Shown: piece after piece, positions 1 to 39,641 of the stretch | How positions within the stretch are numbered: position 1 is the stretch's first letter | How the letters are laid out: each line of letters opens with the position of its first letter | NCBI GenBank assembly: GCA_026417575.1 | Contig: JAOACZ010000086.1 | Coordinates: forward strand, 1 to 39,641 | From: a bacterium | GTDB lineage: Bacteria > Auribacterota > UBA3054 > JAPLST01 | Length of the DNA: 39,641 bases | Direction of reading: 5' to 3' | Notes under the pieces: generated by a model | What the model was told of the DNA's origin: nothing | Seen by the model: only the letters and a program-made list of their open reading frames with translations | Databases searched by the model: none | Position numbers and translations under genes: made by a program

Positions 1-1
1 A

Positions 2-154
2 GGTGACACTCTGTACGGTGTATCAAGTGTAGCCCATGGGGTGCGTGCCGTGCGGAGTGAGCGGGCGGAGGTCCTGCGGTTTCGGAGCGATTTGCGCCAT
101 TATTTGACACGGGTGTTAGAGCCCGGGAGCGAGAAGCGGAGGGGATCACGCTAA
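2..154 (+). CDS. C-terminal end of an unidentified protein (5' truncated by window edge)
   Basis: An open frame enters from the left edge and runs 50 codons to a TAA at 152-154. The visible tail is Arg-rich and soluble-looking and ends in E-K-R-R-G-S-R. Codon choice (GCG, GTG, CGG, GAG) matches the downstream pilus-type genes. The next gene starts 18 bases after the stop, so this is probably the previous member of the same operon. Too little is visible to name a family. The other two plus-strand frames are closed early by stops. Confidence 0.5.
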   Translation, partial: GDTLYGVSSVAHGVRAVRSERAEVLRFRSDLRHYLTRVLEPGSEKRRGSR

Positions 155-172
155 GTGAGAGAAGGAGGGTCC

Positions 173-976
173 ATGCGCAAGACGATTCACCACTTATTAA
201 TGCTTCCACGAAGCATTCGGGTGCGGATGATGTCGGGCTTTGCACTGATGGGAGTATTGCCTATGTTGGTTAGCGTGTACGTGCTCACGAACCAGATTGC
301 GCCAGTGCGGCAAGGGGTGCCGTGGATGTGCGTGATGATACTGCTGAGCGTAGTGTTAGTGCTGGCGGGGAGTCATCTGATGCGGGAGTCGGTCTGGAGT
401 GTTATCAATGTGGCACGAACGGCGGACGAATTGTTGCGGCAGGCGAAAGAGGGTGCAGATGCGCGGGAGGTGGTGCGTTTGGAGCGGTTGCTGTGTTACA
501 TGGAAGATCAGCTTGCTGCGGCACGTCGGGCTTTGCAGGTGTATCGCGACGTAGCGCGGCGAGAGACGCGGAGTTATCGGTTACCCCCGCTGATTCCTGG
601 GCAGTTGGTGCGCGCGCGGTTAGAAGAAGAGCTAGCGCGTAGCCGACGCGAAGGGAGTATGGTGACAGTATTTGCGTGGGAGACGGCGGTGGTCAGTGCG
701 GAAGAGGAAAGAGACGAGACGCATGTGCCGTTATGGCTGCAGGAAGTGCTACGGAAGTCGGGGGCGGTGTTAGACGGTGTGGGGAGGGTACGCGCGGGTT
801 ATTGGGTGGGTGTTGCGCGAGGATTAGAGGCGGAGCAAGTGCCGGGGGTATTGACGACGATGAAACGTGTGGCGTTGACGCATGGGATTGATGCGGCGAT
901 GAAGGTATGGGTGAGCCCGCGCGAGGAGGTGGATGTGAGAGAGGTTATGCGTGGGATAGGAGAGGAGAGGGGGTAA
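173..976 (+). CDS. Inner-membrane protein with degenerate GGDEF-like domain, pilus/secretion operon
   Basis: 267 residues. I chose ATG 173 over an upstream GTG at 155 because GAAGGAGGG lies just upstream at ideal spacing. Two hydrophobic segments (about residues 21-40 and 51-69) are followed by a helical, probably coiled-coil linker (75-125). A C-terminal domain (about 138-260) follows the pattern of diguanylate cyclases: the R-L-E-E-E-L-A-R-S-R-R-E-G helix, then a hydrophobic strand, then a V-G-R-V-R-A-G-Y-W-V-G-V-A hairpin. The hairpin stands where GGDEF should be. The signature residues are absent, so catalysis is unlikely; a structural or nucleotide-sensing role is inferred. Its stop overlaps the next start (TAATG), so translation is probably coupled to the MshEN protein. 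Confidence 0.6.
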   Translation: MRKTIHHLLMLPRSIRVRMMSGFALMGVLPMLVSVYVLTNQIAPVRQGVPWMCVMILLSVVLVLAGSHLMRESVWSVINVARTADELLRQAKEGADAREVVRLERLLCYMEDQLAAARRALQVYRDVARRETRSYRLPPLIPGQLVRARLEEELARSRREGSMVTVFAWETAVVSAEEERDETHVPLWLQEVLRKSGAVLDGVGRVRAGYWVGVARGLEAEQVPGVLTTMKRVALTHGIDAAMKVWVSPREEVDVREVMRGIGEERG

Positions 977-1431
977 TGGCGGCGAGACTGTTTAGCCCGG
1001 AGACGACGCTTGACGAGCTGTTGCTAGTTAAGCGAAGGATTACGGAAGAGCAGTTGGCGGAGGTGCGGCGAGTACAAGCGATTGAAGGGGGTGGCTGGGC
1101 GAGCCACTTTGTTGATGCGGGCTGCATCAGCGAAAACGAATTGCTCCAGTTGGTGATCAGTGAAACGGGCCTACCGTACTTGCCGGTATTACGGGTCACA
1201 CTGAAGCCTGACTTAGTACGTGAATTCACGACGGAATTTCTGACAACCTTCGAATGCCTGCCAATTGATGAGATTCCGCCGGTTTTGACCCTCGCGACGC
1301 CGAATCCTTTTCAAGTGGAGTTATTACGCAGTCGCAAGAGTGCAGTCCGGGAGGTACAACTATTTGTTTGCCGGGTGAGCGAGTGGCGGGAATGTATGCG
1401 GCGGATAACGCAGGAGCGCGGTGTGACATGA
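976..1431 (+). CDS. Stand-alone MshEN/GspE N-terminal domain protein
   Basis: 151 residues beginning at the ATG that overlaps the previous stop by one base. The whole protein resembles the N-terminal domain of PilB/GspE/MshE ATPases: a T-L-D-E-L-L helix, a T-E-E-Q-L repeat, an F-V-D-A-G-C-I-S-E-N-E-L-L block and a T-G-L-P-Y-L-P motif. It has no ATPase domain. MshEN domains in the MshE family bind cyclic di-GMP; that applies here only by family analogy. It overlaps the following ATPase start (ATGA at 1428-1431), and that ATPase carries its own copy of the same domain, so this looks like a duplicated, freed domain. A partner or regulator of the pilus ATPase is the best inference. Confidence 0.65.
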   Translation: MAARLFSPETTLDELLLVKRRITEEQLAEVRRVQAIEGGGWASHFVDAGCISENELLQLVISETGLPYLPVLRVTLKPDLVREFTTEFLTTFECLPIDEIPPVLTLATPNPFQVELLRSRKSAVREVQLFVCRVSEWRECMRRITQERGVT

Positions 1432-3140
1432 GTGTTGAGGGACACTATCCAGACAGTTTTGCTGAGGAGCTCGTCGCGTGTGGATTATTACGGGAAGAGG
1501 AGCGGCAAGAAGCGCAACGGGAACAGCAAACGCGGGGGGGGCGATTGTGTGATATTTTGGTAGAAAAGGGGTATGTGACAGAACGTACCCTTCTGGGGTG
1601 TTTTGCCCGCGTACACCATATACCACCTGTGAGCCTCGAAAGCTTGCAGATTGAAGCAGAGGTGTTGGAGCTGGTGCCCGAAAAGGTGGCAACATACTAC
1701 AAGGCAGTGCCAGTTGGTCGGGCGGGAAACTATCTGACCGTAGCGATGGTGGACCCGCTGAATGTGTTCGCGTTAGACGATTTGGCGCTCATCACGAGTT
1801 TGAAAATTATTCCTGTAGTGGCCTTAGCGTCTGAAATTCAAGCGACACTTGAGCGGCATTATCATCAGACCGAACAATTCGAGGAGATCATCGCGACAAT
1901 TGAGGGAAGCGAAGACATCAGCGAGGCTCAGATTGGGCCACGAGAGGTAAATCTCGACCAACTGCGCGAGGAGCCGAGTGCGCCGGTTGTGAAGCTGGTG
2001 AATTTGATATTAACCCAGGCAATCGATGAGCGGGCGAGTGACATTCACTTTGAGCCGTTTGAACGGAAGGTAGTGATTCGGAATCGGATAGATGGGGTTT
2101 TGTATGAACGTTCGAGCCCGCCACCTGCGATGTATCGGGCGATCTTGTCGCGTTTAAAGGTGATGGCACAGCTTGACATTGCTGAGCACCGGCTGCCGCA
2201 AGACGGGCGGTTTCGGATACGGACGCGGGGAAGGGAGGTAGACTTTCGCGTTTCCACATTGCCGACAGCGTATGGAGAGAAAGTGGTGCTGCGCGTGCTT
2301 GATAAAGGCATGCAAGCGATGGATATTGATCGTTTGGGGTTAGATGCGGCGAGCTTAGAACGTTTTAAGCAGGCATTGGACGCACCACACGGGATGATCT
2401 TCGTGACAGGGCCAACAGGGAGCGGCAAGACGACAACATTGTACGCCTGTTTGCAGCGCTTGAATACGCCGCGGGTGAACATTGTCACGATTGAGGATCC
2501 GATCGAGTATCAATTTCCTGGGATTAATCAAGTGAATGTAAATCCGGACGTTGGCTTAACATTTGCGGCGGGGTTACGCTCGATCCTCCGGCAGGACCCG
2601 GACATCATCATGGTTGGGGAAGTGCGCGACACAGAAACGGCGGATATTGCGGTAAAGGCGGCGTTAACAGGGCATTTGGTGTTGACGACATTACACACCA
2701 ATGATGCTGCGAGTACGTTTGCTCGTTTGGTCGACATGGGAGTGGAACCGTATTTGATCGCTTCGGCGGTGAATCTTGTGGCAGCGCAACGATTGTGTCG
2801 GCGGCTGTGCACGCGCTGCAAACGCAGTGTGACGATTGATCCGGGTGTGCTGGAACGGGCACAGTTCAGATTGGGAGCGGGTCAGGGAGCTAGTTTTTGT
2901 GGACCTGTAGGATGTCAATACTGCCGCAACACGGGGTATGCGGGGCGATTGGCGCTGATCGAGGTTCTGACGGTAACTGAAGCGATGCGGCGAATGATTA
3001 TGACCAACCGAGAAGCCATGCAGATCAAGCAGCTCGCGCTGGCTGAGGGCATGCAGTCGTTGCGACAGTGTGGGCTTGCGCGAGCTGCCGAAGGTATTAC
3101 GTCGTTAGAAGAGGTGCTACGGGTGACCACAGCCGATTGA
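1428..3140 (+). CDS. pilB: Type IV pilus assembly / type II secretion ATPase PilB/GspE
   Basis: 570 residues; ATG 1428 overlaps the previous stop (ATGA). The N-terminal MshEN-like domain (about 8-155) is followed by the secretion ATPase core: D-E-R-A-S-D-I-H-F-E-P, Walker A G-P-T-G-S-G-K-T-T-T (from residue 328), Asp box I-E-D-P-I-E-Y, Walker B R-Q-D-P-D-I-I-M-V-G-E-V-R-D and His box T-G-H-L-V-L-T-T-L-H-T-N. A zinc-binding cysteine cluster follows (C-R-R-L-C-T-R-C, then C-Q-Y-C-R-N-T-G-Y). All catalytic elements are present. The cytoplasmic hexamer powers pilin or pseudopilin polymerisation through the PilC/GspF platform encoded next. PilB and GspE cannot be separated with certainty; the PilS/PilR pair downstream favours a pilus. 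Confidence 0.92.
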   Translation: MSVEGHYPDSFAEELVACGLLREEERQEAQREQQTRGGRLCDILVEKGYVTERTLLGCFARVHHIPPVSLESLQIEAEVLELVPEKVATYYKAVPVGRAGNYLTVAMVDPLNVFALDDLALITSLKIIPVVALASEIQATLERHYHQTEQFEEIIATIEGSEDISEAQIGPREVNLDQLREEPSAPVVKLVNLILTQAIDERASDIHFEPFERKVVIRNRIDGVLYERSSPPPAMYRAILSRLKVMAQLDIAEHRLPQDGRFRIRTRGREVDFRVSTLPTAYGEKVVLRVLDKGMQAMDIDRLGLDAASLERFKQALDAPHGMIFVTGPTGSGKTTTLYACLQRLNTPRVNIVTIEDPIEYQFPGINQVNVNPDVGLTFAAGLRSILRQDPDIIMVGEVRDTETADIAVKAALTGHLVLTTLHTNDAASTFARLVDMGVEPYLIASAVNLVAAQRLCRRLCTRCKRSVTIDPGVLERAQFRLGAGQGASFCGPVGCQYCRNTGYAGRLALIEVLTVTEAMRRMIMTNREAMQIKQLALAEGMQSLRQCGLARAAEGITSLEEVLRVTTAD

Positions 3141-3145
3141 GGCAG

Positions 3146-4357
3146 ATGAAAGCGTTTCGTTGCACGTATCGAGAGCCAAATGGGACGGTACGAAGCGTGC
3201 GGATTGAAGCGGAGACGCAGGCGGAGGTTGTTGAGGGGCTGGCGGCACGTGATTACTTAGTGCTCTCGGTAGTAGAAGAACCAGCTGGCTTGCGGCGACG
3301 ATGGTGGCGGCGTTCGCGGGTGAAAATAAAAGCTGATGAAGTGGTGTTGTTTGTGCGGCAGCTCGCGACGATGATAGATGCAGGCATGCCGTTATTGCAA
3401 TGTTTGCAGACGCTGGAAGACCAGGCTGAGCCTGGGGATTTTCGTAGTGTGCTACACGGATTAGTTGAAGATGTGACACGCGGGCGGAGTTTTTCCGAGG
3501 GGCTGGCGAATCATCCGCGCGTATTTGACAAACTATTTATCAGCATGGTGCGAGCTGGTGAGACTGGGGGTTTTTTGGCGGAGATTCTGGAGCGACTGGC
3601 GACGCACATGGAAAACGCAGCGGCGTTACGGCGCAAGATAAAGTCGGCATTGATGTATCCGGCGGTCGTGATGACGGTGGCGGTAGGCATCACGGTGTTG
3701 TTACTTGTCAAGGTAATTCCGGTATTTGAGCGGATGTTTCAGGAATCGGGAGCGGAGCTGCCGTTACCGACGCGGGTGCTAATCGGGGTAAGCCACGGGC
3801 TGCGGGAGTGGTGGTTTGTGTTGGTGCCGCTGATGGGGGGAGTGGTATGGGGGCTACGCTGGTACGGTCGGACCCCGCGCGGAAAAATGCGTATGGACCG
3901 GCTAAAATTCAAGGTGCCGATATTTGGCACACTGGTACAGAAGGTGGCGATTGCACGGTTTAGCTCAACACTTGCGACACTTCTGCAGAGTGGGGTACCG
4001 ATCATCAAGTCATTGGAGATTGTGGCGGAGAGCTCTGGTAACGAGGTTATCAACGCCGTGCTGCGCGAGGCGATGGAGCGGACGGAACGGGGAGAGCAGG
4101 TAGCGAGCGCGCTACGGAACTCAGCTTACATACCACGCATGGTGAGCAAGATGGTGGAAGTGGGGGAGAGCACTGGGCGTCTTGACCAGATGTTGGGGCG
4201 CATCGCGGCTTTTTACACGGAGCAGGTGAACACTGCGATAGCAGGTTTGACGGCGCTGATCGAGCCGTTGTTGATCATCTTTCTGGGGGTTGTGGTAGGT
4301 GGGATCATGCTTTCGATGTTCTTGCCGATCTTCAAGCTGACGACGGTGATCAGTTAG
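3146..4357 (+). CDS. pilC: Type IV pilus / type II secretion platform protein PilC/GspF
   Basis: 403 residues. ATG 3146 was preferred to the in-frame GTG at 3068, which would overlap pilB by 73 bases. After a short basic N-terminal region there are two T2SSF cytoplasmic domains (about 70-190 and 270-395). They carry the repeated patterns F-V-R-Q-L-A-T-M-I-D-A-G-M-P-L and F-S-S-T-L-A-T-L-L-Q-S-G-V-P-I, each ending in M-V-(R/E)-(A/V)-G-E-(T/S)-(G)-G. Three hydrophobic segments follow the usual family layout (about 175-195, 225-245 and the C terminus I-I-F-L-G-V-V-V-G-G). It is the inner-membrane platform on which the PilB hexamer acts. It starts 5 bases after pilB. Confidence 0.92.
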   Translation: MKAFRCTYREPNGTVRSVRIEAETQAEVVEGLAARDYLVLSVVEEPAGLRRRWWRRSRVKIKADEVVLFVRQLATMIDAGMPLLQCLQTLEDQAEPGDFRSVLHGLVEDVTRGRSFSEGLANHPRVFDKLFISMVRAGETGGFLAEILERLATHMENAAALRRKIKSALMYPAVVMTVAVGITVLLLVKVIPVFERMFQESGAELPLPTRVLIGVSHGLREWWFVLVPLMGGVVWGLRWYGRTPRGKMRMDRLKFKVPIFGTLVQKVAIARFSSTLATLLQSGVPIIKSLEIVAESSGNEVINAVLREAMERTERGEQVASALRNSAYIPRMVSKMVEVGESTGRLDQMLGRIAAFYTEQVNTAIAGLTALIEPLLIIFLGVVVGGIMLSMFLPIFKLTTVIS

Positions 4358-4363
4358 GCAGCC

Positions 4364-5947
4364 ATGGCTGTTCTGGCAGAACAGGAAGGCTTGCGCAAGC
4401 GAGTGCAGTGGATGATGATCATCCGGCTGGTGGTGATTTCGGTCACCCTGGCAATTGGGTCGTGGTTATTTGAGTTACCGCTAAGTCGTTTTTATCATTA
4501 CATTTACTTCTACTACATAGCCTCGCTGCTCTACATCATTTACCTGCAGCGATCACGCGAGGTAGCCTTTTTAGGTGTTTTGCAGATTCTCGTTGATCTC
4601 TTGGCTGTCACGTCTATTTTAGTGATCGCGGACCCGATTGACACGATGTACGGAAGCTTGTACAGCGTGGTGATTGTGTTTTCGTCGCTTGTATTTCCTC
4701 GCTGGGGGGGCATGATTACGGCGGTGACGGCGATTGTGCTGTACGCGATGTGTGTGTTGCATAGTTACCGGAGCGCACCGATCACATTTCGTGCGGCGAG
4801 CGACTATGCATTGTTTGTGACGTACATGCACACGGTGATCTTTCTCGGGATGGGGTATTTGTCGAATTACGTGAGCCGTCTTCTGCTGAAGAAGACAGAA
4901 GAGTTAAGCCAGCTGGAGGAACAGAGTAACTATGTGTTCCGCCATGTGCGGACAGGCATATTGATGGTAGATGAGGGCGGGCTGATTCGGTATGCGAATC
5001 CGGCGGCGGGGCAGATGCTGGGATGTGGGCCAAAAGATCTATTAGGATTACACTGGCATGGAGTGCTTGGGATTGACCGAGTGGACAGTGTGCAAGCGCG
5101 GAAGGAGTTGGAGGCGGGACGGGAGGTGGAAGTGATGGCGAGCCGGCGGGATGGGAGCGAGGTACCGCTTGGCATTACCGCGTCACCGGTTGCGTATCCG
5201 TCGGGACGGTCGCGATACAGTATTGTGCTATGCCGGGATTTGCATGAGCAGCGGGAACACGAACGACGGCTACGAGACGCCACGCGGTTAAGTGGTATTG
5301 TCGAATTATCGGCGACCATTGCACATGAAATTCGCAATCCACTTACGTCGGTAAGCGGGTCGGCGGAATTGTTACTAGAGCAATTGCACGATGAACGCTT
5401 GCAGGGGCTAGCGAGGACGATTATCCGGGAAGTGGAGCGACTTGATGCGATTGTCGAGGATTTCTTGACATTCACACGGCTGCGAACGATGGAACTCACC
5501 CAGTGTGACTTGAACGAATTATTAACGGACGTAGCCGTGTTGTTGTACCACAATCGGCGTTTTAAGCCGACGATGAAGATCATATATCGGGAGTTGCCGG
5601 AACCTGTACCGGTGGTGGTGGATGTGAGGCAATTTAAGCAAGCGTTGTTAAATCTGGGATTAAACGCGCTGGACGCGATGCCGAACGGGGGCGAGCTGGA
5701 GATAACCGCCGAGCCGTACGAGAGCAGAGTAGTGATTACGGTACGTGACAGCGGAGTAGGGATTCCCCCGGAGGTGCTCCCTCACATTTTTGAGCCTTTC
5801 TTTTCGACGAAGGAAGAGGGTACGGGAATTGGGTTATATGTCACACAGCGGATCGTTGAGAGTCACCGCGGAACGATTACGTGTCGTTCGGAGGTGGGGA
5901 AGGGTACAACGTTCCGCCTGGAGATACCACGGCGCATGGAGGTATAA
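4364..5947 (+). CDS. PilS-like membrane sensor histidine kinase
   Basis: 527 residues. About six hydrophobic segments in the first 180 residues form a membrane input domain of the PilS type. A PAS domain follows (about 185-300, with G-I-L-M-V-D-E-G-G and Y-A-N-P-A-A). The dimerisation/phosphoacceptor helix has A-H-E-I-R-N-P-L and phospho-His 321. The ATPase domain shows L-N-A-L-D-A-M-P (N box), D-S-G-V-G-I-P (G1), F-F-S-T-K-E-E-G-T-G-I-G-L (F/G2) and G-K-G-T-T-F. It starts 6 bases after pilC and ends 1 base before the response regulator, so the pair is certainly cognate. Control of pilin or of this operon through RpoN is inferred. Confidence 0.88.
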   Translation: MAVLAEQEGLRKRVQWMMIIRLVVISVTLAIGSWLFELPLSRFYHYIYFYYIASLLYIIYLQRSREVAFLGVLQILVDLLAVTSILVIADPIDTMYGSLYSVVIVFSSLVFPRWGGMITAVTAIVLYAMCVLHSYRSAPITFRAASDYALFVTYMHTVIFLGMGYLSNYVSRLLLKKTEELSQLEEQSNYVFRHVRTGILMVDEGGLIRYANPAAGQMLGCGPKDLLGLHWHGVLGIDRVDSVQARKELEAGREVEVMASRRDGSEVPLGITASPVAYPSGRSRYSIVLCRDLHEQREHERRLRDATRLSGIVELSATIAHEIRNPLTSVSGSAELLLEQLHDERLQGLARTIIREVERLDAIVEDFLTFTRLRTMELTQCDLNELLTDVAVLLYHNRRFKPTMKIIYRELPEPVPVVVDVRQFKQALLNLGLNALDAMPNGGELEITAEPYESRVVITVRDSGVGIPPEVLPHIFEPFFSTKEEGTGIGLYVTQRIVESHRGTITCRSEVGKGTTFRLEIPRRMEV

Positions 5948-5948
5948 G

Positions 5949-7313
5949 ATGAGCAACAGCGAAAGGGCACGCATTCTGGTGGTAGATGACGAGGAAAACA
6001 TTGTTGAGGTGATGCGCAGTGCATTGTTAAGCGAAGGGTATGATGTGCAGGCGACGAGTGATCCTCTGCGGGCGGAGCGGATGTTAGAGGAGAACGAGTA
6101 CGACTTGGTGGTGACGGATCTCAAAATGACACCGGTGGATGGGCTTGGGCTGCTCCGGCGCTGCAAGGAGCGGGATCCGCACATGCAGGTACTGTTGATC
6201 ACAGCGTTTTCGACGGTAGAGACGGCTGTGGAGGCGATGAAGGCGGGGGCGTTTGACTACATTGTCAAGCCGTTTAAGTTATCGGAGCTAAAGTTGGTAG
6301 TGCGACGTGCATTGGAGCATCGGGCGACGATCGTGGAGAACGATCAGCTAAAGGCGATGTTGCGGCAGAAATACGATCTGAGCAACATTGTGGGAGAGAG
6401 TCCAGCGATGCAGCGGGTGTTTGAACGGATTCGCAAGGTGGCGGATACTGATGCAACGGTGCTGATTACGGGGGAAAGTGGAACGGGTAAGGAACTGGTG
6501 GCGAAGGCTATTTTTGCTAATAGTCGCCGGCATGACAAACCGTTTGTCTCGATCAACTGTGGTGCGCTGCCGGAAACGTTATTAGAGTCGGAATTATTTG
6601 GGTATGTGAAAGGGGCGTTCACAGGTGCCATTGGCGATAAACGGGGCTTGTTTCAAGCGGCGGATGGAGGGACAATTTTTTTGGATGAGATTGGGCTGAC
6701 TTCGCCGGCGTTACAAGTGCGGTTACTGCGCGTACTGCAGGAGCGGGAGGTACGACGGGTAGGGGATACGAAAGATTTTAAGGTAGACGTACGGGTGATA
6801 GCGGCGACGAATGAAGATCTGCAGGCAAAGGTGAGAGAGGGCAAGTTTCGTGAAGATTTGTACTATCGGTTGAGTGTGATACCAATTCACATTCCGCCTC
6901 TGCGTGAGCGTGCGAGTGACATTCCCTTACTGGTGCAGCATTTTTTGGATCGCATCAACACAAAGACAGGAAGGAGGTATCGTGCCAGCAAGGAGTTTTT
7001 AGACCTACTGACGGTGTATGAATGGCCTGGGAATATTCGGGAGCTGGAAAATGTGATTGAGCGTGCGACAGCATTAGCGGAGGGGAACATTCTACGGCCG
7101 GAGGATCTCCCGGACAACATTGTAAGCTATCGGTCCGAGGGCGTGCCTAAAATTTCGCGTGAACTTCGAGCGGTGGTGGAAGAGACGGAGCGTGCACATA
7201 TTGCCCGGGTGCTGGATGAGACAGGCGGCAACAAAAGACTGGCGGCACGGATTATGGGTATTGACTTGGCGACACTGTATCGCAAGATGGAACGGTTAGG
7301 GATCAAGGGGTGA
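5949..7313 (+). CDS. PilR-like sigma-54-dependent response regulator (NtrC family)
   Basis: 454 residues from ATG 5949; upstream in-frame starts lie inside the kinase gene. The receiver domain (1-120) has the acidic pair D-D-E-E, phospho-Asp 57 in V-V-T-D-L-K-M and the switch Lys in I-V-K-P-F-K. The AAA+ domain (about 145-370) has Walker A G-E-S-G-T-G-K-E, the sigma-54-contacting G-A-F-T-G-A loop, Walker B G-G-T-I-F-L-D-E-I-G and R-fingers in F-R-E-D-L-Y-Y-R-L. A Fis-type helix-turn-helix closes it (G-G-N-K-R-L-A-A-R-I-M-G-I). All features needed for RpoN activation are intact. It is the last gene of the operon; I saw no clear hairpin terminator after it. Confidence 0.9.
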   Translation: MSNSERARILVVDDEENIVEVMRSALLSEGYDVQATSDPLRAERMLEENEYDLVVTDLKMTPVDGLGLLRRCKERDPHMQVLLITAFSTVETAVEAMKAGAFDYIVKPFKLSELKLVVRRALEHRATIVENDQLKAMLRQKYDLSNIVGESPAMQRVFERIRKVADTDATVLITGESGTGKELVAKAIFANSRRHDKPFVSINCGALPETLLESELFGYVKGAFTGAIGDKRGLFQAADGGTIFLDEIGLTSPALQVRLLRVLQEREVRRVGDTKDFKVDVRVIAATNEDLQAKVREGKFREDLYYRLSVIPIHIPPLRERASDIPLLVQHFLDRINTKTGRRYRASKEFLDLLTVYEWPGNIRELENVIERATALAEGNILRPEDLPDNIVSYRSEGVPKISRELRAVVEETERAHIARVLDETGGNKRLAARIMGIDLATLYRKMERLGIKG

Positions 7314-7398
7314 CCACGGGGCTGGGGCACAAAGTGAATGATGGTGCGCGAAAAAGACATGCAATCGTCGCGAAGACGGACAAGAGAGGGACAGGCGA

Positions 7399-8761
7399 CT
7401 ACGTCACCGAGGCGGTTGCGTCGTGCGAGGCGTGCTTGGTGTCAAACAGACAAGGCAAAGTTGGAGCTAGATAAGAACGAGAAGCTTCTTGTTGGAACTT
7501 GAAATTGAGAGATGGGATGGCCGGATCGCAGTTGCCAGAGCTGGTGAGGCAGCATTCGTTGTCGGAGACCATTAGCTTCGAGTGACTGAACGGGGGTGGG
7601 GGAGAACTTGAGGCAACTCCTGCCTCAAAGACCTGCGATGGTTAGCCTATCATTGTTCGTCGCATGCTGCGCAGGTTGAACGCTACCGGAGACAGGGATA
7701 TCAAATGAAAAGACTTAGCAAGGCGGGATGTGGCAAGCTGACAAGGCGCGCATCGGGAAGAAAATAGAGGATAATGATGCGTAGAGAGTGTTCGCACAGC
7801 GGAGAGCCCGAGGACGTTTTTTGGGGATGTGAGCGAAAACTTCATCTGGGTAATCAAGATCAACACGTACGATGAGGGAGCCAGGTGCGGCAATCGGGGG
7901 ATCCAATTGATTGAAAGTTCTTCACACGTGGTGAATAGGCGCCATTCGGTAAGGGCTTCATGCGCTTGCGCTACCAAGGTGCCGTGTAGCGCAAAGTGAC
8001 GGCCTTCCACAGCTGCGGGCTCTCTACGCTGACGATATATTAACTCGGTTGTTTGTGCCGCTGGGGAGGCCGTGAGAGCTGACAAGGAGGAGAAATTAAC
8101 GGTGGTTCTGAAAGCGAAGGTAGCGAGCTCGGTGGGAGTAAAGCTGGGCATGAAGAGGGCGGAGAATGCTAGCGAATTGAAAGGGCCCGCGGAGAGTGGT
8201 GGGAGGCGTGGCGAGCGCCGCGTGCGTCACCGAGCACACGCGCTTCCATTCTATGCCGCACTGCGCCGGGAGCATTAACGAACTGAAAAGCCGCCGCTGC
8301 CAGCGACGAAGATATTGAAGACAGCGGTCTGTACGCACGAGCTATGCTATCATCCTTTAGAGGTTAAGTGGCGTCGCTACTGACGTAGGGGATGCCTGCT
8401 TTAGCGAGGAGCAGCGGGGTAGGCGCAGGGGCGGAGCGGTTGGACGGAGCAGAATCAGGTGAAGCATGCAAGCGAGGAGCATGGTGGAATGGGGAGGGGG
8501 GAACAGGCCGCTGCGTGCGGAGGAGCTGGAGGCGAGGAAACGCTGCCAATTAGATGGGGAGCATGGCGTTGGGGGCGGTCAATACCAAGCAACAGATAGA
8601 GCAAGGAACGAGCAAGAGGGAACAACGGAACAACACTTGCCCAGCTCGTCGCGAGGCGGGCCTGCACTTTTAGGGAATGGCGTGTGTAGGAGCAACGGTT
8701 TTGTAGGAGGCAAAGAGAAGAAGACAAAATGGCGCCAAAGCCTGTGGAGGGATGCGCTCAT
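7399..8761 (-). pseudogene. Decayed cardiolipin synthase / phospholipase D-family gene
   Basis: No long frame is open here, but the minus strand holds pieces of a cardiolipin synthase in the right order and spacing. The first ATG (8761) overlaps the stop of the upstream phosphatase-like gene. A family-typical N-terminal membrane piece ends S-L-L-Y-L-L-L-G-I-D-R-P (near 8576-8615). HKD motif 1 reads N-H-R-stop-F-L-L-L, its Lys codon replaced by TAA (8096-8098), then H-G-L-P-S-G-T-N. Next come H-F-A-L-H-G-T-L-V-A-Q-A-H-E-A-L-T-E-W (about 7935-8000) and P-P-I-A-A-P-G-S-L-I-V-R-V-D in another frame. An intact HKD motif 2, H-S-K-L-M-V-S-D (7561-7584), is followed by S-S-G-N-C-D and S-L-N-F-K-F, with a stop at 7399. 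The pieces need several frame changes plus one nonsense codon. The HKD1-to-HKD2 distance (about 176 codons) fits the family. Confidence 0.8.
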
Positions 8762-9513
8762 GAAGAAAACGTTGGCGAGCCCTCGATTTCGAAGTCGCAG
8801 AGCAGGGGCATGTGATCGGACAGCCGGACCGCCGGTATTTCAAAGTGGGTGATACGGACGCCAGGGCCATAAAGAATATAGTCGAGTTGACGCCGGGGTG
8901 CGTGACTGGGATGAGAAGGAACGCCAAACGTGTTTGCGTTGCGAAGCCCAGTGGCAGCGAGAAAAAGTTGCAGCTCGCGATCGCCCCAAAGTAAGTTGAA
9001 GTCGCCTGCCACAAGGACAGGTTTCCGAACGGCCTTTACCAAATGGTAGAGGTCGCGTAGCTGGTGGTGGCGGTGGCGGAAAAAGAGCGACAGGTGGACG
9101 AGGAAGATCACGCAGTCCTCAAGCTCCAGTTCGATGACGAGGCGCTTAACACCGTCCTGGAAATAGTGAAATGTTTGAGCGTGGATAGTTTCGCGAGTGA
9201 GGAAGGCATTACCTTGTTTATTAAGGATCGGGATGCGTTGGATGAACGCATTCGGACGATATTTGGATTGGTAAACATGAAAATGGCCGAGGCGGCGAGC
9301 GATCAGCTCTGCCTGATTTTGGCGGTCAGCACGATACGAGCCGCTATCCACCTCGATCAAGCCAACGATGTCGGGGTTGAGCGACTCAATGAAGCTCGCG
9401 ATTCGCTCAATATTTTCGGCGGTGGGCTTCAGATAACCGCTGAAAGGGAAAGGCAGGTGGAAAAAAGGACTACAGCCTGCACCGTAGCGAATGTTATACA
9501 AAAGGAAGCGCAC
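8758..9513 (-). CDS. Endonuclease/exonuclease/phosphatase (EEP) family protein
   Basis: 251 residues starting at GTG 9513. EEP-fold metal hydrolase motifs are present in order: L-L-Y-N-I-R-Y-G at the N terminus, I-V-G-L-I-E-V-D-S-G (metal Glu), L-V-H-L-S-L, A-G-D-F-N-L-L (catalytic Asp/Asn), R-Q-L-D-Y-I-L and L-S-D-H-M-P-L (catalytic His). Length is normal and the frame intact. The family includes phosphodiesterases acting on DNA, phosphoinositides or sphingomyelin. Genes of this subtype often sit beside a PLD-type cardiolipin synthase, and a decayed one follows here with an ATGA overlap. The substrate is unknown; a lipid or nucleic-acid phosphodiester is likely. There is no signal peptide. 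Confidence 0.85.
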   Translation of the reverse strand: MRFLLYNIRYGAGCSPFFHLPFPFSGYLKPTAENIERIASFIESLNPDIVGLIEVDSGSYRADRQNQAELIARRLGHFHVYQSKYRPNAFIQRIPILNKQGNAFLTRETIHAQTFHYFQDGVKRLVIELELEDCVIFLVHLSLFFRHRHHQLRDLYHLVKAVRKPVLVAGDFNLLWGDRELQLFLAATGLRNANTFGVPSHPSHAPRRQLDYILYGPGVRITHFEIPAVRLSDHMPLLCDFEIEGSPTFSS

Positions 9514-9543
9514 CGCAGTATACCGTGCGGAACGAGGAATTAG

Positions 9544-9571
9544 ACTATAACATGACCTTGGGGGCCAAGGT
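9544..9571 (-). promoter_or_regulatory. Perfect palindrome and TATAGT box upstream of the EEP gene
   Basis: ACCTTGG (9555-9561) and CCAAGGT (9565-9571) form perfect 7-base arms around GGG. On the minus strand a TATAGT box lies at 9544-9549, about 30 bases before the GTG start, so the palindrome covers the spacer and -35 region. The -35 match is poor, which would suit a regulated promoter. A second -10-like TATACT (9517-9522) lies only 3 bases from the start. Operator function is inferred. Confidence 0.35.
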
Positions 9572-10328
9572 TCTCTTTACGTGATTCATGCGAGTAGATG
9601 ATAGCAGAGGATAAAGGAAAAGTCAAACCAATAGTTTTTTTCAAGCCAGGGACAGAAAGGACCAGTTGATGGTCTGTGGCGTGGATACTTACTTAGGCAG
9701 AGAAGATTGCTGAGCAGGGTCACGTGAAGGGCAAAGAATTATTTCCGATTCGACTAGCACGACAGCGCGGTTAGGCTGGGAATTGCTGCGTTTTTAACAG
9801 GGAATCACCTAGGCCCGGCGGATAGACGTTTGCAGGCCAAAAGTGCGCAGCAGGGAGGCAAGGGCGTACGCATTTGTTGCTCGGTTGCGGCGACACGCGG
9901 CGCCCCGCCCGGTGGCGGCCCGAACGAGGCTGGGGTGGTCCGAACGCTCAGCGCGCAATCGCGTACGGGGTACAGGGTGGGACTATGATGAGCACAGCTG
10001 TTACACAAGCTAGTGCGGAAGACGGCGACATCAGTCTCATGGACAAGGTGAGTATGGCATGGGTGAGAATCTGGCGTGCACCGGCTAGTCATGGTGAAAC
10101 ACTGAGCAGCCAGGCCAAGTCAGGTGTGGGAGATAGCTTAACGAGGCTCAGAAGAATTGTGATTAACGATTTGCAAATGTGGGAGGTGGTAAGGGCGGGC
10201 AAGTGTGGTGGACCGTGATCATGGAGACGCGTGGCCGTCGACACGATGGCATTTTTAGGATTGCGGGCCGATGTGGTTGACGTTGGATTGCGGACGCGGA
10301 GGCCGGTGAGCGGCCCGATAAATTCAAA

Positions 10329-10373
10329 GGACACGAAATGTCGTTTGCATGAGACAAAAATGGTTGCTTGGGA
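10329..10373 (+). repeat. Hairpin-doublet repeat, copy A
   Basis: Two units of about 23 bases. The first contains GACACGAAATGTC (arms GACA/TGTC) followed by GTTTGCAT; the second contains GACAAAAATGGTT followed by GCTTG. It is related to copies B (10431-10475) and C (25687-25731). The bases before copies A and B are also alike (AAATTCAAAGGACAC against AAATCCAACGACAC). Confidence 0.55.
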
Positions 10374-10430
10374 CGGTCGCTGGCGTCGGCCGCCGCTCAC
10401 TCGCGCGAACACGCTGCGTGCGAAATCCAA

Positions 10431-10475
10431 CGACACAAACCGCGATTTGCAAACAACGAAAATTGTTGCTTGAGC
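10431..10475 (+). repeat. Hairpin-doublet repeat, copy B
   Basis: The first unit, CGACACAAACCGCG then ATTTGCAAA, has lost its hairpin. The second, CAACGAAAATTGTTG then CTTGAG, keeps CAAC/GTTG arms around a GAAAA-type loop. It lies about 100 bases after copy A in the same orientation. Confidence 0.5.
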
Positions 10476-10519
10476 GCATGGGCACCAGGTGGCTGAATAC
10501 GGCGAAACATGTCAGCAGC

Positions 10520-10772
10520 GAGGCCGGTGCCCCTCGAGGATTGGTGGTTATGGCGTGCGGCGAAGCGGCGAGGCTCGATGTGGGAAGGCATGCAAGGAAG
10601 CGCTCACCGGGGCCGGTGCCCCTCCCTCAAATGGGGTTTGCGTGGAGCGTGCGCACCTGACTTGGTGCGGGATTGCGGGCACCGGGGCCGGTGACCCTCC
10701 ATAAGATGGGGTTCCGCGAATTGCAGGCGAGCGGGTGTGTGGGGGAAGTGGGCACGGAGGTCGGTGCCGTTG
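10520..10772. repeat. Four degenerate GGCCGGTG repeats, about 73-90 bp apart
   Basis: Repeats start near 10520, 10606, 10680 and 10750. The two best contain the palindrome CACCGGGGCCGGTG (10606-10619 and 10680-10693), followed by (C/A)CCCTCC, a short A-rich stretch and ATGGGGTT. The first (GAGGCCGGTGCCCCTC) and last (GCACGGAGGTCGGTGC) are weaker. A related core, GAGGCCGGTGAGCGGCCC, lies at 10299-10316. All can fold into GC-rich hairpins. They resemble decayed members of a REP-like interspersed family; that assignment is inference. Confidence 0.5.
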
Positions 10773-10887
10773 TTTACGACACAGGTGAAGGGAGGTGCGC
10801 ACGTAGGAATTGTGGTTGTGCAGTTATGAGCGGCATGTAAGTTGGCGGAGTGCGAAGCTATTGACGGGATCAGGCCTTGTCGTCGGT

Positions 10888-10915
10888 GGACAAAAGGCTG
10901 GTGATGCGCTATAAT
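10888..10915 (+). promoter_or_regulatory. Sigma-70-type promoter for the HIT-M42-DegT operon
   Basis: TGGACA (10888-10893, 5 of 6 to consensus), 16-base spacer, perfect TATAAT (10910-10915). The expected transcription start is about 10921-10923, immediately before the GTG at 10924, so the first gene may be translated from a leaderless or nearly leaderless message. Confidence 0.7.
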
Positions 10916-10923
10916 CTTTGCAC

Positions 10924-11415
10924 GTGAACGAGAATGTGCGACAGTTGTGGGCGCCCTGGCGCGTTGGCTACATTGTTGGGCCGAAGCCGACGGGATGTGT
11001 GTTTTGCGCGAAAGCGACGGCGACGCCGGCAGATGACGCGGCCAACTTGGTGTTGGCGCGCGGGCGGGAGTGTTTTGTGATGATGAACATCTACCCGTAC
11101 AACCCTGGTCATTTACTCGTACTGCCCTATGTGCACGTGGGTGAGCTCGAGGAGATGAGCGAAACGGCGCGGGTGGAGCTGTGGGACTTGGTACTGGTAT
11201 GGAAACAGCGCTTGCAAGCGGTGATGCATGCGCAGGGGTTCAACATTGGCGTGAATCTTGGTCATGTGGCGGGAGCGGGGATCACCGAGCATGTGCACGT
11301 GCACGTTGTACCGCGCTGGAATGGCGACACTAATTTTATGAGCGTAGTAGGGGACGTGCGGATTGTCTCGCAATCGTTGCAGGATTTGTACGAGCAGTTG
11401 AAGGATCATTGTTAG
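10924..11415 (+). CDS. HIT-family nucleotide hydrolase/phosphorylase (Ap4A phosphorylase-like)
   Basis: 163 residues from GTG 10924. GTG 10936 is an alternative; the TTG at 10918 lies upstream of the likely transcript start. The N-terminal signature R-Q-L-W-A-P-W-R and G-C-V-F-C marks the diadenosine-tetraphosphate phosphorylase-like branch of the HIT family. The histidine triad is E-H-V-H-V-H-V-V-P-R-W, with the supporting N-I-Y-P-Y-N-P-G-H-L-L and N-L-G-H-V-A-G-A-G motifs. It hydrolyses or phosphorolyses nucleotide phosphoesters in the cytosol. It is the first gene of a three-gene operon, and the M42 peptidase follows 7 bases later. Confidence 0.88.
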   Translation: MNENVRQLWAPWRVGYIVGPKPTGCVFCAKATATPADDAANLVLARGRECFVMMNIYPYNPGHLLVLPYVHVGELEEMSETARVELWDLVLVWKQRLQAVMHAQGFNIGVNLGHVAGAGITEHVHVHVVPRWNGDTNFMSVVGDVRIVSQSLQDLYEQLKDHC

Positions 11416-11422
11416 GAGGGAC

Positions 11423-12478
11423 ATGCAAGCAGCACAGATCAAGTATCTCGAAGCATTGTTGAACGCACCGAGTCCATCTGGGTATGAGGATCAGGCGCGG
11501 GAGGTGTGGCGACGGGAGATGCGGACGATCGCGGACCGGGTGTATGGCGACACGCATGGGAACAGTTTTGCGGTGTTGAATGAGAATGGTATGCCGCGCG
11601 TGATGTTGGCGGGGCACATTGATGAGATTGGATTTCAGGTTAGCTATATAAGTGAAGAGGGCTACGTTGGCTTCCGGGCGCTGGGCGGGTTTGATGAGCA
11701 AATAGTGCCTGGGCGGCGGGTAGTGATTCACACTGCGCACGGGCCGGTGAAAGGGGTGATTGGAAAGAAGGCGATTCACTTGATGAAGAAAGAGGAGCGG
11801 GACAGGAAGCTGAGTCTAGACGATCTGTGGATTGACATTGGGGTCGAGAACGGGAAGAAGGCGCGGAAGTTGGTCGAGGTGGGGGATGCGATCACGTACG
11901 CGGAAGGGTTTGAACACTTGACAGGGGACGTGTACATTGGGCGCGGGGTGGACGATCGCATAGGTGCGTTTGTGGTGGGGGAGGTACTTCGGTATTTGAA
12001 GGGCCGACGTTTTTCAGCGGCGGTGTATGCGGTGGCGACGGTGCAGGAAGAGATCGGCTTGCGCGGGGCGCACACGAGTACGTTTGGGGTGAATCCGGAT
12101 GTAGGGTTTGCGGTAGACGTGACGCACGCGATGTCGGCGGACACGAACAAGAAGCTGCTGGGGGACATACGGCTGGGCAAAGGGCCTGTGGTCAGCCGGG
12201 GACCGAATTTCAATCCCAAGCTGTACGCACAAATTATGAGCGTAGCGAAGGCGAAGAAAATAGCGGTGCAGGTGGAGGCGGCGCCGCGGGGCACTGGTAC
12301 GGATGCGAATGTGATGCAGTTGACGCGTGCTGGGGTGGCGACAGCGTTAGTCAGTGTGCCGAACCGCTACATGCATACGCCGGTGGAAATGTTTAATCTG
12401 ACAGACGTGGCGCAGGCAATCAAGTTAATTGCCGAAACAATCTTGAGTTTCACGGCGAAAACGGACTTTGTGATTTGA
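11423..12478 (+). CDS. M42-family metallo-aminopeptidase
   Basis: 351 residues; ATG 11423 has AGGAGGG just upstream. The peptidase M42 (glutamyl aminopeptidase/endoglucanase-like) dinuclear metal site is complete: His65 and Asp67 in A-G-H-I-D-E-I-G, bridging Asp177 or Asp178 in G-V-D-D-R, catalytic/metal Glu209-Glu210 in V-Q-E-E-I-G, Asp232 in A-V-D-V-T-H and His318 in R-Y-M-H-T-P. These enzymes form large cytosolic tetrahedral complexes that trim peptides. Normal length. Its stop overlaps the start of the next gene by one base. Confidence 0.9.
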   Translation: MQAAQIKYLEALLNAPSPSGYEDQAREVWRREMRTIADRVYGDTHGNSFAVLNENGMPRVMLAGHIDEIGFQVSYISEEGYVGFRALGGFDEQIVPGRRVVIHTAHGPVKGVIGKKAIHLMKKEERDRKLSLDDLWIDIGVENGKKARKLVEVGDAITYAEGFEHLTGDVYIGRGVDDRIGAFVVGEVLRYLKGRRFSAAVYAVATVQEEIGLRGAHTSTFGVNPDVGFAVDVTHAMSADTNKKLLGDIRLGKGPVVSRGPNFNPKLYAQIMSVAKAKKIAVQVEAAPRGTGTDANVMQLTRAGVATALVSVPNRYMHTPVEMFNLTDVAQAIKLIAETILSFTAKTDFVI

Positions 12479-13629
12479 TGAGTGGGGCGAGGGGTGAGAT
12501 ACCGCTTTCGCGTCCGGATGTGACGGAACACGAGATCGCGGCGGTGACGGCTGTGTTACGGACGCCGCACTTAAGCTTGGGGCCGCGGGTGGCGGCATTT
12601 GAGGAGTGTGTGGCGGCGCGGGTGGGAGCACGGTATGCTGTGGCGGTCAGCAGCGGGACGGCTGCGTTGCATCTCTGCGTGCGTGCTCTCGGAATCGGGC
12701 CAGGAGATGAAGTAATCACGACGCCATTTTCTTTTGTGGCGTCGGCAAACTGCGTGTTGTTTGAGGGCGCGCGACCGGTGTTTGTTGACATTGATCCTGT
12801 AACGCTCAACCTTGACGCGAAGCGCGTTGCGGCGGCAATCACGCCGCGGACGAAGGCGCTTTTGCCCGTACATGTGTTTGGGTTACCTGCGCCGATGGAC
12901 GCGCTGTTGGAATTAGCGCGCACGCACGGGCTGGCAGTGATCGAGGATGCGTGCGAGGCGTTAGGTGCGTACTATTGTGGACGCCATGTTGGCACGCTGG
13001 GTGATTGTGGTACGTTTGGTTTCTACCCGAACAAGCAGATTACCACTGGGGAAGGGGGAATGATTGTGACAAACCGCGAAGATATTGCGCGGCTGGCCTA
13101 CTCTCTGCGCAATCAAGGTCGCGATGATGGCATGGGGTGGCTGAGCCACGCCCGGCTGGGGTATAACTATCGTCTAAGTGATATCAACTGTGCACTGGGA
13201 ATTGCGCAGATGGAGCGGCTGGAAGAGATTCTTTCGGCGCGGGCCAAGGTAGCAGCATGGTACGAAGAACTTTTGGCGACGGAAGCTCCGACAGTGGTGC
13301 GCCCATGTGCGCCTCCCGCGGGAAGCACGCGCAGTTGGTTTGTGTATGTGGTGCAACTGCCGCCAGGTTACACGGCGGGGGAGCGGGATGCCTTGATTAA
13401 GCATTTGCGTGCACAGGGAATTGGGTGCAATCATTATTTTCCGTGCATTCACCTACAGCCATTCTATCGCGCAGAGTTTGGGTATGGTCCAGGTGATTTT
13501 CCTGTGGCAGAGGAGATAAGTGCGCGGAGCGTAGCCTTGCCGTTTTACAATCGCCTGCAGCGCGAGGAGGTGGCGACTGTAGCGCGAGCCGTGGGGGCGT
13601 GGCTGCGCGGGCATCGTTCTGGGGCCTAG
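12478..13629 (+). CDS. DegT/DnrJ/EryC1/StrS-family sugar aminotransferase
   Basis: 383 residues; ATG 12478 overlaps the preceding TGA (TGATG). It is a PLP fold type I enzyme of the sugar aminotransferase family: I-P-L-S-R-P-D-V at the N terminus, V-S-S-G-T-A-A-L-H-L, F-V-D-I-D-P-V-T, E-D-A-C-E-A-L-G and PLP-binding Lys186 in Y-P-N-K-Q-I-T-T-G-E-G-G. Such enzymes make 3- or 4-amino nucleotide sugars for surface polysaccharide, using glutamate. The partner dehydratase or reductase is not adjacent; an epimerase and a GT2 lie at the right end of the window. Its stop is one base from the stop of the convergent protease gene. Confidence 0.88.
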   Translation: MSGARGEIPLSRPDVTEHEIAAVTAVLRTPHLSLGPRVAAFEECVAARVGARYAVAVSSGTAALHLCVRALGIGPGDEVITTPFSFVASANCVLFEGARPVFVDIDPVTLNLDAKRVAAAITPRTKALLPVHVFGLPAPMDALLELARTHGLAVIEDACEALGAYYCGRHVGTLGDCGTFGFYPNKQITTGEGGMIVTNREDIARLAYSLRNQGRDDGMGWLSHARLGYNYRLSDINCALGIAQMERLEEILSARAKVAAWYEELLATEAPTVVRPCAPPAGSTRSWFVYVVQLPPGYTAGERDALIKHLRAQGIGCNHYFPCIHLQPFYRAEFGYGPGDFPVAEEISARSVALPFYNRLQREEVATVARAVGAWLRGHRSGA

Positions 13630-13630
13630 G

Positions 13631-15502
13631 TCAGGCCAAGGAGGTGGGGCGAGGGGAGCGGGAGAAGCGTCTGGAAAAGACGGCGAGTGCTACCAGCACT
13701 GCGAGGGCGCAAACGGGTTCGGGAACGATCACGCCGCTAATGATCAGGGAATAATACTGCTGACCACCGCTCAGGACCGACTTATGACTGACAGCGATAG
13801 TGTAGGTACCAGGTGACGATCCCGCCGGCAAGAGAACCTGTTCGACATTATCTACGACATTGTCACCGTTAGTGGCGGGGGCGGCAGGTGCAGCGTAACT
13901 GAGGACGAAGGGGAAATTAGTTTCCCCGAGCGGCCCATAGACGCGGAGATCCAAGTCGTTGACAAGTCTCGGTGAACGGTTGTCGTGGAGGGAGGTTGCT
14001 GCTCCTGGGGGATCGGTCCAACATAGCGTAGCGCGCAGTGGGGAACTTCCGTCATAGCCAACCGCATAGGAGATGGCAGGCGTACCGGCGTTCAAGATGT
14101 CCTCGACGATCATGGCAGAGATGCCGGTGAGATCATCATCAATGAGTTGGGCGGCGCGGAGGGTATTCATCAAGCCCCAGCCAAAGCAATAATCCGGCCC
14201 GGGGGTGCCGAGGTCGTCTGCTGTGTGAATAATCAAAGCTTTGAGGGTGCTAGAGCGCATCGCGTTGCCGGGGTTCACGCGATTGAAATACTCGACGAGG
14301 AGAGCTGCGGATCCACACACGTTGGGCGATGCCATACTTGTTCCACTCATTGTGGCGTAACTGTTGTTATTCGGGGTGGAGCAGGAGTAGAGACTGACAC
14401 CATTCCCGACCACATCTGGCTTGATCCGGCCATCGTCAGCGGGGCCCCAGCTGCTGAAGGAACTCATTGTGGCATTGGCGAGGGAGCGCGAGCTGCCAGC
14501 GACGGCGTCATTGACAGCTCCGACTGTGAGGATATTTTTTGCGACAGCGTAGGTTGGTAAGGTGTCATAGCCATTCTTGTACACACCGTCGCCTTTAGCG
14601 TGTTGAGCTGGGTCGTACGTTGCGGATGACCATGAGAAACCATTCCAATAATAAAAGGTAGCACCGGGGCTTGGTGCGTTGTCGTTGCGATCATTGCCTG
14701 CAGCTTTGATGATCAAGTAGTATGGTGCGTTGAAGGCGATTGAATCCCAGCTTTGCGCTCTGTTGTTATACTGACCGAAGTACGGCGACTGCGTAACGGT
14801 GATGTAATGGTACCAGTAGTTGCCGTCCCAACCGCTTGCGGTCCCATAGGAATGATTAGAGAGGTAAATGCGAGAGGACTGATTTGGTGCACTGGCGGCG
14901 CGGCTTGCCATTTCGCTGGCATCATTGTTCCATTCATAGGAGTCGATACGAGCACACGGGGCCATGCCACGGGCGCTAGCAACAATGCCCGTAGCAGCGA
15001 TGGTGCCGGCCACATGGGTGGCATGATCAAGGGGTGAGCCGCCATCTTTGACGGTGACACGGCTGGTGAATTCTTGATGAGTGGTCAAGACGGCACCGCC
15101 ATCCCAGATGCCGATCGTGAGATTGGAACCGGAAGCAAAGAAAGGTGCAGTGTTGCGTACCAGATTTGCAGCGGTAGAAATTGCGGCGTTGGCGTTGCAG
15201 GTGACGTAGTACTCGGGTTCGCCACGTTCGTCGAACCGCATTAATTCGTAGACATGGCCCCGAGCCACAAATCGCACCGGAACATCGTGCTGACGTGCAA
15301 GCTGCCAGGCAGCAGCTTTGGCTTGAGCTTCCTGGGCCTCAAGTGCAGCAGCCACCTGCTGCCGGCGATGTTCGTTGTTAAAGGCGGCAGGCTCAGGACG
15401 CGCCAGCAATGCACCTTGGGCGGGCGCGACAACGAATGCGAACACACCCACAACGATCTCAGACCACAAACCGGGTCGCGCTGGGAAGAGACGCGCAATC
15501 AT
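13631..15502 (-). CDS. Secreted subtilisin-like (S8) protease with PEP-CTERM tail
   Basis: 623 residues from ATG 15502; an in-frame ATG at 15520 is possible, but a promoter places the transcript start at about 15504. A signal peptide (basic M-I-A-R-L-F-P-A-R-P, hydrophobic core, A-P-A-Q-G-A) is followed by a propeptide-like Ala/Gln-rich helix. The catalytic triad is complete: Asp134 (I-W-D-G-G), His163 (D-H-A-T-H-V-A-G) and Ser389 (G-T-S-M-A-S-P), with oxyanion Asn270 (A-A-G-N-D). A P-domain-like beta region follows. The C terminus has V-P-E-P, a hydrophobic stretch and an Arg-rich end, the PEP-CTERM signal for exosortase-dependent surface processing. It faces the aminotransferase gene with a single base between stops. 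Confidence 0.9.
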   Translation of the reverse strand: MIARLFPARPGLWSEIVVGVFAFVVAPAQGALLARPEPAAFNNEHRRQQVAAALEAQEAQAKAAAWQLARQHDVPVRFVARGHVYELMRFDERGEPEYYVTCNANAAISTAANLVRNTAPFFASGSNLTIGIWDGGAVLTTHQEFTSRVTVKDGGSPLDHATHVAGTIAATGIVASARGMAPCARIDSYEWNNDASEMASRAASAPNQSSRIYLSNHSYGTASGWDGNYWYHYITVTQSPYFGQYNNRAQSWDSIAFNAPYYLIIKAAGNDRNDNAPSPGATFYYWNGFSWSSATYDPAQHAKGDGVYKNGYDTLPTYAVAKNILTVGAVNDAVAGSSRSLANATMSSFSSWGPADDGRIKPDVVGNGVSLYSCSTPNNNSYATMSGTSMASPNVCGSAALLVEYFNRVNPGNAMRSSTLKALIIHTADDLGTPGPDYCFGWGLMNTLRAAQLIDDDLTGISAMIVEDILNAGTPAISYAVGYDGSSPLRATLCWTDPPGAATSLHDNRSPRLVNDLDLRVYGPLGETNFPFVLSYAAPAAPATNGDNVVDNVEQVLLPAGSSPGTYTIAVSHKSVLSGGQQYYSLIISGVIVPEPVCALAVLVALAVFSRRFSRSPRPTSLA

Positions 15503-15510
15503 TTCAAAAT

Positions 15511-15539
15511 AGAGTAGCATTTTTCGTCATCTATGGCAA
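15511..15539 (-). promoter_or_regulatory. Promoter of the S8 protease
   Basis: On the minus strand: TTGCCA (15534-15539), 17-base spacer, TACTCT (15511-15516). Only 8 bases separate the -10 box from ATG 15502, and no Shine-Dalgarno is possible in that gap, so a leaderless transcript is likely. Confidence 0.45.
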
Positions 15540-15879
15540 CAAAGTCTGCGGAAGAACTGGCTCATTCATGCTGACGCAGTTTAATTCTCTTGGGTAGCTG
15601 ATAGATTGGTCTTAATCGTTGCTCATCGCGAGCAAGTGGGCGCTGCTGAGAATCAGGCTGTGCGCGTGGTGAGTACGCACACTTAGAGGAGTGCGGGCTC
15701 TGCCAATGAGCACACTCAGCTTGCGAGTGAGGTCGCTCAAGGTTTTTGACGTGAGCTCTGTTCACGCGTCAGGCCAGTTGAGAAATGCAATCGCTGTAGG
15801 CGGCGCTGCTTGCGAGGTGTGTTCATGACAACAAGCTACGAGTATTTCGAGGAAACCACGCAAGGTTGACGGCGAGCAG
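15540..15879. other. Intergenic region between the protease and accB
   Basis: About 340 bases with no coding frame of quality. One short inverted repeat TGCTC/GAGCA flanks ATCGC near 15626. I see no tRNA, riboswitch or repeat of the families found elsewhere. It separates two divergent transcripts. Confidence 0.5.
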
Positions 15880-15908
15880 TTGACAATCCGGGCCACAAAG
15901 ACTACAAT
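15880..15908 (+). promoter_or_regulatory. Sigma-70-type promoter of the accB-accC operon
   Basis: Perfect TTGACA (15880-15885), exact 17-base spacer, TACAAT (15903-15908). This is the strongest promoter in the window. It leaves a leader of about 60 bases before accB, unlike the short-leader promoters elsewhere here. Confidence 0.75.
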
Positions 15909-15976
15909 AGTGTGCGTTTTTCCAGTAATCAATCGCGAAAGCCCTTGTTTTCACCCCAGGATTGGCAAGGTGCGGT

Positions 15977-16480
15977 ATGGACTTGAAAGAAATAAAGCAA
16001 CTGCTCCGGCTGATGGACGAACATGGTCTGACGGAATTTGTGCTGGAGCGCAAGGACGCCAAGTTATCACTGAAGCGTGGGAGCGCAACGAGCCCTGGGC
16101 CTGCCGCGCCGATGGCGATGCCGGCTCCCGGAGTATTTCCAATACCAGCGGTGCCGAGTAGTCCCGCCGCGCCGCCAGCCGCCGCTGGTCCCGCGGCTGC
16201 GTCAGCGCCTGGTGCGGCTGGGGCTGCTGAAGAGGAAAAACTGGTCGAGATCAAGTCGCCGATGGTTGGTACGTTCTATGCCGCGCCCAGCCCTGACAGC
16301 GAGCCGTATGTACAGCCTGGCGCGCATGTGAATCCGGATACCACGGTCTGCATTGTCGAGGCGATGAAGATTATGAACGAGATCAAGGCAGAAGTGAGTG
16401 GTACCATTGCACAAGTCTGCGTGAAGAACGGACAGCCGGTGGAATTCGGCCAGCCTCTCTTTAAAGTACGCGTGTCGTGA
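15977..16480 (+). CDS. accB: Biotin carboxyl carrier protein of acetyl-CoA carboxylase
   Basis: 167 residues; ATG 15977, with AAGG upstream. The N-terminal helix (M-D-L-K-E-I-K-Q-L-L) is that of AccB. An Ala/Pro-rich flexible linker (about 45-88) leads to the biotinyl domain with P-M-V-G-T-F-Y-A-A-P, the thumb-containing loop and the biotinylation site E-A-M-K-I-M-N-E. It carries CO2 on biotin from AccC to the carboxyltransferase in the first step of fatty-acid synthesis. accC follows 37 bases later; accA and accD are not in the window. Confidence 0.95.
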   Translation: MDLKEIKQLLRLMDEHGLTEFVLERKDAKLSLKRGSATSPGPAAPMAMPAPGVFPIPAVPSSPAAPPAAAGPAAASAPGAAGAAEEEKLVEIKSPMVGTFYAAPSPDSEPYVQPGAHVNPDTTVCIVEAMKIMNEIKAEVSGTIAQVCVKNGQPVEFGQPLFKVRVS

Positions 16481-16517
16481 TGACGACGTGCGCTGAACAT
16501 CATTTACGTTCTCACAT

Positions 16518-17864
16518 ATGTTTCAGAAGATATTAATTGCGAACCGCGGCGAGATCGCCCTGCGCATCATTCGGGCGTGTCACGAAATGGGCATAAAGGC
16601 AGTGGCTGTATACAGCGAAGCAGATCGTAATGCGTTGCACGTAAAATATGCCGATGAGGCGTACTGTATCGGGCCGCCACCTGCGGCGCAAAGTTACTTG
16701 AACATTCCCCAAATCATAGCGGCGTGTGAGATTTCAGATGCCGAGGCGATTCATCCTGGCTATGGTTTTTTGGCAGAGAATGCGCATTTTGCAGAAGTGT
16801 GCGAGTCGTGCAACATCAAATTCATTGGGCCGACGCACCGGGCGATTGAACAATTAGGTGACAAAGCCAATGCGAAGGCACTGGCGAAGCGCGCAGGCGT
16901 TCCCACTGTGCCGGGCAGCGACGGGGTGGTGAAGAGCGTGGATGAGGCGCTGCGTGTTGCCCGTGAGATTGGCTATCCGCTGATCATCAAAGCCTCAGCA
17001 GGCGGTGGGGGGCGAGGCATGCGGGTGGTGCACACGGACATCAGCTTGCAGAATGCGTTCAACACGGCGAGTGCCGAAGCGGAAGCGTGTTTTGGCAATC
17101 CTGCGGTGTATATAGAGAAATACATTGCCGAGCCACGGCACGTTGAAATTCAAGTCTTGGCTGATGAGCATGGCAACATCATTCATTTAGGGGAACGCGA
17201 CTGTACGGTGCAGCGACGGCATCAAAAGTTGATCGAAGAAACACCGTCGCCGATTGTGAACGAGGAGTTGCGTGCAGCGATGGGCGCTGCGGCATGCAAC
17301 TTAGCGCGCGAGGCCGGCTACACCAGCGCGGGCACCGTTGAGTTCTTGGTTGATGAAAACGGCAAATTTTACTTCATGGAAGTTAATACGCGCGTCCAGG
17401 TCGAGCATTGCGTCACTGAATTAGCGACAGGTATTGACATCATTCAACGGCAAATTATGATCGCAGCGGGCGAGCCTTTAGGGCTTACCCAGGGCGACAT
17501 CAAATTACAGGGCTGGACGATTGAGTGCCGCATTAACGCAGAAGATCCGGATCGTAACTTTATGCCTTGCCCAGGGACGATGACGATGTATCTTCCTCCG
17601 GGCGGGCCGGGGGTACGGGTGGATGGTGCTGGCTACACTGGGTATCGCATTCCTCCGAATTACGATTCGATGGTGGCAAAAGTCATCGTCCACGCGCGTG
17701 ACCGGATCAGTGCGATCCGGCGCATGCTGCGAGCCTTAGGTGAGTTTCAAATAGAAGGCATCAAGACGACAATTCCGTTTCACCGCAATTTGTTGAAGCA
17801 TCCAGCGTTTGTGCGCGGGACACGCTATTCAACGCATTTTGTGGAGGAATGGCTGTCACGCTGA
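16518..17864 (+). CDS. accC: Acetyl-CoA carboxylase biotin carboxylase subunit
   Basis: 448 residues, the normal AccC length. Starts [16 protein letters not shown]. The ATP-grasp Gly-rich loop is [11 protein letters not shown], followed by the conserved H-I-(Q)-E-R-D-C-(T)-V-Q-R-R-H-Q-K pattern (here [15 protein letters not shown]) and [11 protein letters not shown]. It carboxylates biotin on AccB using ATP and bicarbonate. There is no clear Shine-Dalgarno before ATG 16518, so coupling to accB translation is possible. Confidence 0.96.
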
Positions 17865-17878
17865 CGGCGGAGGGGTAC

Positions 17879-18517
17879 ATGGAATGGCTTTGTCGAACAG
17901 TGGCCTGGCTGGGTTCAACGATCCTTGCTTGTGCGGCGGTGGTAGTGGGGGTTGGGATGTATTTGTGTATGTTGTCGGAACGTGTGCGCAGCGCGGCGAG
18001 CAGCTTCGTGGCCAGAGCGGTTTCGTCACCTTCGCTGGGTTTGCATGTTGCGGCGACGGTTCTGCTAGTGGTTGTGCTTCTGATGTTGTGGTCGGCATTA
18101 GGATTGTATCGGTTGCGTCGGCGGGCGTTGCTGATCAACACGACCGAAGGGAGCGTACGGCTCTCGGCACCGATGCTCAGCCGTTTCGTGAAGCACGTGG
18201 TACAAGGGTGTGAAGGTGTGCGGACCGTACAAGTGGACACGATTCCCGACCGGCGGAAGATGACCGTAATTGCTTCAGTGAGTGTAGTTGGGCAAACACC
18301 TGTCAGCATTCTGGCGGGCCGGTTGCAGCAGCAAGTGCGGCGGCGGGTCATTGAGGTGTTTGGCGTGGATTTATTACGCGAAATTCGCGTCGACATTACT
18401 CATGTGGCAGTGGATGAGAAGCCTCGGAGTTTACTTCCTTGGCACGCAACAAGCGCTGCGTCGGCGGCGCCGGCGGCCTCGGCCACGGACGCGGCCCCCG
18501 TTCTTGCTTCTCCTTAA
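17879..18517 (+). CDS. AmaP-like membrane protein of the Asp23/Gls24 (DUF322) family
   Basis: 212 residues. ATG 17879 has GGAGGGG at ideal spacing; an in-frame ATG at 17849 would overlap accC. Two transmembrane helices (about 8-30 and 55-80) are followed by a cytoplasmic domain (about 90-185) with the Asp23-fold pattern: G-S-V-R-L-S-A-P-M-L-S-R-F, V-R-T-V-Q-V-D, and V-I-A-S-V-S-V-V-G-Q-T-P-V-S-I-L-A-G-R-L-Q-Q-Q-V. The end is an Ala/Pro tail. This layout is that of AmaP, the membrane anchor of Asp23 in Firmicutes. No separate Asp23 gene is next to it. A role in envelope stress or membrane-domain organisation is inferred from the family only. Confidence 0.65.
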   Translation: MEWLCRTVAWLGSTILACAAVVVGVGMYLCMLSERVRSAASSFVARAVSSPSLGLHVAATVLLVVVLLMLWSALGLYRLRRRALLINTTEGSVRLSAPMLSRFVKHVVQGCEGVRTVQVDTIPDRRKMTVIASVSVVGQTPVSILAGRLQQQVRRRVIEVFGVDLLREIRVDITHVAVDEKPRSLLPWHATSAASAAPAASATDAAPVLASP

Positions 18518-18550
18518 AGCCGCGCGTGGTGTTGCTACACGTCTGATATT

Positions 18551-19420
18551 ATGGTTGACCTCCACGTGCACAGTACCCACTCGGACGGCACACTTACGCC
18601 CACGCAACTTGTGGAAGAGGCGATGTCGGCAGGGCTTCATGCCCTGGCTCTTACCGACCACGACACGGTCAGTGGCAATGACGAGTTTCTCTCTGCGGGT
18701 CGCGCGTGCGGTCTGTGTGTCATCGCAGGCGTAGAGATTAGTGCGCAATTTACGCCTCCGGAAGGTGATGGGGTGCGCGATGATGAGATGCATATACTCG
18801 GGTATTTTCCCCAGTGGAGCCCGAGTACAGCTGGGCATCTCGCGCCGCTCGCGGACATACGTGCTGCCCGAAACGAGCGGAATCCGAAAATTGTTGCCCG
18901 GCTGCAAGCACTCGGTTGTGACGTGCAGTACGAAGAAGTCATCGCGCATGCCGGCAACGAGGTAGTGGGCCGCCCGCACATTGCCGCGGTACTGGTAGAA
19001 AAAGGGTACGCAAAGGATAGTCAGGAGGCATTTAGTCGCTTCTTGGCTAAGGATGCGCCAGCGTATGTCCCAAAGGCGATTCTTCCGCAGCGTGAGGCGG
19101 TGGAATTGATTGCGCGGGCAGGCGGGATTCCGGTCCTTGCGCATCCCAAATTGCTTGGCATTTCGAATCCTCGCGAGCTTGAACGAGTACTTGTCGAGCT
19201 CATTGAGGTGGGACTGCGGGGCATAGAGGCATACTACAGTACTCATCAGCCTGCGGACGTTGAATGTTACCTGCGTCTGGCGGAGCGCTACGGGCTTCTT
19301 GTTACCGGGGGCTCCGATTATCACGGCGGGAATAAGCCACGTATCCAGCTTGGCCGAGGGTTCGGTACGTTACAGGTACCGGACCGTTGCGCCCAAATGT
19401 TAGCCGAACTCGTCACATGA
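18551..19420 (+). CDS. PHP-domain phosphoesterase (YciV/TrpH-like)
   Basis: 289 residues starting M-V-D-L-H-V-H-S-T-H-S-D-G-T. PHP metal-binding motifs are visible: H-V-H, A-L-T-D-H-D-T, G-V-E-I-S, the H at E-M-H-I-L-G-Y-F, G-R-P-H-I-A, L-A-H-P and G-S-D-Y-H-G. The trinuclear metal site appears complete. Family members remove phosphate from 3',5'-bisphosphonucleosides or act as 5'-3' exonucleases on short RNA and DNA. It lies 33 bases after the AmaP-like gene and 16 before grpE. No Shine-Dalgarno is visible. Confidence 0.87.
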   Translation: MVDLHVHSTHSDGTLTPTQLVEEAMSAGLHALALTDHDTVSGNDEFLSAGRACGLCVIAGVEISAQFTPPEGDGVRDDEMHILGYFPQWSPSTAGHLAPLADIRAARNERNPKIVARLQALGCDVQYEEVIAHAGNEVVGRPHIAAVLVEKGYAKDSQEAFSRFLAKDAPAYVPKAILPQREAVELIARAGGIPVLAHPKLLGISNPRELERVLVELIEVGLRGIEAYYSTHQPADVECYLRLAERYGLLVTGGSDYHGGNKPRIQLGRGFGTLQVPDRCAQMLAELVT

Positions 19421-19436
19421 TCACTCACGTGAAACT

Positions 19437-20147
19437 ATGAGTAAAAAGCATCCACGTCACGAAGGACAGGAAGAAAAAGCGACAGCAGCGCAGGGGCCTG
19501 CGGAATCAGTTTCCGAAGGACCTGCCAGCGCGGTGACAGTTTCCTCACCGACAGGGTCTACGAGCACAGAAACGGCTGCGCCCGAAACGAGCAGCACGTC
19601 AGCACAGGATGAGCTGGCCTTGCTGCGGGCACAAGCGGAGGAATGGAAGAACAAATACTTGTACGCGCTCGCCGAAATTGAAAACATGCGCAAGCGTGGA
19701 CAAAAGGAGCGGAGTGAATTACTACGCTTTGCCGGGCAGAATGTTTTGTACGACCTGCTTGAGGTTGTGGACAATTTCGGTCGTGCGCTTGAAGCGGATC
19801 GCGCGCAATCAGACCCCAAGATCATCGTGGAAGGGATCGAGCTGATATACAAGCAGTTGCTGGACGTGCTTCACAAACACCACGTGCGGCCCATTGAGGC
19901 CGCCGGGGCGGTGTTCGACCCATCTGTGCACGAAGCACTGCTGCAAGTGCCCACCGACGAGGCCAAGCCGGGCACCGTTGTAGCCGAGTTACAGCGAGGC
20001 TACTTTTTACGCGATCGCGTGTTGCGTCCGGCGCGCGTAGCGGTTGCCGTCGCCCCGCCGGCCGAGTCGCAGCCGGCGTCTCCTCCTGCCGCGCCTGATT
20101 TACCCACTCCACCAATTGCGCCGTCGCCTTCACCCCCAGTCGGCTGA
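19437..20147 (+). CDS. grpE: Nucleotide exchange factor GrpE
   Basis: 236 residues. The N-terminal 55 residues are a Ser/Thr/Ala/Glu-rich disordered tail. The long coiled coil (E-L-A-L-L-R-A-Q-A-E-E-W-K-N-K-Y) carries the GrpE signature A-E-I-E-N-M-R-K-R, and the beta-wing domain has G-A-V-F-D-P-S-V-H-E-A and the final G-Y-(F)-L-R-D-R-V-L-R-P-A-R-V-A-V. About 30 residues of Pro/Ala-rich tail follow, unusual because most GrpE proteins stop soon after this motif. It exchanges ADP for ATP on DnaK. dnaJ follows 6 bases later; dnaK is not in the window. No CIRCE-like repeat is seen upstream. Confidence 0.94.
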   Translation: MSKKHPRHEGQEEKATAAQGPAESVSEGPASAVTVSSPTGSTSTETAAPETSSTSAQDELALLRAQAEEWKNKYLYALAEIENMRKRGQKERSELLRFAGQNVLYDLLEVVDNFGRALEADRAQSDPKIIVEGIELIYKQLLDVLHKHHVRPIEAAGAVFDPSVHEALLQVPTDEAKPGTVVAELQRGYFLRDRVLRPARVAVAVAPPAESQPASPPAAPDLPTPPIAPSPSPPVG

Positions 20148-20153
20148 CGTCGT

Positions 20154-21302
20154 ATGTCCACGGCTGCGAACGAAGATTACTACAGCTTACTTGGCGTGGA
20201 CCGCTCGGCCTCGGCGGAAGAGATAAAAAAAGCGTTCCGCCGGATGGCGCTCAAATACCATCCCGACCGCAACCCGGGTGATAAGACAGCCGAGGAGCGA
20301 TTCAAAAAAATATCGGAGGCGTACGAGGTGCTCAGTGATCCTGATAAGCGTCGCCTTTACGATCAGTATGGGCCTGAGGGAGTCAAACAAGCGTTCGGTG
20401 CTGGCGGCTTCCAGTGGTCGGACTTTACTCACGCAGACGAGTTCAGCGATATCTTCGAAGGAATGTTTGGCGGTGGGTTGTTTGAACAACTCTTCGGGGG
20501 AACTCGCCGTGGGGGTGCGCAGCGTGGGTCCGATTTGCGGGTAGACATCGAGATTAGCTTTATGGAAGCGGTGCGGGGCGTGGAGAAAACGATCGAGATC
20601 ACGAAGTATGACACGTGCAGTGCCTGCGTGGGGAGTGGCGCGGCGTCCGGGACGCGCCCCACGCGCTGTCGTCATTGTGGCGGGCACGGCCAGGTGCGTG
20701 TGACCCAAGGTTTTTTCACTATCGCGCAAACCTGCCCTATTTGTCGTGGTGCAGGGCAGGTAATCGAAAAACCATGCACCACGTGTCGCGGCACAGGCCG
20801 GGTGGAACGGCGCAAAACGTTAAGAGTCAAAGTTCCTGCGGGCATTGAGGATGGGGCGCGGCTGAAAGTTGCTGGCGAGGGTGAAGCAGGTGCACGGGGT
20901 GCACCACCAGGTAACTTATACGTCGTGGTGCATGTCAAGGAGCATGAATTTTTCAAACGCGATGGTAATCACATCATCTGCGACGTGCCCATATCTTTCC
21001 CCAAAGCGGCCCTCGGATGCGAAATCGAGGTACCCACGATTCATGGCCCTGTCCTGCTGAAAATTCCGCCTGGGACGCAACATGACAAGATATTTCGCCT
21101 AAAGGGCAAAGGCATTCGCGATTTGCAAGGGCAGGTGGGTGATCATTTTGTCCGCATCAAGATTGAGACGCCAACAAACCTGAGTCGTGAGCAACGCGAG
21201 CTGCTGGAACGTTTCGCGGCGGCATGTGGTGAAAGCGTACATCCGCAAAGCACAAGCTTTTTATCTGCAGTAGCGAAGTTCTTTAAGCAATTTTCCTCGT
21301 AG
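20154..21302 (+). CDS. dnaJ: Chaperone DnaJ
   Basis: 382 residues. The J domain (1-70) has the H-P-D tripeptide in [10 protein letters not shown] short Gly/Phe region is rich in acidic and aromatic residues. The zinc-finger domain has all four C-x-x-C-x-G-x-G repeats ([32 protein letters not shown]), followed by the C-terminal substrate-binding beta domains and dimerisation end. This is a complete type I DnaJ. It stimulates DnaK ATPase together with the adjacent GrpE. The Gfo/Idh oxidoreductase gene follows 15 bases later, so transcription may run through. Confidence 0.96.
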
Positions 21303-21317
21303 CTGGAGAGAGGGCTC

Positions 21318-22331
21318 GTGGCAGCATGGAAGGTGTTGGTGGTGGGGGCAGGTGGCATCGCCGGGGCGTGGCTGCCTGTTTTACGTAGTGAGCGGCTGCG
21401 CGTTGTTGGGATAGTTGATCTGATACGTGAGCGTGCTGAGGCGCGTGCACGCGAGTTTTGCCCGGAGGCGCAGGTATTTACCGATCTCCGTACGGCGTTG
21501 GTAATGTGTCGGCCGGACATCGTACTCGACTTGACAGTGCCCGAAGCACACTGCCAAGTTACGTGCGCGGCACTCAAGGCGGGCTGCCATGTCTTAGGTG
21601 AAAAACCGATGGCCGATAGCCTGCGCGCGGCCCGCACGATGGTGCGTACCGCGGAGCGCATGAACCGTCTGTACATGGTCAGTCAATCCCGCCGCTGGGA
21701 AGCGCAGCATGATCGGATCCGCCGCACCATCGCGGCTGGCCGTCTTGGCACACTTACCACTGTTAATTGCGATTTTTACATCGGGGCTCATTTTGGCGGT
21801 TTTCGCGATGTAATGGAGAGTCCCCTCATTCTCGACATGGCCATCCATCATTTTGACCTTGCACGCCATTTCACGGGCGCGGATCCAGTGGCAGTGTACT
21901 GCCATGAGTTTAACCCGGCTGGTTCATGGTATCGTGGGAATGCCGCAGCGAGTTGTATTTTCGAGATGACAGACGGCATAGTGTTCACGTATCGTGGAAG
22001 TTGGTGCGCCGAAGGCTGTCCGACGAGCTGGAATGGTGACTGGCGTCTGATTGGCACACGTGGTACCCTCATCTGTGCTGGCGACCAGGAGCCATACGGC
22101 GAAGTCACTGCTGGTACAACTGGCTTTACTCGCCCAGTGGCTTCGTTGGAGGTGGCACACTCGCCATTACGGCACACGGCGATGCGCGGAGCGCTGCGGG
22201 AACTGCTGGCCTACCTGCGCCGGGGCGTTGTTCCGCAGACTGAATGTCACGACAACATTAAATCGCTGGCCATGGTGTTCGCGGCGATTGAGAGTGCGCG
22301 TCGCCGGGCCCGTGTCCGGGTAACTTGGTAA
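21318..22331 (+). CDS. Gfo/Idh/MocA-family NAD(P)-dependent oxidoreductase
   Basis: 337 residues from GTG 21318, with GGAGAGAGGG upstream. The N-terminal Rossmann domain shows [11 protein letters not shown]. The characteristic G-E-K-P-M-A-D-S motif supplies the active-site Lys, and a C-terminal alpha/beta domain has the D-M-A-I-H-H-F-D-L metal or substrate His motif. Members oxidise or reduce sugars, inositols and related polyols. The substrate cannot be read from sequence. It is followed 17 bases later by the TrpB2 gene, in an apparent metabolic extension of the acc-chaperone operon. Confidence 0.85.
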
Positions 22332-22348
22332 CAGCACTGGAGCGACCT

Positions 22349-23710
22349 ATGAGCGAATACAAGATTACTTTGTCGGAGCAAGACTTGCCGCGGTCATGGT
22401 ACAACGTCATTCCTGATCTCCCTGCACCGCTGCCGCCGCCGCTCCATCCCTGCACCGGGCAGCCAGCCAGGCCAGATGATTTGAGGCCGATCTTCCCTAT
22501 GGCTTTAATTGAACAAGAAGTCAGTACCCAGCGCCACATTCGTATTCCGGAGGAGGTACTCGACATCTTACGTTTGTGGCGCCCGACACCGCTCTTTCGT
22601 GCGTACCGGCTGGAGAAAGCGCTTGGTACCCCGGCGCGAATTTACTACAAATACGAAGGTGCCTCACCTGCTGGCAGCCACAAGCCCAACACTGCGATCG
22701 CCCAAGCCTACTATAACAAACAAGCCGGAATCAAGCGTTTGACTACTGAAACAGGGGCGGGTCAGTGGGGCAGCGCTCTTGCCCTAGCGGCCAACTTTTT
22801 TGGGCTTGAGTGCCAAGTGTACATGGTAAAATGCAGCTACCACCAGAAGCCGTATCGGCGTACGATGATGCAAGCTTGGGGCGCGCGGTGTGTGCCCTCG
22901 CCGAGCACAGAGACAGAAAGTGGACGCCGGGTGCTGCAAGAAGATCCAGACTGTCCTGGGAGCCTTGGCATAGCGATTAGTGAAGCAGTTGAGGATGCTA
23001 TGCATCGGCCCGACACGAACTACTCGCTAGGCAGTGTCTTAAATCACGTCATGCTGCACCAAACGGTGATAGGTCTTGAGGTGATGAAGCAACTCAAACT
23101 AGTCGATGAAGAGCCAGACATCTTGATTGGGTGCTGCGGAGGGGGGAGCAATTTTGCTGGCTTAGTCTTCCCGTTCGTACCGGAGAAAGCAAGCGGCAAA
23201 CCCATTCGCATTATCGGCGTCGAGCCGGCGGCCTGCCCAAGCATGACCAAGGGGGTGTATGCGTATGACTACGGTGACAAGAGCGGCATGACGCCTTTGC
23301 TGAAGATGGACACACTCGGCCACGATTTTATTCCCCCAGGGATACACGCTGGCGGATTACGCTATCACGGCATGGCGCCGCTGGTGAGCTTGCTGCACCG
23401 GCACGGGGTGGTGGAGGCGGTAAGTTACCCGCAGGTGCGCTGCTTCGAGGCCGCCGTCTTGTTTGCTCGCGCGGAAGGGATTATCGTCGCGCCGGAGACC
23501 TCGCATGCGGTGGCATGCGTGCTTGACGAGGCACGCCGGGCGAAAGAAGAGGGGCGCGAAAAAGTAATTGTGTTCAACTTGAGCGGACATGGTCTGTTGG
23601 ATCTCGGCTCGTATGACAAATACTTTGCGGGCGAGTTAGTGGACTACGAGTATCCGGATGACAAAATTCGCGAATCCCTGGCGCACTTACCCAAGGTACC
23701 GCAAGAATGA
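22349..23710 (+). CDS. trpB: Tryptophan synthase beta-chain-like protein, TrpB2 type
   Basis: 453 residues; ATG 22349 has GGAG upstream. A TTG further upstream is less likely. It shows the extended N terminus and motif set of the TrpB2 subfamily: [23 protein letters not shown] (PLP-binding Lys112), E-T-G-A-G-Q-W-G and the phosphate-binding G-G-G-S-N. TrpB2 makes tryptophan from serine and indole without needing TrpA, and often salvages indole. No other trp gene is in the window. It sits between a Gfo/Idh oxidoreductase and a flavoprotein. Confidence 0.9.
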
Positions 23711-23737
23711 GAAACCCATGATGCGAGGGACAATGCA

Positions 23738-24316
23738 ATGAATGAGCAAGTAGTGATGGTGCAGGGAAGTCCTCGAGCTGCGTCGGTGAGCTCGGCGCTG
23801 GCCGAAGAAGTGGGGCAGGTACTGAAGGCACGACGTGCGCACATTATGCGCGTGCGTCTTGCCGAGCTCACATACCGCGGCTGTATCGCATGCATGGCGT
23901 GCAAAACCTCGCATGAGCACTGCGTGGTGAAGGACGATCTTACGGAGGTGTTGGAGGCGGTACGCAAGGCTGGTATTTTGGTTCTTTCCAGCCCGGTTTA
24001 CTTTGGCGATGTCACGGCACAAACGAAAGGCTTCATTGACCGGATGTTCTCATTCTTGACACCGGATTTTTACGAGAGCCCCGTGAAGAGTCGCCTAGGC
24101 ACGGGGCGTACGTTGGTATTTGTCCAGACGCAAGGTCAGCCTGAGGAAGGAGCTTTTGCGGACATTTTCCCGCGCTACAAGTTTTTCTTTGAATGGTTGG
24201 GCTACTCGCGCTGCTATCTTGTGCGTGCCTGTGGGATTGAGACAACCGCGGACACGCCGGCCTACCGAGCCGCATGTGAGCAGGCCCGGCGGGTAGCTGC
24301 ACAGCTAGGTGAGTGA
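23738..24316 (+). CDS. NADPH-dependent FMN reductase / iron-sulfur flavoprotein-like
   Basis: 192 residues with a flavodoxin-like fold: the FMN phosphate loop V-Q-G-S-P-R-A-A-S-V-S-S at the N terminus, and S-S-P-V-Y-F-G-D-V-T-A-Q-T-K-G-F-I-D-R typical of the family. A compact cysteine motif, C-x2-C-x2-C-x6-C (C-I-A-C-M-A-C then C-V-V-K-D-D), lies where iron-sulfur flavoproteins bind a 4Fe-4S cluster. It is a likely cytosolic redox carrier or quinone/metal reductase of unknown partner. Its TGA overlaps the GTG just before the aldolase start. Confidence 0.8.
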   Translation: MNEQVVMVQGSPRAASVSSALAEEVGQVLKARRAHIMRVRLAELTYRGCIACMACKTSHEHCVVKDDLTEVLEAVRKAGILVLSSPVYFGDVTAQTKGFIDRMFSFLTPDFYESPVKSRLGTGRTLVFVQTQGQPEEGAFADIFPRYKFFFEWLGYSRCYLVRACGIETTADTPAYRAACEQARRVAAQLGE

Positions 24317-24318
24317 GC

Positions 24319-25602
24319 ATGCGCTTCGACATGATGCCTCCTCGCACGCAGCTTGCGCAGCTGATGGCGCGCATTTATCGCTATGGCATGACGACCACGT
24401 CCGGAGGCAATATTTCCCTCCTCGACGATGACGGCGCGGTGTGGATCACGCCCGCTGGAGTAGACAAAGGCAGCTTACGTGAAAGTGACATCGTGTGTAT
24501 CCAACCAGACGGCCATATAGTCGGCGCTTACAAACCGTCTTCCGAGTATCCTTTCCACCTGGCCATTTATCGTCGGCGCCCCGACGCTCGTGCCGTGCTG
24601 CATGCACATCCGCCTGCCCTGGTCGCTTGCAGCATTGTGCGCTGCTTACCCTGCACTCACATCATTCCCCAGGTGGAATATGTCTGCGGGCCAGTTGGCT
24701 ACGCGCCCTACGCTCAGCCGGGCACGAACGAGCTCGGCGAAGTGATTGCAGAAGCGTTTGCGCGGGGGCATCATGCGGTGGTTTTGGAAAATCATGGTGT
24801 TGTGACTGTGGGTGCGAATGCTACCCAAGCATTTATGCGTTTTGAAACCCTCGATTATTGCGCGCGGATCGAGCAAAAAGCGCGCGCGCTCGGCGGCGTG
24901 CGTGCGCTCACGCCTGCGCAAGTCCAACAGCTTCACACCACCAGTCATTTCCTGCCTGAGTTCGACCCCCGGGGCCATTCTTCGCACGAAAAAGAGATGC
25001 GGGCGCACCTGTGTACGTTCATTCATCGCGCCTATGACCAAGAGTTAATCACGAGTACGGGCGGTACCTTCTCTGTTCGTCTTGATAGCTCTCGCTTCCT
25101 CATCACCCCCAACGGGCTTGATCGCAAGTACCTTGAGCCGGAGGACTTAGTATTAATTCAGGATGGGCAACGTGAGCGCGGCAAAATACCCAGCCGCGCG
25201 GTACGCGTCCACGAACAGCTGTACGCCAGCCATCCAACCATCAATGCGATTATCATCGCTCATCCCGTGAACATTATGGCTTTTGCCGTGTCAGGAACGC
25301 CCTTTGACACGCGTGTGATTCCGGAAAGCTACGTGGTACTGCACGACGTGCCGGTTGTGCCGTATGGCGCACAGTTCAATGACGCCGCATTAGTGGTGGC
25401 CACGTTGTCCCCAGAGACGCCGGTCATCATCGTTCAAAATGATTGCGTGATCACCACGGGCGAGAATCTCCTTCAGGCGTACGACCGATTGGAGGTAGCG
25501 GAGTTTACAGCAAACGCGATCATCCAAGCGCGTGTGCTCGGCCCGGTGCAGCGCATGTCGGATGCCCAGGCAGCGGCTTTGCGCGCTGTGTGCGAAAAAT
25601 AA
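24319..25602 (+). CDS. Tandem two-domain class II aldolase/adducin protein
   Basis: 427 residues from ATG 24319; a GTG at 24313 is an alternative. Domain 1 (about 8-200) is a complete class II aldolase: T-T-S-G-G-N-I-S, I-T-P-A-G-V-D-K, catalytic Glu76 in S-S-E-Y-P-F-H, and metal ligands His95 and His97 (L-H-A-H-P) and His159 (E-N-H-G-V). Domain 2 (about 225-420) has the same fold motifs, but Glu is Ala294, the first metal His is Ile313 and N-H-G is N-D-C. It has lost zinc binding and is probably structural or regulatory. Single-domain members cleave sugar phosphates such as fuculose- or ribulose-phosphate. The substrate here is unknown. Confidence 0.85.
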   Translation: MRFDMMPPRTQLAQLMARIYRYGMTTTSGGNISLLDDDGAVWITPAGVDKGSLRESDIVCIQPDGHIVGAYKPSSEYPFHLAIYRRRPDARAVLHAHPPALVACSIVRCLPCTHIIPQVEYVCGPVGYAPYAQPGTNELGEVIAEAFARGHHAVVLENHGVVTVGANATQAFMRFETLDYCARIEQKARALGGVRALTPAQVQQLHTTSHFLPEFDPRGHSSHEKEMRAHLCTFIHRAYDQELITSTGGTFSVRLDSSRFLITPNGLDRKYLEPEDLVLIQDGQRERGKIPSRAVRVHEQLYASHPTINAIIIAHPVNIMAFAVSGTPFDTRVIPESYVVLHDVPVVPYGAQFNDAALVVATLSPETPVIIVQNDCVITTGENLLQAYDRLEVAEFTANAIIQARVLGPVQRMSDAQAAALRAVCEK

Positions 25603-25950
25603 CTGCGCGGCTCTATGCAGCGCGCTACGCGTGTCGTCCGCCCTGGCAGTGGTGTACATGATGTGGCGCCTACACTGGCGTTCACTCGACAAAAATGGTC
25701 GTTTGCACACGACAGAAAATGTCGATTGATCTTCCTCCTCGCTTTATGTGGCTAAACGCGGTGTTTTGGCGGCTCCGGTGAGGTCTAACTCATGTCCAAG
25801 GGGCGTAAAGCCAGGATCGGTAGGCGCTTATGTGCAGTTACTTTGAATTCCCTGACGTACGATACCTCCTGCGGCGACAGGAAGTAACTCGCAGTGCCTT
25901 TGGTGAGAAGCCAGCAGTGCGACTGCCTGGGAACGTTATGAGGGACAAAT
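25603..25950. other. Intergenic region between two convergent genes
   Basis: About 350 bases with no coding frame. It holds hairpin-doublet repeat copy C and a 9-base stem with one mismatch, TACCTCCTG (25863-25871) and CAGGAAGTA (25878-25886). The stem may help end the GH20 transcript, although no T-tract follows it on the minus strand. No other structure was seen. Confidence 0.45.
25687..25731 (+). repeat. Hairpin-doublet repeat, copy C (best preserved)
   Basis: Two 23-base units back to back: CGACAAAAATGGTCG (arms CGAC/GTCG) plus TTTGCACA, then CGACAGAAAATGTCG (arms CGACA/TGTCG) plus ATTGATC. It is the same arrangement as copies A and B, 15 kb away. It lies 84 bases after the aldolase stop. 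Confidence 0.6.
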
Positions 25951-27747
25951 CTAGATGTTTGGCGGGCAGGGCTCGTCCCATTCGGCGATCCGCGTTATGC
26001 GACCCTGTGAGAGCTCACGCACACGTTGTGTCAGCTCAGCGTAGCGGGCATCCAGCATACCAAAGCGCGCCTGAATACACTCAATACCCTGAGGCTTGTT
26101 GTGACGCATCCACATGGTGCGAAAAGCGGCGGCCATGGAACGAATGCTACGCCGCACGCGAGGTATGTCGCGCGCAGCAAGTTGCAACGAGCGCTGGTCA
26201 CCGAGACGATAAGCGGCTAGCATGCGCGCGAAGAGTTGATAGCGCTGCGCAAAGGCGTGGGCCGTTGCGAACGCGTAGGTTACATGGCCGCAGGCGCGGT
26301 CACGCACATGTCGCCGGAGGCGGGCGGCAAGCTGGGCGAACTGCCGTGCAATCTGGGCAATCACGCGAGGGCGATCGTGCGCGTACGTGCGCAGATGTGT
26401 CTCGAAAATGGGATCATCCCACATGTCTGGATGAAAGTCGCGGACAGCGCTGTGGAGTCGGCTCGCGAGGAGGTGCACAGCGTAACTTGCGCGACACACC
26501 GCGGCAAATCGTCGTTCCAACGTAGATTTAGAGGGCAGGGCGTGACCGTAGGCCCGTTCGGCACACCATGCCATACCAGCAAAAGCCGAATCGTGGTCGC
26601 AGTAGGCGCCATTGTCGCCCCACTGAGTGAACACCAGTTCGCGAACTTGCAGTTTTGTGCAGGCGTCAATGCACGGGTTCGCGGCGTAGACGGTGGCTGC
26701 GTGATCGTACCAGTAACGGTTCCATGTCCAAATTCCCGAGGCCATGATTGGCTCCTTCCCCATGGCGCGATGGCGCTGAATCCAATCTTCATAGAATGCT
26801 TGCTCACGGTGATAGTAATCCCAATAGACCAAATCCACATCTGGAGGAATGTTCTGCGCTACTTCACGAGGAATGACTGCGTGGGGGTCGTAGTAGTCAT
26901 GGGTGGGGGATCCTAGCCGGAAGCACATATCTGACCAGATCATGGGTTGTACGCCATGCTGACGACAGATAGCGACAACGCGCTGGAGGTGTTCTACCAT
27001 TAGTTGCGTGGCGGGACGGTACCCCTTGAGGGTGAGGTAGCGCCCTCGTCCGAGATCATCGGCCTCGTCCATACCGATGTGGATACGTCTAGTGCGGTAG
27101 ACACTTTTCCACTGTGCGATCATCTTTTCAATTAACTGATATGTACGTGGTTCGCCCACCATGAGGACGCTCGGCGTGTCACGCACATCCCAATAGGCGT
27201 GATGACGCAGAACCTTTTCCAAGTGCCCCAAGGTTTGAATGCACGGAATAAGTTCAATGCCAAGACGTGCGGCGTACATGTCGAGCTCGCGAAGTTCATC
27301 AGGGGTGTAGCGCCCGCGCTGGAATCCAAAATATGGTTCCCCGGGCAATGCGTAGGTGTCTTCTGTGTAGAGCATCGCCATATTGTAGCCCAGGAGCGCC
27401 AAGCGTTGCAGCCACTTTTTCATGTGATCGACGGTGATGACGGCATTGCGTGAGCAATCGAGCATAATACCCAACGTTGTGAAGGGTGTTCGCTCGTCCA
27501 CACGAGCGAGGCCAGCCAGTACAGCGCCGACACCCCGAGCGGCCTGTGCCAAGCAGTGGTAGCGAATATGCGCAGTGTTGCCGACACGTCGAACAGTGCA
27601 CACGCCGGGGGTAGCGACTTGCTCAAAGACAAGCTGAATCGCGTCTCGGCGTTCCTCGTAGACAGGATACGCAGACCTTAGCTCACGCAGCAGTGGCCGC
27701 AGTTCCGACTGAGTTCGATCTTTTTTCCAGCTGACGCCGATACGCAT
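25951..27747 (-). CDS. GH20-type beta-N-acetylhexosaminidase-like protein
   Basis: 598 residues. ATG 27747 is chosen because GGAG lies 9-12 bases upstream; an in-frame GTG at 27756 is possible. A TIM barrel of the GH20 type is visible: L-G-I-M-L-D-C-S-R-N at its start, Y-N-M-A-M-L-Y-T-E-D, P-C-I-Q-T-L-G-H-L-E, the catalytic pair Asp227-Glu228 in H-I-G-M-D-E-A-D, then V-Y-W-D-Y-Y and F-T-Q-W-G-D-N-G. The C-terminal 230 residues are helical and lack a recognised domain. No signal peptide is seen, so it acts in the cytoplasm, like the hexosaminidase D branch. It removes terminal N-acetylhexosamine or galactosamine; the exact substrate is unknown. It is a lone gene, divergent from the amylase cluster. 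Confidence 0.8.
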   Translation of the reverse strand: MRIGVSWKKDRTQSELRPLLRELRSAYPVYEERRDAIQLVFEQVATPGVCTVRRVGNTAHIRYHCLAQAARGVGAVLAGLARVDERTPFTTLGIMLDCSRNAVITVDHMKKWLQRLALLGYNMAMLYTEDTYALPGEPYFGFQRGRYTPDELRELDMYAARLGIELIPCIQTLGHLEKVLRHHAYWDVRDTPSVLMVGEPRTYQLIEKMIAQWKSVYRTRRIHIGMDEADDLGRGRYLTLKGYRPATQLMVEHLQRVVAICRQHGVQPMIWSDMCFRLGSPTHDYYDPHAVIPREVAQNIPPDVDLVYWDYYHREQAFYEDWIQRHRAMGKEPIMASGIWTWNRYWYDHAATVYAANPCIDACTKLQVRELVFTQWGDNGAYCDHDSAFAGMAWCAERAYGHALPSKSTLERRFAAVCRASYAVHLLASRLHSAVRDFHPDMWDDPIFETHLRTYAHDRPRVIAQIARQFAQLAARLRRHVRDRACGHVTYAFATAHAFAQRYQLFARMLAAYRLGDQRSLQLAARDIPRVRRSIRSMAAAFRTMWMRHNKPQGIECIQARFGMLDARYAELTQRVRELSQGRITRIAEWDEPCPPNI

Positions 27748-27988
27748 AATCTCCACTCCAGATCAAGGGTTGTATGTGTTTCGTTTTTGTTGTGCTAAGG
27801 CAACCACCGGGAGCACCGGGCTAGGAGATTGATTGGAACTAGCCGGCTGCAGTGTCACAATTCTCCACGCAGGTAGAGTAGCAGGGCATGGATCCTGTGG
27901 GGATCGGGTGTCTTCATTGGGACAATCCCGTGGCATTATAGCAAAGACGTTATTTCAATGGAGAGAACGAACGCGACGCGGGCGAAAA

Positions 27989-28017
27989 TTGCGTGTGAGA
28001 GTAGAATTTGGTATACT
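27989..28017 (+). promoter_or_regulatory. Promoter of the amylase cluster
   Basis: TTGCGT (27989-27994), 17-base spacer, TATACT (28012-28017). The ATG of the first gene is at 28023, only 5 bases after the -10 box, so the start codon coincides with the expected transcription start. There is no room for a ribosome-binding site; a leaderless message is the simplest reading. Confidence 0.6.
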
Positions 28018-28022
28018 GAGTC

Positions 28023-28586
28023 ATGGACTGGAGAAGCTTGCAATATTTTTTCGTAACGTTATCAATGATTTTCTTTACCGCTTGCGCATGGGCGACAAAT
28101 TGGCACTGTTATTACACTAATTGCTTGTATCTTTACGCGGCGGAAGTGGAGAATGGACGGACGGTGACAGCGGTGCGGGCTGAGATTCAAGTACTGCGGC
28201 GTGCGGAGCGGTTCGGGGCGCTGACGAATGTGGTTGCAGGGGCGGCGGTAAGCGTGCCATTGGTGCGTGAAGGAAGAGGTTTTGCGGTGTATCACATCTT
28301 CGCGGCGCAGCAGCACCGACTCTGGGAGCCGGTGGAGCTAGGGATACGCGTGACGAAACATTACACGTACGCCGATGGGGGCAGGGGTGCAACTGTACGC
28401 GAGTTTTATTGGACAGGACGAGGGAGTGGGGTGGTTCGGTGTGGAGGTGATGACACGGCGGAGCGGGTAAGCGATCGAGAGGCGGCAGCAGGCCGCGCGT
28501 TAGAGGCGTGTATGCGGGAGCACCGAAGGAGTGGCGGGGGTACGAACGACGTGTTATTCGTGGCGCGATGGGGCTACGTGAGTTAA
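28023..28586 (+). CDS. Small exported protein of unknown function, first gene of the amylase cluster
   Basis: 187 residues. The N terminus is a signal sequence with hydrophobic stretch F-F-V-T-L-S-M-I-F-F-T. It is cleaved either after A-W-A (signal peptidase I) or before Cys in F-T-A-C as an atypical lipobox. The mature part is a mixed alpha/beta sequence with many Arg and Gly residues, a T-N-V-V-A-G-A-A-V-S-V-P core and a few cysteines. No family is recognised. It lies 39 bases before the giant amylase and shares its G-rich codon use, so it probably works with it at the cell surface. The start is supported by a promoter 5 bases upstream. Confidence 0.6.
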   Translation: MDWRSLQYFFVTLSMIFFTACAWATNWHCYYTNCLYLYAAEVENGRTVTAVRAEIQVLRRAERFGALTNVVAGAAVSVPLVREGRGFAVYHIFAAQQHRLWEPVELGIRVTKHYTYADGGRGATVREFYWTGRGSGVVRCGGDDTAERVSDREAAAGRALEACMREHRRSGGGTNDVLFVARWGYVS

Positions 28587-28625
28587 CTGAAGAGCCTTTC
28601 GAACACATAGGGCATGGAGGGCACA

Positions 28626-31600
28626 ATGAGACGCGGGGTACTACTCCTTGGTTGGATATTAGGCGGTGTGGGGGTGGCTTTGGGGGCGCCGTTGACCGCG
28701 GCAAATCAGCTATGGAACATTCGTACCAACTGGCCACGGTCGTACTATCCCTCGAAAACTGACTGGCGTTCGACAGTGTGTTTCCAGCTCATGACGGACC
28801 GGTGGTACGACGGTTGCCCGACCAATAACGAACTGGCGTACGGCGGGTACGACGTGACAGACCGGTCGCTCCGACATGGAGGCGATTTTGAAGGCATACG
28901 ACGGAAGGTGGAGTATCTGAAAGGCTTCGGCGTGGACATGATCTGGATATCGCCGATTTTTCAGAACAAGTACAATGAGTATCACGGGTATGGGCAGATT
29001 GATCGGACATTGCTGGACAAACGATGGGGGACCGTGATTGACATGCGCCGGATGACGGATGCGTTGCATGCGCGTGGGGTGTTGCTGTGTATTGACGAGG
29101 TGTCGAATCACGGGGGCAATCTGCTATATGGATCGAATCTTCTGGGAGACTGGCCGAAGTTCCATATGCACACGGATGAGTACACGCTGCACTATGCGAA
29201 CACGAATGAAGTGCACGCTGACTACGTCGTAAGCAACGTGTACAGCGCGACGGGGAATTACGGGTGTAATTTTGACAGCGGTGGTAATCCTGTGTGCGAC
29301 ACAGGGAGCGGGGGTTTTTTTGCCGACGATTTTCATCACAACGGGGAGTGCTCGTTTGATAGTTCGTGGCAGCAATGGTTGGGGGAGTTTCCGGGGGTAG
29401 GGTATGATGATTTTGCGACGGAGCGGGGGAGCTGCATCGCGCGGCACATTGACACGTTTACGAACTTGTTAGCGCACGATATTGACGCGATACGTGAGGA
29501 CACCCCGATGGAGATGCTGGTGTACTATTTTCAACAGTGGTGCCCGGCATCACGGGTCTTTGCCCGCGACGCTTTGGGCAAAAGCAACTTCTTTATGTTC
29601 GGCGAGTACTTCACATCGTTTGAGTATGCGAAGAAGATGACGGGGCGGAATGCGAACGGAGTTGATTTTTGTTTGAACGCGGGGGTGGATTATCGGAGCT
29701 ACTTTGATTTTTTTCGACCGGCGGTGTTTGAGCAGCAGAACGGCTACTTGGGCAAACTGAAGCAGACGTACGACGCCTACAGCTCGTATGACTTTACCGA
29801 CTGGCGGGACGGGGAACGCAAGTACACGATGTTGACGTTTTACAACAACCACGATCAACCACGCCTCTCTACGTGGCCCGACGGTGACGCGAAAACGCGG
29901 TTAGCCTCAGGCATAATCCTCACCTGGCCGGGAATCCCATGCTTGTATCACGGCGACGAACAAGGATTTAAGACAACGTTTGATGGGGACAAGAACGTGC
30001 GCGAAGACTACATGGTGAGCGCGGCGTACGTGGTGGATGGCGGCGTGACGAATCGGGCGCGTGGGGACAACTTTAACATGTGCCACGAGAACTACCGTTG
30101 GATAGCCAAGATCGCGAACTATCGACGTTTGTACCCGGCGTTGTGGCAGACAGACGAGCTGCGCGAGCGCTGGCATCAGAGCTACTATCAGAACGGCATC
30201 TACGCTTTTACGCGCATATGGGGTCATCCGACGAACTGGGTGCTGGTAGTGTTTAACACGTGGTCGGGCACGTTGAGCTATGGGCCGATGTACACTGAAT
30301 GGACCAACACCACGGTAGTGAACTTGATGAACACGAGCGAGACGGCGACCACGGACGGGAGCGGGCGTATGAGCGGGAGTTGCGTTGGTTACGGGCTGCA
30401 ACTGTGGGTACCGCAGAGCAATGTGCGCGCGTTAGCGCCGGTAGTTGAGTCGGTGAGTCCAGCTCACGACGCGTGGGTCGCCTCGCCGACCAGTATTCAG
30501 CTTACGTTTAGCAAGCCGATGGCGTGGGGGGCGTTAACGGGTGCCTTTCGCGTGAACGGGCAGCCAGTTGCAGCAAGCACACTCAGTCTGGGGAGCGGCA
30601 ACAAAGTGCTGACCTACACGCCATCGCCGGCATTGGGCGAAGGGATTCACTGGATTAGTATCAGCACGGCTGCATATGATACGACAGATAGCCTGCCGCT
30701 GTTCGCTGAATTTAGTACGCGGCTGCGGATTGGGAGTGTGACGAACCCAGTGATCAACTATGATTTGAAAACAGATCCGACGCTGATTAACGACGGTGGT
30801 TCTTACAGTGGCGCTGTGGTGACCTTGTATCACAAGGCGGTGGGAGCGGAGTGGTTCCGGTGCAAGAATGAGGGTGGCACGTGGAGCGCATGGATGCCAT
30901 ACACGAACGTGTCGAGCTGGACCTTGAGCGGGGTGGGGGGGACGCGGCGCGTGTGGGTGCAGTATTGGGCTGATGGCAGTGCGGCCTTTATCATCTATGA
31001 TGACGTGGCTGAGGCGGGGACACTTACGGCGAATTTCACTGGCACGCCACTCAGCGGGACGAATCCTTTGAGAGTGGTATTCACGGACTTGTCCACGACA
31101 GCCACGGTGCCGATTATCTCATGGCAGTGGGATTTTGGCGACGGGAACACATCGAATTTACGGCATCCGACCAACGTGTACCGACAGACAGGCATGTACA
31201 CTGTGCGTCTGATTGTGTCGGATGGGTACAACGTAGCGACCAACCGTAAGGAGCGCTACGTGGCAGTGTACGAGCCGCGGGCTGGTGACGATATTGAGAG
31301 CAGTGTGTACACGGATGATATGTTTGTGGGCAAGAACGGGGGATATGGGTTTGGGGCGTGGCAGGCATGTACGGTGACAGACGGGGGGACGTGGCGTGAG
31401 ATAGGAGGGAACAAAATTAGCGGGGCGCGATCCATGGGGACATGGGGGAATCCGGGTAACTATGCAATTCGGCGTAGTTTTGCTACCGCATTGACCAACG
31501 CGGCACGCTTTACGTTCAAGTGGCGGCCGCGAGCGACGCTGAATGCTGGGCATCGGATTGCCGTGATCTTGCGGAATGGGGATAGCAACCAGCATTGGGT

Positions 31601-33464
31601 GGGCCAACGGCTCGCCTTGTTCTTTGAAGATGTGAGCGGCACGGACATTTTGCGCTTTTACGATGGTGTCGATAAGAACACAAGTGTGAGCTACCAGTAC
31701 GGCCATGTGTACGCGGTCGAAATCATAGTTGACCCAACGAATAACACCTACGCATTTACGGTACGCGACGAAGACAGTCCCAGCAACGCCGTAAGCACAA
31801 ACGGGACGTTGATCACCAGCGGCGGTCTCGCAGGGACTCCGATCAATTCGTTTGCTTTGTACCTACAGCTTGGCAGCACAGATCACGACAGTATCTGGGA
31901 TGAGTTCTTAGTGACCACAGCGTCGAATACGTTGGTAGCCTCGTTTGTAGCGGTGCCGACGAATGGGCCGGCACCGTTGTCGGTGCAATTTACCGATGCA
32001 TCATTGGGCGGACCAACCGCGTGGGCGTGGGATGTTGACAACAACGGAAGCGTGGATGCGACGGTTCAGCATCCCGCGTGGACGTACCAGACGGCTGGCG
32101 TATACAGTGTGCGGCTGACTGTCAGCAACGGTGCGAATGCGGCCACGCTGGTGAAGCCGGGGTACATCGTTGTGAGCGCGCCGACGGCACCGGCGGCGCC
32201 GGCGTTTTATGCGCCGACGGCGTATGCGCACCGCGTGGATGTAGCATGGCAACGGAATGCGTCGAACGACCCAGTATTGATTGTGCGGAACACGAGCGGC
32301 GTGTTTGGGACACCAACGAACGGGACATGGTACTCAGCTGGGCAAAGCGCGCTGGGCGGCTACGTTGTTTTTGCTGGGGCAGGAACGTTTGTCCGCGATA
32401 CGAATCTGGCACCGCAGGTGCAGTACTACTACGTAGCCTGGTCAGTGAATGCGCAGACAAACTACTCCCTCAGTTACGCGGCGACGAATGCGACCACGCT
32501 GGCATTTGGGGCTCCGAGTAGTTTGCAAGCGGTGGCGCATTCGGGTGCGATTGACCTTACCTGGCAAAAGAACAGTGCGGGACACGGGGTGCTGATCGTG
32601 CGCTCGCTAAGCGGGGCGTTTTACGAACCGAGCGACTTTGCGACTTATGCGGTGGGACAAAATGCATTAGGGGGCGTTGTCGTGTACAAAGGTAGCGGGA
32701 CAAGCTTCCGCGACGATAACCTCAACTATGAGCAGACATATTACTACAAAGCATGGTCGTGCGACGACGAGTACGTGGGGCCGTACTATTCGAGTGGGAC
32801 GACTGTGAACAAGACAACAGGTGAAGGTCTGCCAGAGTACCTGGAGGTCACGTTTGATAACGCTGCGGAAGGAGAATTATTTGCGGTAGTAATGAGCGGT
32901 GGGGTGTGGTATGTCAGCGGGGGAAGCTACTGGTGGACGAACGGGGCGGCACCAGCTGCAGGAGCGGTTGTGTTGGTCGATGGGGTACGCAACCCTGTAT
33001 ACAGAGGTGTGGAGTTCTCGGCGCGTCTTAAGCCGTATGCGGCGAGCCCATTCCAGCGTGCCGGGTTGGTAGGGCATTACCGGGTCAGTGGTGCGGGTGT
33101 GCGGCAGTGTTACTTGCTGACGATTACGAACGCGACCAACGTGCGCTTGGCGATGACGCGATATGAAAATGGGGGGGAGGTGGAACTTGTGAGCACAGAT
33201 ACGGGGGCGGCGTTTGATACTAACGCTACGTACATTCTCACGTTGCGTTTTCCGGGAGACAACAGTTTTGTCGGCTCGCTGCAGACGAATGGTGGGATTG
33301 TGGTTGCTCAGGTACTTGGCAGTGATACAAATTATCCAACCGGTCTGGTGGGACTGTACGCTGGTTACGGCTCAGGTGCGGAGTTTTTATATTTTATGAC
33401 GCAAGCGCCAGAGCCGGTTTTTGGTTGGTTGGTCGTTATGCTGTGGGTGGTACGGCGGCGATGA
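28626..33464 (+). CDS. Giant multidomain secreted alpha-amylase (GH13) with PKD, FN3-like and PEP-CTERM domains
   Basis: 1612 residues; ATG 28626 has GGAGGG upstream (the ATG at 28614 overlaps that site). A signal peptide (about 1-20) precedes the GH13 barrel (about 40-590) with D-E-V-S-N-H, nucleophile Asp292 in I-R-E-D-T-P, acid Glu327 in F-G-E-Y-F and Asp410 in Y-N-N-H-D-Q. It is followed by a Big-like domain (about 600-695), PKD 1 (near W-D-F-G-D-G at 834-839), a LamG-like jellyroll (about 898-1093), PKD 2 (about 1095-1180) and two similar FN3-like repeats (about 1188-1292, 1293-1397). A beta-rich C-terminal domain comes next. The end A-P-E-P, hydrophobic stretch, R-R-R is a PEP-CTERM sorting tail. 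The enzyme should degrade alpha-glucan at the cell surface. Confidence 0.92.
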   Translation: MRRGVLLLGWILGGVGVALGAPLTAANQLWNIRTNWPRSYYPSKTDWRSTVCFQLMTDRWYDGCPTNNELAYGGYDVTDRSLRHGGDFEGIRRKVEYLKGFGVDMIWISPIFQNKYNEYHGYGQIDRTLLDKRWGTVIDMRRMTDALHARGVLLCIDEVSNHGGNLLYGSNLLGDWPKFHMHTDEYTLHYANTNEVHADYVVSNVYSATGNYGCNFDSGGNPVCDTGSGGFFADDFHHNGECSFDSSWQQWLGEFPGVGYDDFATERGSCIARHIDTFTNLLAHDIDAIREDTPMEMLVYYFQQWCPASRVFARDALGKSNFFMFGEYFTSFEYAKKMTGRNANGVDFCLNAGVDYRSYFDFFRPAVFEQQNGYLGKLKQTYDAYSSYDFTDWRDGERKYTMLTFYNNHDQPRLSTWPDGDAKTRLASGIILTWPGIPCLYHGDEQGFKTTFDGDKNVREDYMVSAAYVVDGGVTNRARGDNFNMCHENYRWIAKIANYRRLYPALWQTDELRERWHQSYYQNGIYAFTRIWGHPTNWVLVVFNTWSGTLSYGPMYTEWTNTTVVNLMNTSETATTDGSGRMSGSCVGYGLQLWVPQSNVRALAPVVESVSPAHDAWVASPTSIQLTFSKPMAWGALTGAFRVNGQPVAASTLSLGSGNKVLTYTPSPALGEGIHWISISTAAYDTTDSLPLFAEFSTRLRIGSVTNPVINYDLKTDPTLINDGGSYSGAVVTLYHKAVGAEWFRCKNEGGTWSAWMPYTNVSSWTLSGVGGTRRVWVQYWADGSAAFIIYDDVAEAGTLTANFTGTPLSGTNPLRVVFTDLSTTATVPIISWQWDFGDGNTSNLRHPTNVYRQTGMYTVRLIVSDGYNVATNRKERYVAVYEPRAGDDIESSVYTDDMFVGKNGGYGFGAWQACTVTDGGTWREIGGNKISGARSMGTWGNPGNYAIRRSFATALTNAARFTFKWRPRATLNAGHRIAVILRNGDSNQHWVGQRLALFFEDVSGTDILRFYDGVDKNTSVSYQYGHVYAVEIIVDPTNNTYAFTVRDEDSPSNAVSTNGTLITSGGLAGTPINSFALYLQLGSTDHDSIWDEFLVTTASNTLVASFVAVPTNGPAPLSVQFTDASLGGPTAWAWDVDNNGSVDATVQHPAWTYQTAGVYSVRLTVSNGANAATLVKPGYIVVSAPTAPAAPAFYAPTAYAHRVDVAWQRNASNDPVLIVRNTSGVFGTPTNGTWYSAGQSALGGYVVFAGAGTFVRDTNLAPQVQYYYVAWSVNAQTNYSLSYAATNATTLAFGAPSSLQAVAHSGAIDLTWQKNSAGHGVLIVRSLSGAFYEPSDFATYAVGQNALGGVVVYKGSGTSFRDDNLNYEQTYYYKAWSCDDEYVGPYYSSGTTVNKTTGEGLPEYLEVTFDNAAEGELFAVVMSGGVWYVSGGSYWWTNGAAPAAGAVVLVDGVRNPVYRGVEFSARLKPYAASPFQRAGLVGHYRVSGAGVRQCYLLTITNATNVRLAMTRYENGGEVELVSTDTGAAFDTNATYILTLRFPGDNSFVGSLQTNGGIVVAQVLGSDTNYPTGLVGLYAGYGSGAEFLYFMTQAPEPVFGWLVVMLWVVRRR

Positions 33465-35200
33465 GGACACCGGGGTGGGCGCGGGGCGCGGTATGGTATC
33501 AGATTTTCCCCGAGCGGTTTTGTAACGGGGACGTTACTAATGATCCGGAAGCGCGGTGGTTGGAGCGACCGGGGATTACGGGGTGGAAGGTACGCCGTTG
33601 GACGCGTGAGTGGTACGCAACAGATGAGTGGGAAGAGCGAATAGGTGGGCTGCGGTCGAGTATCTGGCACCGACGTTATGGGGGCGACCTAGCTGGTATT
33701 CGGCAAAAACTTGATTACTTGCAACAGCTTGGCGTGACGGCCCTCTACCTCACACCGGTGTTTATGGCGCGCTCAGCCCACAAGTACGATGGCGCAAGCT
33801 ATCACCATGTCGATCCTTACTTTGGGCCTGATCCGGCGGGAGACTTTGCCGCGTTGGCCGCCGTTGATGAGACGGAGGATCCCCGCACGTGGATATGGAC
33901 ACGTGCTGATCGTGCTCTTCTGGACCTGATTAACGACGTGCACGCACGCGGCATGCGGATCATCCTGGATGGTGTATTCAACCATACTGGTCGGGAATGT
34001 TTCGCATTCAAGGATCTCTTGCGGCATGGGCGGAAATCGCCTTATGCTAACTGGTATCGCATCGAAGAGTGGAACGACGCACTTCCGCATGGTTTCAAAG
34101 TGGCAGGGTGGTTTGGACACGCGAGCCTACCAGAGCTTGCGCGGGATCACGACACGCTTGCAGCACCTGTGCGGCAGTACATTTTCAATGCAGTGCGACG
34201 CTGGATGGACCCGCATGGGAACGGGGATGTGCAGGCTGGAGTAGATGGCTGGCGCCTGGATGTGGCCTTTTGCGTGCCGCACGGCTTTTGGAAAGAGTTC
34301 CGTGCGGTGGTGAAAGGAATCAACCCGGAGGCCTACCTTACTGGGGAAGTAATCGAGGTTGCTCCAGCGTATCTTCAGGGGGACGAGTTTGATGCGCTGA
34401 TGAATTACCCGTGGCTAACCTCGGTGGTGGAATTTTTTGTAGATCGCCGGACACGCATCAGTGTCGAGACGTTTGACCGGCGGCTGCGCGAAGTGCGCAA
34501 CGCGTATCCCGCGGAGGCGACAGCGGTAATGCAAAACTTGCTTGATAGTCACGATACGGCGCGGCTTGCCACGATGCTCATGAACCCGGATGGTTCGTTC
34601 CGCGACTGGGGGCATTATCATCAATTTTCGCAGGCTTTGAAAAACGCGCGTTACAACGTACGCAAGCCGACCCGCGATGCGCGACGGCGTCAGCGCTTGA
34701 TCGTTCTCTTTCAGATGACCTACCTTGGGGCGCCGATGATCTACTACGGCGATGAGGTGGGCATGTGGGGTGGGAATGATCCGTGTTGTCGCAAGCCCAT
34801 GGTATGGCGTGAATTGACATACGAAGCAGAAACGAGGGGCCCGGATGGCGAGGCCCACGAGGCGGAGGAGGTAGTATGTGACGATGAGCTGTATGACTGG
34901 TATCGGAAATTGATTGCGCTCCGGCGGAACTCGCCAGCCTTGTGTGAAGGCAGGTTTGAGACGGTGTTGTGCGATAATCAAAAGCAGGTCTATGTGTTCA
35001 AGCGCGAGCATCTGAGAGAGACAGCCGTGGTAGCTTTGAACAATAACGAACAAGCTGTGCAGTTGGACAGACGCGCGTTAGGATTGACGGAAAGCGCTGT
35101 CAGCGCGCTCACGCACTCGCGGATCGGTCAGCGGCTGGTCTTGCAGCCTGTGAGTGGCGATGTCTTCCTGACGCGCAATCCGGGTGTTCCGAGTGGATAA
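33461..35200 (+). CDS. Cytoplasmic neopullulanase/cyclomaltodextrinase-type GH13
   Basis: 579 residues; ATG 33461 overlaps the amylase stop (ATGA). It begins directly with W-A-R-G-A-V-W-Y-Q-I-F-P-E-R-F, with no signal peptide and no N-terminal starch-binding domain. Catalytic residues: Asp267 in D-G-W-R-L-D-V, Glu296 in T-G-E-V-I-E and Asp365 in D-S-H-D-T-A-R, plus D-G-V-F-N-H-T-G. It fits the neopullulanase/maltogenic-amylase subfamily that cuts short linear or branched malto-oligosaccharides. Pairing with the surface amylase suggests outside attack followed by cytoplasmic processing; no transporter gene is in the window. It overlaps the next gene by 17 bases. Confidence 0.9.
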   Translation: MRTPGWARGAVWYQIFPERFCNGDVTNDPEARWLERPGITGWKVRRWTREWYATDEWEERIGGLRSSIWHRRYGGDLAGIRQKLDYLQQLGVTALYLTPVFMARSAHKYDGASYHHVDPYFGPDPAGDFAALAAVDETEDPRTWIWTRADRALLDLINDVHARGMRIILDGVFNHTGRECFAFKDLLRHGRKSPYANWYRIEEWNDALPHGFKVAGWFGHASLPELARDHDTLAAPVRQYIFNAVRRWMDPHGNGDVQAGVDGWRLDVAFCVPHGFWKEFRAVVKGINPEAYLTGEVIEVAPAYLQGDEFDALMNYPWLTSVVEFFVDRRTRISVETFDRRLREVRNAYPAEATAVMQNLLDSHDTARLATMLMNPDGSFRDWGHYHQFSQALKNARYNVRKPTRDARRRQRLIVLFQMTYLGAPMIYYGDEVGMWGGNDPCCRKPMVWRELTYEAETRGPDGEAHEAEEVVCDDELYDWYRKLIALRRNSPALCEGRFETVLCDNQKQVYVFKREHLRETAVVALNNNEQAVQLDRRALGLTESAVSALTHSRIGQRLVLQPVSGDVFLTRNPGVPSG

Positions 35201-36212
35201 GGCACCGCGAGTAAGCGTAGTGTTGCCGTGTTACAATGCCGCACGCACAATAGGCCGGGCGCTCGATTCACTGTTGGCACAGACGTACGCGGCATTTGAA
35301 GTAGTTGTGATTGATGATGGATCAAGGGATGGAAGTAGCAGATTGGTGGCGAGATGCGCGCAGCGTGATGAGCGAGTGCGACTCATCAGGCAGAAGCACG
35401 CTGGCATTGTCGCGGCGTTGAACCAAGGCCTTGCAGTGGCACGCGGCTCACTTATCGCCCGGATGGATGCGGATGATGTGGCATTGCCAGAACGGCTGGC
35501 GCGACAAGTCGGGTTCTTGGAAGATCATCCGGAGATAGGAGTGGTTAGTTGTGAAGTTCGGCTTGTGGGGAGGAACCCAGCCGAAGGCTATGCCAGTTAC
35601 GTGCGATGGGTAAACGGGCTGCATGCGCCAGAAGAGATAGCTCTGCAAAGGTTCCGGGAGTCCCCCTTGGTTCATCCGGCGGTAATGTACCGGCGCGAGC
35701 TGGTAGAGCGTTACGGAGGGTACTGCGCAGGTGACTTTCCCGAGGATTACGAGCTATGGCTACGATGGCTGGAAGCGGGGGTGCGGATGATGACGCTGCC
35801 GGAGGTGCTGATGGAATGGCATGATCACGAGGGGCGTTTATCGCGCACGCACACGCGGTATCGGCGCGAGGCATTTTATTGCGTGAAAGCGGACTACCTG
35901 GCGCGGTGGTTGGCGCGACACAATCCGCACCATCCGGCGGTCGTCATTGGCGGGGCCGGGCGGCTGACGCGTCGGCGTGCAGAACTGCTGCAAGCGCGCG
36001 GGGTGGTGATTGTAGCCTACGCTGATGTGGATCGGCGAAAGGTGGGGCGGATATACCATGGCGCGCCGGTGATTCACATTGACGAGATCCCCGGGCCCGA
36101 ATCATGTTTCCTGCTGCCGTATGTGGGTGCACGTGGTGCGGCTGAAGCGTGGCAAGCGTTTCTGGAGCGCAGAGGATTTATTGCCGGCAAGTCTTACCTG
36201 CTGGCAGCGTGA
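35184..36212 (+). CDS. GT2 glycosyltransferase fused to a PglD-N-like Rossmann domain
   Basis: 342 residues from GTG 35184; GTG 35193 is an alternative and neither has a good ribosome site. The GT-A domain of family 2 occupies about 1-235: V-S-V-V-L-P-C-Y-N-A, V-V-V-I-D-D-G-S, R-M-D-A-D-D (metal site) and P-E-D-Y-E-L-W-L-R. A second domain (about 250-342) has V-V-I-G-G-A-G-R, then A-D-V-D-R-R-K-V-G-R, and G-A-P-V-I-H-I-D-E-I-P. This pattern is that of the nucleotide-sugar or CoA-binding N domain of PglD-type acyltransferases. There are no membrane helices. It is likely to add a sugar to a surface glycan. Its end overlaps the convergent lipoprotein gene by 19 bases. Confidence 0.85.
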   Translation: MFRVDKAPRVSVVLPCYNAARTIGRALDSLLAQTYAAFEVVVIDDGSRDGSSRLVARCAQRDERVRLIRQKHAGIVAALNQGLAVARGSLIARMDADDVALPERLARQVGFLEDHPEIGVVSCEVRLVGRNPAEGYASYVRWVNGLHAPEEIALQRFRESPLVHPAVMYRRELVERYGGYCAGDFPEDYELWLRWLEAGVRMMTLPEVLMEWHDHEGRLSRTHTRYRREAFYCVKADYLARWLARHNPHHPAVVIGGAGRLTRRRAELLQARGVVIVAYADVDRRKVGRIYHGAPVIHIDEIPGPESCFLLPYVGARGAAEAWQAFLERRGFIAGKSYLLAA

Positions 36213-37549
36213 GGAAGAGACCGGCTAGACTCCGTGGTCCAGTGAGCGGTGCGCACGTCCTGTAAATGGCGTAAGGTTTCCTGGCGATTAATGAGTAGCT
36301 TGCCGACGGTCCAGTACTGTTCCCACGCACTGAACTGCTGTGGGGAGAGCGGGGTTAGCTCACTATAAAGCGTGACGGCGCTGCGCTGCTGGCGAATGCG
36401 GCGACCATCGTACGGATACAAGCCGTGACGTGGCTCCTTCGGCTCGATCAGGAGTGCACACTGACCATCGTCAATCATCACCCAGCCGGAAGCATGCGAA
36501 TTAGGAGGAAGCAGAAAACGGCGCGGGGCGGCTGCGTGCACACGCAGGCCAAGGCTCCATGAAATCGGATACGCGAGGCTGTTTTTCATGAGAACGGTGG
36601 TGCGAAACGTAGGCGCGCCAGATGCCAACGCGAAGGTGCGCAAGAGGCGCACGCCATGGACAGGATCAGGTGGCGAAAGTAAGCGGAGCGTCCCGTTGCT
36701 GTCGAGCCGCCATTTCCAGAGCGTGCGGTGCAGGAAATCAAGGGGGCTGAGTAGGCGTTCACGGGGGTGAAGCTCGAGTATTGCAGGAGCGGTGAGTAAG
36801 TTGTGTTCGCGTGACGGCCCACAGTGTACGATGGCGCCACCACGAAGAGAAACGATGACACACAGGTACTCGTTACTTAGTCCAAGGCACGAGTGATGGC
36901 GTGGGTCGTAATAGGGGAACAATACGGTGCCAGAAGGAAGGTATACAGCACCGCGGAGTTCGCTTGACGGAGCAGCCAATGTTTCGGCGAATGCGTGGCG
37001 GCCAGTGCGGAGGGAACGACGGAGGCCCGGGAGACCAATGATGCGCGGGAGCAAAATGTCAGTATGCACCCCGGGAGGTGCAGCAATGCGCAAGAGCAAG
37101 TGATGCACCGCAGGAATCTCTACATTGCAATACTGTGGGCTCAAGCCGCGGCGTAGGCGTGCTGACCACACCGTGAGACCATCGCGCTGTAGCTCAACGT
37201 AGGCCGTACCATTTGAGTCAGGTGAGGAATCATCCACACCTACAAGGAACTCGATGCGCAGACCGTACCCGCCTAGCGTGAATACCAACACATTTGTCCC
37301 TGCAAATCCTAGCCCCTCGCTGAAGGAAAGACCCGAGACGGATAGAGGCGTGCGGGCGGCACTTTGGTTCACATAAGGTACACGGAGTTGCCGGGACGTG
37401 GCGGCCACCACGGGCGCGTCATCCATCGCCAGCCACACAGGGTTGACGAAAGAAACATATTCGCGTTCACCCGTAGCCGTGCGCAGGGCCTGGCAGCCCG
37501 CCAGCCAGACAAGCGAGCTTACGCCCAGGCACCATGTCAGCAGCTTCAT
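36194..37549 (-). CDS. Lipoprotein with NPCBM carbohydrate-binding domain and beta-sandwich (DUF4380/epimerase-like) domain
   Basis: 451 residues. The signal ends in lipobox L-V-W-L-A-G-C (Cys19). An NPCBM domain (about 50-175) shows L-S-V-S-G-L-S-F-S-E-G-L-G-F, L-G-G-Y-G-L-R-I-E-F-L-V-G-V-D-D and V-E-L-Q-R-D-G-L-T-V-W-S. The second half (about 200-420) is a beta-sandwich with G-G-A-I-V-H-C-G-P-S-R-E-H-N-L-L. It resembles DUF4380/aldose-epimerase-like proteins, with less certainty. It is probably an outer-membrane-anchored sugar-binding protein. It is the last gene of a minus-strand operon; its ATG overlaps the DUF47 stop. Confidence 0.7.
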   Translation of the reverse strand: MKLLTWCLGVSSLVWLAGCQALRTATGEREYVSFVNPVWLAMDDAPVVAATSRQLRVPYVNQSAARTPLSVSGLSFSEGLGFAGTNVLVFTLGGYGLRIEFLVGVDDSSPDSNGTAYVELQRDGLTVWSARLRRGLSPQYCNVEIPAVHHLLLRIAAPPGVHTDILLPRIIGLPGLRRSLRTGRHAFAETLAAPSSELRGAVYLPSGTVLFPYYDPRHHSCLGLSNEYLCVIVSLRGGAIVHCGPSREHNLLTAPAILELHPRERLLSPLDFLHRTLWKWRLDSNGTLRLLSPPDPVHGVRLLRTFALASGAPTFRTTVLMKNSLAYPISWSLGLRVHAAAPRRFLLPPNSHASGWVMIDDGQCALLIEPKEPRHGLYPYDGRRIRQQRSAVTLYSELTPLSPQQFSAWEQYWTVGKLLINRQETLRHLQDVRTAHWTTESSRSLPHAASR

Positions 37550-38220
37550 TCTGTGCTCACAGCTGCGTAAAACTCGGCCGCATTTTCAGCCGCGTCGGCC
37601 ATCTGGCCCATTAACCGTGCGGTCTGAAACAACAGCATGACAGAAATGGGGTCTGAGGAACTTTCATGTTGAAAGAGGGTGCGTAAGAACTGTTCGATGC
37701 AGTGATCCGACTGATTTTCCAGCTGATGAATGTGTTCGAGAACGTCTGGCATCGCGTCGGCTCGGGCGGCCGCTGAGGAAGGACGCTCGTCAGAAGAGAC
37801 AAAGCGCTGCACCGCAACACACAAAGTGGTTACAGTCTGCAAGACACTATGCATGAGGGAACGAAGCGACTCGTGGGCCGCCGGTGGGACACGTGTGTCG
37901 CGCAATGCTAAGAGCTTGGCAATATCCTCGGCACGATCAGCAATACGGTCCTGATAGCGAACGATTTGCAAGACGTCGGTACGGCGTACTGCAGCGAAAA
38001 TGGACTTTGTCAGACCATGGCGGATAGCGAGCTTTATGTGGTCCGCCTGTAATTCAGCTTCGCTAATCCGCTGAGCAAGTTCCTCCATGCGCGCGCGGTC
38101 ACGGGACATCAGCGCATCTACGCATTCAGTGATCAACTCTGTACACAGCCGTGCTTTGCACAAATGCTCGTACAACGGCTCAAATACATTTGGACCGAAA
38201 TCTCCGCCAATGGTTTTCAT
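37546..38220 (-). CDS. DUF47/PhoU-like phosphate-transport accessory protein (TIGR00153 type)
   Basis: 224 residues, all helical. PhoU-like pattern: R-I-S-E-A-E-L-Q-A-D-H-I-K near residue 50, Y-Q-D-R-I-A-D-R-A-E-D-I-A near 90, and E-N-Q-S-D near 175, with repeated acidic/basic metal-cluster positions. Such proteins usually regulate a Pit low-affinity phosphate transporter coded next to them. No pit gene is adjacent here; instead it lies between an epimerase (15 bases upstream) and a lipoprotein (ATGA overlap). Co-regulation is likely but the functional link is unclear. Confidence 0.82.
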   Translation of the reverse strand: MKTIGGDFGPNVFEPLYEHLCKARLCTELITECVDALMSRDRARMEELAQRISEAELQADHIKLAIRHGLTKSIFAAVRRTDVLQIVRYQDRIADRAEDIAKLLALRDTRVPPAAHESLRSLMHSVLQTVTTLCVAVQRFVSSDERPSSAAARADAMPDVLEHIHQLENQSDHCIEQFLRTLFQHESSSDPISVMLLFQTARLMGQMADAAENAAEFYAAVSTE

Positions 38221-38235
38221 AGACAGTTCGACCGT

Positions 38236-39198
38236 TTAAAGATACAAGTGACGGTTTGCCCGCAACCACCCCACAAAGTGGGTGATACCGACTTCGAAAG
38301 GAGTGTGGGGCTCGTACCCCAGTAACGCCCGAGCTTTGGCGATATCGGCGCACGTCATACTGACGTCGCCCGGCTGACGAGGTGCTTCGTGGATAATCGC
38401 TTTTGCACCCACGGCGTGCTCGATTGCCGCAATGAAGTCATTGAGGCTGATGGGGCGATGATTGCCAAGGTTAAAGATCTCGTATCCGAATGGGCGATCG
38501 AGTGCCGCAAGAACACCGGTAACAATATCGTCAATGTAGGTGTAATCGCGCTGGGAAGAACCATCGCCGAAGCGGGTAATGGGGTGGCCGTGCATGATGT
38601 TCCAGGTAAAAAGGAAGGGGGCCATGTCCGGCCGGCCCGCGGGGCCGTAGACAGTAAAGAAACGCAGGCCGGTGCAGGGAAGGCCGTGCAGGTGATGGTA
38701 AGTATAAGCGAGCAATTCACAAGCCTTTTTTGTGGCGGCGTATGGGCTGATGGGTTTGTCCAAGGGCATATCCTCGCGAAACGGGGCAGTCGGCATCTCA
38801 CCGTATACAGACGAGGAAGAGGCATAGACAAAATGCTCTGCCCCGGTCTCAACGGCAAGTTCCAGCAAATGAAGGGTGCCGAGCACGTTAGTTTGTGTGT
38901 ACAGGAGCGGGTCGGCAATACTGGCGCGGACGCCAGCACGTGCGGCAAGGTGACATATTTTTTGACATGCTTCGCGATACATGATGGTGCGCAGGGTATC
39001 AAAATCACGAATATCTGCTTCATACACGCGAAGGCGATCGAACGACTGCTGAAGCGTGGCCACGTTGTGGCGCTTGATGCGGGGAGGATAGTAATCATTG
39101 AAGTCGTCGATAATGATGACCTCATCGCCGCGCGTGAGCAAGGCACGAGCAGTGTGAGAGCCGATAAAGCCGGCGCCGCCTGTGAGGAGAATTTTCAT
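38236..39198 (-). CDS. NAD-dependent nucleotide-sugar epimerase (UDP-glucuronate 4-epimerase-like)
   Basis: 320 residues from ATG 39198 (M-K-I-L-L-T-G-G). The in-frame ATG at 39234 would sit 2 bases from the -10 box and adds 12 atypical residues. It is an extended SDR: G-G-A-G-F-I-G-S cofactor loop, D-D-F-N-D-Y-Y-P, H-L-A-A-R-A-G-V-R, S-S-S-V-Y-G, Y-A-A-T-K catalytic pair, R-F-F-T-V-Y-G-P-A-G-R-P-D-M-A and Q-R-D-Y-T-Y-I-D-D-I. The D-F-N-D-Y-Y-P and G-R-P-D-M-A motifs favour UDP-glucuronate 4-epimerase over GalE. The product UDP-galacturonate would feed surface polysaccharide. First gene of the minus-strand operon. Confidence 0.88.
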   Translation of the reverse strand: MKILLTGGAGFIGSHTARALLTRGDEVIIIDDFNDYYPPRIKRHNVATLQQSFDRLRVYEADIRDFDTLRTIMYREACQKICHLAARAGVRASIADPLLYTQTNVLGTLHLLELAVETGAEHFVYASSSSVYGEMPTAPFREDMPLDKPISPYAATKKACELLAYTYHHLHGLPCTGLRFFTVYGPAGRPDMAPFLFTWNIMHGHPITRFGDGSSQRDYTYIDDIVTGVLAALDRPFGYEIFNLGNHRPISLNDFIAAIEHAVGAKAIIHEAPRQPGDVSMTCADIAKARALLGYEPHTPFEVGITHFVGWLRANRHLYL

Positions 39199-39238
39199 CC
39201 GCCGGGGTTCCGAAGTGGTTGCGCGTGCATGCATGTAG

Positions 39239-39267
39239 TATAACGTTTTTAACAGCAGGTAACAAGG
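39239..39267 (-). promoter_or_regulatory. Promoter of the epimerase operon
   Basis: On the minus strand: TTGTTA, 17-base spacer, TATACT, ending just before ACATGCATGC. The expected transcription start lies inside the first in-frame ATG, which supports the downstream ATG at 39198 as the real start. Confidence 0.55.
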
Positions 39268-39297
39268 GGCAGAGAGGAAAAAGTAAGTGAGCTAGAG

Positions 39298-39313
39298 CAC
39301 ACGTACACGTGTG
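39298..39313. promoter_or_regulatory. Perfect inverted repeat between divergent genes
   Basis: CACACGT and ACGTGTG form perfect 7-base arms around AC. It lies between the epimerase and obg promoters and could be an operator. There is no further evidence. Confidence 0.3.
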
Positions 39314-39465
39314 GTCAGGCTGCTGTGTTGGCTTCAACGAACATGCTGTCCGTGATGTGCAGGTAATAATTTTGGGCAGAAAGTTGGAGGCGTGCCTGCG
39401 CCTAGGATAATGGCGAACTGCGGGATTCCTGCGGCAGCAAGCTGGCTCACCAGGCACGCTTTTGC

Positions 39466-39471
39466 TATCAT
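39466..39471 (+). promoter_or_regulatory. -10 box directly before obg
   Basis: TATCAT ends 5 bases before ATG 39477, the same distance as in the promoter of the amylase cluster. The -35 region is poor. No ribosome-binding site is visible, so a leaderless obg message is possible. Confidence 0.4.
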
Positions 39472-39476
39472 TAAAT

Positions 39477-39641
39477 ATGTTTATTGACACAGCAACGATC
39501 ACCGTGAAAGGCGGTCATGGCGGCCGTGGTTGTGCCAGCTTCCACAGGACACGCTGGAACCGGCACGGGACACCGGATGGCGGCAACGGCGGGAGGGGAG
39601 GGGACGTGATTATCCAAGCCGATCACAATCTTGCGACCTTA
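39477..39641 (+). CDS. obg: Obg-family GTPase, N-terminal 55 residues (3' truncated by window edge)
   Basis: ATG 39477 opens a frame that runs off the end of the window. The visible part is the Obg glycine-rich domain: M-F-I-D-T-A-T-I-T-V-K-G-G-H-G-G-R-G, then C-A-S-F-H-R-T-R, and P-D-G-G-N-G-G-R-G-G-D-V-I, followed by the D-H-N-L-A-T-L strand. The GTPase domain lies outside. Obg is an essential ribosome-associated GTPase in 50S assembly and stress control. Confidence 0.93.
   Translation, partial: MFIDTATITVKGGHGGRGCASFHRTRWNRHGTPDGGNGGRGGDVIIQADHNLATL

Follow-up and report, generated by a model that had tools for sequence, protein, structure and literature searches.

A dispersed 48-bp intergenic repeat with four half-sites, a putative double-stranded binding site in an uncultured bacterial lineage

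Three copies of a short repeat in the window (the whole 39,641-nucleotide stretch of DNA that was analysed) raise the question of whether such elements are kept for a fold or for the letters of the duplex. The initial annotation described each copy as two units of about 23 bases, took the differences between their stems as partly compensatory, and offered a small mobile element, a protein-binding repeat or an RNA processing site as explanations. All three copies are present on the forward strand: copy A at 10324-10371, copy B at 10426-10473 and copy C at 25682-25729, with profile E-values, rough because of a shortened calibration, of 5.1e-9, 1.4e-9 and 4.0e-12. They align with one another without gaps over 48 bp, as the description of two 23-bp units would have it. 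Copy C stands alone in a convergent gap, 80 bp past the end of one gene and 222 bp ahead of the end of the other. When the consensus of a single unit was searched with up to three mismatches, four matches were obtained in the window against 0.21 expected, a number reached by none of 100 shuffles.

Copies A, B and C are true members of a 48-bp repeat family, here called Q, of which the genome has about 100 copies. The further copies on which the idea of a repeat depended were thus found, with none in reversed controls: genome-wide, an 18-bp core gave 43 matches at up to three mismatches and its reversed pattern 0. A profile built from sequence only gave 102 matches at E<=1e-4 in the source genome (81% complete, 239 contigs); merging duplicates found on both strands and admitting weaker matches leads to about 113 distinct places. 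Fifty copies align over 48 columns, again gap-free, and yield the consensus TCAAACGACAMAAAATGTCGTTTGCAAACGACAAAAAATGTYGATTGA. Nearly all copies are intergenic. Within a 553-kb sample that was picked around Q copies and is hence Q-enriched, with genes called by a purpose-written hexamer method, 81 of 86 copies are located outside the called genes, with 7 of the 81 at contig edges, and none occupies a gap shorter than 200 bp. About half of the copies in the genome have a neighbouring Q within 300 bp, and 30 of the 34 pairs of neighbours no more than 400 bp apart share the same orientation, helical phasing between neighbours being marginal only (p 0.03 to 0.05).

Rather than being independent, copies A and B are the two Q elements of one composite. 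Read along the forward strand, this consists of a degenerate GC hairpin with a CCCGATAAAT lead-in (10290-10323, conserved in the composite alignment), the first Q, a 54-bp GC-rich linker containing a degenerate REP-like hairpin (GGTCGCTGGCGTCGGCCGCC; 10372-10425) and the second Q. About 24 other Q elements have a left flank homologous to this linker. A 103-bp model of the linker and second Q, R2, matches the genome nearly in full at about 47 places, among them 10371-10473 (E 1.8e-22), and the composite is therefore dispersed. Part of the Q family is dispersed in this way, within a BIME-like mosaic that also contains REP-like hairpins. The majority of Q copies, C among them, have unrelated flanks. 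Downstream on the same strand are three REP-like GC hairpins at 10511-10537, 10600-10626 and 10675-10701 (profile scores 25.1, 34.1 and 39.4). These belong to a second family, G, with the sequence GCGGGCACCGRGGCCGGTGCCCCTCCA and a GGAG tag on the other strand, which occupies 10511-10701 of the window and about 76 intergenic places in the 553-kb sample, with true compensatory changes in its stems.

The architecture of Q is fixed. Each element has four copies of a 9-bp half-site, TGTCGTTTG, in alternating orientation: a reverse complement, a 5-bp A-tract and a forward site, abutted without spacer to a second unit of the same order. Lone 23-bp units are no more frequent than the null and the doublet is therefore obligatory. 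Mismatches are very unevenly distributed over the half-site positions (chi2 362, df 35), and the four half-sites share a common profile (permutation p 0.0008) in which the same positions, G2, T8 and G9, recur as the strongest. As a control for selection bias, copies that had been retrieved with the inner 18 bp only were scored on their outer half-sites; here G2, T8 and G9 were mismatched in 33 of 252 cells compared with 116 of 336 for T1, T3, T6 and T7 (p 2e-9). The simplest explanation is that a DNA-binding protein would contact the four half-sites as two dimers or one tetramer, and the A-tract spacers inside the units would favour bending. The left and right ends of Q differ in a way common to the copies, with ATTGA at the right end and CAAAA in the left loop. 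This points to descent from one source element, so the conservation could in part result from copying instead of binding. The CG step in each half-site (positions 5-6, 18-19, 28-29 and 41-42 of Q, counted from zero) is mostly replaced by TG or CA and seldom by TA; the 553-kb sample shows no depletion of CpG (observed/expected ratio 1.13).

Q is restricted to one clade. It is found in five related genomes, which add two further genera and span two families of one order: G001, of the same family and another genus, and G002, G005, G007 and G009, four species of one genus in the second family. A profile search that covered 38 further genomes from this phylum found Q in none of them. In the relatives the four-site layout and the spacings are the same, with the half-site TGTCGATTG. 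Some of the weaker matches in relatives lie in genes and are due to chance; one apparent orthologous pair, in G007 and G009, proved to be a chance match inside a queE-like coding sequence. Five exact matches to the core in GTDB contigs, where the rest of the element is missing, also look like chance. No orthologous Q site conserved between species was found, which counts against a binding site.

According to the initial annotation, it is structure rather than sequence that is kept. On 50 to 84 copies the supposedly compensatory changes do not hold up, pairing and covariation being at or below the level of shuffles. The stems of 84 copies contain 949 Watson-Crick cells compared with 964±11 when partners are shuffled, an independent pair counter gave a covariation score of 0.153 against 0.167 for shuffled data, in 498 of 500 shuffles the number of two-sided pair changes is equal or higher, and RNAalifold predicted 0 pairs on the Q alignment. 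The GC hairpin in the same gaps, used as a positive control, has 461 Watson-Crick cells against 411±6 shuffled, so the test is able to see structure and in Q shows none; on the pair counts and RNAalifold, Q as a hairpin or RNA structure was rejected. Copy C does fold better than its shuffles (z -3.2), as would be expected of an RNA processing site, terminator or mRNA stabiliser, but copies A and B fold no better than theirs (z -0.5 and -0.2) and covariation is absent. G.T pairs in the 84 copies (154) are matched by the mirror-image A.C (152), so that neither strand is preferred, and an Rfam search with Q gave no match. An RNA element, the processing site suggested at the outset included, is therefore highly improbable. 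Folding as single-stranded DNA, with mobilisation by a RAYT, would make Q a REP/REPIN-type element. Q is indeed short, palindromic, extragenic, paired and of high copy number, its consensus folds into two hairpins and the source genome has one RAYT. However, Q is without the compensatory changes seen in the G hairpins of the same genome, and it has no GTAG tag: GTAG occurs in 7 of 85 copies taken with their flanks, fewer than when shuffled, and no conserved unpaired tag is present in the alignment. The single RAYT-type gene of the source genome (L106, G000:C13:94276-94605) lies between inverted copies of another repeat, a GGCCTAAACT...TTAACTTAA-like sequence that differs from both Q and the GC hairpins. 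Among the relatives, whose assemblies are incomplete, the most Q-rich (G002) has no detected RAYT, G004 has 7 RAYT and 0 Q, and 1 of 20 RAYT-family loci is near a Q. The proposed link to a REP-associated tyrosine transposase was accordingly rejected, RAYT and Q being decoupled, and an element of this type seems very unlikely.

As for the small mobile element of the initial annotation, the composite that holds copies A and B is dispersed, but neither a transposase nor a target duplication was found. The fuller form of this idea takes Q to be a miniature transposable element that has decayed and is now inert, its four half-sites being binding sites of a transposase, cut-and-paste or other. Its fixed length, the common ancestry of its ends, the dispersal of the composites and the terminal inverted repeats TCAA(A/T)CGACA...TGTYGATTGA would all fit. 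On the other hand, identical flanks of 2-9 bp are in no excess over shuffles, no autonomous transposon with Q ends was recognised in a search that covered the Y1 transposase family, searches of viral, phage and plasmid collections gave no match, and conservation so uneven across positions is unexpected of inert copies. We consider this explanation unlikely. Dyad-symmetric half-sites with contact positions in common would equally be expected of the operator of a transcription factor regulon. The placement of Q speaks against it: 19 of 73 copies are in convergent gaps, where there is no promoter, and 14 in divergent ones, with no excess over gap length, and the typical distance to a gene is 150 to 900 bp. 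Q does not avoid convergent gaps, which makes a role at promoters unlikely, and an operator, unsupported by any promoter-side bias, is distinctly doubtful. Nor was a convincing orthologous gene found flanking Q. In the comparison between genera, a Q adjoined 11 of the 19 matches; as these belong mostly to large, repetitive families of surface proteins that are rich in paralogues, they were not counted. Several of the gaps that carry Q are bordered by large proteins of the beta-helix, PKD or NHL repeat kind whose C-terminal tails are PEP-like (L180, L169, L184 and L175, with L091, L144 and L157 in relatives). In the window, a 1616-aa open reading frame at 28614-33464 resembles an alpha-amylase only over a short segment close to its start (residues ~86-169).

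Among the three options offered initially, a protein-binding repeat fits best, given the position-specific conservation of the half-sites. We put at roughly 0.58 the probability that this dispersed intergenic repeat is read in double-stranded form, as a putative site for a dimeric or tetrameric protein, a judgement made from the sequence patterns described above. We infer that a protein binds, in one of these oligomeric states, and that its role would be chromosome-structural rather than that of an operator. The motifs of IHF, Fis, LexA, CRP, FNR, matS, parS and MetJ were tested on Q and gave no match, and HU/IHF family proteins are encoded in genomes both with and without Q. More tentatively, a lineage-specific chromosome-organising or insulator protein may bind as two dimers on the four half-sites at about 100 places, the site having been captured and spread by a REP-type mosaic. 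Short intergenic repeats are usually classed as REP hairpins. Here two families occupy the same gaps, one of which (G) keeps its fold by compensatory changes while the other (Q) keeps only the letters of its half-sites. The contrast is a clean internal control and suggests a conserved putative DNA-binding protein in an uncultured lineage; finding a protein that binds Q would make it possible to test whether dispersed repeats organise bacterial chromosomes.

The sites of matS, SlmA and Noc are single palindromes of 10-16 bp that also occur within genes. Q resembles them in its dyad symmetry and in having tens of copies across the chromosome, but it is an intergenic, 48-bp quadruple site in which the matS and parS motifs are absent. 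The bacterial MITEs Correia/NEMIS, ERIC and RUP are small non-coding dispersed repeats, some with a protein-binding site (PMC2229807). Q is likewise small, non-coding, dispersed and intergenic, though it is half their size or less and lacks TA ends, and for Q target duplications were not seen and a related transposon was not found. REP units are palindromic and 20-40 bp long, those of the CGTC type having stems of 8-9 and loops of 4-5, and head-tail dimers are rare among them (PMC3733652). Q shares with the GTAG- and CGTC-tagged REPs its paired, intergenic, palindromic units of 20-40 bp, and differs in the absence of an unpaired tag and of compensatory changes and in its obligatory same-orientation doublet with abutting units. 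The palindromes of REPs have been reported as preserved, and in BIME-1 the inter-REP sequence binds IHF, as summarised in PMC2817692, citing Boccard and Prentki (1993). The IHF consensus occurs in 1 of 85 Q copies, so that Q does not match the BIME/RIB linker in this respect. The mosaic that defines BIMEs, REP palindromes with conserved linkers, is found at the ~47 composite loci, which hold only part of the Q family. Like BIME-1/RIB, the composite combines covarying REP-like palindromes with a linker resembling a protein-binding site, and is extragenic and clustered; unlike them, Q carries four half-sites of its own, and most of its copies stand alone, without REP-like hairpins.
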